Below, one piece after another: positions 1 through 64,000 of a stretch of DNA of 64,000 bases (position 1 is the stretch's first letter; each line of letters begins with the position of its first letter). The translations under genes and the position numbers were made by a program. The notes under the pieces were generated by a model. The model did no database searches. It worked only from the letters and a program-made list of their open reading frames with translations, and was not told where the DNA came from. The DNA is from Parapedobacter luteus. Lineage in GTDB: Bacteria; Bacteroidota; Bacteroidia; Sphingobacteriales; Sphingobacteriaceae. The stretch covers positions 124,001 to 188,000 of the forward strand of contig NZ_FUYS01000005.1 of NCBI RefSeq assembly GCF_900168055.1, in the 5' to 3' direction.

Positions 1-503
1 GTTTCGAGGTGAAGGTCATTGCCTGCGGCATTGATGCCCACATCCAGATCGCCGGCTATCGGCACCGTACTATCAATACCGATCCGGAAGTCCCCCGTGC
101 TTTCGCTGACCGACCCATCGGCGTCTATGACCCGTAGGGTCAGCGTATAGTTGCCGGGCTCGGTGTCTGCCGGAACGTCAATACGTGCGGCGAAAGTCGC
201 GTCTTTCTTGCCTGCGATACCTTCGCTAAACGGCCCGTTGAACACCCACCCGTCGCCTGAAACGGGCCGGATGTTAATTTCAGCTTCGCTTATCGTCGTC
301 GTAGCCGCCACGTGGGCTTCAACGGGAAACGATTGGCCGACAAAGGCCTCCGCATTGCCGTCAGCTCCGATGCGCAGCTTGGAAACACCGGCTTCCTGCC
401 GGCCACAGCCAGCCATGACCACAAGTAATAAGAGAACGAACGTGGGCCGGTTTAGGAAGCCATGCACCGAATCGCCGATGCGCTTTGTAGTTATCGATTT
501 CAT
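1..503 (-). CDS. Putative secreted lipoprotein, 3' end outside window (DUF4625-like)
   Basis: This open frame begins with ATG at 503 and runs without a stop off the left edge, so only about 167 N-terminal residues are visible. A basic start followed by a hydrophobic stretch ends in VVMAGC, a good lipoprotein cleavage site with Cys near residue 34. The rest looks like an extracellular beta-sandwich (for example TEPGNYTLTLRVIDADGS). The pattern recalls the DUF4625 lipoproteins of Bacteroidota, but I hold that assignment loosely. The gene is separated from the upstream PUL 1 operon by a terminator (588-613) and has its own TATCTTTG promoter (540-547), so it is probably a separate unit. Function unknown. 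Confidence 0.7.
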   Translation of the reverse strand, partial: MKSITTKRIGDSVHGFLNRPTFVLLLLVVMAGCGRQEAGVSKLRIGADGNAEAFVGQSFPVEAHVAATTTISEAEINIRPVSGDGWVFNGPFSEGIAGKKDATFAARIDVPADTEPGNYTLTLRVIDADGSVSESTGDFRIGIDSTVPIAGDLDVGINAAGNDLHLE

Positions 504-534
504 TGGATAAACATTGATAGTGGATAAACATTGA
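504..534. repeat. 14-base direct repeat in the 5' leader of the left-edge lipoprotein gene
   Basis: TGGATAAACATTGA occurs at 504-517 and again at 521-534. The first copy abuts the ATG at 503 of the minus-strand gene. Both copies lie between the predicted promoter and the start codon, so they would be transcribed. They could be an operator or a translation-control element, or a chance duplication. Confidence 0.6.
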
Positions 535-539
535 ATACC

Positions 540-568
540 CAAAGATACTATTATTTTCAAGATTGCAA
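540..568 (-). promoter_or_regulatory. Promoter of the left-edge lipoprotein gene
   Basis: Read on the minus strand, TTG (568-566) is followed after 18 bases by TATCTTTG (547-540), matching the Bacteroidota -33 / -7 (TAnnTTTG) promoter. The predicted transcript start is near 535, giving a leader of about 32 bases. Confidence 0.6.
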
Positions 569-587
569 CTAAATTGCATTGATTATC

Positions 588-613
588 AAAAAAAAGGGGC
601 GATTGCTCGCCCC
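588..613 (-). terminator. Rho-independent terminator ending the PUL 1 operon
   Basis: On the minus strand a perfect 7-bp stem (GGGGCGA / TCGCCCC, loop of 4; 596-613) is followed by eight T (595-588). It lies about 25 bases after the stop codon of the lipoprotein gene at 639-1478. Confidence 0.85.
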
Positions 614-638
614 GGAAATCATGTTTGCAGCCTTGCGT

Positions 639-1478
639 TTAGTCTTCCGCCCGGAATACCCAGAAATAAGCAGCGTCCCAGGGGTTGGCACCGGGAGGGG
701 CATAGCTCAGTATCAGCTGGTTGTCATTGACCACCAGGATATCGTATTCGTAGACGGGTATGTTGCCTTCATCCGGCGATTTACCGCACAATACGGTGAC
801 GCCGCGGGTTGTCAGCTTGCCTCTTGCCCAGACGTCGCCATTTTCCGCCAGGGTAATCTGCGTCATGTCAAACGAGAAGCCACCGGTCTCCGTTTGTCCA
901 TTGGCTTTGACTTTCGTAAGCCGGGCACCGCGCAGGGAAAACACCATCTCAGCTCCTTCGCCTTCGCCGGGCGCCTGCTCGTCGATTTGCGCAACAGACA
1001 GCATCCACCACTCGGGCTTGCTGCTACCCAGGTAGCCGCCATTGCCCCACACTGCGGGCTGGGAGTCGTCCCACACCCAGGTCCTCTCCGACCCGCCGGT
1101 GAGGTAGCCCCATTCAAGCGGCACGTCATACGTCAGCTCGTCGATCTGGACTGGCAGCGTCTTGGTGATCTCCGTCCCGTTTGCGTTGCGTCCGGTGAAA
1201 ATGATCTCCTGCTGGCCTGTGGCGACCATCAGGACGGTATCCGTCTTCCGTTGGGTGACGCCGGAGCCGTAGTCCCACGACGACAGTACCGGGCTCCGGT
1301 TGTCCAGGGCGACCCGATTGGAATTCTTGCCATCGACAACGATGGGGGTGGCGGTAACGTCCAGTTGCTCGGCGGTGATTGCACCGCCCATATCCATGCG
1401 ATCTTCGATGGGTTCGCAGGCCGAAAATAGCAGCGCTGCCAACATGGCCCACAAACTGTATTTGCTATATGTCTTCAT
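639..1478 (-). CDS. PUL 1 surface lipoprotein, unknown glycan-binding-type protein
   Basis: The 279-residue product starts with a short lipoprotein signal whose cleavage site (ALLFSAC) places the lipid Cys near residue 21. The mature part looks all-beta with many aromatic residues (WWMLSV, YFWVF), and no named domain was recognised with certainty. It follows susD directly (19-base gap) and is the last gene before the terminator. In Sus-type loci that position is commonly taken by SusE/F-like surface glycan-binding proteins (family knowledge). A role in capturing the PUL 1 substrate on the outer membrane is inferred from position only. Confidence 0.8.
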   Translation of the reverse strand: MKTYSKYSLWAMLAALLFSACEPIEDRMDMGGAITAEQLDVTATPIVVDGKNSNRVALDNRSPVLSSWDYGSGVTQRKTDTVLMVATGQQEIIFTGRNANGTEITKTLPVQIDELTYDVPLEWGYLTGGSERTWVWDDSQPAVWGNGGYLGSSKPEWWMLSVAQIDEQAPGEGEGAEMVFSLRGARLTKVKANGQTETGGFSFDMTQITLAENGDVWARGKLTTRGVTVLCGKSPDEGNIPVYEYDILVVNDNQLILSYAPPGANPWDAAYFWVFRAED

Positions 1479-1497
1479 TTGTCTTCTGATTTAGTGT

Positions 1498-3189
1498 TTA
1501 CCATCCCGGAAATTCATCGGCGGGCGTACCCCATCCGGCATTCTGCGTCAATACCCCACCCGAAAGGGCGATCTCGTTTTGTGGGATCGGCCAGAAACCG
1601 CCGGTGGCCTCGTAGCGCGCACGGTACCCACCGCCGAAGCCCCGCATCTGCGTGTCTATGCCTTTGTTTTTGATGGGTGTACCTTCCTGTGCGGCAAGCG
1701 CATCAGCGGCATCGTGCCAACGCATCAGGTCAAAGTAGCGAACGCCTTCGAAGGCCAGCTCCCAACGCCGTTCGCGCTTCAACGCCTCCAGCGAATAAGC
1801 CACAGGCCCCAGGTTGACGCGTGCGCGCACGCGGTTGAGTCCGGCTGCGTCTTCGGTGAGCTCCGAATGCATCAACAGCACATCGGCAAATCGGATCAAA
1901 ACCAAATCTTGCGTATGGGCCAGCTGCATGTCGGTTGGCGCGCCGTCGCTCAGGATTGCATATGAGGGCAGCAACGTGCCGTCCCGATATGCCGTGACCG
2001 GGATATACTTTTTCTGCCAAAACCCGGTTTCTTCCATCTGAGAATCTGCCCCGTAGATGTAATCTTCCAGATCATTTTCTACGTCGATTATGGAAGCCGT
2101 CCGCCGGATGTCCGTTGGTTCGGCTTGGCGCCACTGATTCCATAGCCGGGTATTGACCGGGCCCGCGCCCCACCCCTGCCCAAAGGGGAAGGTGTTGGCT
2201 TGGCCGTTGTTGGACCGCATGCCAAAATGCAGCACATATTGATTGGAATAACCAAGGGTGTAGTTATCGCCCCAGTCTACCAATGTACCGAACTTGACGG
2301 CAAACACCGTTTCTTGGTTTCCATCGCCTACCCAGGACAGTCCGTTTTCTTTCACGTAATCGTAATCTTCAGCGGTGTGTTCGTTGGTGTAGGGCCACAA
2401 GTTGCGGAAGTCAGCCACCAAGCCATGACCACTGTTAGCGATGCACTCATCCAGCCAGCTGATTACTTGAGCCTTGCTGATTTCGCCGCCACCGGCTACG
2501 GGTAGCGCGCTCTGCTGATAATAGCCCGTATAAAACAGAAACACCCGCGCAGCCAGTGCCTGGGCCGCCCACTTCGTCGCATGTCCGGCTGAGACAGCGG
2601 TGTAAGGCACCGTTGGCAACAGTGTGATGGCCTGCTGGAGATCATAACCGATCTGTGCGTAGGTCTCCGTGGCAGGCGACTTGGGTACGTTTTCGGCTTC
2701 GGGTGTCGTAATGAGCGGCACTTCACCGAACATCTGGGAGAGCTCAAAGTAAAATAGCGCCCGAAGGAAATGAGCCTCGCCCAACAGCTGGTCGCGCTGC
2801 GACTCGCTGGCCCAGCCGGTCACATTGTCCATCGTGGCAATGGCTGTATTGGCCCGGAAGACGCCCTGGTAGCGGGCCCGCCAGAAAGGCAGGAAGCGGT
2901 TGGGCTGTGTATTCATCAGGTGATCAAGGCCGTGCATGTCCCGATCGTTTTCCCCCCCACCGCCGAACCGGTCGTCGGAGGCAAGCTCGGCAGCATAGAA
3001 ATGGGTGTGTGCGGCATCGGAAATAGCCCGGCTGAATGTCGAATAGATGCCTGTGATCATTTGCTCGGCATCGGCCACATTCATCGGGAAGTTGCCCGTA
3101 TTCTTTTTGTCATAGCTCGTCGTATCCAGGAAGCTCTCGCAACTGGATAGGGTGATGACAGCTAATGTTATCGCGATAATCCGTTTCAT
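1498..3189 (-). CDS. SusD/RagB-family outer-membrane nutrient-binding lipoprotein (PUL 1)
   Basis: The 563-residue product has a lipoprotein signal (MKRIIAITLAVITLSSC, Cys 17) followed by the SusD N-terminal helical region (FLDTTSYDKKNTGNF, DAEQMITGIYSTF). The C-terminal SusD signature ERRWELAFEGVRYFDLMRWHDA and a closing IPQNEIALSGG motif are also present, and the length is typical. SusD lids the SusC channel and binds oligosaccharide at the cell surface. It sits 11 bases downstream of its susC partner, so the pair is co-transcribed. Confidence 0.95.
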   Translation of the reverse strand: MKRIIAITLAVITLSSCESFLDTTSYDKKNTGNFPMNVADAEQMITGIYSTFSRAISDAAHTHFYAAELASDDRFGGGGENDRDMHGLDHLMNTQPNRFLPFWRARYQGVFRANTAIATMDNVTGWASESQRDQLLGEAHFLRALFYFELSQMFGEVPLITTPEAENVPKSPATETYAQIGYDLQQAITLLPTVPYTAVSAGHATKWAAQALAARVFLFYTGYYQQSALPVAGGGEISKAQVISWLDECIANSGHGLVADFRNLWPYTNEHTAEDYDYVKENGLSWVGDGNQETVFAVKFGTLVDWGDNYTLGYSNQYVLHFGMRSNNGQANTFPFGQGWGAGPVNTRLWNQWRQAEPTDIRRTASIIDVENDLEDYIYGADSQMEETGFWQKKYIPVTAYRDGTLLPSYAILSDGAPTDMQLAHTQDLVLIRFADVLLMHSELTEDAAGLNRVRARVNLGPVAYSLEALKRERRWELAFEGVRYFDLMRWHDAADALAAQEGTPIKNKGIDTQMRGFGGGYRARYEATGGFWPIPQNEIALSGGVLTQNAGWGTPADEFPGW

Positions 3190-3200
3190 GTTCGTATGTG

Positions 3201-6200
3201 TTAGAAGTTGACATTCAATCCAATGATGATATTCCGTGGGCTCGGATAAAATCCGAGATCAATACCCGATACCCAGCCCTGTTCATCGCCGTAACCGATT
3301 TCAGGGTCCATGCCTGAATAACCGGTAAATGTGTACAGGTTTTGTGCCGACACGTAAATACGGGCCTGCCCCAGCGGCAGATTCGGAAACAACGACTTGA
3401 AGCTGTAGCCAAGCGTGACGTTTTGGATTTTCACGAAATCGGCATTTTCGATGTAAATGTCTGAAATGTACTGGTTGTTCGTATGGCTACCGTTGGTCAG
3501 CCGCGGATAGCGGTTGGAAGTGCCCTCACCGTGCCAGCGCTGGAACACCTCGGTGGTGTAGTTTTGCAGTGGCGCGTCGGCAAATGAGCGGTAGGACTTG
3601 GCTATCTGATGGCCGAACGCACCGAAAGCGGTGACGTTGAGATCGATGCCCTTGTAGCCGAGCGATAGGTTGAACCCTGCGGTAAAATCGGGATGCGGGT
3701 TACCGATTTGCACTTTGTCTGCATCGGTGATGGCGCCATCGCCATTGGTATCGACAAAGATGACGTCACCGGGCTGTGCGTTGGCCAATACACCATGGCC
3801 GCGCGAACGGTAGTCGGCGATTTGCTCCGCGTTCTGGAAGATGCCATCGGTCTTATAGCCATAGAAATAGCCGATGGGAAAGCCTACCTGTGCACGATAC
3901 ATCGGCAACGTGCCCTGGCTCAACACATTGGCCTGCCCTTCGATGAGCTGCTCATTATTGGCAATCCGCACCACGCGGTTGCGGTTGTATGATCCGTTGA
4001 GGCTTATGCCATAGCTAAAGTCGCCCCGCCTGTCATTCCAGTTGAGGCCGAGCTCAAATCCCCGGTTTTCGATATCACCGCCGTTGATAAATGGCGCATT
4101 CGTTCCGAAGATCGCCAAAACCGGTGCTTGGAGCAGCCAGTCGATTGTTGACTTGCGGTACCAATCAAAGACGATGCCCAGCCGATCTTGCGCCAGGCGT
4201 GCATCAAGCCCGATATTGACCTGCTCGGATGTTTCCCAGGAAACATACGGATTGGGCAGGACATCCGGGTAAGCTCCGTTGCGCAGCGTGTTTTTGTCGT
4301 TGCCGAAATAATAGCCGTTATGGCTGTCGATGGCGATGGTGGCCAGGTATTGGAACGGATCGATGCTGGCGTTCCCGTTTTGGCCCCAGCTTGCGCGCAG
4401 CTTTAAGAAATTGAGCCAATCGACCGATTCCATAAACGACTCATTGGAGACGTTCCAGCCCGCCGAAACTGATGGAAAATAACCCCAGCGGTGGTTCGGG
4501 CCAAAATTGGACGACCCGTCCGCCCGCAGGATGACACTGGCCATGTAGGTTTCGTTGTAATTGTAGTTGACCCGTCCGAAAAAGGAGGCAAAATTGTTTT
4601 CAATATCGTGGCCGCCGCCGATGGTCGGCATAAACCCCGGGAAGGCCATCCAATTGCCCACGTAGGCATGCTGCCAGCTGCCGGGGAACGTCGAATTGGA
4701 GGTGGTGACGCTCAAATTTTCACCTATCCCCCATTTTTCGATGGATTGGCCGATGACAGCGTCGACGTGGTGCCCAGCATCGAAGGTACGTTGATAGGCC
4801 AGCGTATTTTCCAATGTCCAGCTGTATCCCTGCGATTTATTTTGGGAAATATCATCAATGTCATTGATGGAGGTGGTAGACAAATGGAAGGCCGGTGTAT
4901 AGGACCGGTACGACGACGCGTTCATCCGGTAACCGAAGTTGCTGCGGAAACGCAAATCTTTGATGGGTTGTACTTCCAAAAAAGCGTTGGCCATAATCGA
5001 ATGGTTCTTGCTCATGTTCATGCCCCGCCGGTACACCATATCGGCGATGGGGTTGGCCGTGGCACCGTCAAATGCCCAGCCATCGGCCACTTTGCTCGCA
5101 TGGTCGTAATAACCGCCTTCGCTGTTGTAAACGGGCATCAGCGGGTTGCCTTTCAGCATGTTATTGATGTCGTTCCAGTAAATGTTGCCAATGCCGATGC
5201 CGGAATTGGTGCGGTACGTGTAGGTAAGGTTTTCGCCAAACTTGACGATATCGAAATCGTCGTTTTTCAGAATAACATGTGTGGAATTGAGCCGCACGGT
5301 GTGCCGATTGAACTCGGGAGCCACCGGTTTGCCAAAGATACCGTCTTGTGACGCAACGGAATAGCCCAAGGCAAACGTCGACCGGTCGGTGCCGCCGGTG
5401 AGGTTGAAGGCGTGGTTTTGCGTGAGCGCATTGTCTTGATGGATTTCCTTCAGCCAGTTGGTACCGTTCCAGGTACCATCCTGAATCTGCTGATACTGAT
5501 TGGGGATTAGACTCGCCCAATCATACGGAGCCAATCCTTCGTTAAAGCGGCGCTCATCCTGGATGGCCATGTATTCTTTGGCGTTGAGCAGCGAGGGTAA
5601 TTTATACGCGTTTTGCCAACCGACGAAGGCATCGTAGTTGAGCGTCATTTTGCCGGCTTTGCCTTGCTTGGTCGTAACAAGCACGACACCGTTGGCCGCC
5701 CGCGACCCATAGATCGCTGCCGAAGCGGCGTCTTTCAGGATATCGATAGACTCGATGTCTGACGGGTTGAGGCTGTTGATGTCGCCGCCAATCACGTTGT
5801 CAATGACGTAAAGGGGCTGCGAATTGCCGATGGTGCCAATACCGCGGATATTAACTTTAAATCCCTGCCCGGGCATACCAGATTGCTGCGTGATTTGTAC
5901 ACCCGGCGACTGGCTTTGCAGGGCATTGACCACATTGGTGGTACTGAGCTTCGCGATGTCCTCCCCTTTCACTTGCACCGAAGCACCAGTGGTCAAGCTC
6001 TTTTTCTGTGTACCATACCCGATCACCACCAGTTCCTCGAGCATATTGACCTCGGATTGCAACGTGACATTAAGCGTTTGCCGACCGCCGGCAACGATTT
6101 CCTGCGGCGCATAGCCTATCGACGAAAACACCAGTATAGCCTCGGCAGATGATACCGTGAGCTGATAACGGCCGTCGGTATCGGTCCTTGTGGACGTGCT

Positions 6201-6422
6201 CGTGCCGCGTTCGGCAACGGTGACGCCCGCCATGGGTATGCCGGATTCATCGGTGACCTGGCCACTGACCGTTTCTTGCCGGGCGTACGCTGGTACCGAT
6301 ATCAGGCCAGGGTCTCCGTGTGCAAAAGCGGCGCGCGGCGGCACCGAAACGTTTAAGGCTAAGCATCCTACAGTGAGATGCAGCAGCCTTCGCGTGTACT
6401 GTTTGTAAAAAATAGATCGCAT
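3201..6422 (-). CDS. SusC/RagA-family TonB-dependent transporter (PUL 1)
   Basis: The product has 1073 residues. I place the start at ATG 6422 (MRSIFYKQYTRRLL), which gives a normal signal peptide; upstream in-frame sequence is arginine-rich and unlike a signal. A carboxypeptidase-regulatory-like domain follows (GQVTDESGIPMAGVTV, about residues 55-130). Then come a TonB plug starting GYGTQKKSLTTGAS with the SusC signature NPSDIESIDILKDAASAAIYGSRA, and a 22-strand-type barrel ending in a C-terminal aromatic (NVNF). There is no STN domain, which fits control by a hybrid two-component system rather than sigma/anti-sigma signalling. It imports oligosaccharide together with the SusD encoded next. 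Confidence 0.95.
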   Translation of the reverse strand: MRSIFYKQYTRRLLHLTVGCLALNVSVPPRAAFAHGDPGLISVPAYARQETVSGQVTDESGIPMAGVTVAERGTSTSTRTDTDGRYQLTVSSAEAILVFSSIGYAPQEIVAGGRQTLNVTLQSEVNMLEELVVIGYGTQKKSLTTGASVQVKGEDIAKLSTTNVVNALQSQSPGVQITQQSGMPGQGFKVNIRGIGTIGNSQPLYVIDNVIGGDINSLNPSDIESIDILKDAASAAIYGSRAANGVVLVTTKQGKAGKMTLNYDAFVGWQNAYKLPSLLNAKEYMAIQDERRFNEGLAPYDWASLIPNQYQQIQDGTWNGTNWLKEIHQDNALTQNHAFNLTGGTDRSTFALGYSVASQDGIFGKPVAPEFNRHTVRLNSTHVILKNDDFDIVKFGENLTYTYRTNSGIGIGNIYWNDINNMLKGNPLMPVYNSEGGYYDHASKVADGWAFDGATANPIADMVYRRGMNMSKNHSIMANAFLEVQPIKDLRFRSNFGYRMNASSYRSYTPAFHLSTTSINDIDDISQNKSQGYSWTLENTLAYQRTFDAGHHVDAVIGQSIEKWGIGENLSVTTSNSTFPGSWQHAYVGNWMAFPGFMPTIGGGHDIENNFASFFGRVNYNYNETYMASVILRADGSSNFGPNHRWGYFPSVSAGWNVSNESFMESVDWLNFLKLRASWGQNGNASIDPFQYLATIAIDSHNGYYFGNDKNTLRNGAYPDVLPNPYVSWETSEQVNIGLDARLAQDRLGIVFDWYRKSTIDWLLQAPVLAIFGTNAPFINGGDIENRGFELGLNWNDRRGDFSYGISLNGSYNRNRVVRIANNEQLIEGQANVLSQGTLPMYRAQVGFPIGYFYGYKTDGIFQNAEQIADYRSRGHGVLANAQPGDVIFVDTNGDGAITDADKVQIGNPHPDFTAGFNLSLGYKGIDLNVTAFGAFGHQIAKSYRSFADAPLQNYTTEVFQRWHGEGTSNRYPRLTNGSHTNNQYISDIYIENADFVKIQNVTLGYSFKSLFPNLPLGQARIYVSAQNLYTFTGYSGMDPEIGYGDEQGWVSGIDLGFYPSPRNIIIGLNVNF

Positions 6423-6501
6423 GGTTTTTTGTTTATAATTGAAAGATTTAACACGGCGCCGGGCGGTGGCCCATGGCCACGCCCATTTCATTTTTGTTGG
6501 T

Positions 6502-9402
6502 TCATTTGTTCGTTTTATTGAGCATTATCCGTTCCTCCTTTCCGCTATAGGTAATCGTCTTGGTGATGCGCGAAGCCGTGTCAATGCCGTGCGGCTGATC
6601 CGGCTGTACATAGACAACATGGAATTTCCGGCGCGCCAACATTCCCGGGAAGGTGCCTTGGCGACTGCCGATGTGCAGCTCCTTGGTTCCTTCGTGATAG
6701 GCAAATGTAATCGTGCTGTATTTTCCCGTTTCGTAATTATAATTGGTTCCTTCGTCTTCATAAAGTGTGAATGTGGCGTCTGCGCCGCCGTATACCCACA
6801 GCGTGATTTCGTCAGCGGGTTTTTCATCGGTATACTGCACCGCTGGCCCCAGCGGCACGATGCTGCCTGCTTTGGCGAATACAGGCATGCGCTCATAAGG
6901 CGCCGATGCTTCCAGCGTTTGTCCGCCACGATGGTATGTGCCGCTGTAAAAATCATACCATCCCGTTCCTTCGGGCAGGTAAAGGGCGCGCGATGTGGCA
7001 CCGCGTTCGGTCACGGGACTCACCAATAGTGAGGGGCCGAATAGGAACTGGTCGTTGATGCCCAAAGCACGCGCATCGCGGGGGAAATCCATGGCCAATC
7101 CCCGGAGCATCGTGTAGTGATGCAGGTGGGTGCTTCCGGCAAGCGAGTAGATGTAAGGTAGCAGCCGGTAGCGCAGCTCGATGGAATAGCGCATGCTGTT
7201 GTATGCCGGATGGCCCTCCGGTGCGATATTGAACGGCTCGCGGTAAGGAAACTGCCCATGCGCGCGAAACAACGGAAGAAACGCACCATACTGGTACCAC
7301 CGTGCGTTGAGCTCACGCCATTCTTCCAGATCGGCGGCATTGGGCTGATGGAACCGCTTTTCGACCAAAAAGCCACCGGCGTCCATCGTCCAGTATGGCG
7401 CACCCGACATGGAAAAATTGACCCCTGCGGCGATTTGATCTTTCATGTCATGCCACCGTGAAGAGATATCGCCGCTCCAAGCGGCGGCGGCGTAGCGCTG
7501 CTGGCCAGCGAAAAACGATCGCGTGAGAATAAAGACCCGGTTGTTGGGGTCGGTATGGCGCTGCCCCTCGTAGATACCCTTGGCATTAAGGAGGGGAAAC
7601 GCATTGTAATACCGCGCCGATGAGCCAATGGCGGGCTGCATGACCGACTTCCGTTCCTCGATGTTGATGTTGGAGTGGATATCGGGCTCGCTGGCATCCA
7701 TCCACCAGGCGTCTACGCCTTTCTGGTAAAGCTTTTCATTCAACAGGTTCCAGAAACCCTGCCGCGCTCCGGCATTAAAGGGATCGTAAAACGTGGAGGT
7801 GTAGCCCTTGCCAATCCAGTCTCGCCGGCCGTCGTATATATTGCGCATATAGAGCCATCCATTGTCTCGAAAAAGCGGGTAGACGCTCGATTCTTCATTG
7901 ATCTTGGGCCATACGGAAATCATCAGCCGGTAATGCTGATCATGAAGCCGTTTGATCATCCCCTCAGGGTCGGGAAACCGCGTGGAATCAAAGGCGTGGC
8001 TTCCCCAGTCGTGCTCGGGCCAATAGGACCAGTCCTGCACCATATTGTCAATGGGTATCCGGCGACGGCGGAATTCGCGGGCAACGTCTTCCAGCTCCTG
8101 CTGCGTCTTATACCGCTCGCGGCTCTGCCAATAGCCAAAAGCCCAGCGCGGCATAATGGGCGCGCGGCCGGTAAGGTGGCGGTAGCCGCCGATGACCTCG
8201 TCCATATCTTCGCCGGCAATAAAATAGTAATCCACGCCGTCGCCCGCCTCGGAATCAAAGGAGAAGCGTGTCTGGTCGGAATTACTTAGGGGGCGCTGCC
8301 ATTGGACGCCGAAATAGGACTGTCCGCCATCGGGGAGCCATTCCATCCGGATGGCGTAGCGCTTGCCCGCCTCCATGGCTAAGGGAACCTCGAAAGACCC
8401 GGCGTTCCAAGATTCGCGCCAACGGTCTTCCTGCAACTGCCCGTCTATCCAGACCTTGAGGTACCCGGAATAATTGATATGCAGGCGGTGCAGCCCGCTG
8501 TAGGGCGACTCCAGCGCGCCTTCGTAGGTGACCTGGCTGCGGACCAGGTCTATGGAGTCCGGAAGCCGGGACTGATCATCGAGGTATAGGTAAGCGATTT
8601 CCGACTCGGGCCTCGATAGCCATACCGATTCGGGATGATCTTTGTCGCGGTAGGTGGCCGTGAGCCATCCGGGCTGCCCTTCTTTCGAATATAACCGGAA
8701 TGCTGATAGCGGCAGCAAGGGCCGGATATCGCCGGCTTTGGTGATCGAATAGTTGTGCCAGAGGAGCCCGTAGTTGTTGGTGGATAGCAGAAAGGGAACG
8801 CCAATCATCGTATTGTATTGCAACAGGGTCACCTGCCTGCCCCGGTAGTTCATGACGCCGTTTTGGTGCTGGCCCAAGCCATATAGCCCCTCGTTGTCTG
8901 AAATGGTGAAGTGCTGCCTGACCCGGTAAAAGGCATCGCCATCGTATGCATCGGCGGTAAAAGTACGGGCATCCCGCGGGTGTTCGGCAAGTAAGGGTTG
9001 CCCTTGTTTGTCAAGGAACGTGACTGCACCGGTGGCCTTAGCGACCTGCGCCGTCAATACCGGGGTTTTCAGCAGGACCTGATCGCCGGTCTCTTCCAAC
9101 TGCCACGGGCCGGCCGTGCGACGAAGCGAATCGACAACCATCAACGAATGGCTCGGCTGTACCGTATTGCCTAATGGACGGGCAACGACGTGGATAATCC
9201 GATCGGTAATGACATCCAGCGCCAGCTCGTGATCGACTGCCGTGGCCATACCCTGATAGGTAATGGTAACACCGCTTTCGCGCCGGCTGATGGCGGGTCC
9301 TTCACCTTGGCTGGCCAACGTTGGCACGATGGGGCCGAGAAGCAGGCATACGACAAACAAAGAATGGAAACCGATGGTAAATAAGCGTCTGAATGTTATC
9401 AT
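6502..9402 (-). CDS. GH31 alpha-xylosidase-type glycoside hydrolase with PA14 insert
   Basis: The product has 966 residues. I use ATG 9402 (MITFRRLFTIG), which gives a signal peptide and lies downstream of a TATCTTTG promoter; a longer frame to 9474 would start above that promoter. After an N-terminal galactose-mutarotase-like domain there is a PA14-like insert at about residues 280-375 (GLHRLHINYSGYLKVWIDG). The GH31 barrel follows, with nucleophile motif WWMDASEPD near residue 567 and acid/base motif WSGDISSRWHDM near 644. PA14-bearing GH31 enzymes of xyloglucan loci are alpha-xylosidases (family knowledge), so xylose release from a xylosylated oligosaccharide is likely. Other GH31 specificities such as alpha-glucosidase cannot be excluded. 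It lies 80 bases upstream of susC. Confidence 0.9.
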   Translation of the reverse strand: MITFRRLFTIGFHSLFVVCLLLGPIVPTLASQGEGPAISRRESGVTITYQGMATAVDHELALDVITDRIIHVVARPLGNTVQPSHSLMVVDSLRRTAGPWQLEETGDQVLLKTPVLTAQVAKATGAVTFLDKQGQPLLAEHPRDARTFTADAYDGDAFYRVRQHFTISDNEGLYGLGQHQNGVMNYRGRQVTLLQYNTMIGVPFLLSTNNYGLLWHNYSITKAGDIRPLLPLSAFRLYSKEGQPGWLTATYRDKDHPESVWLSRPESEIAYLYLDDQSRLPDSIDLVRSQVTYEGALESPYSGLHRLHINYSGYLKVWIDGQLQEDRWRESWNAGSFEVPLAMEAGKRYAIRMEWLPDGGQSYFGVQWQRPLSNSDQTRFSFDSEAGDGVDYYFIAGEDMDEVIGGYRHLTGRAPIMPRWAFGYWQSRERYKTQQELEDVAREFRRRRIPIDNMVQDWSYWPEHDWGSHAFDSTRFPDPEGMIKRLHDQHYRLMISVWPKINEESSVYPLFRDNGWLYMRNIYDGRRDWIGKGYTSTFYDPFNAGARQGFWNLLNEKLYQKGVDAWWMDASEPDIHSNINIEERKSVMQPAIGSSARYYNAFPLLNAKGIYEGQRHTDPNNRVFILTRSFFAGQQRYAAAAWSGDISSRWHDMKDQIAAGVNFSMSGAPYWTMDAGGFLVEKRFHQPNAADLEEWRELNARWYQYGAFLPLFRAHGQFPYREPFNIAPEGHPAYNSMRYSIELRYRLLPYIYSLAGSTHLHHYTMLRGLAMDFPRDARALGINDQFLFGPSLLVSPVTERGATSRALYLPEGTGWYDFYSGTYHRGGQTLEASAPYERMPVFAKAGSIVPLGPAVQYTDEKPADEITLWVYGGADATFTLYEDEGTNYNYETGKYSTITFAYHEGTKELHIGSRQGTFPGMLARRKFHVVYVQPDQPHGIDTASRITKTITYSGKEERIMLNKTNK

Positions 9403-9445
9403 AAAAGGCAATAATGGTAATGGATTACTGCATTGGTTATCGGGC

Positions 9446-9453
9446 CAAAGATA
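9446..9453 (-). promoter_or_regulatory. -7 promoter element of the GH31-susCD operon
   Basis: TATCTTTG on the minus strand matches TAnnTTTG. The predicted start near 9441 gives a leader of about 39 bases to ATG 9402 and supports that start. I see no good -33 match, as expected if an activator such as the adjacent AraC-type regulator is needed. Confidence 0.5.
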
Positions 9454-9533
9454 CACCTGCCCGTCATAGGGCATGGGGTTTTTATGTTAACAAATGGGGG
9501 TACTTTGGTTAACCGGCGGCCTACTGTATCGGG

Positions 9534-12500
9534 CTATTTCCGGTAAGCGGACGGCGCTACACCATATAATGCCTTGAAATACTTGCTGAATTGCTTGGGA
9601 CTACCGAAACCCACCTGGTAAGCCACCTCAGCCACGGTAACGCCCGATTGCTCCAACAGCTGGGCGGCGTGCCGGAGACGGATATTGCGGATAAATTCGG
9701 AGGGGGTATGGCCCGTAAGCGTCAATATCCGCTTGTAAAGCCCCACCCGGCTCATGTTCATCTCACTGGCAAGGGTTTCTACCGAAAACCCGGCGTTGTC
9801 CATATGCCGCTCAACGGTTTCGAAGGCTTTCCGCAGAAACAGCTCGTCGGCAGATTCCTTTTTGGTATCAGCGGGCTGCACGTCTATGCGCTTTTTGTAG
9901 GTCTGCTCCATCGAATCTTTCTGCCGGAGAATGCTGCTAACCTTGGAGCGCAGCAGCTCAGAATTAAATGGCTTGGTGATGTAATCGGTAGCCCCCGATT
10001 CGATGCCCGCCAGTTGCATCGCCTCATCGTCCATCGCCGTAAGCAGGATGACCGGGATATGCCGCGTGCGGGCGTCATTCTTCAACCGCCGGCACAATGC
10101 GATGCCATCTTCCCCTGGCATGGCAACGTCCGACACAATGATATCGGGGTGGACGGCAAGGACCTTGGCCCATCCCGACGCCGCATCGCCGGCCTCGTAA
10201 ACCGAAAGGCTGTGGTGCAGGTTGTCCTTGAGGTAAAACCGGAAGTCTTCATCGTCTTCAACCAACAGGACACGTTTCATCGTCTTGCTTGCTGACTTAG
10301 CAACATGCGGCGGGCTTTGGTCGGCTTGCCCGGGAGGCGGACGAAGCGGCAAGATAACCGTAAACACACTGCCTTGGTCGGGAACACTGTCTACCTCGAT
10401 ACGCCCGCCAAGCAACTGGACGTATTCTTTCGTGATGGCAAGGCCAATGCCGCTTCCCTGGTTGAGCATCCCCGGCGGCGTATCGTACTGGAAGTACCGG
10501 TCAAAAATACGTGCTCTGGCCGCCTGCGGTATGCCGATGCCGGTATCGCGCACGACCAGCGTCATCGTGTCTTCGAAATTGACCGTCACCGTCACCCGAC
10601 CGCCAACCGGCGTAAACTTGAACGCGTTTGATAGCAGATTAAAAAGTATGCGCTCCACTTTTTCGCCATCAAACCAAGCTTCGTAGCGAGCATCGCTGAG
10701 CGAATAGTGGTAGGTGATCTTTTTGCTTTCAGCGATGTCGTTGAATGATTCCACGTGCTGTACAACAGCATATGCCAGGTCCCCCCATTCCAGATGGGGC
10801 CTGAGCTCCTGCGTGTCGGCCTTCCGGAAATCAAGCAATTGGTTAACCAAATGAAGCAACCGGCGGGCGTTCCGTTCGATGACGCCCAAATGGCGGCTGC
10901 CGGGCAACGAACGCGTTTCCTGATGAAGCTTGTCTATCGCGGCCAAGATGACGTTGATAGGGCTCCTGAACTCGTGGCTCACGTTGGTAAAAAACCGTGT
11001 TTTCAGCTTGTCAAGCTCAGCCAATTGCCGCGCTTGCTGGCGCTCTTGTAGCAGCGCAAACCGTGTTTTCTCACGCGTGCGCTCGATATAACGGATAAGC
11101 AGCATGCCGGCCACGAAGAGTAGGCCGTAGGCCATGTATGCCCACGCGGTCTGCCAAAAGGGTGGCCGGATGGTAATGTGTGCCAGCGTATAGGGTTCAC
11201 TCCATGTCTTGCCATCAGCCGAGACCATGACGTCAAACCGGTAGTTGCCCGGATCGAGGTTGGTAAATGTAACCTTACGGGTGTGCTGGTCCATCGGCAG
11301 CCAGCGCTTATCAAAGCCCGCTAATTTGTACCGGAAGTGAGCGCGGTCTTTGTTGAAGAAATACAGCGACGCGACAACAAACCCCAAGACGTTTTGATCG
11401 TGCGAAAGCTTCAGCGGCCTGTCGTCTTGCCACAGTGATGCGTCCACGCTGCTGTTGAACAGCTGGAAATCGGTAAGCACGGGCCGCGCCAGGGTGGATG
11501 GAGGCGACTGCACCCGTGCAGGGTCTATGATATTGAATCCTGACGGACCACCGAAAAACAGCTCACCTGTCGACATCCGGCAAACGGCGTCTTCATTGAA
11601 GGCATTGGCTTGCAGACCGTCACGGCGGTCGTAGCTCCAGAAGCGCCATTGTCCCGGACTGCCTTCCTCTTCACGTACCGCTGAAATACCCCGGGTTGTG
11701 CTGACCCAAATCGTCCCCGCTTGGTCCTCGACGATACCCAGCACCGTGTTGTCCGGTAAGCCGTCTGCTGTGCGGAAAACCTTAAATGTGCCGGTTGACG
11801 CCTCATACAGGTTGAGGCCATCACGTGTGGCCACCCAAATGCGGTCGCGGCTGTCTCTAACAATCGCGTTTACATGATCATGGCTAAGCCCTCCCGATGT
11901 GCTCTCTGCATAGGAGAATCGCTTGAATTCGCCTTGCGGTGTGAGCAGTTCGATGCCTGAAGCGGTACCAAACCACAACCCCCCTTCCTTATCTTCGGTG
12001 ATGGCCGAAATGTATGCCGATAGTGTGAACCCTTGCTCACCATACCCGAGCGGGGTGAAGCGGCCGGTCCGCCGATCCAGCTGGGCCAACCCGGCGGAAA
12101 GTGTACCCACCCAAAACCGCCCCTGGCTGTCTTCATAAATTTCCCACACGCTGTTGTCAGGAATGGATGCCGGATCACCGGGGTCACGCATGTAGCGCAC
12201 AAACCGCTTCCCGTCGAAGCGATTGAGCCCGCCATGGTAGGTGCCAATCCACAGCACGCCGTCGCGGTCCAGGCACAAGTTGACGATGACATCACTGCCG
12301 AGGCTATGCGGATCCTTCGGATCATGCCGGTAGGTCGTAAACCGGTTGGTCTGCCGGTCGAAATAAATCAATCCGCCGCCATTCGTACCGATCCACACGT
12401 TCCCCCGCTCGTCTTCGATAAACTGATTGATGTCATCAAAAGGCAGCGTGGCATCATTTGTATCTCCCTGCCGCTGGTGCAGCGCAAACTGGATCTGACT

Positions 12501-13529
12501 GGAATGGTAATAGCTCACGCCCCGCTTGAAGGTGCCGGCCCACATGATCCCGTCCCGGTCGCAATAAATCGACATAATGCTGTTCTGGCCGATGGTTCGG
12601 TCGTTGTAGGGGTCATGCAACAAGTAGGAAACCCGGCGGGTTTGTGGATTTATTACATTCACGCCGCCGTGATCCGTGGCAACCCAGATGTTTCCCTCGG
12701 GATCTTCGGCGATACCGAAAATGATGGGATTGCTCAATCGCATGGCAGACGCGACAGTCATGTGCACCGGCAAGGCCTGTTTTTCCGGCCACCAATATAC
12801 GCCTATGGCCGGAGCGTATACCCACGGTTGCCCCTTACGGTCGATAAATAGCCTGAATTCAGCGCTACGCTGTGCTTCCGCGGCCTTGTCCTGAAGACGG
12901 AAACTGACAGGCGAACCGCCCTTCATTTGATGGACCGTACCTTTTTGGTCGACTGCCCAGGCGTCTCCAGCACTATCCAATGCGATTCCGGTAACCGGTA
13001 CGGTGGGATCTGGCCAGGGATATAAAACAACCGCTCCCTGCTGCTCGGCATAGCTGGACACCATGCCCCCAATTTGCAAAAACCAACATTCGCCGCGGGG
13101 TGAGCGGCGGATATCCAGTATCTCCGCAACCGGCAGGCCCATTGACTGCAAGACACTATCGACATTGCGAATAAACCGCTGCCCACGGCCATCGTAAATA
13201 TTCATGCCCAATTTGGTCTTCACCCACAGCTGCTCGTGGGGGCCGATAAACAATCCCAGGATATCATTATCAACGATGCTGTGAGGCTGTTGGGCCACAT
13301 GCCGGAAAACCTTCACCTCATGGCCATCATACCGGCTAAGGCCGGCGGGCGTGCCGAACCATAGGAACCCCTGCTTGTCTTTCACGATGGCTGTCACATG
13401 ATTGTGCGGCAACCCGTCTTCTACACTCAACTGCTGGAATTGGATGGGCTGCGCTTCCCCAAGCAGGGGTAATGACAATCCGCCCACAACCAGGAGGCAT
13501 AGCAATATACGCGACATAGGCTTATGCAT
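9534..13529 (-). CDS. Hybrid two-component system regulator (HTCS) of PUL 1
   Basis: This 1331-residue one-protein phosphorelay has a signal peptide and a periplasmic two-bladed propeller sensor made of many Reg_prop repeats (GLPHNHVTAIVKDKQGFLWFGT and similar, about residues 25-700). A Y_Y_Y domain (about 710-790) and a membrane helix near 800 follow. Then come a histidine kinase with H-box FFTNVSHEFRSP (about 850) and ATPase G-box GSGIGLAITKEY (about 1030), a receiver with phospho-Asp in IIVSDVAMPGEDG (about 1130), and a C-terminal AraC-type HTH (about 1250-1331). The domain order is canonical and complete. HTCS proteins bind a breakdown oligosaccharide in the periplasm and switch on the neighbouring PUL, here the GH31-susCD operon directly downstream. 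An alternative start lies at 13517. Confidence 0.95.
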   Translation of the reverse strand: MHKPMSRILLCLLVVGGLSLPLLGEAQPIQFQQLSVEDGLPHNHVTAIVKDKQGFLWFGTPAGLSRYDGHEVKVFRHVAQQPHSIVDNDILGLFIGPHEQLWVKTKLGMNIYDGRGQRFIRNVDSVLQSMGLPVAEILDIRRSPRGECWFLQIGGMVSSYAEQQGAVVLYPWPDPTVPVTGIALDSAGDAWAVDQKGTVHQMKGGSPVSFRLQDKAAEAQRSAEFRLFIDRKGQPWVYAPAIGVYWWPEKQALPVHMTVASAMRLSNPIIFGIAEDPEGNIWVATDHGGVNVINPQTRRVSYLLHDPYNDRTIGQNSIMSIYCDRDGIMWAGTFKRGVSYYHSSQIQFALHQRQGDTNDATLPFDDINQFIEDERGNVWIGTNGGGLIYFDRQTNRFTTYRHDPKDPHSLGSDVIVNLCLDRDGVLWIGTYHGGLNRFDGKRFVRYMRDPGDPASIPDNSVWEIYEDSQGRFWVGTLSAGLAQLDRRTGRFTPLGYGEQGFTLSAYISAITEDKEGGLWFGTASGIELLTPQGEFKRFSYAESTSGGLSHDHVNAIVRDSRDRIWVATRDGLNLYEASTGTFKVFRTADGLPDNTVLGIVEDQAGTIWVSTTRGISAVREEEGSPGQWRFWSYDRRDGLQANAFNEDAVCRMSTGELFFGGPSGFNIIDPARVQSPPSTLARPVLTDFQLFNSSVDASLWQDDRPLKLSHDQNVLGFVVASLYFFNKDRAHFRYKLAGFDKRWLPMDQHTRKVTFTNLDPGNYRFDVMVSADGKTWSEPYTLAHITIRPPFWQTAWAYMAYGLLFVAGMLLIRYIERTREKTRFALLQERQQARQLAELDKLKTRFFTNVSHEFRSPINVILAAIDKLHQETRSLPGSRHLGVIERNARRLLHLVNQLLDFRKADTQELRPHLEWGDLAYAVVQHVESFNDIAESKKITYHYSLSDARYEAWFDGEKVERILFNLLSNAFKFTPVGGRVTVTVNFEDTMTLVVRDTGIGIPQAARARIFDRYFQYDTPPGMLNQGSGIGLAITKEYVQLLGGRIEVDSVPDQGSVFTVILPLRPPPGQADQSPPHVAKSASKTMKRVLLVEDDEDFRFYLKDNLHHSLSVYEAGDAASGWAKVLAVHPDIIVSDVAMPGEDGIALCRRLKNDARTRHIPVILLTAMDDEAMQLAGIESGATDYITKPFNSELLRSKVSSILRQKDSMEQTYKKRIDVQPADTKKESADELFLRKAFETVERHMDNAGFSVETLASEMNMSRVGLYKRILTLTGHTPSEFIRNIRLRHAAQLLEQSGVTVAEVAYQVGFGSPKQFSKYFKALYGVAPSAYRK

Positions 13530-13534
13530 TCAGC

Positions 13535-13542
13535 CAAAGCTA
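13535..13542 (-). promoter_or_regulatory. -7 promoter element of the HTCS gene
   Basis: TAGCTTTG (minus strand) matches TAnnTTTG and ends only five bases before ATG 13529, so the transcript would be nearly leaderless, or have a 13-base leader if ATG 13517 is used. Confidence 0.5.
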
Positions 13543-13608
13543 CGAAATTTTGTGGTACCTCAGCGTTGGAAGGATGCATGGCAATTTTTAGGTGTTGAAA
13601 ATTTTCCA

Positions 13609-13687
13609 TGTTTCCAGCTGTTGGGTTTTTGACTGGAACGCTCACGCTGTTCACGCTCCTAGGCCAAAAACCCAACAGCTGGAAACA
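13609..13687. repeat. Long hairpin repeat, copy A (23-bp perfect stem)
   Basis: A 23-base arm (13609-13631) is exactly complementary to 13665-13687, leaving a 33-base loop that carries ACTGGA, two CACGCT repeats and CCTAGG. The outer arm contains CCAGCTGTTGG, and the loop and arm design resembles the two hairpins at 54972-55184. It lies downstream of the DUF4832 gene and upstream of the HTCS promoter, so it could also act as a transcription barrier between the two PULs. It is much longer than a normal terminator and no T-run follows the stem. Confidence 0.8.
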
Positions 13688-13717
13688 AACAGAAGTCGTC
13701 TTACCTGAGCAGCAGCA

Positions 13718-15283
13718 CTACTTGACCTGCACGGTATGATGCAGCCGGTTGTAGCCCGTAGCGGCCTCCCAAACCTCTTCATTGGCCAGCCGGATGCTGT
13801 ATTCCGGGCGGTGTGCAAGGGTATCATAAGCATCGGGCAGGTGGAGCAACAGCTCATACTCGCCCGCCGCCATATCTTGGGGGATGCTGACCTGCGCATT
13901 CAGCTGAATAACCCCTGTTTTCCACGTCCGCACATCGTGCGCTATCGGGATAGCCACCTCTTCACCTTCTGATACGTGCCGTAGAACAAGGATCGGCAAC
14001 CTGCGGTTGAACGGCGGCGCATACCCCTTGTTTTCCAACGTGATGGACAACGTCGTCTGCGCACCACGGAAGGCTTGGTCGGGCAAGGTTGCTTCCTTCA
14101 ATACCAACCGGTACCCAAGGTTGCGCTTGATGGCGTCCATACAGCCGCCATCCTGCCAATCATTGTTTACTGCGTGGTTGTAATGTGCATTTAAGTAGCT
14201 GTAATGCATGGCTGCAAACTCCTGCTGGGCAATTCCGGCCGGTTCACAATCGTTCTGCGGGCTATAGTCATCGCTGCATGTTTCGCCGCCGACGACTACA
14301 TACTGGCCTTCCGCTTTCATGTAGTTGCGGAGGGCGTTTACCACGGCGGCGTCAGACAGGCGCGGGCTGCTGTCATTGCCATAGTCTTCATACGTGCCGA
14401 TGTCGTTCGGCCCGGACAGAAAGCAGTCGTTGTGCACGCCGATGCGTGCCTTGTCCGTGCCGGTGAAGGCTTCGTCTGCAGACAGGGGCGCGGCATCGAC
14501 AGGTGCATCAATACCATATACGTATCGCTGCTTGAACTGCGGGTAGCGCACCTGCACCATCCGGTCTTCCGGTACGGCGGCCAATAGCGCCTGCAATACG
14601 TCCAGCCGATCCCGCCAGTTGGCATCGGTAAGGCGATAGCCCTGCCCGCCATTGCCCGACGGATCGCCAAAATAGTCCGAATAATACTGCTCGCCCCACG
14701 TGCCGATGAATCCCATCTGTACGCAGGCAATGACATCGGCATGCTGCCTGAAGTACGGCGTAAGCTGCTCAATGTGTTGCAGCACCACCGCTTTGGGCGC
14801 ATCGCCGTATGGCGGACAGATGAACCCTTCAGGGCAGTCGCCGCCGGTGGACGTCACCGTATAGACAAACCGGGGGATGATCTTGACGCCGGCGGCCCGT
14901 ACCGCATCCATTTCGGCATCCAGGGCGTCGAGAATAGCCGCCGAAATCGGACCGTCTCGAAAATTATCCAAGATATAATAGCGAAATACCAGCGTGCTGA
15001 CCACGCTGTAGTTGGCCGAGCCGATAAGCTGCGGGTCGCGGTAGCTTCGCAGCGTTTCGGCGTCCAGCGGGGTGAAATTGCTGGTTCGGGTCTCCGAATA
15101 GCGGTAGAACCCGCGCTCGGGGTTGGGGAAATCGGCATCGCTCTCCCTAAACGTGATATGCACCCCCTGTACCAGGGGTAGATCGCCCGCCGCCTGCGTA
15201 CAGGCATAAATGAGCAGGGAAGCAAGCAAGGCCGCGCCCACCATGGCGATAGAGGTTTTTGTGATAAGATTCATCGTAATCAT
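13718..15283 (-). CDS. DUF4874/DUF4832 secreted protein (PUL 2)
   Basis: The product has 521 residues from ATG 15283, which overlaps the stop of the upstream gene as ATGA; ATG 15274 is an alternative. A signal with Cys (LIYACTQ) suggests a lipoprotein. The N-terminal half matches DUF4874 (NPERGFYRYSETRTS, then RDPQLIGSANYSVVSTLVFRYY). It has a barrel-like layout with conserved acidic motif GFIGTWGEQYYSDY at about residues 195-208. The C-terminal half matches DUF4832 and ends in a beta-sandwich. The family has no established activity that I know of. A glycoside-hydrolase-like role is suggested by the fold-like pattern, the exposed Glu in GTWGE and the PUL context, but is unproven. Confidence 0.85.
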   Translation of the reverse strand: MITMNLITKTSIAMVGAALLASLLIYACTQAAGDLPLVQGVHITFRESDADFPNPERGFYRYSETRTSNFTPLDAETLRSYRDPQLIGSANYSVVSTLVFRYYILDNFRDGPISAAILDALDAEMDAVRAAGVKIIPRFVYTVTSTGGDCPEGFICPPYGDAPKAVVLQHIEQLTPYFRQHADVIACVQMGFIGTWGEQYYSDYFGDPSGNGGQGYRLTDANWRDRLDVLQALLAAVPEDRMVQVRYPQFKQRYVYGIDAPVDAAPLSADEAFTGTDKARIGVHNDCFLSGPNDIGTYEDYGNDSSPRLSDAAVVNALRNYMKAEGQYVVVGGETCSDDYSPQNDCEPAGIAQQEFAAMHYSYLNAHYNHAVNNDWQDGGCMDAIKRNLGYRLVLKEATLPDQAFRGAQTTLSITLENKGYAPPFNRRLPILVLRHVSEGEEVAIPIAHDVRTWKTGVIQLNAQVSIPQDMAAGEYELLLHLPDAYDTLAHRPEYSIRLANEEVWEAATGYNRLHHTVQVK

Positions 15284-16395
15284 AGCTTGAAAAAGATTCG
15301 CTTTTGGTATAGCCAGTAACACAGCAGCCACTCCAGAAACAGCGCAGCCAGTGCCACGGCGATGGCAACGACGCTGGCGGGCACGGCCAACGGTGCTAAT
15401 GCACCGCCGACAAAAATGCCGACGGTGCCATTGAACCATTGCTTGCCCACCGTTTCAAAAAACAGGTAAATAAAAATGGGATTCATACCCACTACGACAA
15501 ACACCCATGCATAGCGATCGTACCGCTGCACGTCTACCAGCCACCGTAAAACGGCCATAAACAGCAGAATGTAGCCTGCGGATACAAGCACAAAAGACGA
15601 GGTGCTGATGCGCTTGATGACAGGTGTCACGGATGTCCAGTCGAGCAGATAGCCTGCAGCGAGGCCAGCCACACCTACGGCAACCAGCTTCCGTATCTGA
15701 GCGGCAGGCGATGCATTGCTCATCAACAGCTTACCGGCCAGCACGCCCCAGATGGTATGGGCAGCCGTGGGAATGAAGTTGATGGCGGCCCAGCCGCCGG
15801 CATTGTGCTTGCCCATGATCAGGTGATCGAAGTAGGCACCGAAGTTTTCGCCCTTGACGAACGGCCGGTCATAGCCCGGTACGGCAACCCAGCGGTACAG
15901 GCACTCCGTAAGTACCAGCAAACCCAAGCTAAACACAAACTGCCACATCGCCGGCCACCGGATAATTAGATAAGCAATCAGCGTCGTGGCGGCGAGCTGG
16001 GTAAGCACATTCCAAAGCTCCCACACCAGCCTGCCGGAATACACACAGTGCAGGGCTACCCCGCAAGCAAACAGCTTCAGCGACCGCCAGGCGACAGCCT
16101 TGAAATTGGCGGACCAACTGATACCCTGGTGGGTTTTGCGCGTCCATGAGATGTAAAGGGATGTACCGGCAATAAGCATAAAGCCGGGCTGCACGAGGTC
16201 CCATGCATAGAGACCATGCCATTCGTGGTGGAAAAACTGGCCTACCACGGCGTGTGCCAACCCGCCCGGGGCGGCATGGGCAAGGGCTTCATAAAGCCCA
16301 CAGGCCTCGGCAGCCAGCAGAATCATGATCAAACCGCGCATCACATCCAGCGAAAGGACGCGCGCGGGCGATGAGGTTGTCTGGGTCTGTTCCAT
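15280..16395 (-). CDS. Integral-membrane acyltransferase-like protein (DUF5009/NagX type)
   Basis: The 371-residue protein has about ten hydrophobic segments. The opening SLDVMRGLIMILLAAEACG and the following FFHHEWHGLYAWDLVQPGFMLIAG are typical of COG4299/DUF5009, relatives of heparan-alpha-glucosaminide N-acetyltransferase. Such proteins move an acetyl group across the membrane onto a sugar (family knowledge); the actual acceptor here is unknown. It overlaps the downstream DUF4832 gene by four bases and lies 11 bases after the PKD lipoprotein gene, so translation is probably coupled. It suggests that the PUL 2 substrate is acylated or becomes acylated in the periplasm. Confidence 0.85.
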   Translation of the reverse strand: MEQTQTTSSPARVLSLDVMRGLIMILLAAEACGLYEALAHAAPGGLAHAVVGQFFHHEWHGLYAWDLVQPGFMLIAGTSLYISWTRKTHQGISWSANFKAVAWRSLKLFACGVALHCVYSGRLVWELWNVLTQLAATTLIAYLIIRWPAMWQFVFSLGLLVLTECLYRWVAVPGYDRPFVKGENFGAYFDHLIMGKHNAGGWAAINFIPTAAHTIWGVLAGKLLMSNASPAAQIRKLVAVGVAGLAAGYLLDWTSVTPVIKRISTSSFVLVSAGYILLFMAVLRWLVDVQRYDRYAWVFVVVGMNPIFIYLFFETVGKQWFNGTVGIFVGGALAPLAVPASVVAIAVALAALFLEWLLCYWLYQKRIFFKL

Positions 16396-16406
16396 GTTGT
16401 ATGGGG

Positions 16407-17270
16407 TTATTCGTCCATAGGTAATAGGTAGGCGGGCTGCCCTTCACCGGGGGCGCGCCCAAGCTGCGCTGACCAGTCGCTCTTCGTGACGGTCATACCC
16501 AACCGCAAGCCGCCACCGGTGAGCCCCTTGAGCTTGCCGCGCTCTATACGCAGCTCGAATTGTGTACGGCCGCCTGCGGTTACCACCGTACCCAGGGTGT
16601 AATAGTCAGGGATGGACTGCTGGGCAAAAGTAAATCCCGATTGCGGGCCTTCATGGTAAAATACGTCCATACTGCCGGCAAGCAAGGGGCCTTCCAACAG
16701 AATATCGTAGCCACCCCCGGAAAACGTGCCCGTAAGCAGACCCGTGCCCGGATTGTTGTCGCTATCCAAGTAAAAATCAAAAATATCGCCCGCCTGGGGC
16801 TGGCTGTCCAGATCGACGTACAGGTAGAGGTAGTTTCCGTCATAGTCCAGCTTGACTTCGTTGACAATACCTCCCGCAGAACCGGGATCAATGACATGCT
16901 GTGTCACGGCCTCCCAATCGGATAGCGTGTTGTCGTCAATCCGCACGGGCGAGGTCTTGGCAATGTTGATAACGGTGGAGCCTTCATAGGTGTTGCCGTT
17001 GGGAAGCGTAGCATAAAGCGTGGCCACGTACTTGCCTTTGCCGGGATATTGATGCACCGGGCTTTCGCTGGTCGACTCGTTGCCGTCTCCGAAATCCCAG
17101 CGGAAGCTTTGGGCGCCCTCCGTCTTGTTGATGAATAGGACCTCATTGCCCGTTATTTCCAGCGCAAACAGGATATCCACTTCCGGAGTGGGTGTGGTCT
17201 GGAATTTGGTGCAACCGCCGGCCATCAACCCGATGGCCACTGCGGTGATTAGATAGCGGAGTTTGTTCAT
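16407..17270 (-). CDS. PKD-domain surface lipoprotein (PUL 2)
   Basis: The 287-residue product has a lipoprotein signal ending in LMAGGC (Cys 20). A PKD domain at about residues 35-105 carries the signature FRWDFGDGNESTSESPVHQYPGKGKY. The C-terminal part, about 110-285, looks like a carbohydrate-binding beta-sandwich (LYLYVDLDSQPQAGDIFDFYLDSDNNP), similar in style to the C-terminal domains of SusE-like proteins. It follows susD by 10 bases. A surface glycan-binding role is inferred from the position and the PKD domain. Confidence 0.85.
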   Translation of the reverse strand: MNKLRYLITAVAIGLMAGGCTKFQTTPTPEVDILFALEITGNEVLFINKTEGAQSFRWDFGDGNESTSESPVHQYPGKGKYVATLYATLPNGNTYEGSTVINIAKTSPVRIDDNTLSDWEAVTQHVIDPGSAGGIVNEVKLDYDGNYLYLYVDLDSQPQAGDIFDFYLDSDNNPGTGLLTGTFSGGGYDILLEGPLLAGSMDVFYHEGPQSGFTFAQQSIPDYYTLGTVVTAGGRTQFELRIERGKLKGLTGGGLRLGMTVTKSDWSAQLGRAPGEGQPAYLLPMDE

Positions 17271-17280
17271 CTTGGTCGCA

Positions 17281-18792
17281 TTAGGGATTTTGGGTGACTA
17301 ATGGGTTACTTAATACTTCATCGATGGGAATATGGTAGATGCTGCGAGGGTGCTGCCAGTCCAGCCGGATGTTGGCAAAACCTGCGGGCCGGCGCGAGTG
17401 GTCGATGTCAGACTCACGCAGGCCCACCAGGTGGTAGCCCCAATAATCGCGCACCAGATCTTGCTTATTCCGGTATACGTCAAACATACGATGCCCCTCG
17501 AAGGCCAGCTCGATACGGCGTTCGTTCCAGACGGCTTCCAATGCGGTAAGCCCGGCGGGCGGTTGCCCGTCATAGCGGTGGGCTGCCAGTCCGCGGTTGC
17601 TGCGGATGATGTCCAGATCATCCAAAGCTTCCGCCGCGCGGTTGCTCTTTGCCTTGGCTTCCGCACGGTTTAGGTACAATTCGGCTAGCCTGAACATGAT
17701 GGGCGAACTGAGGTTGGGGTTGCCATCCTGATAGGAAAACTTCTTGATGTAATAAATGGGAATGCCATTCAGGCGCCTCACTTGCCCGGACTCGTCTTTC
17801 AGCGCCTCGATGTATTGCCAGCGCACGTCTTCGGGATGATCCTCCATCAGGGCGCGCAGCGAGGCGGAGGCAAATTCTTCCCCCCACCCGGAATTGCCAT
17901 CGGAATACACCATCGACGCGATAGAGCCCCGGCCGTAATCATCAACGCTGGTGAATGCGACACAGAAAATGGTTTCACTGGCCGACACGGCATTGGGAAA
18001 TAACGACGGGTAAGTGCTGGGTGTCGTCAGCGTAAACCGCCCGGAATTGATCACCTGGTCCGCATAGCGGATAGTCTCCTCGTGGTTTTCCATGTATAAG
18101 TACACGCGCGACAGCAATGCCCAGGCAGCTTCTTTAGATGCATACTGCGCCCCACGGGGATTGTTCATCAACGAGGCACCCCGCTCGGCATCAGCAATGA
18201 TGGCCTGGTAGACCTCCGCCACGGTGGCGCGCTCCTTGGCTGCGGGCTCGTCAAGCGCCAGCCGCAGGATGACGCCCGGAGCGTTTGGATCATGGGTGTA
18301 CGGCTTGGCAAAAAGCCGCACCAAATTGAAATGGGTGAACGCCCTCAGGAAGTAACACTCGCCGAGCAATTGCTCGGTGGCTGCATCGGTGCCGCCCTGT
18401 TGCTCGACGGCCTCGATAACTGTATTAACCGTGTTGATGATCTTATAAGAGATATACCAGAAAAATCGGGTATTGGCCTGCGTAGGTGTGTGATCCTGCG
18501 TAAAGCTGTACCAGAGCGGATCGGTTGTGACCTGCCCGCAGACGATGTCGTCACTGGCAAAATCGGCCAGCTGGAAATACTGCCGCAGGTACATGTTGTT
18601 CGAACTGACGACACCATTGAATTCGACATGGTCTTTGTATAGTGAATATGCGCCGTTCAGGGCGTTCCGGAGGCCGTCGCTCGTCGTGACCAGCGTGCCG
18701 GTAGTAAGCGAATCGGAAGGTTCGACAACCAGGTTGCAACTGGTGCTGAATAATCCTCCGAGTATGATGATGAAAAATATACGGATGCTCAT
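17281..18792 (-). CDS. SusD/RagB-family lipoprotein (PUL 2)
   Basis: The 503-residue product has lipobox GLFSTSC (Cys near 19). SusD motifs include LRNALNGAYSLYKDH, a TPR-like region (LLGECYFLRAFTHFNLVRLF) and the C-terminal signature ERRIELAFEGHRMFDVYRNKQD. The length is usual for the family. It is paired with the SusC encoded 13 bases upstream and probably captures the PUL 2 ligand at the outer membrane. Confidence 0.95.
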   Translation of the reverse strand: MSIRIFFIIILGGLFSTSCNLVVEPSDSLTTGTLVTTSDGLRNALNGAYSLYKDHVEFNGVVSSNNMYLRQYFQLADFASDDIVCGQVTTDPLWYSFTQDHTPTQANTRFFWYISYKIINTVNTVIEAVEQQGGTDAATEQLLGECYFLRAFTHFNLVRLFAKPYTHDPNAPGVILRLALDEPAAKERATVAEVYQAIIADAERGASLMNNPRGAQYASKEAAWALLSRVYLYMENHEETIRYADQVINSGRFTLTTPSTYPSLFPNAVSASETIFCVAFTSVDDYGRGSIASMVYSDGNSGWGEEFASASLRALMEDHPEDVRWQYIEALKDESGQVRRLNGIPIYYIKKFSYQDGNPNLSSPIMFRLAELYLNRAEAKAKSNRAAEALDDLDIIRSNRGLAAHRYDGQPPAGLTALEAVWNERRIELAFEGHRMFDVYRNKQDLVRDYWGYHLVGLRESDIDHSRRPAGFANIRLDWQHPRSIYHIPIDEVLSNPLVTQNP

Positions 18793-18805
18793 GTTTCTTA
18801 ATCGT

Positions 18806-21800
18806 TTAAAACCTACAACTGATGTTAATTAAAAATTGCCTGTTGTTCGGGTACTTGAAGTCAGCGACCCCCGGCATGGTCCAGCTTTCCGAAACGATGG
18901 TGGTTTGCGGATCCTGCCCCAGGAAGTTGGTAAACGTATAGACGTTGTCTGCCGTCAGCGCCACCGTCAACCCCGAAAGCCGCAGCTTGCTGACGAACGC
19001 GGAGGGCAGGTCATACGACAACGCAATGTTGCGGATGCGGAAATAGCTTGCATCCATGAGGAAACGGGAGGATGGCTCTGCCGAATTGGCCGCATTCTGT
19101 GGACTGGGCTCCGTGGCGATATCTCCGGGCTTGGTCCAGATGACCGTGCCCTCCGGGCGCTTGACCTGATTGTAATAGGGTTCATGCCCGTCGTTGAATA
19201 CGTAGCGCAGGTCGTTGCTGAACACCTTGTTGCCGTAGCTGAAGGCGGTATTGACCTGCAACGTGATATTGCGGTAACGCAGCGCGTTGTTGAACCCGCC
19301 CTGATAGCGGGGCAACGCAGATCCGACCTCCTGATGGGTAGCTTCGGCATAATTGGAGGTCAGCTCCCTTGCCACTGCGGATCCCTCGGCATCGTAGATC
19401 AGCTTCTCCCACAGCGGTGCGCCGGTCTGCGAATCTACACCGGCCCATTTGGGCATGTAAAATTCGTAAAGGCGGCCGCCATTGCGATAGATCTGGGAGA
19501 CGCTGCGCGACGTGGTACGGATGATCTCGCTGGGTAAGCCCGACAGCGTGTTGCTGTTGAAACTGACGACCACGCCTGTATTCCAATCCCAGTGGGTCGA
19601 CTGCACGGGCTGCGCATCCAGCCCGATCTCCAAGCCCTTGTTTACCACATTGCCGGCATTTTCCCACCGCACTTCAAAGCCGATGGACGGTGGCTGCGAC
19701 ACTTGCAGCAACAGGTCTTTGGTGATGTTTCGATAGGCGTCTACCGTAAGGTTGACACGCCTGAACAGGGACAGATCAACGCCTACGTTATACTGGTGCT
19801 TGCCCTCCCAGGTGAGGCCGGGGTTGGCCAGCTGGTAAGGAATAGCAGCCACATTTGAGTTGTACTGGCTGGAAAGCGCAAAAAGACCAAGAAAACGGGT
19901 GCTGCCGATATCCTGCGTGCCCGTGACCCCATAGCTGGCCCGCAGTTTGAGCGAACTGATAACGGCATGATCGTGCAGGAACGGCTCATTGCTGACAAAC
20001 CAGGCTCCGGATATGGCGGGGAAGCCAGCGTACTGGTTGCCCTTGGGGAATGCCGACGAGCCGTCTATACGGTAGGATGCCGTAAGGAAATACCGGCTGT
20101 CGTAATTATAGTTGACCTGCGAAATGAACGATTGTAATGCCGACCGGTCGAAATACCCGTTTACCATCTGGTTGTTTGACACCACATTGAGCACTCGCAG
20201 GCCCTCGGGCAAACCACGGCCGGAGCCGCCGGAATATTCGCTGCGTCCACCTTCGAAAGCAACGCCGGCCAGCCCATTGATGTGGTGCTTGCCAAAATCG
20301 GTATTTACGCGCAGGAGGTTGGTCGAAATACCGCCATAAAATAGCGAATTGGACTCATCCAGGTAACCAGTGCCGTGGTATTGTCCGGCAACGACGGGCG
20401 AAAAGTAATTGGTGCCCTTGTTGTAGCCTGCGGATAAACGGTTGGACGATGAAAAGGTAAGCCATGGCGTGATCGTGTAGTCCAGCGTGAAATCGTAGTT
20501 GGCATCAAACCCTTTGTAAGGATGATCGGAATTTTCGATCGTATGCACCGGATTGATCTTGTCTCGCGACCACCACCTGAACGGCACATTACCATCCACA
20601 TAGCGCGGAGCACCGTTTTCGTCATACGGATTGTCCCAGGGCAGGTTTAAAAAGGTGTAATACATATCCATATAGTCATAACTCCTGCCCATGCTGGCGC
20701 TCAGGTTCAAGTTGTTGCGCACCTTGAGCCGCTCGGAAAAGCGATACTCGGTATTGGCGCGCAGGTTGAGGCGCTTATAATCGGTATTGAGGAAACTACC
20801 GACTTCATCATAGTATGAAACGGCCGCATAATAGCTGTTTTTATCCGTCTTGCCCCGGACGGAAAAATAGGCATTGGTGGTTGGCGCTGAGCTGAAGGAT
20901 TCTTTCAACCAGTTATAGTCCTGATCGCGCAGTGTGAGCGGGCGTTCATTGTAAAACTTCAACAGGTCAATCTTGTAGGTATTGTTTTGCTCTCCGATGA
21001 TGTAGTCCCGGTAAAACTGCTTATGGTGTTCGTAGAGTTCGGCCCCGCTCATCATCTGCATGGTGCCGAAATCGGCCGTTTTGATGCCGGTCGTCAGGCG
21101 CGCCTCGAACGTATTTTTGTCCTGCGTGGCTGTTTTAGTCGTCACGATCAGTACGCCGGCATTGGCCTGCGAACCGTACATGGCGGTGGCTCCCGCGTCT
21201 TTCAATACGGTGATACTTTCCACATCGTTGGGGTCGTAATTGCCCCCGATAATCCCATCGACCACGACCAGCGGCTGCTGCGAAGCATTGATGGAAGACA
21301 CGCCACGTAGGCGTATCTCGGGTGCAGCGCCGGGCTGTCCGGAGCTGTTGATGATCTGCAAACCCGGAATCTTGCCCTGCAACATCGTGCCGACGTTGTT
21401 CGCCGTGACATCCATTAGCTTGTCCGCTTTGACAACGCTGACGGCACTGGTAAGCTCCTCGGCCTTCACCTGGCTATACCCCACGCTGACGACGACCTCA
21501 TCCAGCAAAGACTGCTCCTCCTCCAAGACAATCGTGAGATTGGCTTCAGCGGCAGGCACTTCCTGCGGTTTGTAGCCGATAGACTGGATGACGAGTATCG
21601 CACCCTTTGCGCGCAGCCGCAAGGAAAAGGTCCCGGCTTCATTCGTGGAAGTGCCGTTTGCCGTGCCTTTTTCCAGCACACTCGCCCCATCTATCGGTTC
21701 GCCGAGGCCATTCCTGACCGTGCCGCGGACGACGAACTCCTCTTGCTGTGGCGATAGATCCTCCTTTTTGCGTACGACGATGATGGTTTTTTCCCTCACC

Positions 21801-22096
21801 ACATAACGGAACGGCTGTCCGGCAAAGACGGCTTTCAGCGCCTGCTCGACGGAGCCTTTCTGAAGATCAACCGTGATGGGTGCGGCTTCCCGTAAGTATT
21901 CGGCATCATAAATAAACGTATAGCCGGTTTTGCTTTTTATCTCCCGGAGCACTTCTTCCAAGGAAGCGTTTTTTACCCGCAGACTGACTTCCTGCGATAA
22001 TGCTTCGGCACCGACACATAGGCTGAAGCAAAGCGTAAAGAAAACGGTCAATTTCATGGCAAGGAAAATGCTACATGCATGTTTGCTAAATTTCAT
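18806..22096 (-). CDS. SusC/RagA-family transporter with STN signalling domain (PUL 2)
   Basis: The product has 1096 residues. The N-terminus has a signal (start 22096, alternative 22057) and then a secretin/TonB short N-terminal (STN) domain at about residues 35-105 (SLRVKNASLEEVLREIKSKTGYTFIYDAEYL). A carboxypeptidase-regulatory-like domain, the TonB plug (NDVESITVLKDAGATAMYGSQA) and the barrel follow. STN-bearing transporters signal ligand occupancy to a FecR-type anti-sigma factor (family knowledge). The genes directly upstream encode FecR and an ECF sigma factor, so the cell-surface signalling chain is complete here. This contrasts with the STN-less SusC of PUL 1. Confidence 0.95.
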   Translation of the reverse strand: MKFSKHACSIFLAMKLTVFFTLCFSLCVGAEALSQEVSLRVKNASLEEVLREIKSKTGYTFIYDAEYLREAAPITVDLQKGSVEQALKAVFAGQPFRYVVREKTIIVVRKKEDLSPQQEEFVVRGTVRNGLGEPIDGASVLEKGTANGTSTNEAGTFSLRLRAKGAILVIQSIGYKPQEVPAAEANLTIVLEEEQSLLDEVVVSVGYSQVKAEELTSAVSVVKADKLMDVTANNVGTMLQGKIPGLQIINSSGQPGAAPEIRLRGVSSINASQQPLVVVDGIIGGNYDPNDVESITVLKDAGATAMYGSQANAGVLIVTTKTATQDKNTFEARLTTGIKTADFGTMQMMSGAELYEHHKQFYRDYIIGEQNNTYKIDLLKFYNERPLTLRDQDYNWLKESFSSAPTTNAYFSVRGKTDKNSYYAAVSYYDEVGSFLNTDYKRLNLRANTEYRFSERLKVRNNLNLSASMGRSYDYMDMYYTFLNLPWDNPYDENGAPRYVDGNVPFRWWSRDKINPVHTIENSDHPYKGFDANYDFTLDYTITPWLTFSSSNRLSAGYNKGTNYFSPVVAGQYHGTGYLDESNSLFYGGISTNLLRVNTDFGKHHINGLAGVAFEGGRSEYSGGSGRGLPEGLRVLNVVSNNQMVNGYFDRSALQSFISQVNYNYDSRYFLTASYRIDGSSAFPKGNQYAGFPAISGAWFVSNEPFLHDHAVISSLKLRASYGVTGTQDIGSTRFLGLFALSSQYNSNVAAIPYQLANPGLTWEGKHQYNVGVDLSLFRRVNLTVDAYRNITKDLLLQVSQPPSIGFEVRWENAGNVVNKGLEIGLDAQPVQSTHWDWNTGVVVSFNSNTLSGLPSEIIRTTSRSVSQIYRNGGRLYEFYMPKWAGVDSQTGAPLWEKLIYDAEGSAVARELTSNYAEATHQEVGSALPRYQGGFNNALRYRNITLQVNTAFSYGNKVFSNDLRYVFNDGHEPYYNQVKRPEGTVIWTKPGDIATEPSPQNAANSAEPSSRFLMDASYFRIRNIALSYDLPSAFVSKLRLSGLTVALTADNVYTFTNFLGQDPQTTIVSESWTMPGVADFKYPNNRQFLINISCRF

Positions 22097-22208
22097 ACAT
22101 TTGTGAATTAGGTGGTTAAATTGTTAATGATCGCTATTGAATTGACAGGGATTGCCTAATTGCACCGGGGGTGTTGCAGCACTTCCGGTTTTTTTGGCTT
22201 GTAGTAGA

Positions 22209-23333
22209 TTACTTAACCAAACGTACCCTCCTTTCTTTTAGCTCAAACTTGATTTCGCTGGTCATATCGATCATCTCCAACAGCGTTGCCAGCGAAACAT
22301 CCCGCGGAAGCACGGCATATAGTTTCTTGTTGGGCATGTGGTCAACGTCAATCGTAACGTCGTACCACCGGGCGATGTCTTGCATGACCGTAGCGAGCGC
22401 CGTATTGGCAAATGTGAAATAACCGTTTTTCCATGAGGCATATTCCTGGGCGTTGACATTCGCCACCGCCACGGCTAGGGTCTGCCGGTTCAGCACTGCT
22501 TGTTGGTTGGGTTTAAGCCGCAGCGGACCGCTGCTTCCCTGCAACGGGCTGATGGCCACACTGCCCCGCAATAGCGTGGTCTGGATAATCGGCTCGCCAG
22601 CGTATGCCCGGATATTGAATGCCGTGCCCAAGACCTGCACCTGCTGTCCGGCCGTGTGAACGATAAAGGGCTGATCGGCGTGCGCTACGTCGAACAAGCC
22701 TTCGCCCTCGAGGTATACCTCCCGTCTGCCGGCCGTAAAGACCGGCGGAAACCGTAGCCTGGAATCGGCATTGAGCCAAACGTCACTACCGTCGGGCAGC
22801 ACCACTTGGTATTGCCCACCGCGCGGCGTGCTGATCGCGTGCAGGGGCTGCCCGCCAGTTGAATGGCCCGGGGACGCAGCTTGGCCCACATGGTATACCA
22901 GCTGCCCATCTTTGGTTTTGTCAATACGTACGCCGGCTGTCTCGGCCACTGCGCCGATCCGGGCATCGTCCAACGCTATGCGGGAGCCATCTGGCAAGGT
23001 AAGTGTAGCCCGGTTGCCCCCCGCGGGGACATCCTCGGCGACAAGTAAAGGCAACGGGTGAACCGGCGAGCGAAGCGGGCGGCTGTAAAACGTATAGGCA
23101 ATGCCGAGACCGAGCAGCAATACCGCCGCCATGATATAATGGCGACGCCTGCGCCGGACAATCGGCACATGGTGCCTGTCATCGCCCAGGTCGTGATCCA
23201 TCTCGTCGGCCAGCAAAGCATCCAGCTTCCCTTCACGGACCAGCTGGAAAAATACCTCCAGCTCGTCGTCTGTGGCTGTCTTGTTCTTGTACCGCCGGAT
23301 AAGCTCCCGGTAAAAATCGGTTTTATCCATCAT
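22209..23333 (-). CDS. FecR-family anti-sigma factor
   Basis: The 374-residue product has a cytoplasmic N-terminal part (MDKTDFYRELIRRYKNKTATDDELEVFFQ) that would hold the sigma factor. An arginine-rich stop-transfer and one membrane helix follow near residues 65-85 (HYIMAAVLLLGLGIAYTFY). The periplasmic FecR domain (STPRGGQYQVVLPDGSDVWLNADSRLRFP) and a C-terminal DUF4974 domain (FTFANTALATVMQDIARWYDVTIDV) complete it. It sits between the ECF sigma gene (72-base gap) and the STN-SusC gene (112-base gap) and should relay transporter occupancy to the sigma factor. Confidence 0.93.
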   Translation of the reverse strand: MMDKTDFYRELIRRYKNKTATDDELEVFFQLVREGKLDALLADEMDHDLGDDRHHVPIVRRRRRHYIMAAVLLLGLGIAYTFYSRPLRSPVHPLPLLVAEDVPAGGNRATLTLPDGSRIALDDARIGAVAETAGVRIDKTKDGQLVYHVGQAASPGHSTGGQPLHAISTPRGGQYQVVLPDGSDVWLNADSRLRFPPVFTAGRREVYLEGEGLFDVAHADQPFIVHTAGQQVQVLGTAFNIRAYAGEPIIQTTLLRGSVAISPLQGSSGPLRLKPNQQAVLNRQTLAVAVANVNAQEYASWKNGYFTFANTALATVMQDIARWYDVTIDVDHMPNKKLYAVLPRDVSLATLLEMIDMTSEIKFELKERRVRLVK

Positions 23334-23405
23334 GCATTCGTCTTCGCCCTGTTTAATACAAGGACAGGTTGCCGGACAGATAGGGTAGCAGAAAATCGAT
23401 TTTTT

Positions 23406-23996
23406 TTAGTGTCCAGCGAAAAATATTGCCAACAGGCTGGCAATGAGGCCCAAGGTAACGCCTAATTGCTTTTCGGCGAAAGCCCGCAGGACTTTGAGGG
23501 TGCTGACCATATGGTTTTTGATGGCATTTCTGGAAACGCCGAGGGCTTTTGCCGCTTCATCATAGCTCTTGCTTTGCTCCCGGCACAGGTTGAATACTTC
23601 ACGCGATCGTTGGGGCAACCGGGATAGGACCTCTTCAAGCAGCATGTCGTACTCACGATCAACCAGCCTGCGATCGGCGGCGTCCTGGCGGCCGCTATAG
23701 TGGATAAGCAATTCGCCTAAAGCCCGCTGGGAGACGGAAATCCGCTTTAGCGCGTTGACGGCCAGGTTTCGCGCAAGTACATGGAGGTAGGGCCTGAATT
23801 CGCGTACGTCAGCAAGCTGCTTCCGGTTGTTCCACAGTTTGATGAACAGCTCTTGGCAAAGATCTTCGGCCAATGCTTCTGCATGGACATACCGCATGAA
23901 AAAAAACCGCATGCCGGGCTGGTATGTCCGGTAAAGACAGGCAAATGCTACCTCATCATCGTTACTGATCCGGTGCAGAAGTTCGTTTTGCTCCAT
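23406..23996 (-). CDS. ECF RNA polymerase sigma factor (PUL 2 activator)
   Basis: The 196-residue product has sigma region 2 at about 10-80 (DEVAFACLYRTYQPGMRFFFMRYVHAEALAEDLCQELFIKLW). Region 4 lies at about 120-175 (LSRLPQRSREVFNLCREQSKSYDEAAKALGVSRNAIKNHMVSTLK). It is of the Bacteroidota PUL-linked ECF type. The last 20 residues (LGVTLGLIASLLAIFFAGH) are strongly hydrophobic, which is unusual for a soluble sigma factor. It probably directs transcription of the PUL 2 susCD operon when released by the FecR protein. Confidence 0.93.
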   Translation of the reverse strand: MEQNELLHRISNDDEVAFACLYRTYQPGMRFFFMRYVHAEALAEDLCQELFIKLWNNRKQLADVREFRPYLHVLARNLAVNALKRISVSQRALGELLIHYSGRQDAADRRLVDREYDMLLEEVLSRLPQRSREVFNLCREQSKSYDEAAKALGVSRNAIKNHMVSTLKVLRAFAEKQLGVTLGLIASLLAIFFAGH

Positions 23997-24285
23997 GCGC
24001 TTGTTCGTTTTGATACGATTCCCCAGTCCGGCACCGATGCTTCCTATCCGGTGCCAAAGTCCCCTACAGCCGCTGGCAAACCATCAACGTGTATCCTCAA
24101 TGTTGATTTGTCGTTTTACAATTGGTGCGTATAACTATCGCAATGCTAACAAAAGAAATCCAATCTGCCAAGCGCAGCCCACACGCAAACGGTTGCTCAA
24201 TTTTTTGCCTGCGTCAACCGCGCTTTCCCCTTATGCCTTACGCAACAACCATGTTTCATTGGTACGTTTTTCGCTTCTTTATGTG
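23997..24285. other. Intergenic stretch between PUL 2 and the housekeeping block
   Basis: About 290 bases separate the divergent sigma-factor gene from the next promoter. I see no convincing ORF, RNA gene or repeat. The sigma-factor promoter should lie near 24000-24060 but no good TAnnTTTG match was found there. Confidence 0.4.
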
Positions 24286-24293
24286 TATCTTTG
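24286..24293 (+). promoter_or_regulatory. Isolated -7 promoter element
   Basis: TATCTTTG is a perfect TAnnTTTG match about 20 bases before a 26-codon ORF. The -33 region is poor (nearest TTG about 24 bases upstream). Confidence 0.35.
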
Positions 24294-24313
24294 TATTAAT
24301 ATTAGAAGCAGTC

Positions 24314-24394
24314 ATGGTGGGAAACGAACAAACGACGGATAGGAACAGCTTAAACCCCAATCAGGTTATAGACAAATACCAACCGGATAATTGA
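24314..24394 (+). CDS. Possible 26-residue small protein
   Basis: ATG at 24314 opens 26 codons to TGA, rich in polar residues (starts MVGNEQTTDRN, ends KYQPDN), preceded by a good -7 promoter element. No similarity is recognised. It may instead be part of a non-coding transcript or the leader of the TPR gene. Confidence 0.2.
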   Translation: MVGNEQTTDRNSLNPNQVIDKYQPDN

Positions 24395-24445
24395 ATGATT
24401 TTGTGTGGTTTATACCGATGTATACCGAATTGTTGAAAACTTGTG

Positions 24446-24477
24446 TTGACAACATCAGCCAACAAATTCCTATTTTG
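24446..24477 (+). promoter_or_regulatory. Promoter of the TPR-protein gene
   Basis: TTGACA (24446-24451) is followed after 19 bases by TATTTTG (24471-24477), close to the Bacteroidota consensus. A leader of about 65 bases follows; it contains a small GGGG/CCCC hairpin (24505-24518). Confidence 0.5.
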
Positions 24478-24546
24478 TAATCATCAAACTGTGACTGACA
24501 TCAGGGGGAGAAAGCCCCGCATTAGTTCTTAAAATTAGGAGTATAG

Positions 24547-25950
24547 ATGGAAGAAGATTTCGAATATGGGCCTGCCGAAGATCCTAAATTTTCGGTAGCA
24601 CGTTATGAAGAAATGATTCGCAATAAGGATCAGTACTTTTTTGACACACAGGCTTTTGAAGGGATTATTGACTACTATATGGATAAGAATGATCCCATCA
24701 AAGCCTTGCAAGTGGTGGAGTATGCTGTAAGCCAGCACCCCTTTGCCGCTGTTTTTTACCTCAAACAGGCCCAGCTTTTTGCCGTTACCAGCCAATTTTC
24801 CCGAGCTCTGGAGTCACTGGACAAAGCCGAGACGCTTGAACCTTCAGAGGGCGATATCTACTTAATAAAAGGGGGTATCCTGGGCAACCTGGAGCGCTAT
24901 GATGAAGCTTTCCGAAGTCTCAACAAGGCATTGGATCTGGCAGAAAACACCGATGATATTTACTTGCAGATAGCCTTGTTGTATCAGAATAAGGGCGACT
25001 ATGAAAAAGCCATCCACTACCTCAAGCGCAGCTTGCAGCAGAATATGGAAAACCAGGATGCGCTGTATGAGCTGGCATTTTGTTATGATGTGCTGGATAA
25101 GCAGGAAGAGAGCATTGGCTTTTACAAACAATACATTGATAATGATCCGTACTCGTATGCGGGCTGGTACAACCTGGGCAACGCGTACCACAAATTAGGC
25201 CGGTATGAGGAGGCTATTGATGCATATGACTACGCCATCCTCATCAAAGACAATTTTGCCTCGGCCTATTTCAACAAGGGGAACGCATTGGTAAACCTCG
25301 ATAAATACAGTGAAGCCATTGAGGTATACAAGCAGACCTTCGAATACGAGCCACCGGGCGCTGAAACGTATTGCGCCATCGGCGAATGCTATGAAAAGCT
25401 GGAACAGATGGATGACGCCCGGTCGTATTACAAGAAAGCCGTCAAACTGGATGCCAACCTGGCGGATGCTTGGTTTGGAATCGGCGTCACGCTCGACTAT
25501 GAAGAGCGGTATTTTGAGTCGCTGCACTTCTACAAAAAGGCGCTCGACATTGAGCAGGATAATCCGGATTACTGGTTTGCCATCGCCGACGCACGGTATA
25601 AACTGAAGCAACTGGACGAGGCCGAGCAGGCTTACGAGAAAGTGGTCGAACTCAATCCGGTAGATGTGGAGGCCTGGCTCGATTTTTCATCGATCCTGTA
25701 CGAGCGCAATAAACTGGATAGGGCCATCGAAACCATCGCAGAGGCCATCAAAAATAATCCGGACGGGGCAGAACTCTACTACCGCATGGTGGCGTACCTC
25801 ATCGCCGCTGGCCGGTATAACGAGGCCTTGAACTATCTCGAACTTGGCTTGGCCGCCGATCCGCAGAAACATGTCGTGTTGTTTGAATACCTGCCTCAAC
25901 TGCGGGATAATAAAGCGATAGCCGAAGTCATTAAAAAATACATGTCCTGA
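24547..25950 (+). CDS. Tetratricopeptide-repeat protein
   Basis: The 467-residue product has no signal peptide. From about residue 45 to the end it consists of roughly a dozen TPR units (for example AGWYNLGNAYHKLGRYEEAIDAYDYAI and PDYWFAIADARYKLKQLDEAEQAYEKV). TPR solenoids act as scaffolds for protein partners; the partner here is unknown. It has its own promoter and lies upstream of comA with a 118-base gap holding a hairpin. Confidence 0.88.
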   Translation: MEEDFEYGPAEDPKFSVARYEEMIRNKDQYFFDTQAFEGIIDYYMDKNDPIKALQVVEYAVSQHPFAAVFYLKQAQLFAVTSQFSRALESLDKAETLEPSEGDIYLIKGGILGNLERYDEAFRSLNKALDLAENTDDIYLQIALLYQNKGDYEKAIHYLKRSLQQNMENQDALYELAFCYDVLDKQEESIGFYKQYIDNDPYSYAGWYNLGNAYHKLGRYEEAIDAYDYAILIKDNFASAYFNKGNALVNLDKYSEAIEVYKQTFEYEPPGAETYCAIGECYEKLEQMDDARSYYKKAVKLDANLADAWFGIGVTLDYEERYFESLHFYKKALDIEQDNPDYWFAIADARYKLKQLDEAEQAYEKVVELNPVDVEAWLDFSSILYERNKLDRAIETIAEAIKNNPDGAELYYRMVAYLIAAGRYNEALNYLELGLAADPQKHVVLFEYLPQLRDNKAIAEVIKKYMS

Positions 25951-26006
25951 CCGCATGGATTATACCAGACGTGCGAAGGCAACGTTTATATATGCAGTAA
26001 CTTTCG

Positions 26007-26036
26007 GGCATATGCATGGTTTTTCATGCATATGCC
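26007..26036. promoter_or_regulatory. Perfect 12-bp stem hairpin upstream of comA
   Basis: GGCATATGCATG (26007-26018) is repeated in inverse at 26025-26036 with a loop of GTTTTT. It lies 32 bases before the comA start and just after a TAACTTTC -7-like element (25998-26005), so it would sit at the very 5' end of the transcript. No T-run follows, so a terminator is unlikely. An operator or an mRNA-stabilising stem is possible. Confidence 0.55.
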
Positions 26037-26068
26037 ATTAGCCGACAACAGCAACAAGTAGCACATCA

Positions 26069-26824
26069 ATGAATTTTCAGCTGAACAACGTTCCTTTACG
26101 AACGCAGAAACCCCGGAAGAATGGTTTGACCATGGTCATGGATAAAGGACTGAGCGTCCGGCAGGCCGAAGACCTTGTGGCCGTAGGCGCAGCCTACATT
26201 GACTTTGTCAAACTGGGGTGGACAACCGCCTATATCACCCCTAAATTGGAGGAAAAACTTGCCGTATACCGCGACGCGGGCGTAGCACCCTATTTCGGCG
26301 GCACATTGTTTGAAGCGTTTATCATCCGCAACCAGTTTGACGATTTCCTACGCCTGTTGGAAAAATACCAGTTGGGCTATGCCGAAATATCGGACGGCTC
26401 CATCACGATGCCCCACGAGGAAAAATGCGAATACATCGCCAAGGTGGCGCAGCACGCCACGGTAATCTCGGAAATCGGGTCAAAGGACAATACCAAAATC
26501 ATGGCCCCATATAAATGGATTTCCTTAATGAAGGCAGAGCTTGAAGCGGGTACATGGCGCCTGATTGCGGAATCGCGCGAAAGTGGCAACGTGGGCCTGT
26601 ACCGGGAGTCCGGTGAGGTGCGGCAAGGCCTGGTAGATGAGATCCTGAATGAGATACCCAACGAAAAAATTATTTGGGAAGCCCCGCTGAAGTCACAGCA
26701 GGTGTACTTCATCCATCTCCTCGGTCCAAACGTGAACCTGGGCAACATCAGCACCAACGAAATCATTGCATTGGAGACCACCCGCCTCGGGCTCCGGGGT
26801 GACACGTTTCATAATTTCATTTGA
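26069..26824 (+). CDS. comA: Phosphosulfolactate synthase (ComA family)
   Basis: The 251-residue product matches the ComA family over its full length. Motifs include KPRKNGLTMVMDKGLS, VGAAYIDFVKLGWTTAYI, GGTLFEAF, YAEISDGSI, EIGSKD and the C-terminal VNLGNISTNEIIALETTRLGLRGDT. The enzyme adds sulfite to phosphoenolpyruvate to give (2R)-phospho-3-sulfolactate, known from coenzyme M synthesis and widespread in bacteria. In Bacteroidota a role in making sulfonates, such as precursors of sulfonolipids, is plausible but inferred. aroE follows by 82 bases. Confidence 0.9.
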   Translation: MNFQLNNVPLRTQKPRKNGLTMVMDKGLSVRQAEDLVAVGAAYIDFVKLGWTTAYITPKLEEKLAVYRDAGVAPYFGGTLFEAFIIRNQFDDFLRLLEKYQLGYAEISDGSITMPHEEKCEYIAKVAQHATVISEIGSKDNTKIMAPYKWISLMKAELEAGTWRLIAESRESGNVGLYRESGEVRQGLVDEILNEIPNEKIIWEAPLKSQQVYFIHLLGPNVNLGNISTNEIIALETTRLGLRGDTFHNFI

Positions 26825-26906
26825 TGAAACCTGCATAAATACCAACAGAAGGTTAAGCATAATTTGTGCAAGATTCATTGCCTTAAAAAAAAAACAATTT
26901 ATTCGA

Positions 26907-27656
26907 ATGAAAAAATTCGGGTTGATCGGATTCCCCCTGTCGCATTCGTTTTCAAAAAAATATTACGACGCCAAGATCGCGCGGGAGCAGCTTGCGGGTG
27001 TAGGCTATGAGCTGTATCCCATCTCGTCCATTGAAGCGTTTCCGCGACTGCTTAGGGATGAGCCGATGCTTATGGGCATCAACGTAACGATCCCGTATAA
27101 AATCGCCGTAATGGATTATGTTGATCGGCTGTCGGCCGAGGCCGAAGCCATCGCCGCGGTCAACTGCATCCGCATCGAACGGCCGGAGGAAGGCAAGCCG
27201 CTGCTCACGGGCTACAACACGGATGTCTATGGTTTCATGGAATCGCTGAAGCCGCTGCTCCAGCCTGGTCACGACCGCGCATTGGTACTGGGCAACGGCG
27301 GCGCCGCAAAGGCCGTTGTCTATGCGCTCGCCCAGCTGGGGATAAGCTATTCGATCGTGTCCCGTTCCCCGCTACCGGGGCAATATACGTATGCCCAGCT
27401 GGATGCTGCTGTCTTGGCCGACCATCCGCTGATCATCAATACCACGCCGTTAGGCACCTATCCGGCAACGGGAAACTACCCGGACATTCCTTATGCATGC
27501 CTCGGCCCGGGGCATCTGCTCTATGACCTTATTTATAATCCCGCTGAAACGGAATTTCTGAAACGGGGAAGAGCTCAGGGAGCAGCCACGAAAAACGGGC
27601 TCGAAATGCTGGAACGGCAAGCTGAACGGAATTGGGACATCTGGAACATGACCTGA
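26907..27656 (+). CDS. aroE: Shikimate dehydrogenase
   Basis: The 249-residue product reduces 3-dehydroshikimate with NADPH in aromatic amino acid synthesis. I place the start at ATG 26907 (MKKFGLIGFPLSHSFSKKYYD), which carries the family's opening motif. The substrate Lys lies in GINVTIPYK, the Asp in NTDVYGF, and the nucleotide-binding loop is LVLGNGGAAKAVVYAL. The stop overlaps the gldD start (TGATG), so the two are translationally coupled. Confidence 0.95.
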   Translation: MKKFGLIGFPLSHSFSKKYYDAKIAREQLAGVGYELYPISSIEAFPRLLRDEPMLMGINVTIPYKIAVMDYVDRLSAEAEAIAAVNCIRIERPEEGKPLLTGYNTDVYGFMESLKPLLQPGHDRALVLGNGGAAKAVVYALAQLGISYSIVSRSPLPGQYTYAQLDAAVLADHPLIINTTPLGTYPATGNYPDIPYACLGPGHLLYDLIYNPAETEFLKRGRAQGAATKNGLEMLERQAERNWDIWNMT

Positions 27657-28243
27657 TGCGAAAGTACCTCGGCCACCTGTTGATCTTGGGCTTTGCCGCC
27701 AGTGCATGGGCGGCTTGTACCTCGGCGGATTATTCTCCCAAGCCACGGGGATATTTCCGTATCGAGTTTCCGGAAAGAGCTTACCACCACTTTTCCCCCG
27801 ATTGCCCCTATGCGTTCGACATGCCCGACTACGCCACCATCGAGCCGGACCGGACGGCCGATGCCCAGCCATGCTGGGTAGATGTACGATTTCCGCAATT
27901 CAATGCTCGCATACACCTGAGCTACGTGCCGGTGACCAACCGGGAAACCTTTAACGAGCTGGTGGAAGATGCCCGGACGTTTGCCTTCAACCATACGGTT
28001 AAAGCCACCGCCATCGACCAGCAGCGCATCAGTCGCCCCGATGCGGGCGTATATGGCCTGAAATATGAAATCAAGGGAAATGCTGCCTCAAGCATCCAGT
28101 TTTTTCTGACGGACAGTACCGATCATTACCTGCGCGGAGCACTTTACTTTCATGAAAAACCACGGCTGGACTCCATACAGCCGGTATTGGACTTTATCCG
28201 GGCCGATATCGATACGCTCATTCAGACACTGCGCTGGAAATGA
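27656..28243 (+). CDS. gldD: Gliding-motility lipoprotein GldD
   Basis: The 195-residue product starts at ATG 27656, one base into the aroE stop. After a signal with Cys near 19 (AWAACTS, a weak lipobox) comes the GldD signature YSPKPRGYFRIEFPERAYHHFSPDCPYAFDMPDYA. The family is linked to gliding and type IX secretion in Flavobacterium, but it also occurs in non-gliding Bacteroidota, so motility should not be concluded. The aroE-gldD coupling looks like an operon of convenience. Confidence 0.9.
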   Translation: MRKYLGHLLILGFAASAWAACTSADYSPKPRGYFRIEFPERAYHHFSPDCPYAFDMPDYATIEPDRTADAQPCWVDVRFPQFNARIHLSYVPVTNRETFNELVEDARTFAFNHTVKATAIDQQRISRPDAGVYGLKYEIKGNAASSIQFFLTDSTDHYLRGALYFHEKPRLDSIQPVLDFIRADIDTLIQTLRWK

Positions 28244-28257
28244 GTCAAAAAAAGCCC

Positions 28258-28270
28258 TACCTTTGTCCTT
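28258..28270 (+). promoter_or_regulatory. -7 promoter element directly before the MBL-fold gene
   Basis: TACCTTTG (28258-28265) ends five bases before ATG 28271. The transcript start expected 4-6 bases after this element would fall at the start codon, so a leaderless or near-leaderless mRNA is predicted. Confidence 0.5.
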
Positions 28271-28912
28271 ATGATCCATATCAAATCTTTCGTATGCAAC
28301 CCGTACCAGGAAAATACGTACCTGCTCTATGATGACACGGGTGTAGCGGCAATCATTGATCCGGGGATGTATGGCAGCAACGAAGAACAGCAGGTGAAAA
28401 ACTTCATCGATGCCGAAGGGCTGCGGCCGGAGCTATTGCTCAATACCCACTGCCACGTCGACCATGTGCTGGGCAACCGGTTTATCCATGAAACGTATGG
28501 CTTGTTCCCGCAGTTTCATGAAGGGGAGCTTCCCTTGCTGATGGAAGTACAGAACTACGCCCCGCAGATGGGCATCCGATACGACCTATCGCCCATCGGG
28601 GAGACGTTTCTTCCGGCATCGGGCACCGTGACCTTCGGCGAAAACACGTTAGCGCTTATTTTTGCGCCTGGCCATTCGCCTGCTCATCTGTGCTTCTATA
28701 GCGCGGCAGACGGCTTTCTCATCGGCGGCGACGTACTCTTCAGGAACAGCATCGGCCGCACAGATCTCCCCGGTGGCAACCACCAGCAGTTGCTGGATAG
28801 CATCACTCATGGTCTGTATACGCTACCCGAAGATACGGTAGTATATCCGGGGCATGGCCCCGAAACCACCATTGGATACGAAAAGAAAACCAATCCATTT
28901 ATCCGGGGGTAG
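28271..28912 (+). CDS. MBL-fold metallo-hydrolase (glyoxalase II-like)
   Basis: The 213-residue single-domain protein has the zinc motif THCHVDH at residues 59-65, further metal ligands in APGHSPAH and YPGHGPET, and the family's opening NPYQENTYLLYDD. No signal peptide, so it is cytoplasmic. Relatives hydrolyse thioesters such as S-lactoylglutathione, but many have unassigned substrates, so a general call is safest. Confidence 0.9.
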   Translation: MIHIKSFVCNPYQENTYLLYDDTGVAAIIDPGMYGSNEEQQVKNFIDAEGLRPELLLNTHCHVDHVLGNRFIHETYGLFPQFHEGELPLLMEVQNYAPQMGIRYDLSPIGETFLPASGTVTFGENTLALIFAPGHSPAHLCFYSAADGFLIGGDVLFRNSIGRTDLPGGNHQQLLDSITHGLYTLPEDTVVYPGHGPETTIGYEKKTNPFIRG

Positions 28913-28917
28913 CAGCC

Positions 28918-30135
28918 ATGAATCTCGCATTGTACTTTGCCAAACGCTACCTGTTTTCCAAGAAAACGGTCAATGCCATCAACATCATCTCGGGCATCAG
29001 CGTCGTGGGGGTACTGGTGAGCAGTGCATCGCTCATCGTCATTTTATCGTTTTACAATGGCCTGGAAAACCTGATTTTTTCCATGTACAGTGCCTTCACG
29101 CCTGACCTCCGCATTGAAGCGACCAAAGGAAAAGGATTCGCCCTGGATCCGCAAACGACAACCTCGATAAAAAAGCAGCCCGGCGTAGCGACGTATAGCG
29201 AAGTGCTGCAGGAACGCGTACTGCTTCGCTATGGCGATGCCCAGTATATCGGCACCCTAAAGGGGATGACCGTAGACGATTCGGTACCGGCTATGGATAC
29301 GCTGCTCGACGACGGGCATTTTGTGCTGAAACACGGCGAGGATTCCTACGCCATCATGGGTGCCCGCGTACAAGGCACACTGGGCGTCTCCCTGCAGGAT
29401 GAGCTGCGCCGCATAGAAGTGTTTTCCCCCCGGAAAGGCGTAGTGAATAGCCTTAATCCGGCAGAAGAATTTACGATGCGGACAATACGGCCGGCGGGCG
29501 TGTTGCAGTATCAGCAGGAGTTTGATGATCTGCTGATTGTGCCCATGGATTTTGCCCGGGAATTGCTGGGCGAGGCCGAACAGGTTTCGGCCATCGAAAT
29601 CAATGTGGCGCAAGAGATGGATCTGGCCAACGTGCAGCGGGCACTGGCAGCAGCGCTGGGCGACGGCTATGTCGTTAAAGACCGCGAACAACAAAACCCA
29701 ACGCTGTATAAGATCGTCCGCACGGAGAAATGGGCCGTATTCCTCATCATTGCTTTTACAGGCATGATCGCTATCTTCAATATTGTGGGTTCGCTCACGA
29801 TGCTCGTCATCGACAAAAAGAAAGATATCTCCGTGTTGATGGGCATGGGTGCCAACCACACGCTGATACGGCGCATTTTCTTTTATGAAGGGCTGCTTAT
29901 CTCGCTCATGGGCTGCGTGGCTGGATTGCTGTTGGGGTTCCTGTTTTGCATATCGCAACAGGCCTTTGGTTGGATCCGCTTCGGCGAGGGAGAAAACCTG
30001 GTGACGGACGTCTATCCCGTAGCGATGCGGGCGGGCGATTTTCTGCTCGTGTTTCTGACAGTCTTTGTCGTCTCAGCCGTGATTTCATCGGTGTCTTCGC
30101 AGCTGAGCGTTAAACAAACGGTACGGCTATCCTGA
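28918..30135 (+). CDS. FtsX/LolC-E-type ABC transporter permease
   Basis: The 405-residue product has an N-terminal membrane helix (INIISGISVVGVLVSSASLIVIL), a periplasmic MacB/LolE-like core (about 55-270) and three C-terminal helices with FtsX-type motifs (AFTGMIAIFNIVGSLTMLVIDKKKDISVLMGMG). The architecture fits lipoprotein-releasing LolC/LolE permeases. No ATPase gene (LolD) is adjacent. It lies 5 bases after the MBL-fold gene, so the two are co-transcribed. Confidence 0.88.
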   Translation: MNLALYFAKRYLFSKKTVNAINIISGISVVGVLVSSASLIVILSFYNGLENLIFSMYSAFTPDLRIEATKGKGFALDPQTTTSIKKQPGVATYSEVLQERVLLRYGDAQYIGTLKGMTVDDSVPAMDTLLDDGHFVLKHGEDSYAIMGARVQGTLGVSLQDELRRIEVFSPRKGVVNSLNPAEEFTMRTIRPAGVLQYQQEFDDLLIVPMDFARELLGEAEQVSAIEINVAQEMDLANVQRALAAALGDGYVVKDREQQNPTLYKIVRTEKWAVFLIIAFTGMIAIFNIVGSLTMLVIDKKKDISVLMGMGANHTLIRRIFFYEGLLISLMGCVAGLLLGFLFCISQQAFGWIRFGEGENLVTDVYPVAMRAGDFLLVFLTVFVVSAVISSVSSQLSVKQTVRLS

Positions 30136-30192
30136 TTGACGTCCGCGTGGAGCGCCGTTCACGTCCAACGGCTTCCTGTTGCTGGTTGCCCG

Positions 30193-30843
30193 TTACTGGT
30201 TATTACCGCGGCTGCGGCTCTTATTTCCTTCTGCAATCTGGCGAATCAGGTTACCCCAAGCAAAAGGGCTCAACAGTGGGTTGGCCATACGTTGGTTGAC
30301 AGCCTGATTGGACAGCCGGATATGGTTTTGCATGGCACTGAAGTTTTGGATCTCTTCCGCACTGCGCGGCGTCACTGCCGCCAAGGCCGCTATGGATTCA
30401 GGAGAAAGGTTCTTCTTGGCCACAACAATGTCGTCGTCTGCGATTTCGAGCGACATGAATGCCATATTGAATTCATCAATACTAGCCCAGGGATAGGGCG
30501 TCACCACGGGCAGTTCTTTGATTTCTGCCGTCATATGCACCATTGCCGTATACTTATCGTCCGGAACTTTCGGAATCACAACCTGCGCAGCGCGGTAACC
30601 CACCGAACGGAACAGGATGGTATCCCCCTCGTGGGCTACGAATGAAAAGTATCCCTGGTGGTTCGCCGTAAACGTCTGGCTGTTGAACGATTGGTTGATG
30701 ACCGTGACATAAGGTACCACCACGTTGGTGTCTGCATTGTGGATAACACCGCTGAATTGTACAAGCTTTTTCTGCTGGGCAAAGGAGGACACGGCCATTC
30801 CCATGACCAGCAAAATCACAAATATATTACGGAATAACCTCAT
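30193..30843 (-). CDS. Secreted carboxypeptidase-regulatory-like-domain protein
   Basis: The 216-residue product has a clear signal peptide cleaved after SSFA. It has one CarboxypepD_reg-like beta-sandwich at about 28-110 (FSGVIHNADTNVVVPYVTVINQ and TILFRSVGYRAAQVVIP), then a polar C-terminal region rich in Asn, Arg and Ser. Such proteins are common in Bacteroidota with no fixed role. It is convergent with the permease gene. Confidence 0.8.
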   Translation of the reverse strand: MRLFRNIFVILLVMGMAVSSFAQQKKLVQFSGVIHNADTNVVVPYVTVINQSFNSQTFTANHQGYFSFVAHEGDTILFRSVGYRAAQVVIPKVPDDKYTAMVHMTAEIKELPVVTPYPWASIDEFNMAFMSLEIADDDIVVAKKNLSPESIAALAAVTPRSAEEIQNFSAMQNHIRLSNQAVNQRMANPLLSPFAWGNLIRQIAEGNKSRSRGNNQ

Positions 30844-30853
30844 AATTAGCTAA

Positions 30854-30861
30854 CAAAGCTA
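30854..30861 (-). promoter_or_regulatory. -7 promoter element of the CarboxypepD-like gene
   Basis: TAGCTTTG on the minus strand, ending 10 bases before ATG 30843, matches TAnnTTTG and predicts a leader of only about 6 bases. Confidence 0.45.
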
Positions 30862-30913
30862 CGCATTTGTAAGTTTTATTTTCCGTTAAATAATGTTAAA
30901 TGCCCGCCCGAAA

Positions 30914-31198
30914 CTATCCGTTGACCTTCGGAATCGGCATCGTGGCATTTGGATCATCCATGTCGGTGATATTGATAGCCTCCACGGCAGTAATCTCCGG
31001 AACGGCTTTCTTAATTGCCTGCTCCAAGCCGGCCTTGAACGTCATGATGCTCATGGCACATGAAGCACAGGATCCCAAAAGCTTCAGTTTAACTACGTTT
31101 TCTGCCGTAATCTCATCGATACTCACATTGCCCCCGTCCGTCTCAAGATATGGCCGGATGGAGTCCAAGGCCTGTTCTACTCTTTCCCTTAGTTCCAT
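30914..31198 (-). CDS. NifU-like Fe-S scaffold protein
   Basis: The 94-residue protein corresponds to the C-terminal NifU domain: RPYLETDGGNVSI, VKLKLLGSCASCAMS with Cys 44 and Cys 47, and a closing PEITAVEAI. It carries or delivers Fe-S clusters in the cytoplasm. The length is typical for stand-alone NifU/NfuA-type proteins. It lies between the CarboxypepD-like gene and the M14 peptidase, all on the minus strand but probably separately transcribed. Confidence 0.92.
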   Translation of the reverse strand: MELRERVEQALDSIRPYLETDGGNVSIDEITAENVVKLKLLGSCASCAMSIMTFKAGLEQAIKKAVPEITAVEAINITDMDDPNATMPIPKVNG

Positions 31199-31244
31199 AA
31201 CCTTTATGATTATTAAAAGTGTAAAGGTACGGATATTTTCTCAA

Positions 31245-33803
31245 TTATTGCCCTACCATAAACAGGGCGTTTGCGAAGATCAGCTTCCCGCTTTCCCAGA
31301 AGCCCCGGAACAACGGATTGTCGATCAGGTAAACCACTTGGCCCCGTCCCTTGTGCTCCACACCGAATACCAATGATGCGCTTATCCCGGCTTTGGCTTT
31401 CGCGCCCACAAATCCTGTCCGGTAGTAGGTTTCGTCGGGGATGATGCCTGCATTGATGCCATCTTTTAAGTATGCGTACCGCCGCCCGCTGTTCTTGAGG
31501 GTATAGTACGTTCCGCCGGTGCCGAAGCCCAGGGGATACGTAGCATCGATCTTCACTTCGTACACGGCCCCTGATACAGCGTTGGCAATTGCTGCTCGCT
31601 CACGCGACTGGAAGTCGGCGATACGCTCTTCCGCAGCTTCCTGCTCCCGTTTTTTTTCTGCTGCCTTCCGCTCATCGTCATTCAGAAACGAGGAGATGCC
31701 GAAGCCGTCTTTGCCCGAGAAAAAGCCAACGGCACCCTCTATCGCGATAACCTTGCCGCCGGCGCTTATCCAAGCTTCCAGCTTTTTGGTAACCCCATCG
31801 CTCCACATGTTGTAATTGCCGGAAGGAAGAATGATCGTATTGTAGGCGCTCAGGTCTGCCGAGCCGAGCTGCTGCGGCTCCAAAATGGAAAGGGGATAGT
31901 CGAGTTCCTGCTCAAAAAAATGCCACACTTCGCCCGCATTGAGCGATGATGTGCCATTGCCTGCAATTAATGCCACTTTGGGGGCCTGCATAGCCCGCAC
32001 TTCGCCCGAACCGAAATCCTTTCCGGTATCGACATAGCCTGTCGTCACCGCGTCGAGGCGAATCTCGTGATCATTGGCAAGCTGCACCACCCGGCTGGAA
32101 AAATCCGGTCGCTTTTCATTGCCGGCGCGCCCAATAATCAATGACCCCGCGGGGTATGTTTTTCCGCCGACGGTGAAGGTACGATCGGCATAACGGACGC
32201 GGATGCCTTCATCGAGCAACGCGGAAACAAACCGGGCGTGTGCTACCGATGTCCAGGGGGCAACATAGGCCAGTGGCGTTCCCGCCACACGATTGGCCTC
32301 GAATGGGGCACTTTGTGCAGCAGCAGTCACCTCGATGCGGGTCTCCAGCGCATAGGCCTGAAGCCCGTATGCATAAGGAAGTGCCCAGCTGGTGATGTCA
32401 TAGGTAAGGCTATCAGACAGTGCAGGGTTGGGCTCAAAAAGTGTCTGCGTCAGCACAGATTTGGGTTGGTATGCACTCACGACCAGGTCGCCGGACTCAA
32501 GCGCAAACGAAGCGGTCTTCCCCGTGAAGTAGTCAAAGCCTTTCAGTCCCGAACGGCTGGATGCCTCGCCGTATTGGATGCCGTTGCGGTCAAGCAGCTC
32601 TTTAAGCGCTGTAAGCCGCTCCGGGCTGTTCCCGGGCTTGATGACATAAGCCTTGTACTGGCCTTTCGGGTTCGAACGGCCTTCGCGGAAATAATTTGCA
32701 TATTCATCCACCAGCTTTTCCGCATTATTCGAAACGGTTTCAATGGTGGCCATCCCCGAAGTAAAGTGATGCAGTATCCGTTCGGTGAGCGTAAGCGTAT
32801 CGCCCAGTGCAGTCAAAACGCCCAAGCCGGCCCTGCCCGAGCCGCCCTGCTCATAGGTCATGCCCACCGCACCGTTGAACATCGGCCAGCTGTCGCCATA
32901 ACTGGGATAAAATAAATCGAATACCTCGCGGGTGAAATAGAGCCATGCGTTTTCATCAAAATACCGCGCGTTGTTGCGGCCTACCGTTTCTTGAAAAGAT
33001 TTCTGAAAGTCAGAAACAAACGCATGTACCGGTTCGGCGGCGGGGGCAAAGTAGTACGGCGCGTTGATGCCCTGTTCGTGAAAATCGACATGTACCTGTG
33101 GCATCCATTGGTTGTATAGGCTGATACGGGCCTGTGTCTCCCGCTGTACCTGCCATGCCCAGTCACGGTTAAGATCGAAAAGGTAATGGTTGGGCCGGCC
33201 TCCGGGCCAGGGCTCAATATGCTCCACGGATTGCGGGTCCGGTTGTAGCCTGCGGTGCGCTTTCTGGTTGTACCAGTTGACATAGCGCTCCTGCCCATCG
33301 GGATTGAGGCAGGGGTCTATGACCACCACCGTGTTGTCCAGCCACTTTTTTGCATTGGCATTCGTTGGGCTTACGAGCTCCCATAGCGTCTTCATCGCCG
33401 TTTCGGAGGACACAGCTTCGTTGCCGTGGACATTATAACTTAGCCAGATAATCGGAATGCGGGTCGTCGCTTCGCCCGATTCGATACCAACGCGCTTGAG
33501 GTTGTCTTTGCGGATGGTTTCCAGATTGGCCATATTCGCCGACGACGAAATAAATGCCGCAACAAGCGGCCGCTGCTCGTGTGAGGTTCCGTAATGGACA
33601 AGCTTAACATCACCATGGGTTGCGGCGACGTGCTCAAAATAAGCAACCACCCGGTGATGGGGCGTGAACCGTGTACCCAACTCGTATCCAAGAAACTCCT
33701 TGGGCGATTGGGTCTGGGCAAAGACAGCAGTAAGGCATAGGGTGCAAAAACTCAGTGTAATCAACAAGGCTCGACTAAGCGGGAGCGGTAATCGTATGTT
33801 CAT
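31245..33803 (-). CDS. Secreted M14-family zinc carboxypeptidase
   Basis: The 852-residue product has a signal peptide ending TAVFAQ. An M14 domain spans about residues 35-350 with zinc motif HGNE near 121 (WLSYNVHGNEAVSSETA), a third ligand His in VHVDFHEQG and a catalytic-region EQGGSG motif. The C-terminal half (about 400-850) resembles a glutamine-amidotransferase-like/GATase domain common in large Bacteroidota M14 proteins (YNTIILPSGNYNMWSDG). It is likely a periplasmic or secreted peptidase feeding on proteins. Confidence 0.9.
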   Translation of the reverse strand: MNIRLPLPLSRALLITLSFCTLCLTAVFAQTQSPKEFLGYELGTRFTPHHRVVAYFEHVAATHGDVKLVHYGTSHEQRPLVAAFISSSANMANLETIRKDNLKRVGIESGEATTRIPIIWLSYNVHGNEAVSSETAMKTLWELVSPTNANAKKWLDNTVVVIDPCLNPDGQERYVNWYNQKAHRRLQPDPQSVEHIEPWPGGRPNHYLFDLNRDWAWQVQRETQARISLYNQWMPQVHVDFHEQGINAPYYFAPAAEPVHAFVSDFQKSFQETVGRNNARYFDENAWLYFTREVFDLFYPSYGDSWPMFNGAVGMTYEQGGSGRAGLGVLTALGDTLTLTERILHHFTSGMATIETVSNNAEKLVDEYANYFREGRSNPKGQYKAYVIKPGNSPERLTALKELLDRNGIQYGEASSRSGLKGFDYFTGKTASFALESGDLVVSAYQPKSVLTQTLFEPNPALSDSLTYDITSWALPYAYGLQAYALETRIEVTAAAQSAPFEANRVAGTPLAYVAPWTSVAHARFVSALLDEGIRVRYADRTFTVGGKTYPAGSLIIGRAGNEKRPDFSSRVVQLANDHEIRLDAVTTGYVDTGKDFGSGEVRAMQAPKVALIAGNGTSSLNAGEVWHFFEQELDYPLSILEPQQLGSADLSAYNTIILPSGNYNMWSDGVTKKLEAWISAGGKVIAIEGAVGFFSGKDGFGISSFLNDDERKAAEKKREQEAAEERIADFQSRERAAIANAVSGAVYEVKIDATYPLGFGTGGTYYTLKNSGRRYAYLKDGINAGIIPDETYYRTGFVGAKAKAGISASLVFGVEHKGRGQVVYLIDNPLFRGFWESGKLIFANALFMVGQ

Positions 33804-33961
33804 GTTTGCGGATTTGATCGCGGCAAAATAATTAAAATAACGCGATTGGTAAGCGCTGTAACCGAAAAATTATTATCCCGACCGATGGGCGATCTGTTAA
33901 ACTCTGTTAAATCGCTTGTCCGTTTCCTGTTTTCGCCCTATCTTGCCCCCTAAAAATTTAA

Positions 33962-33992
33962 TTGACAGGTATTTTAAATTCACTTATCTTTG
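33962..33992 (+). promoter_or_regulatory. Strong promoter of the bamD-omega-coaBC operon
   Basis: TTGACA (33962-33967) and TATCTTTG (33985-33992) match both Bacteroidota promoter elements, with 20 bases between TTG and TA. The -7 element ends four bases before the bamD ATG (33997), so the transcript is predicted to begin at or next to the start codon. Confidence 0.7.
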
Positions 33993-33996
33993 CAGG

Positions 33997-34923
33997 ATGT
34001 TTATAAACAGGCGAATAGTGGCGTGGGCCGCCGTGGTGTTTTTGGTCGTGATGGCTGCCGGATGTAAGAGCAAGTTTGAAAAGCTGCGCGCCAGCAATAA
34101 CATCGCCCTGAAGTACCAGGAGGCTATAAAATATTACAATAGTAAAAAATATACCAAGGCCCTCACCTTATTTGATGACCTGATGACGAAATATCGCGGT
34201 CAGGCTGAGGCTGAGGATCTCTACTATTATACGGCATATACCAATTATTACCTGCGCGATTATACATCCGCGCGATTTCATTTCAAGCAGTTTACCGATA
34301 CATACCCGAATAGTGGCCGTGCCGAGGAATGCCGCTACATGGGTGCCTACTGCTATTTCCTCGAATCGCCCAAGGTGGGGCTCGATCAAGAATATACTTA
34401 CCGTGCGATAGAAGCTTTACAGCTGTTCATCAACCTGTATCCAAATAGCGAACGTTCCAAGGAAGCCGCGGATCTTATCCAGCAACTGCGGGATAAACTG
34501 GAAGCTAAAGCATTTGCCAATGCCAAGCTTTACCTCGACATGGGCCTTCAGGACGATTACCGGGCTGCAGTGATCGCTTTCGACAATGTACTGCGCGAAT
34601 TTCCGGATACAAAATATGCCGAAGAGATGGAGTTCCTGAGCATCAAGGCTCAATACCTGTATGCCAACCAAAGCCGGCCGCACAGGCAGGAAGAGCGCTT
34701 CAGTGAGGCGTTGGATCTTTATGACCGCTTCGTATCGGCCTATCCGGAAAGCAAGTTCCGCAAGGACGCAGACGAGCTAAAACAAGACGCCGAAAAAGGA
34801 ATGGAACAAGCAAGAAGCTATATGGCCCGGGTAGCTGCAGCCACCGCAACGGCTTCATCGGAGAAGTTGGCGGACGACGAGACGACGAACAATATGCCTC
34901 CCGCGGGCATGCCCCAAAAATAA
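33997..34923 (+). CDS. bamD: Outer-membrane assembly lipoprotein BamD
   Basis: The product has 308 residues from ATG 33997 (MFINRRIVAWAAV); a longer frame from 33916 would start above the promoter. Lipobox VMAAGC places Cys at residue 24. TPR-like BamD repeats follow (YQEAIKYYNSKKYTKALTLFDDLMTKY, DYTSARFHFKQFTDTYPNSGRAEECRYMGAYC). BamD partners BamA in inserting beta-barrel proteins into the outer membrane. The next genes are omega and coaBC, a set I know to be clustered in Bacteroidota. Confidence 0.93.
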   Translation: MFINRRIVAWAAVVFLVVMAAGCKSKFEKLRASNNIALKYQEAIKYYNSKKYTKALTLFDDLMTKYRGQAEAEDLYYYTAYTNYYLRDYTSARFHFKQFTDTYPNSGRAEECRYMGAYCYFLESPKVGLDQEYTYRAIEALQLFINLYPNSERSKEAADLIQQLRDKLEAKAFANAKLYLDMGLQDDYRAAVIAFDNVLREFPDTKYAEEMEFLSIKAQYLYANQSRPHRQEERFSEALDLYDRFVSAYPESKFRKDADELKQDAEKGMEQARSYMARVAAATATASSEKLADDETTNNMPPAGMPQK

Positions 34924-34941
34924 CTTACACAGAAAAAAGAT

Positions 34942-35277
34942 ATGAGTACGCAAATAAGTAAAACCGTTCCTAACACCACTGTCACCCGGGATTTAAGGGA
35001 TTTGGATAAAAAGACAGACAACCTTTATGAATCCATCGTGATCATCAGCAAGCGTGCAAACCAGATTGCTGTAGACATGAAGGAGGAACTGAACAGCAAG
35101 CTGGCTGAATTTGCAACAACCAACGACAACCTTGAAGAGGTGTTCGAAAACCGTGAGCAAATCGAAATCTCCAAACACTACGAGCGCTTACCCAAGCCTA
35201 CTTTGGTAGCCGTCGATGATTTCCTGAACGACAAAGTGTACTTCAGAAACCCGGCAAGGGAAAAAGAAGATGAATAG
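34942..35277 (+). CDS. rpoZ: RNA polymerase omega subunit (Bacteroidota type)
   Basis: The 111-residue product matches the RNA polymerase Rpb6/omega family of Bacteroidota: RDLRDLDKKTDNLYESIVIISKRANQIAVDMKEELNSKLAEF holds the conserved helix contacting beta-prime. Its gene stop (TAG) shares a base with the GTG start of coaBC, so the two are translationally coupled. It is diverged from proteobacterial omega, so symbols vary between annotations. Confidence 0.85.
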   Translation: MSTQISKTVPNTTVTRDLRDLDKKTDNLYESIVIISKRANQIAVDMKEELNSKLAEFATTNDNLEEVFENREQIEISKHYERLPKPTLVAVDDFLNDKVYFRNPAREKEDE

Positions 35278-36512
35278 TGAGTATACGCGGAAAGCATATC
35301 CTTTTGGGTGTCTGCGGCAGCATTGCCGCATATAAAGCTGCTTTCCTCGTTCGCCTATTCGTCAAATCCGGAGCCCACGTACAGGTGGTCATGACTCCCG
35401 ATGCGACGCAGTTCATTACGCCGCTTACACTCGCAACGCTTTCAGGCAAGCCGGTATTGGTTGATTATTTCGATGCCGCCACCGGTACATGGAACAATCA
35501 TGTGCATTTGGCGCTTGCTGCCGATGCCATTGTTGTGGCTCCGGCAAGTGCCAATACATTGGCCAAATTTGCGCAAGGCCTGTGTGACAACCTGCTGTGT
35601 GCGGTGTACCTTTCTGCCAAAAGCCCCGTTTTTATTGCTCCTGCGATGGACTTGGATATGTGGGCGCACGGCAGTACACAGGCTAACATCGCCCGGCTTC
35701 GGTCTTACGGCAACCGGATCATCCCTCCGGGCCAGGGCGAATTGGCGAGCGGACTGGAAGGCGAAGGGCGGCTCGCCGAGCCCGAAGACATACTGGCCAC
35801 ACTGGAAGCTTACTTCGGCGAAACACAGCCGTTGGCTGGAAAGAAGGCGCTGGTCACTGCGGGCCCGACCTACGAGGCCATCGACCCCGTTCGCTATATC
35901 GGCAACCATTCCAGTGGCAAAATGGGCTATGCACTGGCGGCCCGGCTGTCCCTGTTGGGGGCAGACGTGACCTTGGTAAGCGGCCCAACCCACCTAAAGC
36001 CTCCTGCCGGCGTGACGTACATCGCCGTCACCTCTGCAGGCGAAATGCTGGACGCCTGTTTGACCCACTTTGCCCAATCGGCGATTACCGTAATGAGCGC
36101 TGCGGTAGCGGACTATACACCCACGACCGTTGCCGATAGGAAAATCAAGAAGGGGGACGATGCGGGGATGATCATCGAACTGACCAGAACAACGGACATC
36201 CTTGCGACACTTGGGCAACGGAAACAGAAAGGGCAAGTGCTGGTGGGTTTTGCCTTGGAGACCCATGACGAGCTTGACCACGCCAAAGAAAAACTGCAAA
36301 AGAAAAACCTCGATTTTATTGTGCTGAACTCCGCCCGTGACGAAGGAGCCGGGTTTGCCAACGATACCAATAAAATCACTATCATCGACCGTAACGGAAG
36401 CATGGAGGCTTTTGGACTTAAACCTAAGCAAGACGTCGCGCGGGATATCTGTGCCCGTATTATACCGTTGCTTGAAACCTCGGCCGGCTCGAATCCCGGA
36501 GGTCCAGCCTGA
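35277..36512 (+). CDS. coaBC: Bifunctional CoA-synthesis protein CoaBC
   Basis: The 411-residue product starts at GTG 35277, overlapping the omega stop by one base. The N-terminal flavoprotein domain (about 1-180) decarboxylates phosphopantothenoylcysteine: GVCGSIAAYKA, active-site His in NHVHLA, ASANTLAKFAQGLCDNLL and PAMDLDMW. The C-terminal domain (about 185-400) is phosphopantothenate-cysteine ligase with VTAGPTYEAIDPVRYIGNHSSGKMGYALA. Its 3' end overlaps the convergent lacI-type gene by 53 bases. Confidence 0.95.
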   Translation: MSIRGKHILLGVCGSIAAYKAAFLVRLFVKSGAHVQVVMTPDATQFITPLTLATLSGKPVLVDYFDAATGTWNNHVHLALAADAIVVAPASANTLAKFAQGLCDNLLCAVYLSAKSPVFIAPAMDLDMWAHGSTQANIARLRSYGNRIIPPGQGELASGLEGEGRLAEPEDILATLEAYFGETQPLAGKKALVTAGPTYEAIDPVRYIGNHSSGKMGYALAARLSLLGADVTLVSGPTHLKPPAGVTYIAVTSAGEMLDACLTHFAQSAITVMSAAVADYTPTTVADRKIKKGDDAGMIIELTRTTDILATLGQRKQKGQVLVGFALETHDELDHAKEKLQKKNLDFIVLNSARDEGAGFANDTNKITIIDRNGSMEAFGLKPKQDVARDICARIIPLLETSAGSNPGGPA

Positions 36513-37509
36513 TGGGTAGCCTTACCGTTTCATAATCGGGCGACCGATCCTTCCCCGTAATGAGCTCAATCAGTTTTTCGGCGGCCAATTGGCCGATTTG
36601 GAATGCCGGTTGGTAAACCGTGGAAAGCGGCGGCGTGAGCATATCGGCCAGCTCGGTGTTGCTGAAGCCGATCAGCGCCATATCCCCGGGAATTTGGCAA
36701 CCCAGCTGATGGAGCGCAGCAAGGCTCTGCGTAGATAATTGATCGGTTGCGGCAAATAAGGCCTCCGGCGGCTCAGGTAAATCCAGCAATGCGCGGATAT
36801 GCGCACGTACGCTGTCTTTCAACGCCTCCCGTCCATGCGCCTGTACGGTGCGCACAAATGCTGGCCGGTAGGGAATGTGATGTTGCTTTAAGGCGTTGGC
36901 ATATCCCTCACGGCGTTGCGCGGCAAAGGGAACGTCCGGACTGAGCGTAAGCAGCGCTATGCGCCGATAGCCGTTTGCTATCAGGTGTTGCGTCGCCTGA
37001 AAAGCACCGCGTCGATTGTCTATTCCTACTTGATAAGATTCGAATTGCTCACTAATCCGATCAAACAGGACAATGGGCATACCCGTGTCCTTCAGCGCGG
37101 CAAGGTGTTCGAAATTGACCGTTTCTGCCGACGGAGATATCAGTATCCCTTCCACACCCCTGGCTTCCAATTGGTTTAGGCAGGCCTTCTCCTGGGCTAG
37201 GGACTCCTTATTCTGCATGATGATGATGTCATATCCGGCCTGCGTACAGGTGCTGTCTATCCCATCGAGCATACGAGAGACAAAACTGTTGTCGATGGAG
37301 CAAATTACGACCCCGATGGATCCGCTCTTGCCTTCTTTCAAGCTTTTTGCCATCCTATTGGGCAAGTAATGATTCGCCCGGGCATAGGCAGCCACCCGCT
37401 TTTTGGTGTCTTCGCCGATTTCGTAACTGTCGCGGAGTGCCTTGGATACTGTAGACACCGACAAATCCAACGCTTTAGCAATATCCCGTAAGGTCATCGT
37501 GGCCATCAC
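36460..37509 (-). CDS. LacI-family transcriptional regulator
   Basis: The 349-residue product has an N-terminal helix-turn-helix (MTLRDIAKALDLSVSTVSKALRDSYEIGEDTKKRV) with the hinge helix (NRMAKSLKEGKSGSIGVVI). The periplasmic-binding-protein-like ligand domain follows (GILISPSAETVNFEHL, MALIGFSNTELADMLTPPLSTVYQP). ATG 37497 and 37506 are alternative starts. No sugar genes adjoin it, so the ligand and targets are unknown. It overlaps coaBC convergently. A TATCTTTA element at 37523-37530 may be its promoter. Confidence 0.92.
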   Translation of the reverse strand: MMATMTLRDIAKALDLSVSTVSKALRDSYEIGEDTKKRVAAYARANHYLPNRMAKSLKEGKSGSIGVVICSIDNSFVSRMLDGIDSTCTQAGYDIIIMQNKESLAQEKACLNQLEARGVEGILISPSAETVNFEHLAALKDTGMPIVLFDRISEQFESYQVGIDNRRGAFQATQHLIANGYRRIALLTLSPDVPFAAQRREGYANALKQHHIPYRPAFVRTVQAHGREALKDSVRAHIRALLDLPEPPEALFAATDQLSTQSLAALHQLGCQIPGDMALIGFSNTELADMLTPPLSTVYQPAFQIGQLAAEKLIELITGKDRSPDYETVRLPIRLDLRDSSRPRFQATV

Positions 37510-37566
37510 ACAAAATAGTAGCTAAAGATAGGCATTCTCTGTGTAAATACATCAAATGCTAAACCT

Positions 37567-37574
37567 TATCTTTG
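37567..37574 (+). promoter_or_regulatory. -7 promoter element of the small membrane protein-dgkA operon
   Basis: TATCTTTG is a perfect TAnnTTTG match; the predicted leader to ATG 37605 is about 26 bases, and this rules out the upstream in-frame TTG as start. Confidence 0.5.
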
Positions 37575-37604
37575 TCTAATTGTCATCGTTTTAAAATCGA
37601 AACT

Positions 37605-37835
37605 ATGAACAAGTACTTACGCAGTGGGTTGCTGTATACGATTGCCGGCTTAACGTTTTGCGCGTTGGGCTATTACCTGATGGGGTTGGAAATCCGGCTG
37701 TATAAATGGATGATGGCCATCGGCGTTATTATTTTTGGTATCGGATTTCTAACTGTTTTCTATAGCTTTATCCGAAAAATAGAGCGGCAGAGTATTCTTG
37801 AAGAACGCAAAGAACGGCAAAACGAAAATGAGTAA
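37605..37835 (+). CDS. Small two-helix membrane protein, unknown
   Basis: The 76-residue product has two hydrophobic helices (LLYTIAGLTFCALGYYLMGLE and WMMAIGVIIFGIGFLTVFYSF) and a charged C-terminal tail (ERQSILEERKERQNE). I do not recognise the family. The gene overlaps the dgkA start by 8 bases (ATGAGTAA), so it is likely produced together with that membrane kinase. Confidence 0.75.
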   Translation: MNKYLRSGLLYTIAGLTFCALGYYLMGLEIRLYKWMMAIGVIIFGIGFLTVFYSFIRKIERQSILEERKERQNENE

Positions 37836-38193
37836 AAATGGCTTGAGACCCTTCGCCCATGCATGGAATGGTATTACCGCAACCTACCGTACGGAACGAA
37901 ATTTTAAAATCCACCTGACGTTCTCCCTCGCGGCCATTGCCTTGGGTATCGGCATGCACCTGTCGGCGTCGGACTGGTGCTGGATCACATTATGCATCGC
38001 CTTGGTATTCGTGGCAGAATTGATAAACACCGCCATCGAATCCGTCGTAAACCTGGTATCACCAGCCTATCATCCGCTGGCCAAAAAAGCCAAAGACGCT
38101 GCCGCAGGAGCCGTGCTCATCGCTGCCGTTTTTTCATTGGTTGTAGGGGGGATAATTTTTCTTCCTAAACTCTGGCGCCATTTTGTGATATAA
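37828..38193 (+). CDS. dgkA: Diacylglycerol/undecaprenol kinase (DgkA family)
   Basis: The product has 121 residues from ATG 37828; ATG 37798 would overlap the previous gene more deeply. It has three membrane helices and the DgkA signature AELINTAIESVVNLVSPAYHPLAKKAKDAAAGAVL, which contains the catalytic Glu and metal-binding residues. In most bacteria outside Proteobacteria this family phosphorylates undecaprenol for cell-wall lipid carrier supply. Confidence 0.92.
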   Translation: MSKNGLRPFAHAWNGITATYRTERNFKIHLTFSLAAIALGIGMHLSASDWCWITLCIALVFVAELINTAIESVVNLVSPAYHPLAKKAKDAAAGAVLIAAVFSLVVGGIIFLPKLWRHFVI

Positions 38194-38213
38194 CCCCCTT
38201 CCCCATTTCTACT

Positions 38214-38936
38214 ATGCTGCATAAAACCAGAGGTATCGTATTAAAAACGACTAATTATTCCGAAAGTAGCGTGGTGGCTCAGGTATTCACGGAAAAATTC
38301 GGGCTTCAGTCGTACCTTGTCAATGGGGCCCGAAAACCGAAAGCGAAAATCAGCATCACGCTCCTGCAACCTTTGCATTTGCTTGAAATGGTGGTTTACC
38401 ACCGGGAAAATACATCCTTACAACGGATATCCGAAGCCCGGCAAATGCCGCATTTCCAAACGATTCCTTACGATATCGTCAAGAGCACCGTCGTGCTCTT
38501 CTTAAATGAAATGCTTTATAAAAGCCTTCGCCAGCAGTCTCCGGACGAACCGCTGTTCGGCTACCTGTTCAACGCTATCTCTTGGTTGGACACACTGGAA
38601 AAAATGCCGCCGAATTTTCATCTTCTTTTTCTGATCAAACTCTCCCGCTTTCTTGGTTTTAATCCGGCACCACCGAAAGCTGGCCAGACCTATTTTGATC
38701 TAAAAGACGGTATTTTCTGTGACACCCTGCCCGCGCATCGCCTGGTGTTGCAGCACCCCCATACGGCCCAATTCGCGGCGCTGCTGAATTGCTCTTTTGA
38801 AAAGTTATCCGCTTTACGCATCCCTTTGGCGGATAGGCGTTTTCTGCTCGACAAAATCATTGATTTTTACCGGTTGCATGTAGACCATATGGGTGACATC
38901 AAGTCACGCGAAGTGCTTGAAGAAGTACTCGGATAG
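38214..38936 (+). CDS. recO: DNA repair protein RecO
   Basis: The 240-residue product has the N-terminal OB fold typical of RecO (MLHKTRGIVLKTTNYSESSVVAQVFTEKFGLQSYLVNGARKPK), followed by the helical domain (FLIKLSRFLGFNP). It lacks an obvious zinc-finger set of four Cys. RecO loads RecA onto SSB-coated gaps with RecR. It is 20 bases downstream of dgkA. Confidence 0.92.
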   Translation: MLHKTRGIVLKTTNYSESSVVAQVFTEKFGLQSYLVNGARKPKAKISITLLQPLHLLEMVVYHRENTSLQRISEARQMPHFQTIPYDIVKSTVVLFLNEMLYKSLRQQSPDEPLFGYLFNAISWLDTLEKMPPNFHLLFLIKLSRFLGFNPAPPKAGQTYFDLKDGIFCDTLPAHRLVLQHPHTAQFAALLNCSFEKLSALRIPLADRRFLLDKIIDFYRLHVDHMGDIKSREVLEEVLG

Positions 38937-38972
38937 CCAAACAAAACGAATCCTCGATTGTTTATTTCGGTG

Positions 38973-39203
38973 ATGTGGCAGGAAAAAGACAACACACTTT
39001 ACCGATCGTTTGAGTTCGGCGATTTTTCGGAAGCTTTTGCTTTTATGCTTCGAGTCGCTTTATTGGCCGAGCAACAAAATCACCATCCAACATGGACGAA
39101 TACGTGGAACAGCGTGGAAATCTGGCTATCCACGCACGACGCAGGCAACACCGTCACTGAAAAGGACAGAAAGCTTGCCGAGTCGATAGATAAGTTACTG
39201 TAA
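38973..39203 (+). CDS. Pterin-4-alpha-carbinolamine dehydratase
   Basis: The product has 76 residues from ATG 38973 ([18 protein letters not shown]); the frame opens five codons earlier with TTG. It carries the family motif [27 protein letters not shown] with the catalytic His pair. It dehydrates 4a-hydroxytetrahydrobiopterin. No aromatic amino acid hydroxylase gene is nearby. Its stop overlaps the AI-2E gene start (TAATG). Confidence 0.92.
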
Positions 39204-40297
39204 TGCCGCCGAAGAGCAATCCCGTCGCCCGATTCAATGAAGTCTTGTTCTTCCTTGTTTTGGTCTTCGGTATACTTTATGTCGCCAAATCATTTCTCAT
39301 TCCTGTTGCTATCGGAGGTATGATGGCCATGCTACTGGTACCGCTATGCCGCCGCCTTGAAAAGTGGAAGATTCCACGTGGATTTTCGGCTATCATCTGT
39401 GTATTGCTGCTGCTGCTACTGTTATTGGGGGTTTGCTACCTGCTGATCAACCAGGTCGTTGCATTGGGAAAAGATTTACCAATGATTGGTGCAAAATTAA
39501 ATGAAATGCTCAATTCGGGGCACGATTACATCTCCGAACACTTTCAGTTGCCGGTGGACCAACAAAAGGCGTATTTGCAAAACCAGATCACGGGCCTTAC
39601 GAATCTGGCGGGCAAGTTTGTGGGGGATATTTTCCGATCATTGCTTTCACTTTTGGTCCACCTGCTAATCATCTTCGCATACACGGCGTTATTGTTGATT
39701 TACAGACGCCGAATAAAAAATTTCGTGTTAGACTTGGTGCGCCGGTATGCCGGTAGAACCAGTCTCGATGAAGCGCATGATGTTGTCCGTAAAACCACTG
39801 ATGTGGCCAGTGCCTATCTGGCAGGAGTGTGTATGGTAGCCCTGATTTTTTCGGTCATCAATACGATTGGACTTGCCATTATCGGCATCGAAAATGCGTT
39901 GTTTTTCGGGATGATGGTCGCTTTTATTAACATCATCCCTTACATCGGCTCCGTTGCCGGTAGCTCAATAGTCATTTTATATACCTTCATCACCCGCGAT
40001 ACCCTGGTTACCCCGATAATCGTTGCATTGTTTTTTATAGTCATGCAGCAAATAGACAGTTATATCCTGACACCGAAAATCACGGGCGGCAAAATAGCAC
40101 TGAATGCGCTCGCGACGCTGATGGCGCTTTTACTGGGTAACTTGGTATGGGGCGTGGCTGGCATGATCCTGTTCGTGCCGTTCCTCGGGGTCACTAAAGT
40201 CATCTTCGACCATGTGGAATCACTGAAACCGTTCGGCACCCTTATCGGCGATCGAGATGCCAAATCGAAGGCCGAAAAAAAGCCGGCTATCAGGTGA
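39203..40297 (+). CDS. AI-2E family transporter
   Basis: The 364-residue membrane protein of the AI-2E/PerM family has about eight helices, with the soluble segment VVALGKDLPMIGAKLNEML and the C-terminal signature IIPYIGSVAG...DSYILTPKITGGKIALNALATLMALLLG. Family members export varied small molecules or ions, and autoinducer transport should not be assumed. Its stop codon lies inside a hairpin that terminates the convergent cold-shock gene. Confidence 0.9.
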   Translation: MPPKSNPVARFNEVLFFLVLVFGILYVAKSFLIPVAIGGMMAMLLVPLCRRLEKWKIPRGFSAIICVLLLLLLLLGVCYLLINQVVALGKDLPMIGAKLNEMLNSGHDYISEHFQLPVDQQKAYLQNQITGLTNLAGKFVGDIFRSLLSLLVHLLIIFAYTALLLIYRRRIKNFVLDLVRRYAGRTSLDEAHDVVRKTTDVASAYLAGVCMVALIFSVINTIGLAIIGIENALFFGMMVAFINIIPYIGSVAGSSIVILYTFITRDTLVTPIIVALFFIVMQQIDSYILTPKITGGKIALNALATLMALLLGNLVWGVAGMILFVPFLGVTKVIFDHVESLKPFGTLIGDRDAKSKAEKKPAIR

Positions 40298-40305
40298 TAG
40301 CCGGC
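40275..40305 (-). terminator. Rho-independent terminator of the cold-shock gene
   Basis: GCCGGCTATCA (40282-40292) and TGATAGCCGGC (40295-40305) form a perfect 11-bp stem with a 2-base gap. On the minus strand it is followed by seven T (40281-40275). The stem includes the stop codon of the convergent AI-2E gene. Confidence 0.85.
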
Positions 40306-40337
40306 CAAATACAATAAATATATTTAATAAGTAATCC

Positions 40338-40529
40338 TTAGATTACTTTAACATTTACCGCATTTAAACCTTTTTTGCCTCTTTCGACGTCGTACGATAC
40401 GTTGTCCTTTTCACGGATTTTGTCGATAAGGCCCGATGAATGAACGAAAATGTCGCTGTCACCGGAATTTGGAACGATGAAACCAAAACCCTTGGTTTCA
40501 TTGAAGAATTTAACTACTCCTTCTGCCAT
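40338..40529 (-). CDS. Cold-shock domain protein
   Basis: The 63-residue protein is one cold-shock domain. RNP1 lies in ETKGFGFIVP, RNP2 in DIFVHSSG, and the sheet ends in GLNAVNVKVI. It binds single-stranded RNA and DNA. It is a monocistronic unit with its own TACCTTTG promoter and strong terminator. Confidence 0.95.
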   Translation of the reverse strand: MAEGVVKFFNETKGFGFIVPNSGDSDIFVHSSGLIDKIREKDNVSYDVERGKKGLNAVNVKVI

Positions 40530-40558
40530 TGTATTGAAAATTAAAAAATAATAAAAAT

Positions 40559-40566
40559 CAAAGGTA
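40559..40566 (-). promoter_or_regulatory. -7 promoter element of the cold-shock gene
   Basis: TACCTTTG (minus strand) matches TAnnTTTG; an upstream TTTG on the minus strand (40592-40589) is at 22-base spacing. Predicted leader about 25 bases. Confidence 0.5.
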
Positions 40567-40676
40567 TATAATTATTTGTAAATCAGTTCAAAATAATTTG
40601 AAATTAATGGCCTATCTTTTGTTGCTCACGGTTTTATAAATCGATCATTTTTCGCTATTTTAGCACATCGAGCAAC

Positions 40677-41156
40677 ATGCGAGCGCATCAAGATAAAGCT
40701 GGCCGACTACGCAACGATTTGGTATGGGTAGCGCGTATGGCTTGGTTGATGGACGACAAGTTCCGAATCGGTGGAACGCGTTTCCGCTTTGGCCTTGATC
40801 CCGTTATCAACATGATCCCATTTCTGGGTACTATCATCGGGTTTGTTGTCGCTTGTTTTATCGTGCTTGTCATTTGGCGTCACGGCGCCAGTCGGAAATT
40901 GATCATGCTTATGCTCATTAACGTGATTATCGATTTAACACTTGGCGCAATACCGGTTATTGGACACGTATTTGACTTTGTCTTCAAGGCAAACCGGAAA
41001 AATCTTATTTTACTTCAGCAATATCATTATCAGGGAAAACATCAGGGCAAAGGCAATGATATCCTTATGCTCATTCTTGGTGTCTTTCTGCTGTTGACGT
41101 GCTTGTTTATTTACTTATTGTGGAGCGCTTTTATGGCTTTAATCGGTTTACTGTAA
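40677..41156 (+). CDS. DUF4112 membrane protein
   Basis: The 159-residue product matches DUF4112: LVWVARMAWLMDDKFRIGGTRFRFGLDPVINMIPFLGTIIGF and a second half with GAIPVIGHVFDFVFKANRKNLILL. It has about three membrane helices, including one near the C-terminus. The function of the family is not known. It is divergent from the cold-shock gene and upstream of aconitase, with no clear functional link. Confidence 0.88.
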   Translation: MRAHQDKAGRLRNDLVWVARMAWLMDDKFRIGGTRFRFGLDPVINMIPFLGTIIGFVVACFIVLVIWRHGASRKLIMLMLINVIIDLTLGAIPVIGHVFDFVFKANRKNLILLQQYHYQGKHQGKGNDILMLILGVFLLLTCLFIYLLWSAFMALIGLL

Positions 41157-41226
41157 GATTATTATCCAAAATGTAAACAATCAGTAGGAAATCTGTATTA
41201 TTAAATATAAACGCTAACTAAACATC

Positions 41227-43962
41227 ATGAAGTATCAGATAGCATCATTGAAAAAATTGGAAGATGAAGGCAAGAATGTAAGTAAATTACCATTTTCCAT
41301 CCGTATACTGCTTGAAAATGTCCTGCGCAACCACGACAATTTTGCCGTTACCGATGAACATTTGGATACCTTAATCAATTGGGAACCGGGCGGTACGGAC
41401 AAAGAAATACCTTTTAAACCTGCCCGCGTATTGATGCAGGATTTCACGGGTGTACCTGCCGTGGTCGATATGGCCTCCATACGGGCCGAAGTCATCCGAA
41501 AAGGTGGAGATGGAAGTAAAATCAACCCGGCCATCCCGGTTGATTTGGTCATCGACCATTCCGTACAGGTCGATTATTTCGGCACAAATTACGCGTACCA
41601 GCATAATGTGGCGCTGGAATACGAACGCAACGCCGAACGTTATGAATTGCTTAAATGGGGACAACAGGCATTGAATAATTTTACCGTGGTCCCACCGGGC
41701 ATGGGCATCTGTCACCAGGTCAATTTGGAATACCTGGCGAAGGGTGTTATCGCACGTGATGGATGGGCTTTTCCGGATACGCTGGTCGGTACCGATTCGC
41801 ATACGCCTATGGTAAACGGTATCGGTGTCATCGCGTGGGGCGTAGGTGGTATAGAGGCAGAGGCAGCTATGCTCGGGCAACCCATCTATTTCACTTGCCC
41901 GCAGGTGATCGGACTGAAATTGACCGGAAAGATACCTACCGGCTGCACGGCTACCGACATGGTGCTCACCATCACCAAATTGCTGCGCGACTATGGCGTG
42001 GTAGGTAAATTCGTTGAAGTTTTTGGTGATGCGTTGGACAACCTGAGTGTTACCGACAGAGCGACCATATCCAATATGTCGCCCGAATTTGGCTGTACCG
42101 TCACTTATTTTCCCATAGACGGACAAACGCTGGAATACATGCGGCGGACCAATCGTTCGGAAGAACAAGTCAGCTTGGTAGAAGAATATTGCAAAGAAAA
42201 TCTGCTGTGGCGTACAGGCAACGAAGAAATCGTCTATTCGCACGTACTTGAGCTTGACCTTGATACATTGGAACCTACCGTATCCGGACCAAAACGCCCT
42301 CAGGATAAGATATTGGTAAAAGACCTTTCTCAACAATTTTCGAACCTCCTGAAGAAGGAATATCAGCGGAACTACCTCCCTGTCAAGAGCAGGCAAGAGC
42401 AGGCTTGGCTTTCCGAAGGCGGATCAGGAAGTCAGTTTGTCTACGAAGATCGCCAAAAAGGCTCGGGAGTGGAAGTGGAGACAGAAGATATCCGATCGGT
42501 ACGGATAACGATTAAAAATCAAGAGTACGTCCTCAGTGATGGCAGTATCGTAATCGCCGCCATCACAAGCTGTACCAACACCTCCAACCCGGCGGTCATG
42601 GTAGGTGCGGGATTGGTAGCGCGAAAAGCGGTAGCGCGAGGTCTGCGCACCAAGTCGTGGGTAAAAACCAGCTTGGCACCGGGTTCGAAAGTAGTCACGG
42701 AATACTTGCAACGTGCTAATCTACTGGAAGACTTGGAAGCACTCCGCTTTCACACGGTGGGCTATGGATGCACATCTTGTATCGGAAACAGCGGTCCCTT
42801 GCCTCCGCACATTGCGGAAGCGGTAGACAAGGGTGATCTGGTGGTTGCTTCCGTGCTTTCCGGAAATCGCAACTTTGAAGCCCGTGTACACCCGCAGGTA
42901 AAGATGAATTTCCTGATGTCGCCCATGCTCGTGGTGGCCTATGCCCTCGTCGGCCGAGTAGATATCGATTTGATTAATGACCCGCTGGATTATGATCCGA
43001 ATGGTAATCCGGTTTACTTACGTGACATATGGCCCACCCAGCAGGAAATTGTGGATACCATCAATGCTTGCGTACGGGTGGAAGACTTCAAAAATGTATA
43101 TGATGTCATTTTCGACGGCGGTGATGATTGGAAACAGTTGATGGCCCCACAGGGGAAAAACTTCAGCTGGAACGAAAATTCCACTTATGTGCAGGAGGCT
43201 CCTTTCTTCAAGAATATAAGCAGTGAGCCCCACGACACAGCGGATATCAGCCAGGCAAAGGTATTGTTATACCTCGGCGACTCCGTGACGACGGACCACA
43301 TCTCTCCGGCCGGTTCCTTCAAGCCCGAATCAGCCGCGGGACAATATTTGCTTGCCAAAGGAGTAGAACATAAGGATTTCAATTCGTACGGCTCACGGCG
43401 CGGAAACCACGAGGTAATGATGCGGGGTACATTTGCCAACGTACGCATCCGCAATAAGATAACGACCAAAGAAGGCGGCTATACGACCTACTTCCCTACC
43501 GGGGAGACATTGTCCGTATTCGACGCGGCCATGAAATACCAGGCGGATAATACGCCGCTCGTTATCCTTGCGGGTAAAGAATATGGTAGCGGATCTTCGC
43601 GCGACTGGGCGGCCAAAGGCACCAATTTACTGGGGGTAAAAGCCGTTATCGCAGAGAGTTTCGAACGCATCCACCGCAGCAACCTCGTTGGAATGGGTGT
43701 CATACCTATGGAATTCCCAGCAGGAGAAAATGCCGAATCATTGGGACTTGACGGCACGGAAACGTTTGAGATCACCGGTATCTCAACGGACTTACGCCCA
43801 CATAAACTGCTCGAAGTGAAGGCCACGAAAAGCAACGGCGAGACCATCACCTTCCAATCAAAGGCTCGGTTTGATTCGGCTATTGAAATTGAGTATTACC
43901 GTCATGGCGGAATCCTGCATTACGTCTTGCGAGGATTCCTGAAACAACCCAACGTCCAGTAA
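41227..43962 (+). CDS. acnA: Aconitate hydratase A
   Basis: The 911-residue product converts citrate to isocitrate in the TCA cycle. It is of the AcnA/IRP1 type, with the swivel domain C-terminal. The 4Fe-4S ligands are Cys 449 (ITSCTNTSNP) and Cys 515 and 518 (YGCTSCIGNSG). Substrate-site motifs include GTDSHTPMVNGIGVIAWGVGG and GKEYGSGSSRDWAAKGT. The N-terminus is slightly shorter than in proteobacterial AcnA. It converges on thiL with only 8 bases between the stops. Confidence 0.95.
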   Translation: MKYQIASLKKLEDEGKNVSKLPFSIRILLENVLRNHDNFAVTDEHLDTLINWEPGGTDKEIPFKPARVLMQDFTGVPAVVDMASIRAEVIRKGGDGSKINPAIPVDLVIDHSVQVDYFGTNYAYQHNVALEYERNAERYELLKWGQQALNNFTVVPPGMGICHQVNLEYLAKGVIARDGWAFPDTLVGTDSHTPMVNGIGVIAWGVGGIEAEAAMLGQPIYFTCPQVIGLKLTGKIPTGCTATDMVLTITKLLRDYGVVGKFVEVFGDALDNLSVTDRATISNMSPEFGCTVTYFPIDGQTLEYMRRTNRSEEQVSLVEEYCKENLLWRTGNEEIVYSHVLELDLDTLEPTVSGPKRPQDKILVKDLSQQFSNLLKKEYQRNYLPVKSRQEQAWLSEGGSGSQFVYEDRQKGSGVEVETEDIRSVRITIKNQEYVLSDGSIVIAAITSCTNTSNPAVMVGAGLVARKAVARGLRTKSWVKTSLAPGSKVVTEYLQRANLLEDLEALRFHTVGYGCTSCIGNSGPLPPHIAEAVDKGDLVVASVLSGNRNFEARVHPQVKMNFLMSPMLVVAYALVGRVDIDLINDPLDYDPNGNPVYLRDIWPTQQEIVDTINACVRVEDFKNVYDVIFDGGDDWKQLMAPQGKNFSWNENSTYVQEAPFFKNISSEPHDTADISQAKVLLYLGDSVTTDHISPAGSFKPESAAGQYLLAKGVEHKDFNSYGSRRGNHEVMMRGTFANVRIRNKITTKEGGYTTYFPTGETLSVFDAAMKYQADNTPLVILAGKEYGSGSSRDWAAKGTNLLGVKAVIAESFERIHRSNLVGMGVIPMEFPAGENAESLGLDGTETFEITGISTDLRPHKLLEVKATKSNGETITFQSKARFDSAIEIEYYRHGGILHYVLRGFLKQPNVQ

Positions 43963-43970
43963 CGCCATTT

Positions 43971-45017
43971 TTACTGGGCAGACTTGAATGCATTCCATCC
44001 CTGTGCGGTGATGGGATGCACATGTCCGGATTTGGAAATTAATTCGCAACCGGCCGTTTTCTCGGTAATGTGGCCGATGACACTGATATCCGGTTGGTTT
44101 TTTACCTTGTCGTAGTCGGACTGGCTGATAGTAAAAAGCAACTCGTAGTCTTCTCCGCCGCTTAATGCACAAACCGTGGGGTCGAGCCCAAACTCCCGTG
44201 CCGTGTCATACGTCATGGGATCAATCGGTATTTTCTCCTCATATAATTTACACCCCTTGGCGGAGGATTCGCAGATGTGCAGGATTTCGGAAGCTAACCC
44301 ATCAGAGATATCTATCATTGCCGTTGGTTTTACGCCTATGGTGGCAAGTAACTGTACAATGTCCTTTCGGGCTTCGGGCTTGAGCTGACGCTCAACGATG
44401 TAATCCTTTCCTTCTAAATCGGGCTGTATGGATGGGTTTTCCAAAAAGATACGCTTTTCGCGCTCCAGGAGTTGCAAGCCCACATAGGCGCCGCCTAAAT
44501 CGCCCGACACACAGACGAGATCACCCTCCTGCGCACCGTCGCGATAAACGATATCCGCCTCCTGGGCGTAGCCTATGCTGGTGACGCTAATGACCAACCC
44601 CTGGACGGATGTGGACGTATCGCCACCTACTAAATCGACGTTATAGCTTTTGCAGGCTAAAAGCGCGCCCGCATACAATTCCTCTACCGCTTCGAGGGGA
44701 AACCGGCTTGACAGACCGATGGAAAAGGTAATCTGCGACGCTATACCGTTCATGGCGTAGATATCGCTGAGATTTACCTGTACAGCTTTGTATCCTAAAT
44801 GCTTAAGTGGCACATAACGCAAATCGAAATGAACGCCTTCCAGCAGCAAATCAGTGGACACCAGCGTTTTTTTGCCCGAAAAATCCAATACTGCAGCATC
44901 GTCACCGATTCCCTTGAGGGTGGAATTTTCAGTAAGAACTATCGCTTTTGTGATATGGGCTATCAAACCAAACTCACCCAGTCGTTCCAGATTGGTCTTT
45001 TCCTTGTTGTCAAACAT
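43971..45017 (-). CDS. thiL: Thiamine-monophosphate kinase
   Basis: The 348-residue product phosphorylates thiamine monophosphate to the diphosphate cofactor. Start ATG 45017 (MFDNKEKTNLERLGEFGLIAHITK) matches the family's usual opening. Motifs: GIGDDAAVLDF (ATP site), STDLLLEGVHFDL, NLSDIYAMNG, GGDTS and ALSGGEDYELLFT. No other thi gene is nearby. Confidence 0.94.
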   Translation of the reverse strand: MFDNKEKTNLERLGEFGLIAHITKAIVLTENSTLKGIGDDAAVLDFSGKKTLVSTDLLLEGVHFDLRYVPLKHLGYKAVQVNLSDIYAMNGIASQITFSIGLSSRFPLEAVEELYAGALLACKSYNVDLVGGDTSTSVQGLVISVTSIGYAQEADIVYRDGAQEGDLVCVSGDLGGAYVGLQLLEREKRIFLENPSIQPDLEGKDYIVERQLKPEARKDIVQLLATIGVKPTAMIDISDGLASEILHICESSAKGCKLYEEKIPIDPMTYDTAREFGLDPTVCALSGGEDYELLFTISQSDYDKVKNQPDISVIGHITEKTAGCELISKSGHVHPITAQGWNAFKSAQ

Positions 45018-45113
45018 CTTCCTATTATGATTAAAGGGTATCGATTCAAAAAATAATGATGGCCGCACACTTTTTTATGCTTTTATCCTTACGCTTGTTC
45101 GTTAATGTCTACT

Positions 45114-46109
45114 TTAAAGTCCCAGACGCTCGGATATCTCCAGCATCCGCTCGATAGGCCGTTTTGCGCGGGCAATGATGCCGGCCGGCAAATCAACTTC
45201 GGGAAGATCGAACTTCATGCAGTTATATACCTTTTCCAGGGTGTTGAGCTTCATATAGGGACAGTCGTTGCATGCACAGGCGTTGTTCGGAGGCGCAGGT
45301 ATAAACGTTTTGCCCGGGCTTGCTTTCTCCATTTGGTGGATGATGCCGCTTTCCGTGGCAACGATAAACGTATCCGAGTCGCTCTCTTGCGTATACTTAA
45401 GCAATCCTGATGTCGAACCGATGTAATCTGCGGCATCCAGTAATTCTTTTTCGCATTCCGGATGTGCGATGAATTTGGCGTGTGGAAATTGCCTACGCAA
45501 GTGTTGGATACGCTCCTGCGAAAACAACTCATGGACCATACAGGCGCCATTCCACAGGACCAAATCGCGACCTGTTTTCCGCCGCACGTAATCACCCAAG
45601 TTCTTATCCGGCCCGAAGATAATTTTCTGGTCGGGCGGAAGACTGTCCACAATCTGAACGGCATTGCTCGACGTACAGACGATGTCACTGAGCGCCTTCA
45701 ATTCGGCGGTGCAATTCACGTACGTAATGGCGATATGATCAGGATATTGCTCCTTGAATTTGGCAAAAAGATGAGGCGGGCAACTATCGGAGAGCGAACA
45801 GCCCGCTTTCAGATCTGGAAGCAATACTTTCTTCTGCGGTGAAAGTATTTTAGCCGTTTCGGCCATAAAGTGCACACCGGCGAAGACAATCACATCGGCC
45901 TGCGTCTTGGCAGCTTGCTGCGAAAGGCCTAAACTATCGCCGATGTAATCAGCGATATCCTGTATCTCCGGCTCCTGGTAATAATGCGCTAAGAGTACAG
46001 CATTTTTTTCCTTTTTCAGCTTGTTTATCTCTTCAACCAAATCCAGCGTCGGATCGATTGGTTCGTCGATATAGCCTTTTGTATCCAGTTCAGTTAGATA
46101 AGTAATCAT
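45114..46109 (-). CDS. nadA: Quinolinate synthase
   Basis: The 331-residue product condenses iminoaspartate with dihydroxyacetone phosphate to quinolinate in NAD synthesis. Start ATG 46109 ([12 protein letters not shown]) lies just after the promoter; an upstream TTG sits inside the -7 element. Motifs: [44 protein letters not shown] and [28 protein letters not shown] carries a cluster-ligand Cys. It is divergent from nadB, whose product supplies iminoaspartate. Confidence 0.95.
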
Positions 46110-46115
46110 GATATA

Positions 46116-46123
46116 CAAAGGTA
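46116..46123 (-). promoter_or_regulatory. -7 promoter element of nadA
   Basis: TACCTTTG on the minus strand ends six bases before ATG 46109, predicting a leader of 0-3 bases. No convincing -33 element was seen. Confidence 0.5.
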
Positions 46124-46557
46124 GCTAAACAATTTGATATGCTTTTCATCATTCCCACAGGGACAATAAGTAATAATTGATTTTTAATATAAATGATCTT
46201 ATTGTTTGTTAGGCTGTTGGTTTTGTGAGAAATCTGGGCGGTTTTTATTTTGTTTTTTGATTTGGATCTTTTTTTTAACAGGTTATTAACATTGTCTTAA
46301 TCTTTTGGCACTGGTTTTCAGTTAGTTTTGTTTTACCCGAAATTGTTTTCCATAGCAGCATGTATACTAATTATTGGCTGAGATTTGTTAATATTGTGAG
46401 CTGTTGATGGGGATTTTCTTGAGGGCGCTGTGTAAAAATAATGGTTTTTCGGAGACTTGATGAGTTTCTATTTTTTATTCAACGCGTTGTTTACATGTTG
46501 TCCACAATTTTCGGTCTCCGCCAATAACAAATACGGCTTTGCCGCTTAGGTTATTTT
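46124..46557. other. AT-rich nadA-nadB intergenic region, candidate replication-origin segment
   Basis: About 430 bases with no plausible ORF. The plus strand is strikingly rich in T and G from about 46190 onward (runs of T at 46247-46278). It contains an 8-bp inverted repeat (ACAATAAG 46163-46170, CTTATTGT 46198-46205) around a very AT-rich core, and one DnaA-box-like TTGTCCACA at 46498-46506. Strand composition of flanking genes changes here. It may be oriC or simply a long regulatory region of the NAD genes; no clear promoter for nadB was identified. Confidence 0.4.
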
Positions 46558-48144
46558 ATGCATACTGTTGATTTTTTAGTTATTGGTTCGGGTATTGCCG
46601 GATTGAGTTTCGCATTGAAGGCAGCCAGTCATGGTAAAGTATTGATTATCACCAAATCGAACGAAGACGAGTCGAATACCAAATACGCACAGGGGGGCGT
46701 AGCAGTGGTTGTGGATAAGTCTGACTCGTTTGAAAAGCATATCGCTGATACACTGATAGCTGGCGATGGTTTATGCGATGTGAATGTTGTGGAAAACGTG
46801 GTGAAAGAAGGACCCAGGCGGATACAGGAGATTATTGATTACGGGACGCACTTCGATAAGACCGCGGGTGGCGTATATGACCTGGCGAAGGAAGGCGGAC
46901 ACTCCGAACACCGGGTATTGCATTACAAGGACATCACCGGATTTGAGATCGAACGGGTGTTGCTGGAGAAGGTTCATGAGAATCCTAATATAGAGGTTCT
47001 TACGCATTATTTTGCGGTAGATTTGATTACTCAGCATCATCTTGGCGTATTTGTGGATAAAAGTACGCCGGACATCACGTGCTATGGCGTGTACGCGTTG
47101 AACACGGTTGACAACAGGGTGGAAAAGATTTTGAGTAAGGTTACAGTGATGGCTTCTGGCGGGGCGGGCCATATCTATTCGAGTACGACAAACCCTGTGA
47201 TTGCTACCGGAGATGGGATAGCAATGGTATACCGGGCCAAAGGAAAGGTGCGGAATATGGAGTTTATCCAGTTTCATCCCACAGCATTATACAATCCGGG
47301 TGAGTATCCTTCTTTTTTGATTTCGGAAGCGGTAAGGGGATATGGCGGAGTGCTGCGCAGGAAAAACGGCGAACGTTTCATGGAGGAATATGATGCAAGG
47401 GGTTCCCTGGCACCCCGTGATATTGTCGCGCGGGCAATCGATACCGAAATGAAAAAATCGGGCGACGATTTTGTTTTTTTGGATATTACCCATCGAAGCA
47501 AGGATGAGATTTTGAAGCATTTCCCGAATATCTATGCAAAGTGCCTGTCTATCGGCATTGATATGTCAAGGGACTATATCCCTGTAACACCGGCTGCCCA
47601 TTATTTATGCGGTGGCATTATGGTTGACGGTCATGGCCGCTCTTTTATTCAACGCCTTTATGCGTGTGGTGAGTGTGCATCTACGGGATTACACGGTGCT
47701 AACCGATTGGCTTCTAATTCTTTGCTTGAGGCTACGGTGTTTGCTCATCGCATCTATGAGGATGCCATCAAAAAGGTGGGAACTATTGAAGTGCCAACGG
47801 ATATACCGGATTGGGACGATTCGGACACGGCGTTGTCCAATGAGGATATTTTGGTGACCCATAATCTACGGGAAACGCAGAAAGTGATGAGCGATTATGT
47901 AGGTATCGTTCGTTCGGATTTTAGGTTGGAACGGGCGATGCGCCGGTTAGGGTTGCTATATGATGAGACCGAGCAATTTTATAAAAATACGAAACTTTCG
48001 GTGAAGCTTTGCGAACTGAGAAATGTTATCCAGGTAGCGTATTTGGTAATCAAGTCAGCCATGGCGAGGAAGGAAAGCCGGGGGCTGCATTATACAACTG
48101 ATTACCCTGAGAGGTCGGAGGTATTGGTGGATACGATTTTTTAA
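46558..48144 (+). CDS. nadB: L-aspartate oxidase
   Basis: The 528-residue flavoenzyme oxidises L-aspartate to iminoaspartate for NadA. FAD motif VIGSGIAGLSFALKAA lies at residues 7-22, then TKYAQGGVAVV, GGHSEHRVLH and the active-site region EFIQFHPTALYNPGE. HYLCGGIMVDGHGRS, GEC...GLHGANRLASNSLLE and the helical C-terminal domain follow. The length is typical. Codon positions are richer in G and T than in the plus-strand genes left of 46 kb. Confidence 0.96.
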   Translation: MHTVDFLVIGSGIAGLSFALKAASHGKVLIITKSNEDESNTKYAQGGVAVVVDKSDSFEKHIADTLIAGDGLCDVNVVENVVKEGPRRIQEIIDYGTHFDKTAGGVYDLAKEGGHSEHRVLHYKDITGFEIERVLLEKVHENPNIEVLTHYFAVDLITQHHLGVFVDKSTPDITCYGVYALNTVDNRVEKILSKVTVMASGGAGHIYSSTTNPVIATGDGIAMVYRAKGKVRNMEFIQFHPTALYNPGEYPSFLISEAVRGYGGVLRRKNGERFMEEYDARGSLAPRDIVARAIDTEMKKSGDDFVFLDITHRSKDEILKHFPNIYAKCLSIGIDMSRDYIPVTPAAHYLCGGIMVDGHGRSFIQRLYACGECASTGLHGANRLASNSLLEATVFAHRIYEDAIKKVGTIEVPTDIPDWDDSDTALSNEDILVTHNLRETQKVMSDYVGIVRSDFRLERAMRRLGLLYDETEQFYKNTKLSVKLCELRNVIQVAYLVIKSAMARKESRGLHYTTDYPERSEVLVDTIF

Positions 48145-48154
48145 TACGTATGAT

Positions 48155-48670
48155 ATGGCATTGATTATTCCTGTTAAAGGCGTTTACCCAAGTATCGGGT
48201 CGGATTGTTTTATAGCGGCGAACGCTACTGTTGTTGGGGATGTGGTGCTTGGCGAGCGTTGTTCGGTGTGGTTCAACGCGGTGGTTCGCGGCGATGTGAA
48301 TAGTATCCGGATAGGCCAGTGCACCAATATTCAGGATGGTGTAGTGATTCATTGTACCTATCTGACCGCGCCGACGGTAATCGGTGATTATGTCAATATC
48401 GGACACCAGGCGATGGTACATGGATGTACCTTGAAAAATCGGGTACTTATCGGCATGGGAGCCATTGTCATGGACCATGCGGTGGTTGAAGATTACGTGA
48501 TCGTTGCAGCCGGTGCCGTGGTACTTGAAGGAACGATGTGCGAGAGCGGGTATTTATATGCCGGTGTTCCCGCTAAGAAGATAAAGCCGATATCGGACGA
48601 GCAGCGGAAGTTGCTCGATGAACTTCCGCTGCGCTATGTGATGTACTCCGGGTGGTTCTCAGCGGAATAG
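48155..48670 (+). CDS. Gamma-carbonic-anhydrase-like hexapeptide protein
   Basis: The 171-residue left-handed beta-helix is built from hexapeptide repeats (IAANATVVGDVVLGERCSVWFNAVVRGD, IGDYVNIGHQAMVHGC) and closes with YAGVPAKKIKPIS. His residues in VIHC, GHQ and VHGC are placed as the zinc ligands of the gamma-CA/PaaY/YrdA group. Carbonic anhydrase activity is not assured in this subgroup. It lies 10 bases after nadB, probably co-transcribed. Confidence 0.9.
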   Translation: MALIIPVKGVYPSIGSDCFIAANATVVGDVVLGERCSVWFNAVVRGDVNSIRIGQCTNIQDGVVIHCTYLTAPTVIGDYVNIGHQAMVHGCTLKNRVLIGMGAIVMDHAVVEDYVIVAAGAVVLEGTMCESGYLYAGVPAKKIKPISDEQRKLLDELPLRYVMYSGWFSAE

Positions 48671-48680
48671 CCATCTATGA

Positions 48681-50345
48681 CTATTTTGGAACGTTGATGG
48701 TTTCTTCTTGTTCCCAGTTCGCACGGATGATAAACGTTTTGCCAATGTACCAGACCCGCTCGGGTTGTCTACGTTCATATACGTTGCCGGGATCCCATTT
48801 TCCATTGAAGTTCTCGTCGTAAACGATTCGTACGGTATACTTGCCACCGGGCATCTGGCGAAAGGGAATGTCTGACGGTCCTCTGATTGCAACGCTGCGG
48901 TAAACAAAGTCCATTTTTTCATTGGTCACCTGGACCAAGTACTGGAGTGTGGTATCCGGCACGTTGACTTTTAAAATAATGTCGCCGAAATTTTCCGTTT
49001 CGTCTAAGGTGAACGATCGGGTTACACTTTTGCTTTTATCACCGAAGTAACCCGAGAAAGCACCCTCTTCGAAGGTCAACGAGTAGTTTCGTTTCGGTCG
49101 CCAGTTGTATCGCAAGATAAATCGCCTTGGTGCAACGGTATCACGTGCAAGTTGGAAATTGGTACGTGGTATGGAATCTTCCAGAAGAATGATTTTGCTT
49201 CGATCGATGGCCTGCACGGGAGCGCCTGCAGTAAGTTCAATATGCCTGATCCGGTTTACCCGATTTCCGGTTAAGTTGTCGGTTATGATGAAATCGCGGT
49301 CATATTTTTCGTTTCGGCCGCGGCGCATAGTCACGGAGTCCAATGGATTGCCATCGTCGAGGAAACGGACTTTTAACGAATCGAATGTCAGATCATTGAG
49401 CCATACCACGGCGGAATCGCGATTTACGGAATATTCGAGCTGCTTGTCTTCGTTGAGTTCGGGTGGATACGTGATGATGATTTCCGGGTTTTCAAGTGGT
49501 TTATTGAAGGCAAACGTTAGTCTTCCATTGGATTCGAGCTTGCGATCGAGCAGACGGAAATTACGGGCGATTCCACGTGAGAGCTGAAGTAGGATACCCG
49601 ATGTGTCCTGCGCTAAGGTAATGGAATCATTAAGGAATCCAATAAGTTCGCTGGGGTCGTTATATACACGGTCGTTATTTTCTTCTTTAAGGGCATAGAT
49701 GTGGTATGTATCTTCACGGAGGTTTCTGAACTGGAAATTTCCCGCGGTATCTGTCAGTGTGAAGATATTTGCTTTGCGTTTGCCAAAGATGGAATCCTGT
49801 CGGGTGGGAATAAGCATTACCGTGACTTCTTTTTCTGACAGTTTCGTGAGTGCATTGATGACTTTTCCGGAAACGGCCAGGGAGTCGATGATATCACCGG
49901 TGGAAAAAACATAGCTGTAATTCAATAATGGATTGTTTTCATTGAAGTCACCGATGGCCTTACCGAAATTGATGGTGTAGGTTGTATTTTCAGCAAGCGA
50001 GTCGGGAAGTTCGATTTCGATGTTTCGCCTGCGGACACGCGGGCTGATGGGTTGGTCGATATCCGGTGATACGCTGATTTCCCTGAGCGGATTAGTTAGC
50101 CGGATATATTCATCAAATTCGATAACGATCTTTTCAGCGTTGAAGTTTCGCGTTAGATTAGGCGGCGTCTCATTGATAATTTTGGGCGGTATTGAATCTC
50201 TGGGGCCACCGGTGGGCTGCTGTATGCTCGCGCATTGCCAAGTGAGCAAAATAAGGCCGATAAAGAAGGCGAAAACACCCCATTTCGGATTTAAGCCTAT
50301 TTTTAGGCGATTAGAGCGAGTTTTTATTTTGGACGATTCTTGCAT
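48681..50345 (-). CDS. Ig-like-domain lipoprotein, unknown
   Basis: The 554-residue product has a cytoplasmic basic start, a membrane segment (WGVFAFFIGLILLTWQC) with Cys near 38, and a proline-rich linker (QQPTGGPRDSIPPKI). An SbsA-type Ig-like domain follows at about 55-150 (PPNLTRNFNAEKIVIEFDEYIRL), then more beta-sandwich modules. The opening CASIQQPTGGPRDSIPPKI is a pattern I know from conserved Bacteroidota lipoproteins; the role is unknown. It ends 10 bases from the convergent gamma-CA-like gene. Confidence 0.85.
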   Translation of the reverse strand: MQESSKIKTRSNRLKIGLNPKWGVFAFFIGLILLTWQCASIQQPTGGPRDSIPPKIINETPPNLTRNFNAEKIVIEFDEYIRLTNPLREISVSPDIDQPISPRVRRRNIEIELPDSLAENTTYTINFGKAIGDFNENNPLLNYSYVFSTGDIIDSLAVSGKVINALTKLSEKEVTVMLIPTRQDSIFGKRKANIFTLTDTAGNFQFRNLREDTYHIYALKEENNDRVYNDPSELIGFLNDSITLAQDTSGILLQLSRGIARNFRLLDRKLESNGRLTFAFNKPLENPEIIITYPPELNEDKQLEYSVNRDSAVVWLNDLTFDSLKVRFLDDGNPLDSVTMRRGRNEKYDRDFIITDNLTGNRVNRIRHIELTAGAPVQAIDRSKIILLEDSIPRTNFQLARDTVAPRRFILRYNWRPKRNYSLTFEEGAFSGYFGDKSKSVTRSFTLDETENFGDIILKVNVPDTTLQYLVQVTNEKMDFVYRSVAIRGPSDIPFRQMPGGKYTVRIVYDENFNGKWDPGNVYERRQPERVWYIGKTFIIRANWEQEETINVPK

Positions 50346-50426
50346 CGGGTATGTCGGAGAAAATGCCTTATAGCTGATTTATGAAAGCCGAAGTTTTTTA
50401 CGGTTAAGTAGTTGAAAACAAGATTA

Positions 50427-52286
50427 TTAACTCATATGAACCATTAAAACGGATATATCTGATGGTGAAACCCCCGAAATACGGGATGCCTGGCCAAGTG
50501 TACGCGGCTTGACCTTAATTAATTTTTCCCGGGCTTCTTTTGAAAGGGATACCAGACTGGTGTAGTCAAATTCTGGATTGATTTCCTGATCTTCCATGCG
50601 GCGCATCTTATTCACGATTTCGATTTCCTTTTCAAAATAGCTGTCGTATTTGACTTTGATTTCTGCCTGCTCGATGATTGCTTTATCAAAGTTTGACAAC
50701 AAGGTAGCCAATCCGCTGTCGGTCCGCGAGATATCGCCGATACTTACCTGAGGTCGGGTAAGGATGTGAAACAGGCGTGTTTTCTGCGTAAGCGGGCTGG
50801 TATGCAGTTCCTGCAAAATTGGATTGATGGCGTCGGTATCGACGGAGTGCGTCCGCAGGTATTCAACGATTCGGTCGGCTGAAGCCACTTTCTGTTTTAC
50901 CTGTTCGAGGCGTTCGTCGGATACAAGGCCCAATTGGTGGGCAATCGGTGTAAGCCTGGCATCTGCATTGTCTTGACGTAGCAGCAGCCGGTGCTCAGCC
51001 CGTGATGTAAACATGCGGTAAGGCTCTTCGGTTCCTTTGGTCACCAAATCATCGATAAGTACGCCGATATAGGACTCAGAACGTTTAAGAATCAATTCAT
51101 GCAAATCATTGATGCGTTGGTGGGCATTGATGCCGGCGATGAATCCTTGGCTGGCGGCTTCTTCGTAGCCCGTGGTGCCGTTGATCTGGCCAGCGAAAAA
51201 GAGGTGTTTGATCTGTTGGGTTTCCAGCGTCAAATCCAATTGCATCGGAGGAAAATAGTCATATTCGATCGCATAGCCCGGCCGGAACATCCGGGCATTT
51301 TCAAAGCCGGGAATCAGCCGGAGTGCCTTAAGTTGGATATCTTCAGGCAAAGAAGTGGAAAAGCCATTGACATAGATTTCGACAGTCTTCCAACCTTCAG
51401 GTTCCACAAAGATCTGGTGACGATCGCGCTCGGCAAAACGGTTTATTTTATCTTCGATGGATGGGCAGTAGCGCGGACCGAGACCTTTGATTCGGCCTGT
51501 AAACATGGGCGATTTTTCGAAACCTTCTTTTAATGTTTCATGCACGGCCTCATTGGTATAGGTAATCCAGCAACAGCGTTGTTCGGTGGGAAGCTCCACA
51601 TTGGTAAAGGAAAACCGCCCGCGTTCTTCGTCGCCCCATTGTTCTTCCATCTTCGAATAGTCAAGGCTTCTTCCGTCTACACGCGGTGGCGTGCCGGTTT
51701 TCATGCGTCCGGATTGGAAACCTAAGCTGACTAATTGCTCGGTGAGACCCGTTGCGGCCTTTTCGCCGGTACGTCCTCCGCCAAAGCGTTTTTCGCCGAT
51801 GTGGATAGTGCCATTCAGGAAGGTGCCGTTGGTGAGGACTACCGCATCACTTTCAATCGTCAGGCCCAGGGACGTGACTACACCATTTGCCCTGCCGTTC
51901 TTGACAATAATTTCCTTAACGGTGTCTTGCCAAATATCGATGTTTGGCAAAGATTCGAGCTGTAGTCGCCATTCTTCAGCAAACCGCATGCGGTCATTTT
52001 GCGACCGTGGACTCCACATTGCGGGACCTTTCGATCGGTTAAGCATACGGAACTGGATGGTTGTTTTATCGGCGATAATTCCAGAGTAGCCGCCCATGGC
52101 GTCAATTTCCCGCACAATTTGGCCTTTAGCGACTCCTCCCATCGCCGGGTTGCAACTCATTTGTGCAATCGTGGCCATATTCATTGTAATAAGTAACACG
52201 GACGATCCAAGGTTTGCCGCTGCCGCAGCAGCCTCGCATCCCGCATGCCCCCCTCCCACTACAATGATATTATATTTTTTAAACAT
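50427..52286 (-). CDS. mnmG: tRNA uridine-5-carboxymethylaminomethyl modification enzyme MnmG
   Basis: The 619-residue product starts at ATG 52286 ([20 protein letters not shown]), the FAD motif that opens the family. A longer frame would run through the parS-like palindrome. Signature regions are [33 protein letters not shown] and [19 protein letters not shown], with a C-terminal helical MnmE-contact domain. With MnmE it modifies the wobble uridine of several tRNAs. mnmG (gidA) is often origin-proximal in bacterial chromosomes. Confidence 0.96.
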
Positions 52287-52298
52287 GATGTCTCTTTT

Positions 52299-52314
52299 TG
52301 TTCCACGTGGAACA
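52299..52314. promoter_or_regulatory. parS-like ParB-binding palindrome 1
   Basis: TGTTCCACGTGGAACA, a perfect 16-base palindrome, matches the centromere site parS (general form TGTTtCACGTGaAACA, with the TTCCACGTGGAA variant known from other phyla). It lies 12 bases upstream of the mnmG ATG. Confidence 0.8.
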
Positions 52315-52333
52315 TTTATTAACTTCAATTACC

Positions 52334-52353
52334 GATGTTCCACGTGGAACATC
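52334..52353. promoter_or_regulatory. parS-like ParB-binding palindrome 2
   Basis: The same 16-base core, here extended to a perfect 20-base palindrome (GATGTTCCACGTGGAACATC), with centre 37 bases from the first copy. It sits between the stop of the ABC-F gene (52363) and mnmG. Confidence 0.82.
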
Positions 52354-52362
52354 TTATGAATA

Positions 52363-54225
52363 CTATATATACTCCCCTAAGTCGAGCCACCGAGCTGTTT
52401 TCAGATCGAGGTCATTATTTAGTTGTTCGATTTCGCTTGCGATTTCCGCTATCGCAGTATAATCGTTTGTTTCGTTTAATGCACTGGTTCGCTCAGCTAT
52501 TCGCTGCTCAAGCAACGGTATCTCAGAATCCAAGGATTCATATTCTTTTAATTCTGTATACGACAGTTTCTTTTTGACGGGCGTTTTGTCTGTTTTCGGT
52601 GGCGCTTTCTGTTCTACCGCTGTCTTGGCTCGCTGAACTAATATTGCCTGTTCGGATTTATAATCCGCGTAGTTGCCATTATAAACCGTGACGGTGCCGT
52701 TGCCTTCGAAAATAAAGAGTTGGTCCGTGAGCCGGTCAAGTAGATAGCGGTCGTGAGAAACCATTAATAATACCCCCGGGTAATTCACCAAAAACTCCTC
52801 CAGTACATTAAGCGTGTCAATATCCAAATCGTTGGCAGGTTCATCGAGAATAAGGAAGTTTGGATTTTGCATGAGTACACGCAAAAGTTGCAATCGCTTG
52901 CGCTCTCCCCCACTAAGTTTGCTTACCATATTGAATTGCTTTTCCGGCGGGAAAAGAAATTGGGTAAGGAGTTGTGAAGCCGATAGTGTATCGCCGTTAG
53001 CCATACTGATATATTCGGCTACATTTTTTACGACATCGATCACACGTTCGGTTTCGGAAGAAGGCACCAAACCTCCCTGCTTGTAATAACCGAATACGGT
53101 CGTGCCTCCTTTGGTTACGGTGCCGCTATCCGGTTGCTCCAACCCGGTAATCAGATTCAGGAAAGTCGATTTTCCAGTGCCATTTCGGCCAGCGAGGCCG
53201 ACGCGGTCGCCTTTTTTAAAAACGTATGAAAAGTCGCTGATAAGCGTTTGTTCGTCGTAACCCTTTGATATGCTTTCCAGTTCAAGTATCTTATTGCCTT
53301 GCCTGCTTATTTTTACACTGAGTTGTACGGTGTCGTTCTGCTTTTGCCCTTTGGTTTTCTCTTCCAATTCATGGAAGGCGTCGATGCGCGCCTTGGACTT
53401 TGTACCCCTGGCCTGGGGTTGCCTGCGCATCCATTCCAGCTCCTTCCGGAGGAGGTTCCGATTGCGATCCAGTAAGACACCAGCAGCTTCTTCTTGTTCG
53501 GCTTTCTTTTCCAAATAGTAACTGTAGTTGCCTGTATAAGCTGTAAGCTTGCCATGGTCCAGTTCGCGGATTCCGATGCTTACCGCATCAAGAAAATACC
53601 GGTCGTGGGTGACGAGCAACACCGTCTTTTGTCCCGTAGTAAGCAGTTTTTCCAACCATTCGATCGTTTCGATGTCGAGGTGGTTGGTCGGCTCGTCCAA
53701 AATGTAGACATCGGGCTCATCGATAAGCAGTTTAGCCAAGGACAGGCGCTTCCGTTGACCACCCGACAGCTTGGCGACTTCCCGTGAAAAATCGGTAATC
53801 TGCAAACGGGAGAGGATACTTTTGATCGTGTGTTCGTATTCCCAAGCATTCAACGCACTGAGCTGGTCACTTAGTACCATCAGCTGGTGGGCGTCTGCCT
53901 GGGGGCTTGCGACCAACTCTTCATATCGCCGGATAAGCCGCTGCTGTTCGTTGTCTGCACTATAAATAAAATCGTTGATAGACGCATAGACGCTTAGGTC
54001 GGGGTCCTGGGGAAGGAATCCTATTCGGATGCCCTTTTCCTTGACCACGGTTCCCTCGGTTGGATCCAATGCGCCCGCAAGAATGCGAAGCAACGACGAT
54101 TTGCCCGCTCCGTTGGCGCCGACCAAGGCCACCCTGTCCCCTCGCTGCAAACCGAAATGAAGATTCCTGAACAGCCACATGTCGTGATAGCTGTGTCCTA
54201 ACCGTTCTGTTGATAAAATACTCAC
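52363..54225 (-). CDS. ABC-F family ATPase (Uup-like)
   Basis: The 620-residue protein has two ATPase domains and no membrane helices. First Walker A GANGAGKSS (about 35), signature LSGGQRKRLSLAKLL and Walker B VYILDEPTNHLD; second Walker A GRNGTGKST (about 345), LSGGERKRLQLLRVL and FLILDEPANDLD. A linker of charged helices and a C-terminal coiled coil (about 560-620) are typical of the Uup branch, which acts on ribosomes or DNA-repair intermediates. It overlaps the upstream oxidoreductase gene by four bases (ATGA). Confidence 0.93.
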   Translation of the reverse strand: MSILSTERLGHSYHDMWLFRNLHFGLQRGDRVALVGANGAGKSSLLRILAGALDPTEGTVVKEKGIRIGFLPQDPDLSVYASINDFIYSADNEQQRLIRRYEELVASPQADAHQLMVLSDQLSALNAWEYEHTIKSILSRLQITDFSREVAKLSGGQRKRLSLAKLLIDEPDVYILDEPTNHLDIETIEWLEKLLTTGQKTVLLVTHDRYFLDAVSIGIRELDHGKLTAYTGNYSYYLEKKAEQEEAAGVLLDRNRNLLRKELEWMRRQPQARGTKSKARIDAFHELEEKTKGQKQNDTVQLSVKISRQGNKILELESISKGYDEQTLISDFSYVFKKGDRVGLAGRNGTGKSTFLNLITGLEQPDSGTVTKGGTTVFGYYKQGGLVPSSETERVIDVVKNVAEYISMANGDTLSASQLLTQFLFPPEKQFNMVSKLSGGERKRLQLLRVLMQNPNFLILDEPANDLDIDTLNVLEEFLVNYPGVLLMVSHDRYLLDRLTDQLFIFEGNGTVTVYNGNYADYKSEQAILVQRAKTAVEQKAPPKTDKTPVKKKLSYTELKEYESLDSEIPLLEQRIAERTSALNETNDYTAIAEIASEIEQLNNDLDLKTARWLDLGEYI

Positions 54226-54878
54226 ACCACGTTCTTAATATCGTCCCAGTAATAAATAAATGTCCCTTTGGTATGGCGTTGCGCGACGCTGTTCATCGCC
54301 TTGGCAACAGCCGTGGCTGGAATGCTGCGATACCGCTTCATACGGCCTACTAAAAGTGGATTGATGACGTTGAAAACCCGTTCTGAAAACGACTCCAGCG
54401 CCCGATGCTCCTGTCGTTGCCCGGTAAGTAAGGAGGGCCGGAAAATATGCAGGCCATCGAAATTAACGGCTGAAATGTCCCGTTCGGTCTCCCCCTTCAT
54501 CCGTAGATAGAAATTAGCCGACCGCGGATTGGCACCGATAGCTGAAACCAAAAGGAATGCACGGGCGCCGTTTCTTTTTGTTAGCTGTGCGACAGCCAAC
54601 GGATAGTCATGATCAACTTGATAATACGCGGCTAAATCCGGGGTTTTCTTCTTTGTGGTACCCAGACAACAAAATACGTCATCTGCAATCAACTGCTTTT
54701 CAATTTTTGTAATCGATTGTAAATCAGCAATTAATTGTACAAAATTAGGATGTTCGACGGGCAAATTCCTGCGGGTCACCGCGATTACCCGGCCATAGGC
54801 CGGATTATCAAGCAGCTGCCTTAACAACGCACCGCCGATGAGTCCCGTGGCCCCGAATAGTACAGCCGTTTTTTGCAT
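54222..54878 (-). CDS. Rossmann-fold NAD(P)-binding oxidoreductase (HTATIP2-like)
   Basis: The 218-residue product has an N-terminal dinucleotide-binding motif LFGATGLIGGALLRQLL and an atypical SDR/NmrA layout (DDVFCCLGTTKKKTPDLAAYYQVDHDYPLAVAQ, LVSAIGANPRSANFYLRMKGETER). It resembles the HTATIP2/TIP30-type family. Substrate unknown. It is the first gene of a unit with the ABC-F ATPase. Confidence 0.85.
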   Translation of the reverse strand: MQKTAVLFGATGLIGGALLRQLLDNPAYGRVIAVTRRNLPVEHPNFVQLIADLQSITKIEKQLIADDVFCCLGTTKKKTPDLAAYYQVDHDYPLAVAQLTKRNGARAFLLVSAIGANPRSANFYLRMKGETERDISAVNFDGLHIFRPSLLTGQRQEHRALESFSERVFNVINPLLVGRMKRYRSIPATAVAKAMNSVAQRHTKGTFIYYWDDIKNVV

Positions 54879-54971
54879 CCTACAAATTTTTGTGCAAAAA
54901 TACGCAAATATATTGGTACTCTACTGAATAGGTGTGGTACCAGAGGGATTTCGCTTTCTAAGTATTTTGTT

Positions 54972-55053
54972 GGCCAGCTTTGGATACGCAACGCAACTGG
55001 AGGACTCGCTGCGCTCATCCCCCTAGGTCGCTTATGCGTGTCCAAAGCTGGCC
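54972..55053. repeat. Long hairpin repeat, copy B
   Basis: Arms 54972-54990 and 55035-55053 (19 bases, one G-T mismatch; outer part GGCCAGCTTTGGA) enclose a 44-base loop containing CAACTGGAGGACTCGCTGCG and CCTAGGTCGC. The unit is nearly repeated 136 bases downstream (copy C), and the arm and loop pattern resembles copy A at 13609-13687. Confidence 0.8.
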
Positions 55054-55114
55054 TAAGCTCTCGACAGGTTGCGTTTATTAGCCATGGTTTTTGGAGATTG
55101 CGAGGAGCGGCATG

Positions 55115-55184
55115 TTGGATACGAACGCAACTGGAAGACTCGCTGCGCTCATCCTTTCAGGTCGCTTATGCGTGTCCAAAGCTG
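55115..55184. repeat. Long hairpin repeat, copy C
   Basis: This segment repeats 54979-55050 with only a few changes; the outer left arm is lost, leaving a 9-bp stem (55115-55123 with 55171-55179). A second outer pair, CATGTTG (55111-55117) and CAACATG (55201-55207), could enclose the whole copy. Confidence 0.75.
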
Positions 55185-55250
55185 CCTCCAAGCCTTTTTA
55201 CAACATGTTAAAACCAATGACTAACTTTTGGTCAACATTATTAAAATTTT

Positions 55251-55301
55251 ATAGGGATTTTATAGGGACCTAATAGGGATATTATAGGGATTCATCCCTA
55301 T
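55251..55301. repeat. Phased 11-base array of ATAGGGA boxes
   Basis: ATAGGGA begins at 55251, 55262, 55273 and 55284, exactly 11 bases apart, and the inverted box TCCCTAT starts on the next step of the same grid at 55295. About 45 bases of very AT-rich DNA follow (55302-55348). The one-helical-turn spacing suggests a protein-binding array. Confidence 0.75.
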
Positions 55302-55374
55302 TAAACATGAATAAACTATTAATTAAATATCAATTATATTATAATTAGCCTGACGTTTGGTGTTGAAGGATTGG

Positions 55375-55503
55375 ATGGAAAATGGGAAAGGCTTCGGCGA
55401 CCTGAGTAAGCGGGTGTCAGCCAGGCTAAAATCGTATTGGGAGGGGAACTTAAATCGTAAAGGTAGCCGGTATGAGCTGCTGCCTAAAAGGGATATGAGC
55501 TAA
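55375..55503 (+). CDS. Possible 42-residue basic ORF or gene remnant
   Basis: ATG 55375 opens 42 codons to TAA 55501-55503, with a strongly basic product (KRVSARLKSYWEGN, NRKGSRYELLPKRD). I do not recognise it, and no promoter was seen. It could be a remnant of a mobile or defence gene left in the repeat island, or a chance frame. Confidence 0.2.
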   Translation: MENGKGFGDLSKRVSARLKSYWEGNLNRKGSRYELLPKRDMS

Positions 55504-55605
55504 GCAAAGCAGACCTCTCGGACGCCGCTGAAAACAAGCAAGAAATGAAATGTAGAATGCCTCATGCGGCCGCATTGCCATTTAAAGGCAATTTCAATGA
55601 AAAAA
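55504..55605. other. Remainder of intergenic island
   Basis: The stretch between the small ORF and apaG shows no ORF or clear terminator; a short self-complementary segment (TGCCATTTAAAGGCA, 55576-55590) is the only structure seen. Confidence 0.3.
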
Positions 55606-55992
55606 TCAGTTTAACCGATGGGGCGCAATCAGGTCAAATTTTGGAATATTGACGTAAAAGAGATTTCCGTCAAACTCGCGGAGCATCTGGTATGTTCCTT
55701 TCATGGTACCCATATCACTTTTGAGGTTGCAGCCTGATACGTATTCGTGCTGCTCACCCGGCTCGATAATGGGCTGCTGGCCGACGACGCCTTCTCCTTC
55801 CACCTCCCGGTGCGAGCCATTTGAATCAAAGATATACCAATGCCTGCGCAGAAGTTGGACACTGTAATCACTTAAATTTTCGATGGTAATCTTATAGGCA
55901 AACATGAAATGCTCATTTTCCGGATTGGAATATTCGGGCTGATACACGGTTTCAACTGAAACCTTTACCCCGTCAGTAATTTGCGTGACCAT
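55606..55992 (-). CDS. apaG: ApaG-domain protein
   Basis: The product has 128 residues from ATG 55992 (MVTQITDGVKVSVETVYQPEYSNPENEHFMFAYKITIENLS), a start that matches the family better than the GTG three codons earlier. It is a single Ig-like ApaG domain with RRHWYIFDSNG, GEGVVGQQPIIEPGEQHEYVSGC and GTMKGTYQM. ApaG is linked to Co2+/Mg2+ efflux phenotypes in enterobacteria; its biochemical role is uncertain. Confidence 0.93.
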   Translation of the reverse strand: MVTQITDGVKVSVETVYQPEYSNPENEHFMFAYKITIENLSDYSVQLLRRHWYIFDSNGSHREVEGEGVVGQQPIIEPGEQHEYVSGCNLKSDMGTMKGTYQMLREFDGNLFYVNIPKFDLIAPHRLN

Positions 55993-56108
55993 GCTTATCA
56001 CAGATTTTTGGCCAATTTAACAAATGTGTTTGAATTAATGAAGCATAGGGGGAAAATACCTGCCGCTGAGCCGTCGCTGATGTTGCTGTTTCGCGCCGCA
56101 ATTTTCAT

Positions 56109-56119
56109 TACCTTTGTGC
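56109..56119 (+). promoter_or_regulatory. -7 promoter element directly before the RsmI-like gene
   Basis: TACCTTTG (56109-56116) ends three bases before ATG 56120, so transcription should begin on the start codon itself. Confidence 0.55.
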
Positions 56120-56827
56120 ATGCCTTATGGAACGTTGTACCTTATTCCCGTGCCTTTGGCCGATGAAGCCGCAGAAGCGTCCTTTACGCCGTACCTTACG
56201 CGCGTCATTAACGGCATCGATGAATATATTGTAGAGAATGAAAAGACTGCTCGCAAATTTCTCAAACAGGCTGGACTTGAGAAGGCGCAGCGCGATTTGG
56301 TTATGCATGATTACGGCAAGCACGCCCGCGATAAAGCAGATACCGCAGCTTTTTTCACGGGCTTGCAGGCGGGTAAAGACGTGGGCTTAATGAGTGAGGC
56401 CGGATGCCCCGGTGTCGCCGATCCGGGAGCCGCTATCGTGGCGGAAGCGCATCGCAGGGGCATTAATGTCGTGCCTTTGGTCGGCCCCAGTGCTATCTTG
56501 CTGGCGTTGATGGCTTCGGGGTTTAATGGGCAGAGCTTTGCGTTCCACGGCTACTTACCAATCGACAAAGCTGAACGAGCCAAAAAAATCAAAGTCCTGG
56601 AGCAGGCGGCCCAGCGGGAGCGGCAGACGCAACTGTTCATCGAAACGCCCTTTCGCAACAACCAGTTACTGGCCGAAATTCTGCGTATAGGCAAGCCTCA
56701 GACCCGGCTTTGCGTGGCATGCAATCTTACAGCCGCGGATGAGCAGATTGTCAGTCAGCCTTTGCAGCTATGGCGGAAAGGCTCCTATGACTTTCACAAA
56801 AAACCGGCAATTTTCCTGATTTTCTAA
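56120..56827 (+). CDS. RsmI-like SAM-dependent methyltransferase
   Basis: The 235-residue tetrapyrrole-methylase-fold protein is related to RsmI, which 2'-O-methylates 16S rRNA C1402. It begins MPYGTLYLIPVPLAD, and has GLMSEAGCPGVADPGAAIVAEAHRRGINVVPLVGPSAILLALMASGFNG and ETPFRNNQLLAEIL. It is shorter than classical RsmI and lacks its usual C-terminal extension, and the opening is LIPVPLAD instead of the common VATPIGNL. The exact target is therefore less certain. The next gene starts 2 bases after its stop. Confidence 0.85.
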   Translation: MPYGTLYLIPVPLADEAAEASFTPYLTRVINGIDEYIVENEKTARKFLKQAGLEKAQRDLVMHDYGKHARDKADTAAFFTGLQAGKDVGLMSEAGCPGVADPGAAIVAEAHRRGINVVPLVGPSAILLALMASGFNGQSFAFHGYLPIDKAERAKKIKVLEQAAQRERQTQLFIETPFRNNQLLAEILRIGKPQTRLCVACNLTAADEQIVSQPLQLWRKGSYDFHKKPAIFLIF

Positions 56828-56829
56828 CC

Positions 56830-58452
56830 GTGGACAACGTCAACTATACCGATGTGCTCATCGTGGGTGCTGGCCCTTCGGGCCTGATGATGGCGGCCCA
56901 GTTGCTCCGGTTTGGCGTACAACCCGTAATCATTGATAGCAAGTCGGGGCCGGACAGAACCTCCAAAGCCATCGCCGTGCATGCGCGCTCGCTGGAGCTG
57001 CTGAGGCAAATGGGGCTGGCTGATCCGCTACTTGCCCAGGGCACACCCTGTTATGGCATGCAGCTACAGTCGGGCCGAAATATACTGGGTAAACTGGATT
57101 TTTCCCAAATGGACAGCCCCCATACGGTGTTTCCGTTTATTCACATTGTCCCGCAGGACAAGACGGAAAAGTTATTGATAGACCGGTTGACGGAAAATAC
57201 ATGCCCCGTAAAGTGGGAGACCCGGTTGGTCTCGATCCGGCAGGATGATAAGGTGGCCCGCGTGGAACTGCGGAATCAGGAGACCGTCCAAAAATGGGAA
57301 TGCAAATGGGTCATCGGAGCGGATGGCATAAAAAGTACAGTGAGGGAGTGCATCGGCATTTCATTTGAAGGAAGGCCGTATCATGGCCGGTTTTTTTTGG
57401 CAGATGTGCAAATTGAGGGGGCGGATAAGCGCCTGGCTCATTTTTTTATGTCGAAAAAAGGCTTTTTGGGAATTTTTCCATACGGTTCAAACGGGCGGTA
57501 CCGCCTTTTTGGGCTATTGCCCAAAGAAAAAGAAAACCAAGGGTCTCCCGATATCCAATACGCCGATATTAAGCCCATCGTGGAGGAAAGGGTTGGCTTT
57601 GAACTTCCGGTAAGCCAAATCTTTTGGATCAGCCGGTTTCTGCTGCATAAACGCATGGCGGAACAGTTCGCCCGGCAGCGCTGTTTTTTGATAGGTGATG
57701 CGGCTCATGTGCACACGCCGATTGGCGGCCAGGGAATGAACAGCGGGATACAGGATGCTGCAAACCTGGCTTGGAAATTGGCCGGCGTGATAAACGGAAG
57801 GATGGATAGCCAGGTATTGCATACCTACCCGTTGGAGCGTATGCCTGTGGCCCGTGCCACCCTCCGCACGACTGATCGAGCGTTTAAGATCATGACAGCC
57901 GTACCGTCTTGGCTCCTTCCGCTGAGAAATACATTCTTGTCCTTGGGATTGCGTTACATCGCAAAAAAAAGCGTCAGGATCGGCAGCCTTTTTGACCATA
58001 TCGCACAACTGGATGTGCATTACCGTAAAGCACCACTTGCCGTCCATCACGCAACTGGCCGTGGAGTTCAGGCTGGAGACAGGCTTCCCTTTTTACCGAT
58101 TTTTGATGAAAAAACCAAAACCCGGACGGACTTACACCGATGGTGCGAAAAACCGGGTTTTGTATTGCTCCTTTTGGGCACCATCAGCCAGCATCATCTG
58201 CACCAAGTCGGCCAGTGGGTGCGGCAGAAATACCCCAGGGAGATGCACCTGTATTACCTACCCTATTCGGGTGAAAACAGGGATGTATTCGATGCGTTTG
58301 ATGTAAAGTCGGACGGGACGAAGATCGTTCTTATCAGGCCCGACATGCACATCGGTTACATCAACGATATGCTGAATGTAAGCCTTATCGATACGTACAT
58401 GGAAGAGGTGCTGGGATGGAAAAATTTTGGTCATTTGTCGAAAATACACTAA
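56830..58452 (+). CDS. FAD-dependent aromatic-ring monooxygenase
   Basis: The 540-residue product starts with GTG 56830, two bases after the upstream stop. It is a PHBH-fold flavoprotein: FAD motif VLIVGAGPSGLMMAAQLLRFG, WVIGADGIKSTVRECIGI (the DG motif) and CFLIGDAAHVHTPIGGQGMNSGIQDAANLAWKLAG (the GD motif). A C-terminal thioredoxin-like domain is typical of the phenol-hydroxylase/PgaE subgroup. It should hydroxylate an aromatic or polyketide substrate with NAD(P)H; the substrate is unknown. Coupling to a rRNA-methylase-like gene is unusual. Confidence 0.9.
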   Translation: MDNVNYTDVLIVGAGPSGLMMAAQLLRFGVQPVIIDSKSGPDRTSKAIAVHARSLELLRQMGLADPLLAQGTPCYGMQLQSGRNILGKLDFSQMDSPHTVFPFIHIVPQDKTEKLLIDRLTENTCPVKWETRLVSIRQDDKVARVELRNQETVQKWECKWVIGADGIKSTVRECIGISFEGRPYHGRFFLADVQIEGADKRLAHFFMSKKGFLGIFPYGSNGRYRLFGLLPKEKENQGSPDIQYADIKPIVEERVGFELPVSQIFWISRFLLHKRMAEQFARQRCFLIGDAAHVHTPIGGQGMNSGIQDAANLAWKLAGVINGRMDSQVLHTYPLERMPVARATLRTTDRAFKIMTAVPSWLLPLRNTFLSLGLRYIAKKSVRIGSLFDHIAQLDVHYRKAPLAVHHATGRGVQAGDRLPFLPIFDEKTKTRTDLHRWCEKPGFVLLLLGTISQHHLHQVGQWVRQKYPREMHLYYLPYSGENRDVFDAFDVKSDGTKIVLIRPDMHIGYINDMLNVSLIDTYMEEVLGWKNFGHLSKIH

Positions 58453-58478
58453 TTATGTGTTATTAATTTAAATGCAAG

Positions 58479-59225
58479 ATGAGAAAGCTATTTTATGTGT
58501 TGCTAATCAGCGGGGTGCTGCCGGCGACATGGGCTACGGCCCAGCAGACGACCTTTGTGCTGGTGCACGGCGCATGGGGCGGTGGCTGGTCATTTAAAAA
58601 AACCGATTCCCTGCTCCGTTCCCATGGACATGCAGTTTACCGGGTGACGCTTACCGGCCAGGGCGAACGTGCGCACTTGGCATCGCCCGATATCGGGCTG
58701 GATACCCACATCAAGGACGTGGTCAATACCATCCTGTTTGAAAACCTGCATGATGTGGTGCTTATGGGACACAGTTATGGCGGCATGGTAATCACGGGCG
58801 TGGCAGACAGTATACCAGGCCGGATCCGTAAAATGATTTATTTGGATGCGCTTTTGCCGGAAGATGGTCAGAGCCTGGCTACCGCGTTTGGGCAGCCGGA
58901 ACAGGGCAGTATGCCGTCAACGGATGGATTCATTGTACCGGCTTGGGTGGCAGCAGATCAGCCTTACCCAAAGGACGTACCGCAGTCTGCCAAAACATTT
59001 ACCCAGCCGCTTTCGTTGAAAAATACAGACCGGCTGAAAATACCGACGACCTACATCCTCACCTTTGAGGGAGATGACCCGGATAAAGACGCCTTCGCAG
59101 CGTTTGCAAGGCGCGCGGATGATAACGGGTGGAAGGTCATCCATATGCAGGCCGATCATAATCCGCAGATGACCATGCCAGACAAGCTCGCCCAATTGCT
59201 GGATCAACAGGTGATAGAAAACTGA
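58479..59225 (+). CDS. Secreted alpha/beta-hydrolase
   Basis: The 248-residue product has a signal peptide (MRKLFYVLLISGVLPATWATAQ), then an alpha/beta-hydrolase fold with oxyanion motif VHGAWGGGWSF, nucleophile GHSYGG, acid region IPTTYILTFEGDD and His in MQADHNPQM. It resembles the EstC / plant hydroxynitrile-lyase-like esterase group. Periplasmic location is predicted. It lies 26 bases after the monooxygenase gene, so the two may act on related compounds. Confidence 0.9.
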   Translation: MRKLFYVLLISGVLPATWATAQQTTFVLVHGAWGGGWSFKKTDSLLRSHGHAVYRVTLTGQGERAHLASPDIGLDTHIKDVVNTILFENLHDVVLMGHSYGGMVITGVADSIPGRIRKMIYLDALLPEDGQSLATAFGQPEQGSMPSTDGFIVPAWVAADQPYPKDVPQSAKTFTQPLSLKNTDRLKIPTTYILTFEGDDPDKDAFAAFARRADDNGWKVIHMQADHNPQMTMPDKLAQLLDQQVIEN

Positions 59226-59234
59226 CCGCTAATC

Positions 59235-59702
59235 ATGGATAAACAAACGCTTACTTGGCGCCTCAAACCCTTTGATGCGTTGTCGCTCGAAGAGCTGTAT
59301 AAAATACTGCAAATCAGGCAAGAAGTTTTTATTTTGGAGCAGGCGTGCGTGTACAGTGATTTAGACAATAAAGACCAGCAATCGTTTCACCTGATGGGTT
59401 GGCACGGCGATGTGCTCGCAGCCTATACGCGGCTTATTCCACGGGGACTTTCCTACGCCGATGCGACAAGCATAGGCCGTGTAGTAGTGGCCAAAAATTT
59501 TCGGGGCTACCATTTTGGCGAAGCGCTCATGCAGCGGAGCATTGATGCTGTTTATAACTTGTTTGGACGCCAAACGATAAAAATCAGCGCCCAGCAACAC
59601 CTGAAAGCGTTTTATAACCGTCTCGGCTTTGAACAGACGAGCGAACCTTATATGGACGCCGGTATCCTGCATATTGAAATGACGCTTTCATTGATTGAAT
59701 AG
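59235..59702 (+). CDS. GNAT N-acetyltransferase (ElaA-like)
   Basis: The 155-residue GNAT-fold protein has the ElaA signature LYKILQIRQEVFILEQACVYSDLDNKDQQSFHL and acetyl-CoA region SIGRVVVAKNFRGYHFGEALMQ. Its substrate is unknown. It lies 9 bases after the hydrolase gene and closes the monooxygenase-hydrolase-GNAT run. Confidence 0.92.
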   Translation: MDKQTLTWRLKPFDALSLEELYKILQIRQEVFILEQACVYSDLDNKDQQSFHLMGWHGDVLAAYTRLIPRGLSYADATSIGRVVVAKNFRGYHFGEALMQRSIDAVYNLFGRQTIKISAQQHLKAFYNRLGFEQTSEPYMDAGILHIEMTLSLIE

Positions 59703-59763
59703 CGATGACACGGATCACCGCCCAGATTGGGTTTTGTGCTCAAATCGCCGTAATTTAGCAACG

Positions 59764-60225
59764 ATGAATATCGATTACGAAAACCTTTCGCCGGAAATGA
59801 TGCAGTTGGCGGCTGCAGTGTTCATGATCCGGATGTTGATATGGGTGTTTTATGCCAATACGGTACGGAAGACATTGCTGCTGGTCGCACCGGAAAACAG
59901 GTTGATTAAACCCGAACAGGCGTGGCTGCTGGTCATACCTTTTTTCAACATCTATTGGAACTTTTCGGTCGCCTCGAGGGTGGCAGACTCGCTGACCAAT
60001 GAGTTTTTCGACAGGAAGATTGCTGAAGAGGAAAACCCGGGGCGTGCGGCGGGCATGTGGTATGCGTGGCTGTTTTTGCTTTCAAATATTCCTTTTCCGC
60101 CATTTATACTGATTACCATCTTTTTGTTGAGCGTCGTTTATTTTATCGTGTACTGGGTAAAACTAAGCAACTTCCGGAACCTCCTGGAGGAGCATGAGAA
60201 GTTTAAAAACAAACAACAGGACTGA
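59764..60225 (+). CDS. Small integral-membrane protein, unknown
   Basis: The 153-residue product starts at ATG 59764 (MNIDYENLSPEMMQLAAAVF), after a TAATTTAG -7-like element (59751-59758). It has about three hydrophobic segments, with PEQAWLLVIPFFNIYWNFSVASRVADSL between the first two and VYFIVYWVKLSNFRNLLEEHEKFKNK at the end. The pattern recalls DUF4328-type proteins, but I do not claim membership. It ends 4 bases before the Nif3-like start. Confidence 0.78.
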   Translation: MNIDYENLSPEMMQLAAAVFMIRMLIWVFYANTVRKTLLLVAPENRLIKPEQAWLLVIPFFNIYWNFSVASRVADSLTNEFFDRKIAEEENPGRAAGMWYAWLFLLSNIPFPPFILITIFLLSVVYFIVYWVKLSNFRNLLEEHEKFKNKQQD

Positions 60226-60229
60226 TGCT

Positions 60230-61330
60230 ATGATGTATTTGCAAGAACTGACCGATTACCTTGAATCACTGGCCCCCCTCGACTATCAGGAGCCTTACGA
60301 CAACGCGGGGTTGCTGGTGGGCAGCCCGGCAAAGCCGATCAAGCAAGCATTGGTGTCACTTGATTGCACGGAAGAAGTGGTGGATGAAGCCATTGATTTG
60401 GGATGTGATTTGATTATTTCTCACCATCCCATTGTATTTAAAGGACTTAAGCGCTTCAATGGCAAAACTTATGTGGAGCGTGTGGTGATGAAAGCCATTA
60501 AACATGATATAGCGCTATATGCCATTCATACCAACCTTGACAACGTGACGGGCGGCGTAAATAGCAAGATAGCTGAGCGGTTAGGTTTACAAAAGACCGC
60601 CATATTGAGTTCCAGAAAGGAGCTGCTCCGCAAGCTTTCTGTATTTGTGCCCGCAAGCCATGCCGAGGAGGTACGTGCGGCACTATTTGCTGCCGGCGCC
60701 GGCCATATCGGGAATTATGACGAGTGCAGCTTCAATGTGGCGGGTTACGGCACATTCCGCGGTGGAGAAGGAACCAACCCTTTCGTTGGCAGCCGCGGTA
60801 AGCAGCACCGCGAAGAGGAAGTACGGATCGAGGTGGTATATCCCATTGATCGCGAGCGGAAGCTGCTGATCGGTCTTTTCAAGGCGCACCCCTATGAGGA
60901 GGTGGCTTACGATATATATCCGCTGCAAAATAACCATCCGCAGGTAGGTAGTGGCCTTGTTGGCGAGTTGGACCATCCGTTGCCCGAACTGGAGTTCCTT
61001 CGGCTGCTGAAAGAACAACTGCAAGCATCGGTAATCCGGCATACGGCCTTGCTCGGCAAACCGGTGGCCCGCGTTGCTGTTTGCGGCGGTGCTGGAGGCT
61101 TCTTACTCGGTGCGGCTATTCGGTCGGGCGCAGATGCATTTGTGACGGCCGACTACAAATACCACGAGTTTTTCGACGCCGAGGGAAAAATCATGATTGC
61201 CGACGTGGGACATTTTGAAAGCGAACAATTTACGCAAGAATTATTGTTGGAAATTATTCGGAAAAAATTTCCTACCTTTGCAGTCCGTTTGACGGAAATA
61301 GATACAAATCCGATAAAATACTACAGTTAA
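60230..61330 (+). CDS. Nif3-like dinuclear metal-centre protein (YqfO type)
   Basis: The product has 366 residues from ATG 60230 (ATG 60233 possible). It is the long form of the Nif3/DUF34 family: metal ligands in ISHHPIVFKG, AIHTNLDN and DVGHFESEQ flank an inserted PII-like domain (about 125-240; KLSVFVPASHAEEVRAALFAAGAGHIGNYDECSF). Sometimes annotated as GTP cyclohydrolase I type 2, but that activity is not established. The next gene begins with the first base after its stop. Confidence 0.92.
   Translation: MMYLQELTDYLESLAPLDYQEPYDNAGLLVGSPAKPIKQALVSLDCTEEVVDEAIDLGCDLIISHHPIVFKGLKRFNGKTYVERVVMKAIKHDIALYAIHTNLDNVTGGVNSKIAERLGLQKTAILSSRKELLRKLSVFVPASHAEEVRAALFAAGAGHIGNYDECSFNVAGYGTFRGGEGTNPFVGSRGKQHREEEVRIEVVYPIDRERKLLIGLFKAHPYEEVAYDIYPLQNNHPQVGSGLVGELDHPLPELEFLRLLKEQLQASVIRHTALLGKPVARVAVCGGAGGFLLGAAIRSGADAFVTADYKYHEFFDAEGKIMIADVGHFESEQFTQELLLEIIRKKFPTFAVRLTEIDTNPIKYYS
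61273..61280 (+). promoter_or_regulatory. -7 promoter element inside the 3' end of the Nif3-like gene
   Basis: TACCTTTG matches TAnnTTTG and would give a leader of about 46 bases to the zinc-ribbon gene, so that gene may also be transcribed separately. Confidence 0.4.
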
Positions 61331-62083
61331 ATGGAACAGACCATTGAACAAAAGCTAAGAGCCCTTTGGCTGCTGCAAACCATACACACGAAAATAGACA
61401 AAATTCGCCAGGTAAGGGGCGAATTGCCTATGGAGGTGAGTGATCTGGAAGATGAAATTGCAGGTCTGGAAACCCGGATTGAAAAAATTCGAGGCGAATT
61501 GGACGACTTGGAAGATTCCATCGTCAACCGCCGCAACATGATCCAAGATGCACAGGCCGCCATCAAAAAGTATGAAGGGCAGCTCAATGAGGTAAAGAAT
61601 AACCGGGAGTATGACGCGATCACGAAGGAAATCGAAATTCAGGGGTTGGATATCCAGGTAAGCGAAAAGAAAATCCGCGAGTTTGAATTTGAAATTAAGA
61701 ATAAAACGGAAGCCTACGAAAATACACAGGCAACGCTTGAGACAGCCAAGAAAGACCTTGAAATAAAGAAAGGTGAGCTGGATACCATTACATCCGAAAC
61801 CCAAAAGGAGGAAGACGAGCTGCTGAATCAAGCGGAGGAAGCCGAAAAGGGCATTGAAGATCGGCTGATTCGCGTATACCGCAGGCTCCGGTCTTCTTAT
61901 AAAAATGGATTGGCGGTGGTCTCTATCGATCGCGACAGCTGTTCGGGATGCCACAACAAAATTCCGCCCCAGATGCAACTGGAAATTCGCCAACGCAAAA
62001 AAATCATCGTCTGCGAACATTGTGGACGCGTATTGGTTGATGAAGCGCTGGTTCAGGAAGTGGAATCGGCCTTCGTGGGCTGA
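61331..62083 (+). CDS. Coiled-coil zinc-ribbon protein (CT398/zf-RING_7 type)
   Basis: The 250-residue product has a long coiled coil at about 20-180 (VSDLEDEIAGLETRIEKIRGELDDLEDSI and similar) followed by a four-Cys zinc ribbon (SCSGCHNKIP and CEHCGRVLVDE, about 205-240). The architecture matches the CT398 family, of unsettled function (nucleic-acid or sigma-factor binding has been proposed). It immediately follows the Nif3-like gene, a pairing I know from other bacteria. Confidence 0.92.
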   Translation: MEQTIEQKLRALWLLQTIHTKIDKIRQVRGELPMEVSDLEDEIAGLETRIEKIRGELDDLEDSIVNRRNMIQDAQAAIKKYEGQLNEVKNNREYDAITKEIEIQGLDIQVSEKKIREFEFEIKNKTEAYENTQATLETAKKDLEIKKGELDTITSETQKEEDELLNQAEEAEKGIEDRLIRVYRRLRSSYKNGLAVVSIDRDSCSGCHNKIPPQMQLEIRQRKKIIVCEHCGRVLVDEALVQEVESAFVG

Positions 62084-62108
62084 TAAATAAAAAATGTGTT
62101 CAACTGAG

Positions 62109-62140
62109 GCCATCATCCTATCCGATGATGGCTTTTTTTT
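62109..62140 (+). terminator. Rho-independent terminator of the zinc-ribbon gene
   Basis: GCCATCATC (62109-62117), a loop of 6, GATGATGGC (62124-62132) and eight T. It closes the plus-strand block against the convergent restriction-modification genes. Confidence 0.9.
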
Positions 62141-62145
62141 GCCAA

Positions 62146-63435
62146 CTATTCCTCAATAAGGCCGATTATCCATTGTATCCAATGCGCGATGGTTGAGGCC
62201 CTGCGCCTGAATGTCGATTCGGATTCTATCGCATAAACATCGCTCATTTTCATGATTTCAACAAGCTGTTCTTTACTGGGCATTTTGGCCTGCTTATGAT
62301 AGAAGAAGAAGGCCGACCGGAATGCTGTATGTTCAAAGATGTATCCTGCTAATGCCAGTTGCCTCGCTTTGATGTCCAATCGAAAGAGCGCGGAGCCTCT
62401 TTGGGTCAGGTAAAATAGGGTCTCCCCTCCTTCCCGGACTTTGTCGATTAATCCCAAATATCTCCCGGCATCGCTGTAATAATTGGTTTGCCTCCTGTCA
62501 AAATCATAATTTGCCGTAATTTGTTGATGCGTCAAAAGGGTTTCTTCAAACAGCAGCTCGCAGAGGTTGATAACGCGCTCAAACGAGTCGGCCTGTGGAA
62601 ACGGAATACTTGGCTCCGCGATTATGGGTGTACGATGCAAAACATCAAGGATTGCCGACAAACGAATGGGAGGTGCTCCCTCGTCGATCAGGTATTTTTT
62701 TTGCCGGCGCAAGCGAAGGGAATTATAAACATTCGGGTCTTCAAAAACATATTCACGGAGATGAAAGATGCCGTTTGTATAGGTCAGAAAAAGGGGTCTG
62801 ACCTGTTTGGTGACCTGCCCATGCCAGAGCCGGAATGGATAGTACAGCTGCCTAATCAGGAAATTTCCCGCGATATAATTTTTTGCCTCAATGAGACTTA
62901 ATGAATGTGATCCTTCGTATCCGGCATCGATTTCAATCTGCGCATTTTTGACGGCGACAGTTCTTGATTGGCCATCTGCACAATGGATATCAAAGTCGAA
63001 TGCCGACGAACCCATCCTGCCATTGACCGTTGCATATAACGCGTCGTCGTTGACAAAATCTTGAATAATCCCGGTGATAAAAGCGCAGTTTACGGCGGTT
63101 GACTCGCTGGTTATATTTTTGAAATCCAAGCTTTCAATATGGTGGGGAAACTTAATTTTATAGACTGGGGCATCATCCGGCTCAAAAACGTGATAGGCGT
63201 TGAATGAGGAGATAATATAAGCGCGCCGGGTCACTGGAAGTATCGAAAGATTATGGGCGGTAAATAATTGTGGAAGCTGGGATTGGTGGTCAAACTTGGT
63301 CATCAACCGCGCTTCTCTCACGGCATTGATTTCTGCGGAGGTGATTTTATAATAGCCTGATTCATTTATCGCTTTCAAGATTTGATGCCGTTCGAACAGC
63401 AGCTTCCAAGCAGCTTCATTTTTGGAATCAGTCAT
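62146..63435 (-). CDS. Putative type II restriction endonuclease
   Basis: The 429-residue product is not matched to a named enzyme. Around residues 165-185 it shows EIDAGYEGSHSLSLIEAKN, a plausible PD-(D/E)xK nuclease core (acidic residue, then ExK) followed by a helix (FLIRQLYYPFRLW). The C-terminal half looks like winged-helix modules. The gene overlaps the methylase gene by 8 bases, the classical arrangement for a cognate endonuclease. Recognition sequence unknown; a Dam-like GATC target is possible from the methylase type only. Confidence 0.75.
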   Translation of the reverse strand: MTDSKNEAAWKLLFERHQILKAINESGYYKITSAEINAVREARLMTKFDHQSQLPQLFTAHNLSILPVTRRAYIISSFNAYHVFEPDDAPVYKIKFPHHIESLDFKNITSESTAVNCAFITGIIQDFVNDDALYATVNGRMGSSAFDFDIHCADGQSRTVAVKNAQIEIDAGYEGSHSLSLIEAKNYIAGNFLIRQLYYPFRLWHGQVTKQVRPLFLTYTNGIFHLREYVFEDPNVYNSLRLRRQKKYLIDEGAPPIRLSAILDVLHRTPIIAEPSIPFPQADSFERVINLCELLFEETLLTHQQITANYDFDRRQTNYYSDAGRYLGLIDKVREGGETLFYLTQRGSALFRLDIKARQLALAGYIFEHTAFRSAFFFYHKQAKMPSKEQLVEIMKMSDVYAIESESTFRRRASTIAHWIQWIIGLIEE

Positions 63436-64000
63436 AATTGCGTATCAGATATTCATCAATCTCGCCCCGTTTGGCGGCATTTGAGTTAACGGCTCGCGTC
63501 GCTTTCACGGTATGGATGTGGTAATTCGCGTATAGACCGCCGATAAATGCAGTAGCGGAGTTAGAAAGCAGAAATTTGACACCTCTTTCGTTAAGATCGT
63601 CGCATACATTACGAAGACGTACCTGATCTTCTTCGCCCCATCCCCCCCGGACATAACCCGTAAAGTTTGCGGTCTGCGATACCGGGTGATAAGGCGGATC
63701 CAGATAAACAAAATCATCGCGGGTGGCTTCAGCCAATGCTTGCTCATAATCGATGTTCAGTATTTGGATCGTCGGCGTATTCAGGTACCTACTGACGGCT
63801 TTTATCGTGGGTTCGTTAATAAAATTCGGGTTTTTGTACCGGCCAAAAGGCGTATTGAATTCGCCGGCGCTATTCACCCGATACAAACCGTTGTAACAGG
63901 TTTTATTTAGGTAGATTAACCTTGACGCACGCTTGATATCTGACAAGTCCGGATAGTTCGGTAGCCTATCCAACCCCCTTATCCGATAGAAGTAGTCCAC
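63428..64000 (-). CDS. D12-class N6-adenine DNA methyltransferase, 5' end outside window
   Basis: The C-terminal 190 residues are visible and the frame continues past the right edge (the GTG at 64000 is probably internal). Catalytic motif DPPY lies in DDFVYLDPPYHPVS, preceded by NKTCYNGLYRVNSAGEFNTPFGRYKNPNF, the target-recognition signature of the Dam/DpnM group, and followed by FLLSNSATAF. The AdoMet motif FxGxG would lie outside the window. It should protect DNA against the endonuclease encoded by the overlapping next gene. Confidence 0.9.
   Translation of the reverse strand: MDYFYRIRGLDRLPNYPDLSDIKRASRLIYLNKTCYNGLYRVNSAGEFNTPFGRYKNPNFINEPTIKAVSRYLNTPTIQILNIDYEQALAEATRDDFVYLDPPYHPVSQTANFTGYVRGGWGEEDQVRLRNVCDDLNERGVKFLLSNSATAFIGGLYANYHIHTVKATRAVNSNAAKRGEIDEYLIRNYD

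Follow-up and report, generated by a model that had tools for sequence, protein, structure and literature searches.

Two identical 16-bp palindromes occupy the short gap between mnmG and an ABC-F gene in Parapedobacter luteus, raising the question of what such a pair does there and why it lies beside mnmG in particular. Judging from its sequence and setting, the pair is very probably parS, serving as the chromosome's centromere in a ParABS system, at which ParB would bind. The sites are real and in themselves ordinary; it is their conserved address that is noteworthy. The stretch of DNA analyzed (64,000 nucleotides, hereafter the window) contains the following features at this locus:

52299–52314, no strand: putative parS site 1, a perfect palindrome, TGTTCCACGTGGAACA, lying upstream of mnmG with the mnmG start codon 12 bp away
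52336–52351, no strand: putative parS site 2, a palindrome identical to site 1 at a centre-to-centre distance of 37 bp
52287–52362, no strand: the gap of 76 bp between the ABC-F gene and mnmG that houses both sites
50427–52286, minus strand: mnmG (gidA), 822.6 bits with TIGR00136 (cut-off 524.85), the gene at which parS is anchored in relatives
52363–54225, minus strand: ABC-F ATPase gene, 397.4 bits with NF000355 (cut-off 380), the neighbor on the far side of the sites

On the minus strand, mnmG starts with an ATG at 52286, and the ABC-F reading frame ends at 52363; both copies of the palindrome between them have zero mismatches. The first-pass annotation had marked two perfect copies at 52299–52353, which is right as to the copies and 2 bp too long at its end (site 2 ends at 52351), and its 37-bp spacing and 76-base gap are exact on re-measurement. 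A search of the window allowing up to three mismatches returns only the pair, with 0.29 matches expected by chance; two matches at this tolerance occurred in 2 of 100 shuffled windows, but these were mismatched ones. In the assembly as a whole (4,829,924 bases, 28 contigs), the pair is the only exact parS locus and the only match at up to one mismatch. Allowing two mismatches adds one site with two mismatches on contig C15, and a reversed-pattern control of the 16-mer gives no matches in the genome at that tolerance. The genome-wide scan proposed by the first-pass annotation has thereby been run, and scattered copies were not found. Each site is an exact palindrome of the GTTYCACGTGRAAC form, which matches the parS consensus (PMC7383237, excerpt). 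The Myxococcus consensus parS, to which Myxococcus ParB binds in vitro, is TGTTCCACGTGGAACG, differing from the P. luteus site in the last base (PMC3899335, excerpt).

The genome has a single ParB match (contig C16, E = 6.2e-54), adjoined by a ParA-like open reading frame in which a KGGVGKT motif can be read by eye. This ParB scores above the cut-off of the ParB domain model and can be aligned to solved ParB, Spo0J, and Noc chains. With the Noc model TIGR04285 it reaches 241.8 bits, short of the 315 cut-off, a similarity that would favor reading the palindromes as Noc-binding sites (NBS) of a nucleoid-occlusion protein. However, R and G occupy the HTH positions at which the aligned Noc chain 6y93 carries Q and R, positions reported to help decide between parS and NBS specificity, and the CACGTG centre of the sites is that of parS, unlike the NBS consensus (PMC7383237, excerpt). 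Noc function is also at odds with the lone ParB match and with two sites at one place and no scatter, leaving it an extremely improbable explanation; instead, P. luteus is predicted to encode a ParB that reads parS.

The pair lies in the origin region of the chromosome. Contig C11 (346,208 bases), which contains the window and has the sites at 176.3 kb, shows a GC skew (20-kb bins) that is negative to 140 kb, weakly so from 60 kb, approximately zero at 140–160 kb, and positive thereafter. The minimum of the cumulative skew is broad and lowest at 162 kb, with a keto minimum at 125 kb; the sign change is within ∼15–50 kb of the sites. This proximity bears out the earlier use of the pair as a marker of origin position and, together with the solitary exact pair at up to one mismatch and the parS-type residues of ParB, it upholds the original parS reading. 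Among relatives with single-contig genomes, each sampled at 20 stretches, the skew switches at 270–317 kb in G035 (mnmG at 311 kb), at 1,430–1,478 kb in G057 (mnmG at 1,476 kb), and weakly at ∼0.9–1.0 Mb in G014 (mnmG at 0.96 Mb). In these three genomes, which the skew sampling covered, dnaA is ∼0.74, 1.47, and 1.01 Mb from mnmG, respectively; in G023 it is ∼14 kb away. Beyond these relatives, the skew of Pontiella flips at its in-gene parS sites and that of Rubritalea is noisy yet compatible with an origin at the sites. In a 12-species gut consortium, dnaA is reported not always to mark the origin (PMC10197239, excerpt).

An AT-rich gap of 439 bp (46119–46557) between the divergent nadA and nadB genes lies 6 kb from the parS sites. 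One-mismatch DnaA boxes in this gap exceed those of Markov-sampled shuffles in five of six genomes (the window and four of five relatives; P of 0.035 or less), G057 giving P = 0.12, an excess that is only suggestive of a possible oriC. Placement of oriC by perfect DnaA boxes was abandoned, the boxes being ∼150–160 bp inside the nadB reading frame in several relatives and probably reflecting coding conservation.

Conservation of the sites at mnmG was followed in a set of 100 relatives that includes P. luteus itself. The 16-mer is found within one mismatch in 70 of these genomes and the exact GTTYCACGTGRAAC in 91 (45/50, 45/49, and G094), of which 69 have two exact sites, 12 have one, eight have three, one has four, and one has twelve. 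We detected mnmG in 95 of the 100 genomes. The 90 genomes having both sites and mnmG contain 188 sites in all, and 167 of these lie no more than 1.5 kb from the gene (135 upstream, 30 downstream, and 2 inside), counting 14 relatives whose positions were taken from mnmG regions where the sites equal the genome-wide counts. At least one site is this close in 85 of the 90 genomes, on the 5' side only in 64, on the 3' side only in 11, and on both sides in 10. The remaining five comprise G067 and G089, whose sites share a contig with mnmG at distances of 88 and 43 kb, and G065, G075, and G099, with sites and mnmG on different contigs. Nine relatives lack an exact site: G017 and G039 contain three 1-mismatch sites apiece, G070 has one just upstream of mnmG, G016 has a contig starting at mnmG, and G085 is a 0.5-Mb genome with no ParB match; in the other four (G015, G031, G054, and G096) mnmG was not found either.

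The mnmG and ABC-F neighbors in P. luteus are similar to Mucilaginibacter loci, and in own-family loci mnmG is accompanied by nadB, a carbonic-anhydrase-like gene, a 554-amino-acid open reading frame, and often ABC-F. In six class-level mnmG loci of 7–10 kb (L045–L048, L051, and L052), nadB and ABC-F were not found and the site at mnmG is kept, exactly in five and with one mismatch in L051. ABC-F was considered as a conserved partner of the sites and rejected because it was not found in these loci. The conserved address of the sites is mnmG: they keep to its boundaries and are at times within it, whereas neighboring genes, dnaA, and parAB are located in other places.

Several individual relatives deserve mention. 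In G068 and G082 (L250 and L251), which belong to two Bacteroidota families, parS falls within mnmG, at one shared alignment position close to the C-terminal end, and is translated as VPRGT and VSRET. In G065 (L257, positions 4010 and 5323) and G075 (L258, positions 4082 and 4304), parS is beside a gene for proteins starting MEILKTCPICNS and MEALKNCPICNH, possibly a second shared parS address in two families without parS at mnmG. The sites of G094 are within a 99-bp tandem repeat next to mnmG that reaches the contig ends (L053, 13203–13811; L052, 6117–7176), a candidate satellite-like centromere; its count of twelve sites includes a probable duplicate because the single sites on contigs C28 and C43 share sequence at overlapping contig ends.

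ParB is present in 96 of the 100 genomes, P. luteus included. G084 and G094 have exact sites and no ParB match in this search, nor did the P. luteus ParB as query find one in a search run without a positive control. A further search of the two genomes gave only matches of E = 0.25 and 0.68 while detecting ParB in the control G093; gaps in these assemblies could account for the missing gene. These two genomes count against the centromere reading, as do the five relatives with no site close to mnmG, the distance of parAB from the sites, the score of the P. luteus ParB with the Noc model, and the breadth of the skew minimum.

Placement this close to a start codon raises the possibility of an mnmG operator, that is, a leader palindrome bound by ParB or another repressor to control mnmG. 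Besides the 12 bp separating site 1 from the start codon in P. luteus, 53 of the 55 own-family genomes that have both sites and the gene place their nearest upstream site 16–31 bp from where the mnmG profile match begins, and ParB of Pseudomonas aeruginosa is reported to be able to repress promoters adjacent to parS (PMC5521831, title). Local repression of mnmG by spreading ParB is possible. However, an operator role fails to explain the conservation because in other families the sites are downstream of mnmG, on both sides of it, or, in other phyla, inside its reading frame, and a sigma-70 model, which may not fit this host, gives no promoter-like match beside the P. luteus sites. The effect on mnmG expression put forward in the first-pass annotation does not hold as the purpose of the pair for the same reason, and we regard an operator as very unlikely.

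The palindromes could alternatively act as RNA, by folding in the mnmG leader or by terminating ABC-F transcription. The leader does fold strongly (−30 kcal/mol, z = −7.05), as two identical palindromes will by construction. Pairing is not preserved, however. Across 17 genomes whose sites are asymmetric, pairing between sites is broken in 10 cases versus 8.5 under random orientation, and upstream asymmetric sites read on the mnmG strand are hairpin-breaking in 21 cases versus wobble-compatible in 12. The coding strand has no terminator-like match and the other strand has one, where 0.9 is expected in shuffles, and there is no Rfam match at 45000–58000. The hairpin or terminator reading was dropped on these grounds and its probability is slighter still than that of an operator. 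Both readings call for a constant position or conserved pairing and are disfavored because neither was observed, whereas a centromere needs proximity to the origin and binding by ParB, and so is compatible with sites that flank mnmG on either side or lie within it. The idea that the two sites keep a constant distance or helical phase was rejected: among 48 own-family genomes the interval between the two nearest upstream sites ranges over 20–532 bp, and no common phase was seen by inspection.

To look at other phyla alongside Bacteroidota, we collected at least 116 named loci, selected for two exact sites 5–35 bp apart and sorted by record title; no prevalence can be drawn from them because they were picked for carrying pairs. 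Among the loci listed, those with mnmG within 500 bp of the sites number 28 of the 35 from Bacteroidota, all 9 from Verrucomicrobiota/Kiritimatiellota, and 8 of the remaining 72 (some bearing no title beyond "bacterium"), although in 33 of the 116 the sites are <1 kb from the locus end, so that neighbors may be missed. Eleven of the source genomes, nine of which are titled as Verrucomicrobiota/Kiritimatiellota, were searched genome-wide, and all 25 of their exact sites fall at or within mnmG. In these the pair lies within the mnmG reading frame in L160 (1882–1945), L163, L169, L184, L193, L221, L229, and the untyped L164 and L176; L141 has one site inside and two just upstream, and the L162 sequence ends before its sites can be read as inside or outside the gene. 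Most in-gene sites are translated in frame as FHVEH or FHVEQ. One L193 site is read as VPRGT and one L163 site as CSTWN, and because some sites are read in such other frames, selection appears to act on the DNA rather than the peptide. Residues 228–263 of the L184 MnmG, which contain the repeats, have no aligned counterpart in chains 2zxh and 3cp2, which we take to be the Aquifex and Escherichia coli MnmG, and thus form a loop insertion. ParB was detected in all 13 genomes searched, two of them Bacteroidota.

A parS site can lie within an open reading frame in model bacteria, for example in spo0J of Bacillus subtilis. The in-gene sites of mnmG resemble these in showing that a reading frame tolerates parS, but differ in that the 11 genomes, of Verrucomicrobiota/Kiritimatiellota type, concentrate all of their exact sites at or inside the one gene, mostly as an in-frame loop insertion. 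Similarly, the P. luteus pair is like the chromosomal ParABS systems of Bacillus, Caulobacter, Pseudomonas, and Myxococcus in having a 16-bp palindrome with a parS centre, few copies, a position near the origin, and a parS-type ParB, but is unlike them in that its only exact sites are one pair at mnmG and that parAB is distant. The P. luteus parB is on a different contig from the sites, and parB is 0.30–1.12 Mb from mnmG in all nine relatives that have both on one contig. This layout departs from that described in a review of chromosomal systems, in which the conserved feature is that par operons share one ori domain with parS (PMC7022226, excerpt), because parAB is far from the sites.

How the address arose may be indicated by loci where the genes remain together. 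In L153, L158, and L159, parS, mnmG, parA, and parB all occur together, resembling the gidA-gidB-parA-parB type clusters known near oriC. Unlike such clusters, the listed Bacteroidota (0/35) and Verrucomicrobiota/Kiritimatiellota (0/9) loci have no parA or parB match within their stretches of up to 8 kb, compared with 38 of the 72 others. The simplest view, supported by L153, L158, and L159, is that parS was retained beside mnmG from an ancestral cluster after parAB had left. Among the titles and abstract openings listed in the literature searches, none describes parS anchored at mnmG; most subscription journals were outside their coverage, and an earlier description may exist there.

In P. 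luteus, then, ParB dimers would load at the two sites of the putative centromere, close as CTP clamps, and slide onto mnmG on one side and ABC-F on the other, and ParA would move the resulting ParB complexes such that the origin region is segregated first. A more far-reaching proposal, which we consider doubtful although worth stating, is that in Bacteroidota and Verrucomicrobiota/Kiritimatiellota the centromere and mnmG form one maintained unit, independent of parAB and dnaA, through a functional coupling of ParB loading with mnmG transcription or with origin placement. In this one-unit proposal the centromere would hug mnmG in the Bacteroidota and sit in frame inside it in the Verrucomicrobiota/Kiritimatiellota.

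The parS-mnmG address provides an origin and centromere landmark for bacteria in which dnaA misleads. It also suggests that a bacterial centromere can remain at one gene while the segregation genes are far off. Where the centromere is in frame within the enzyme, synonymous recoding could delete the site and leave the protein unchanged, which would allow a clean test of parS function.
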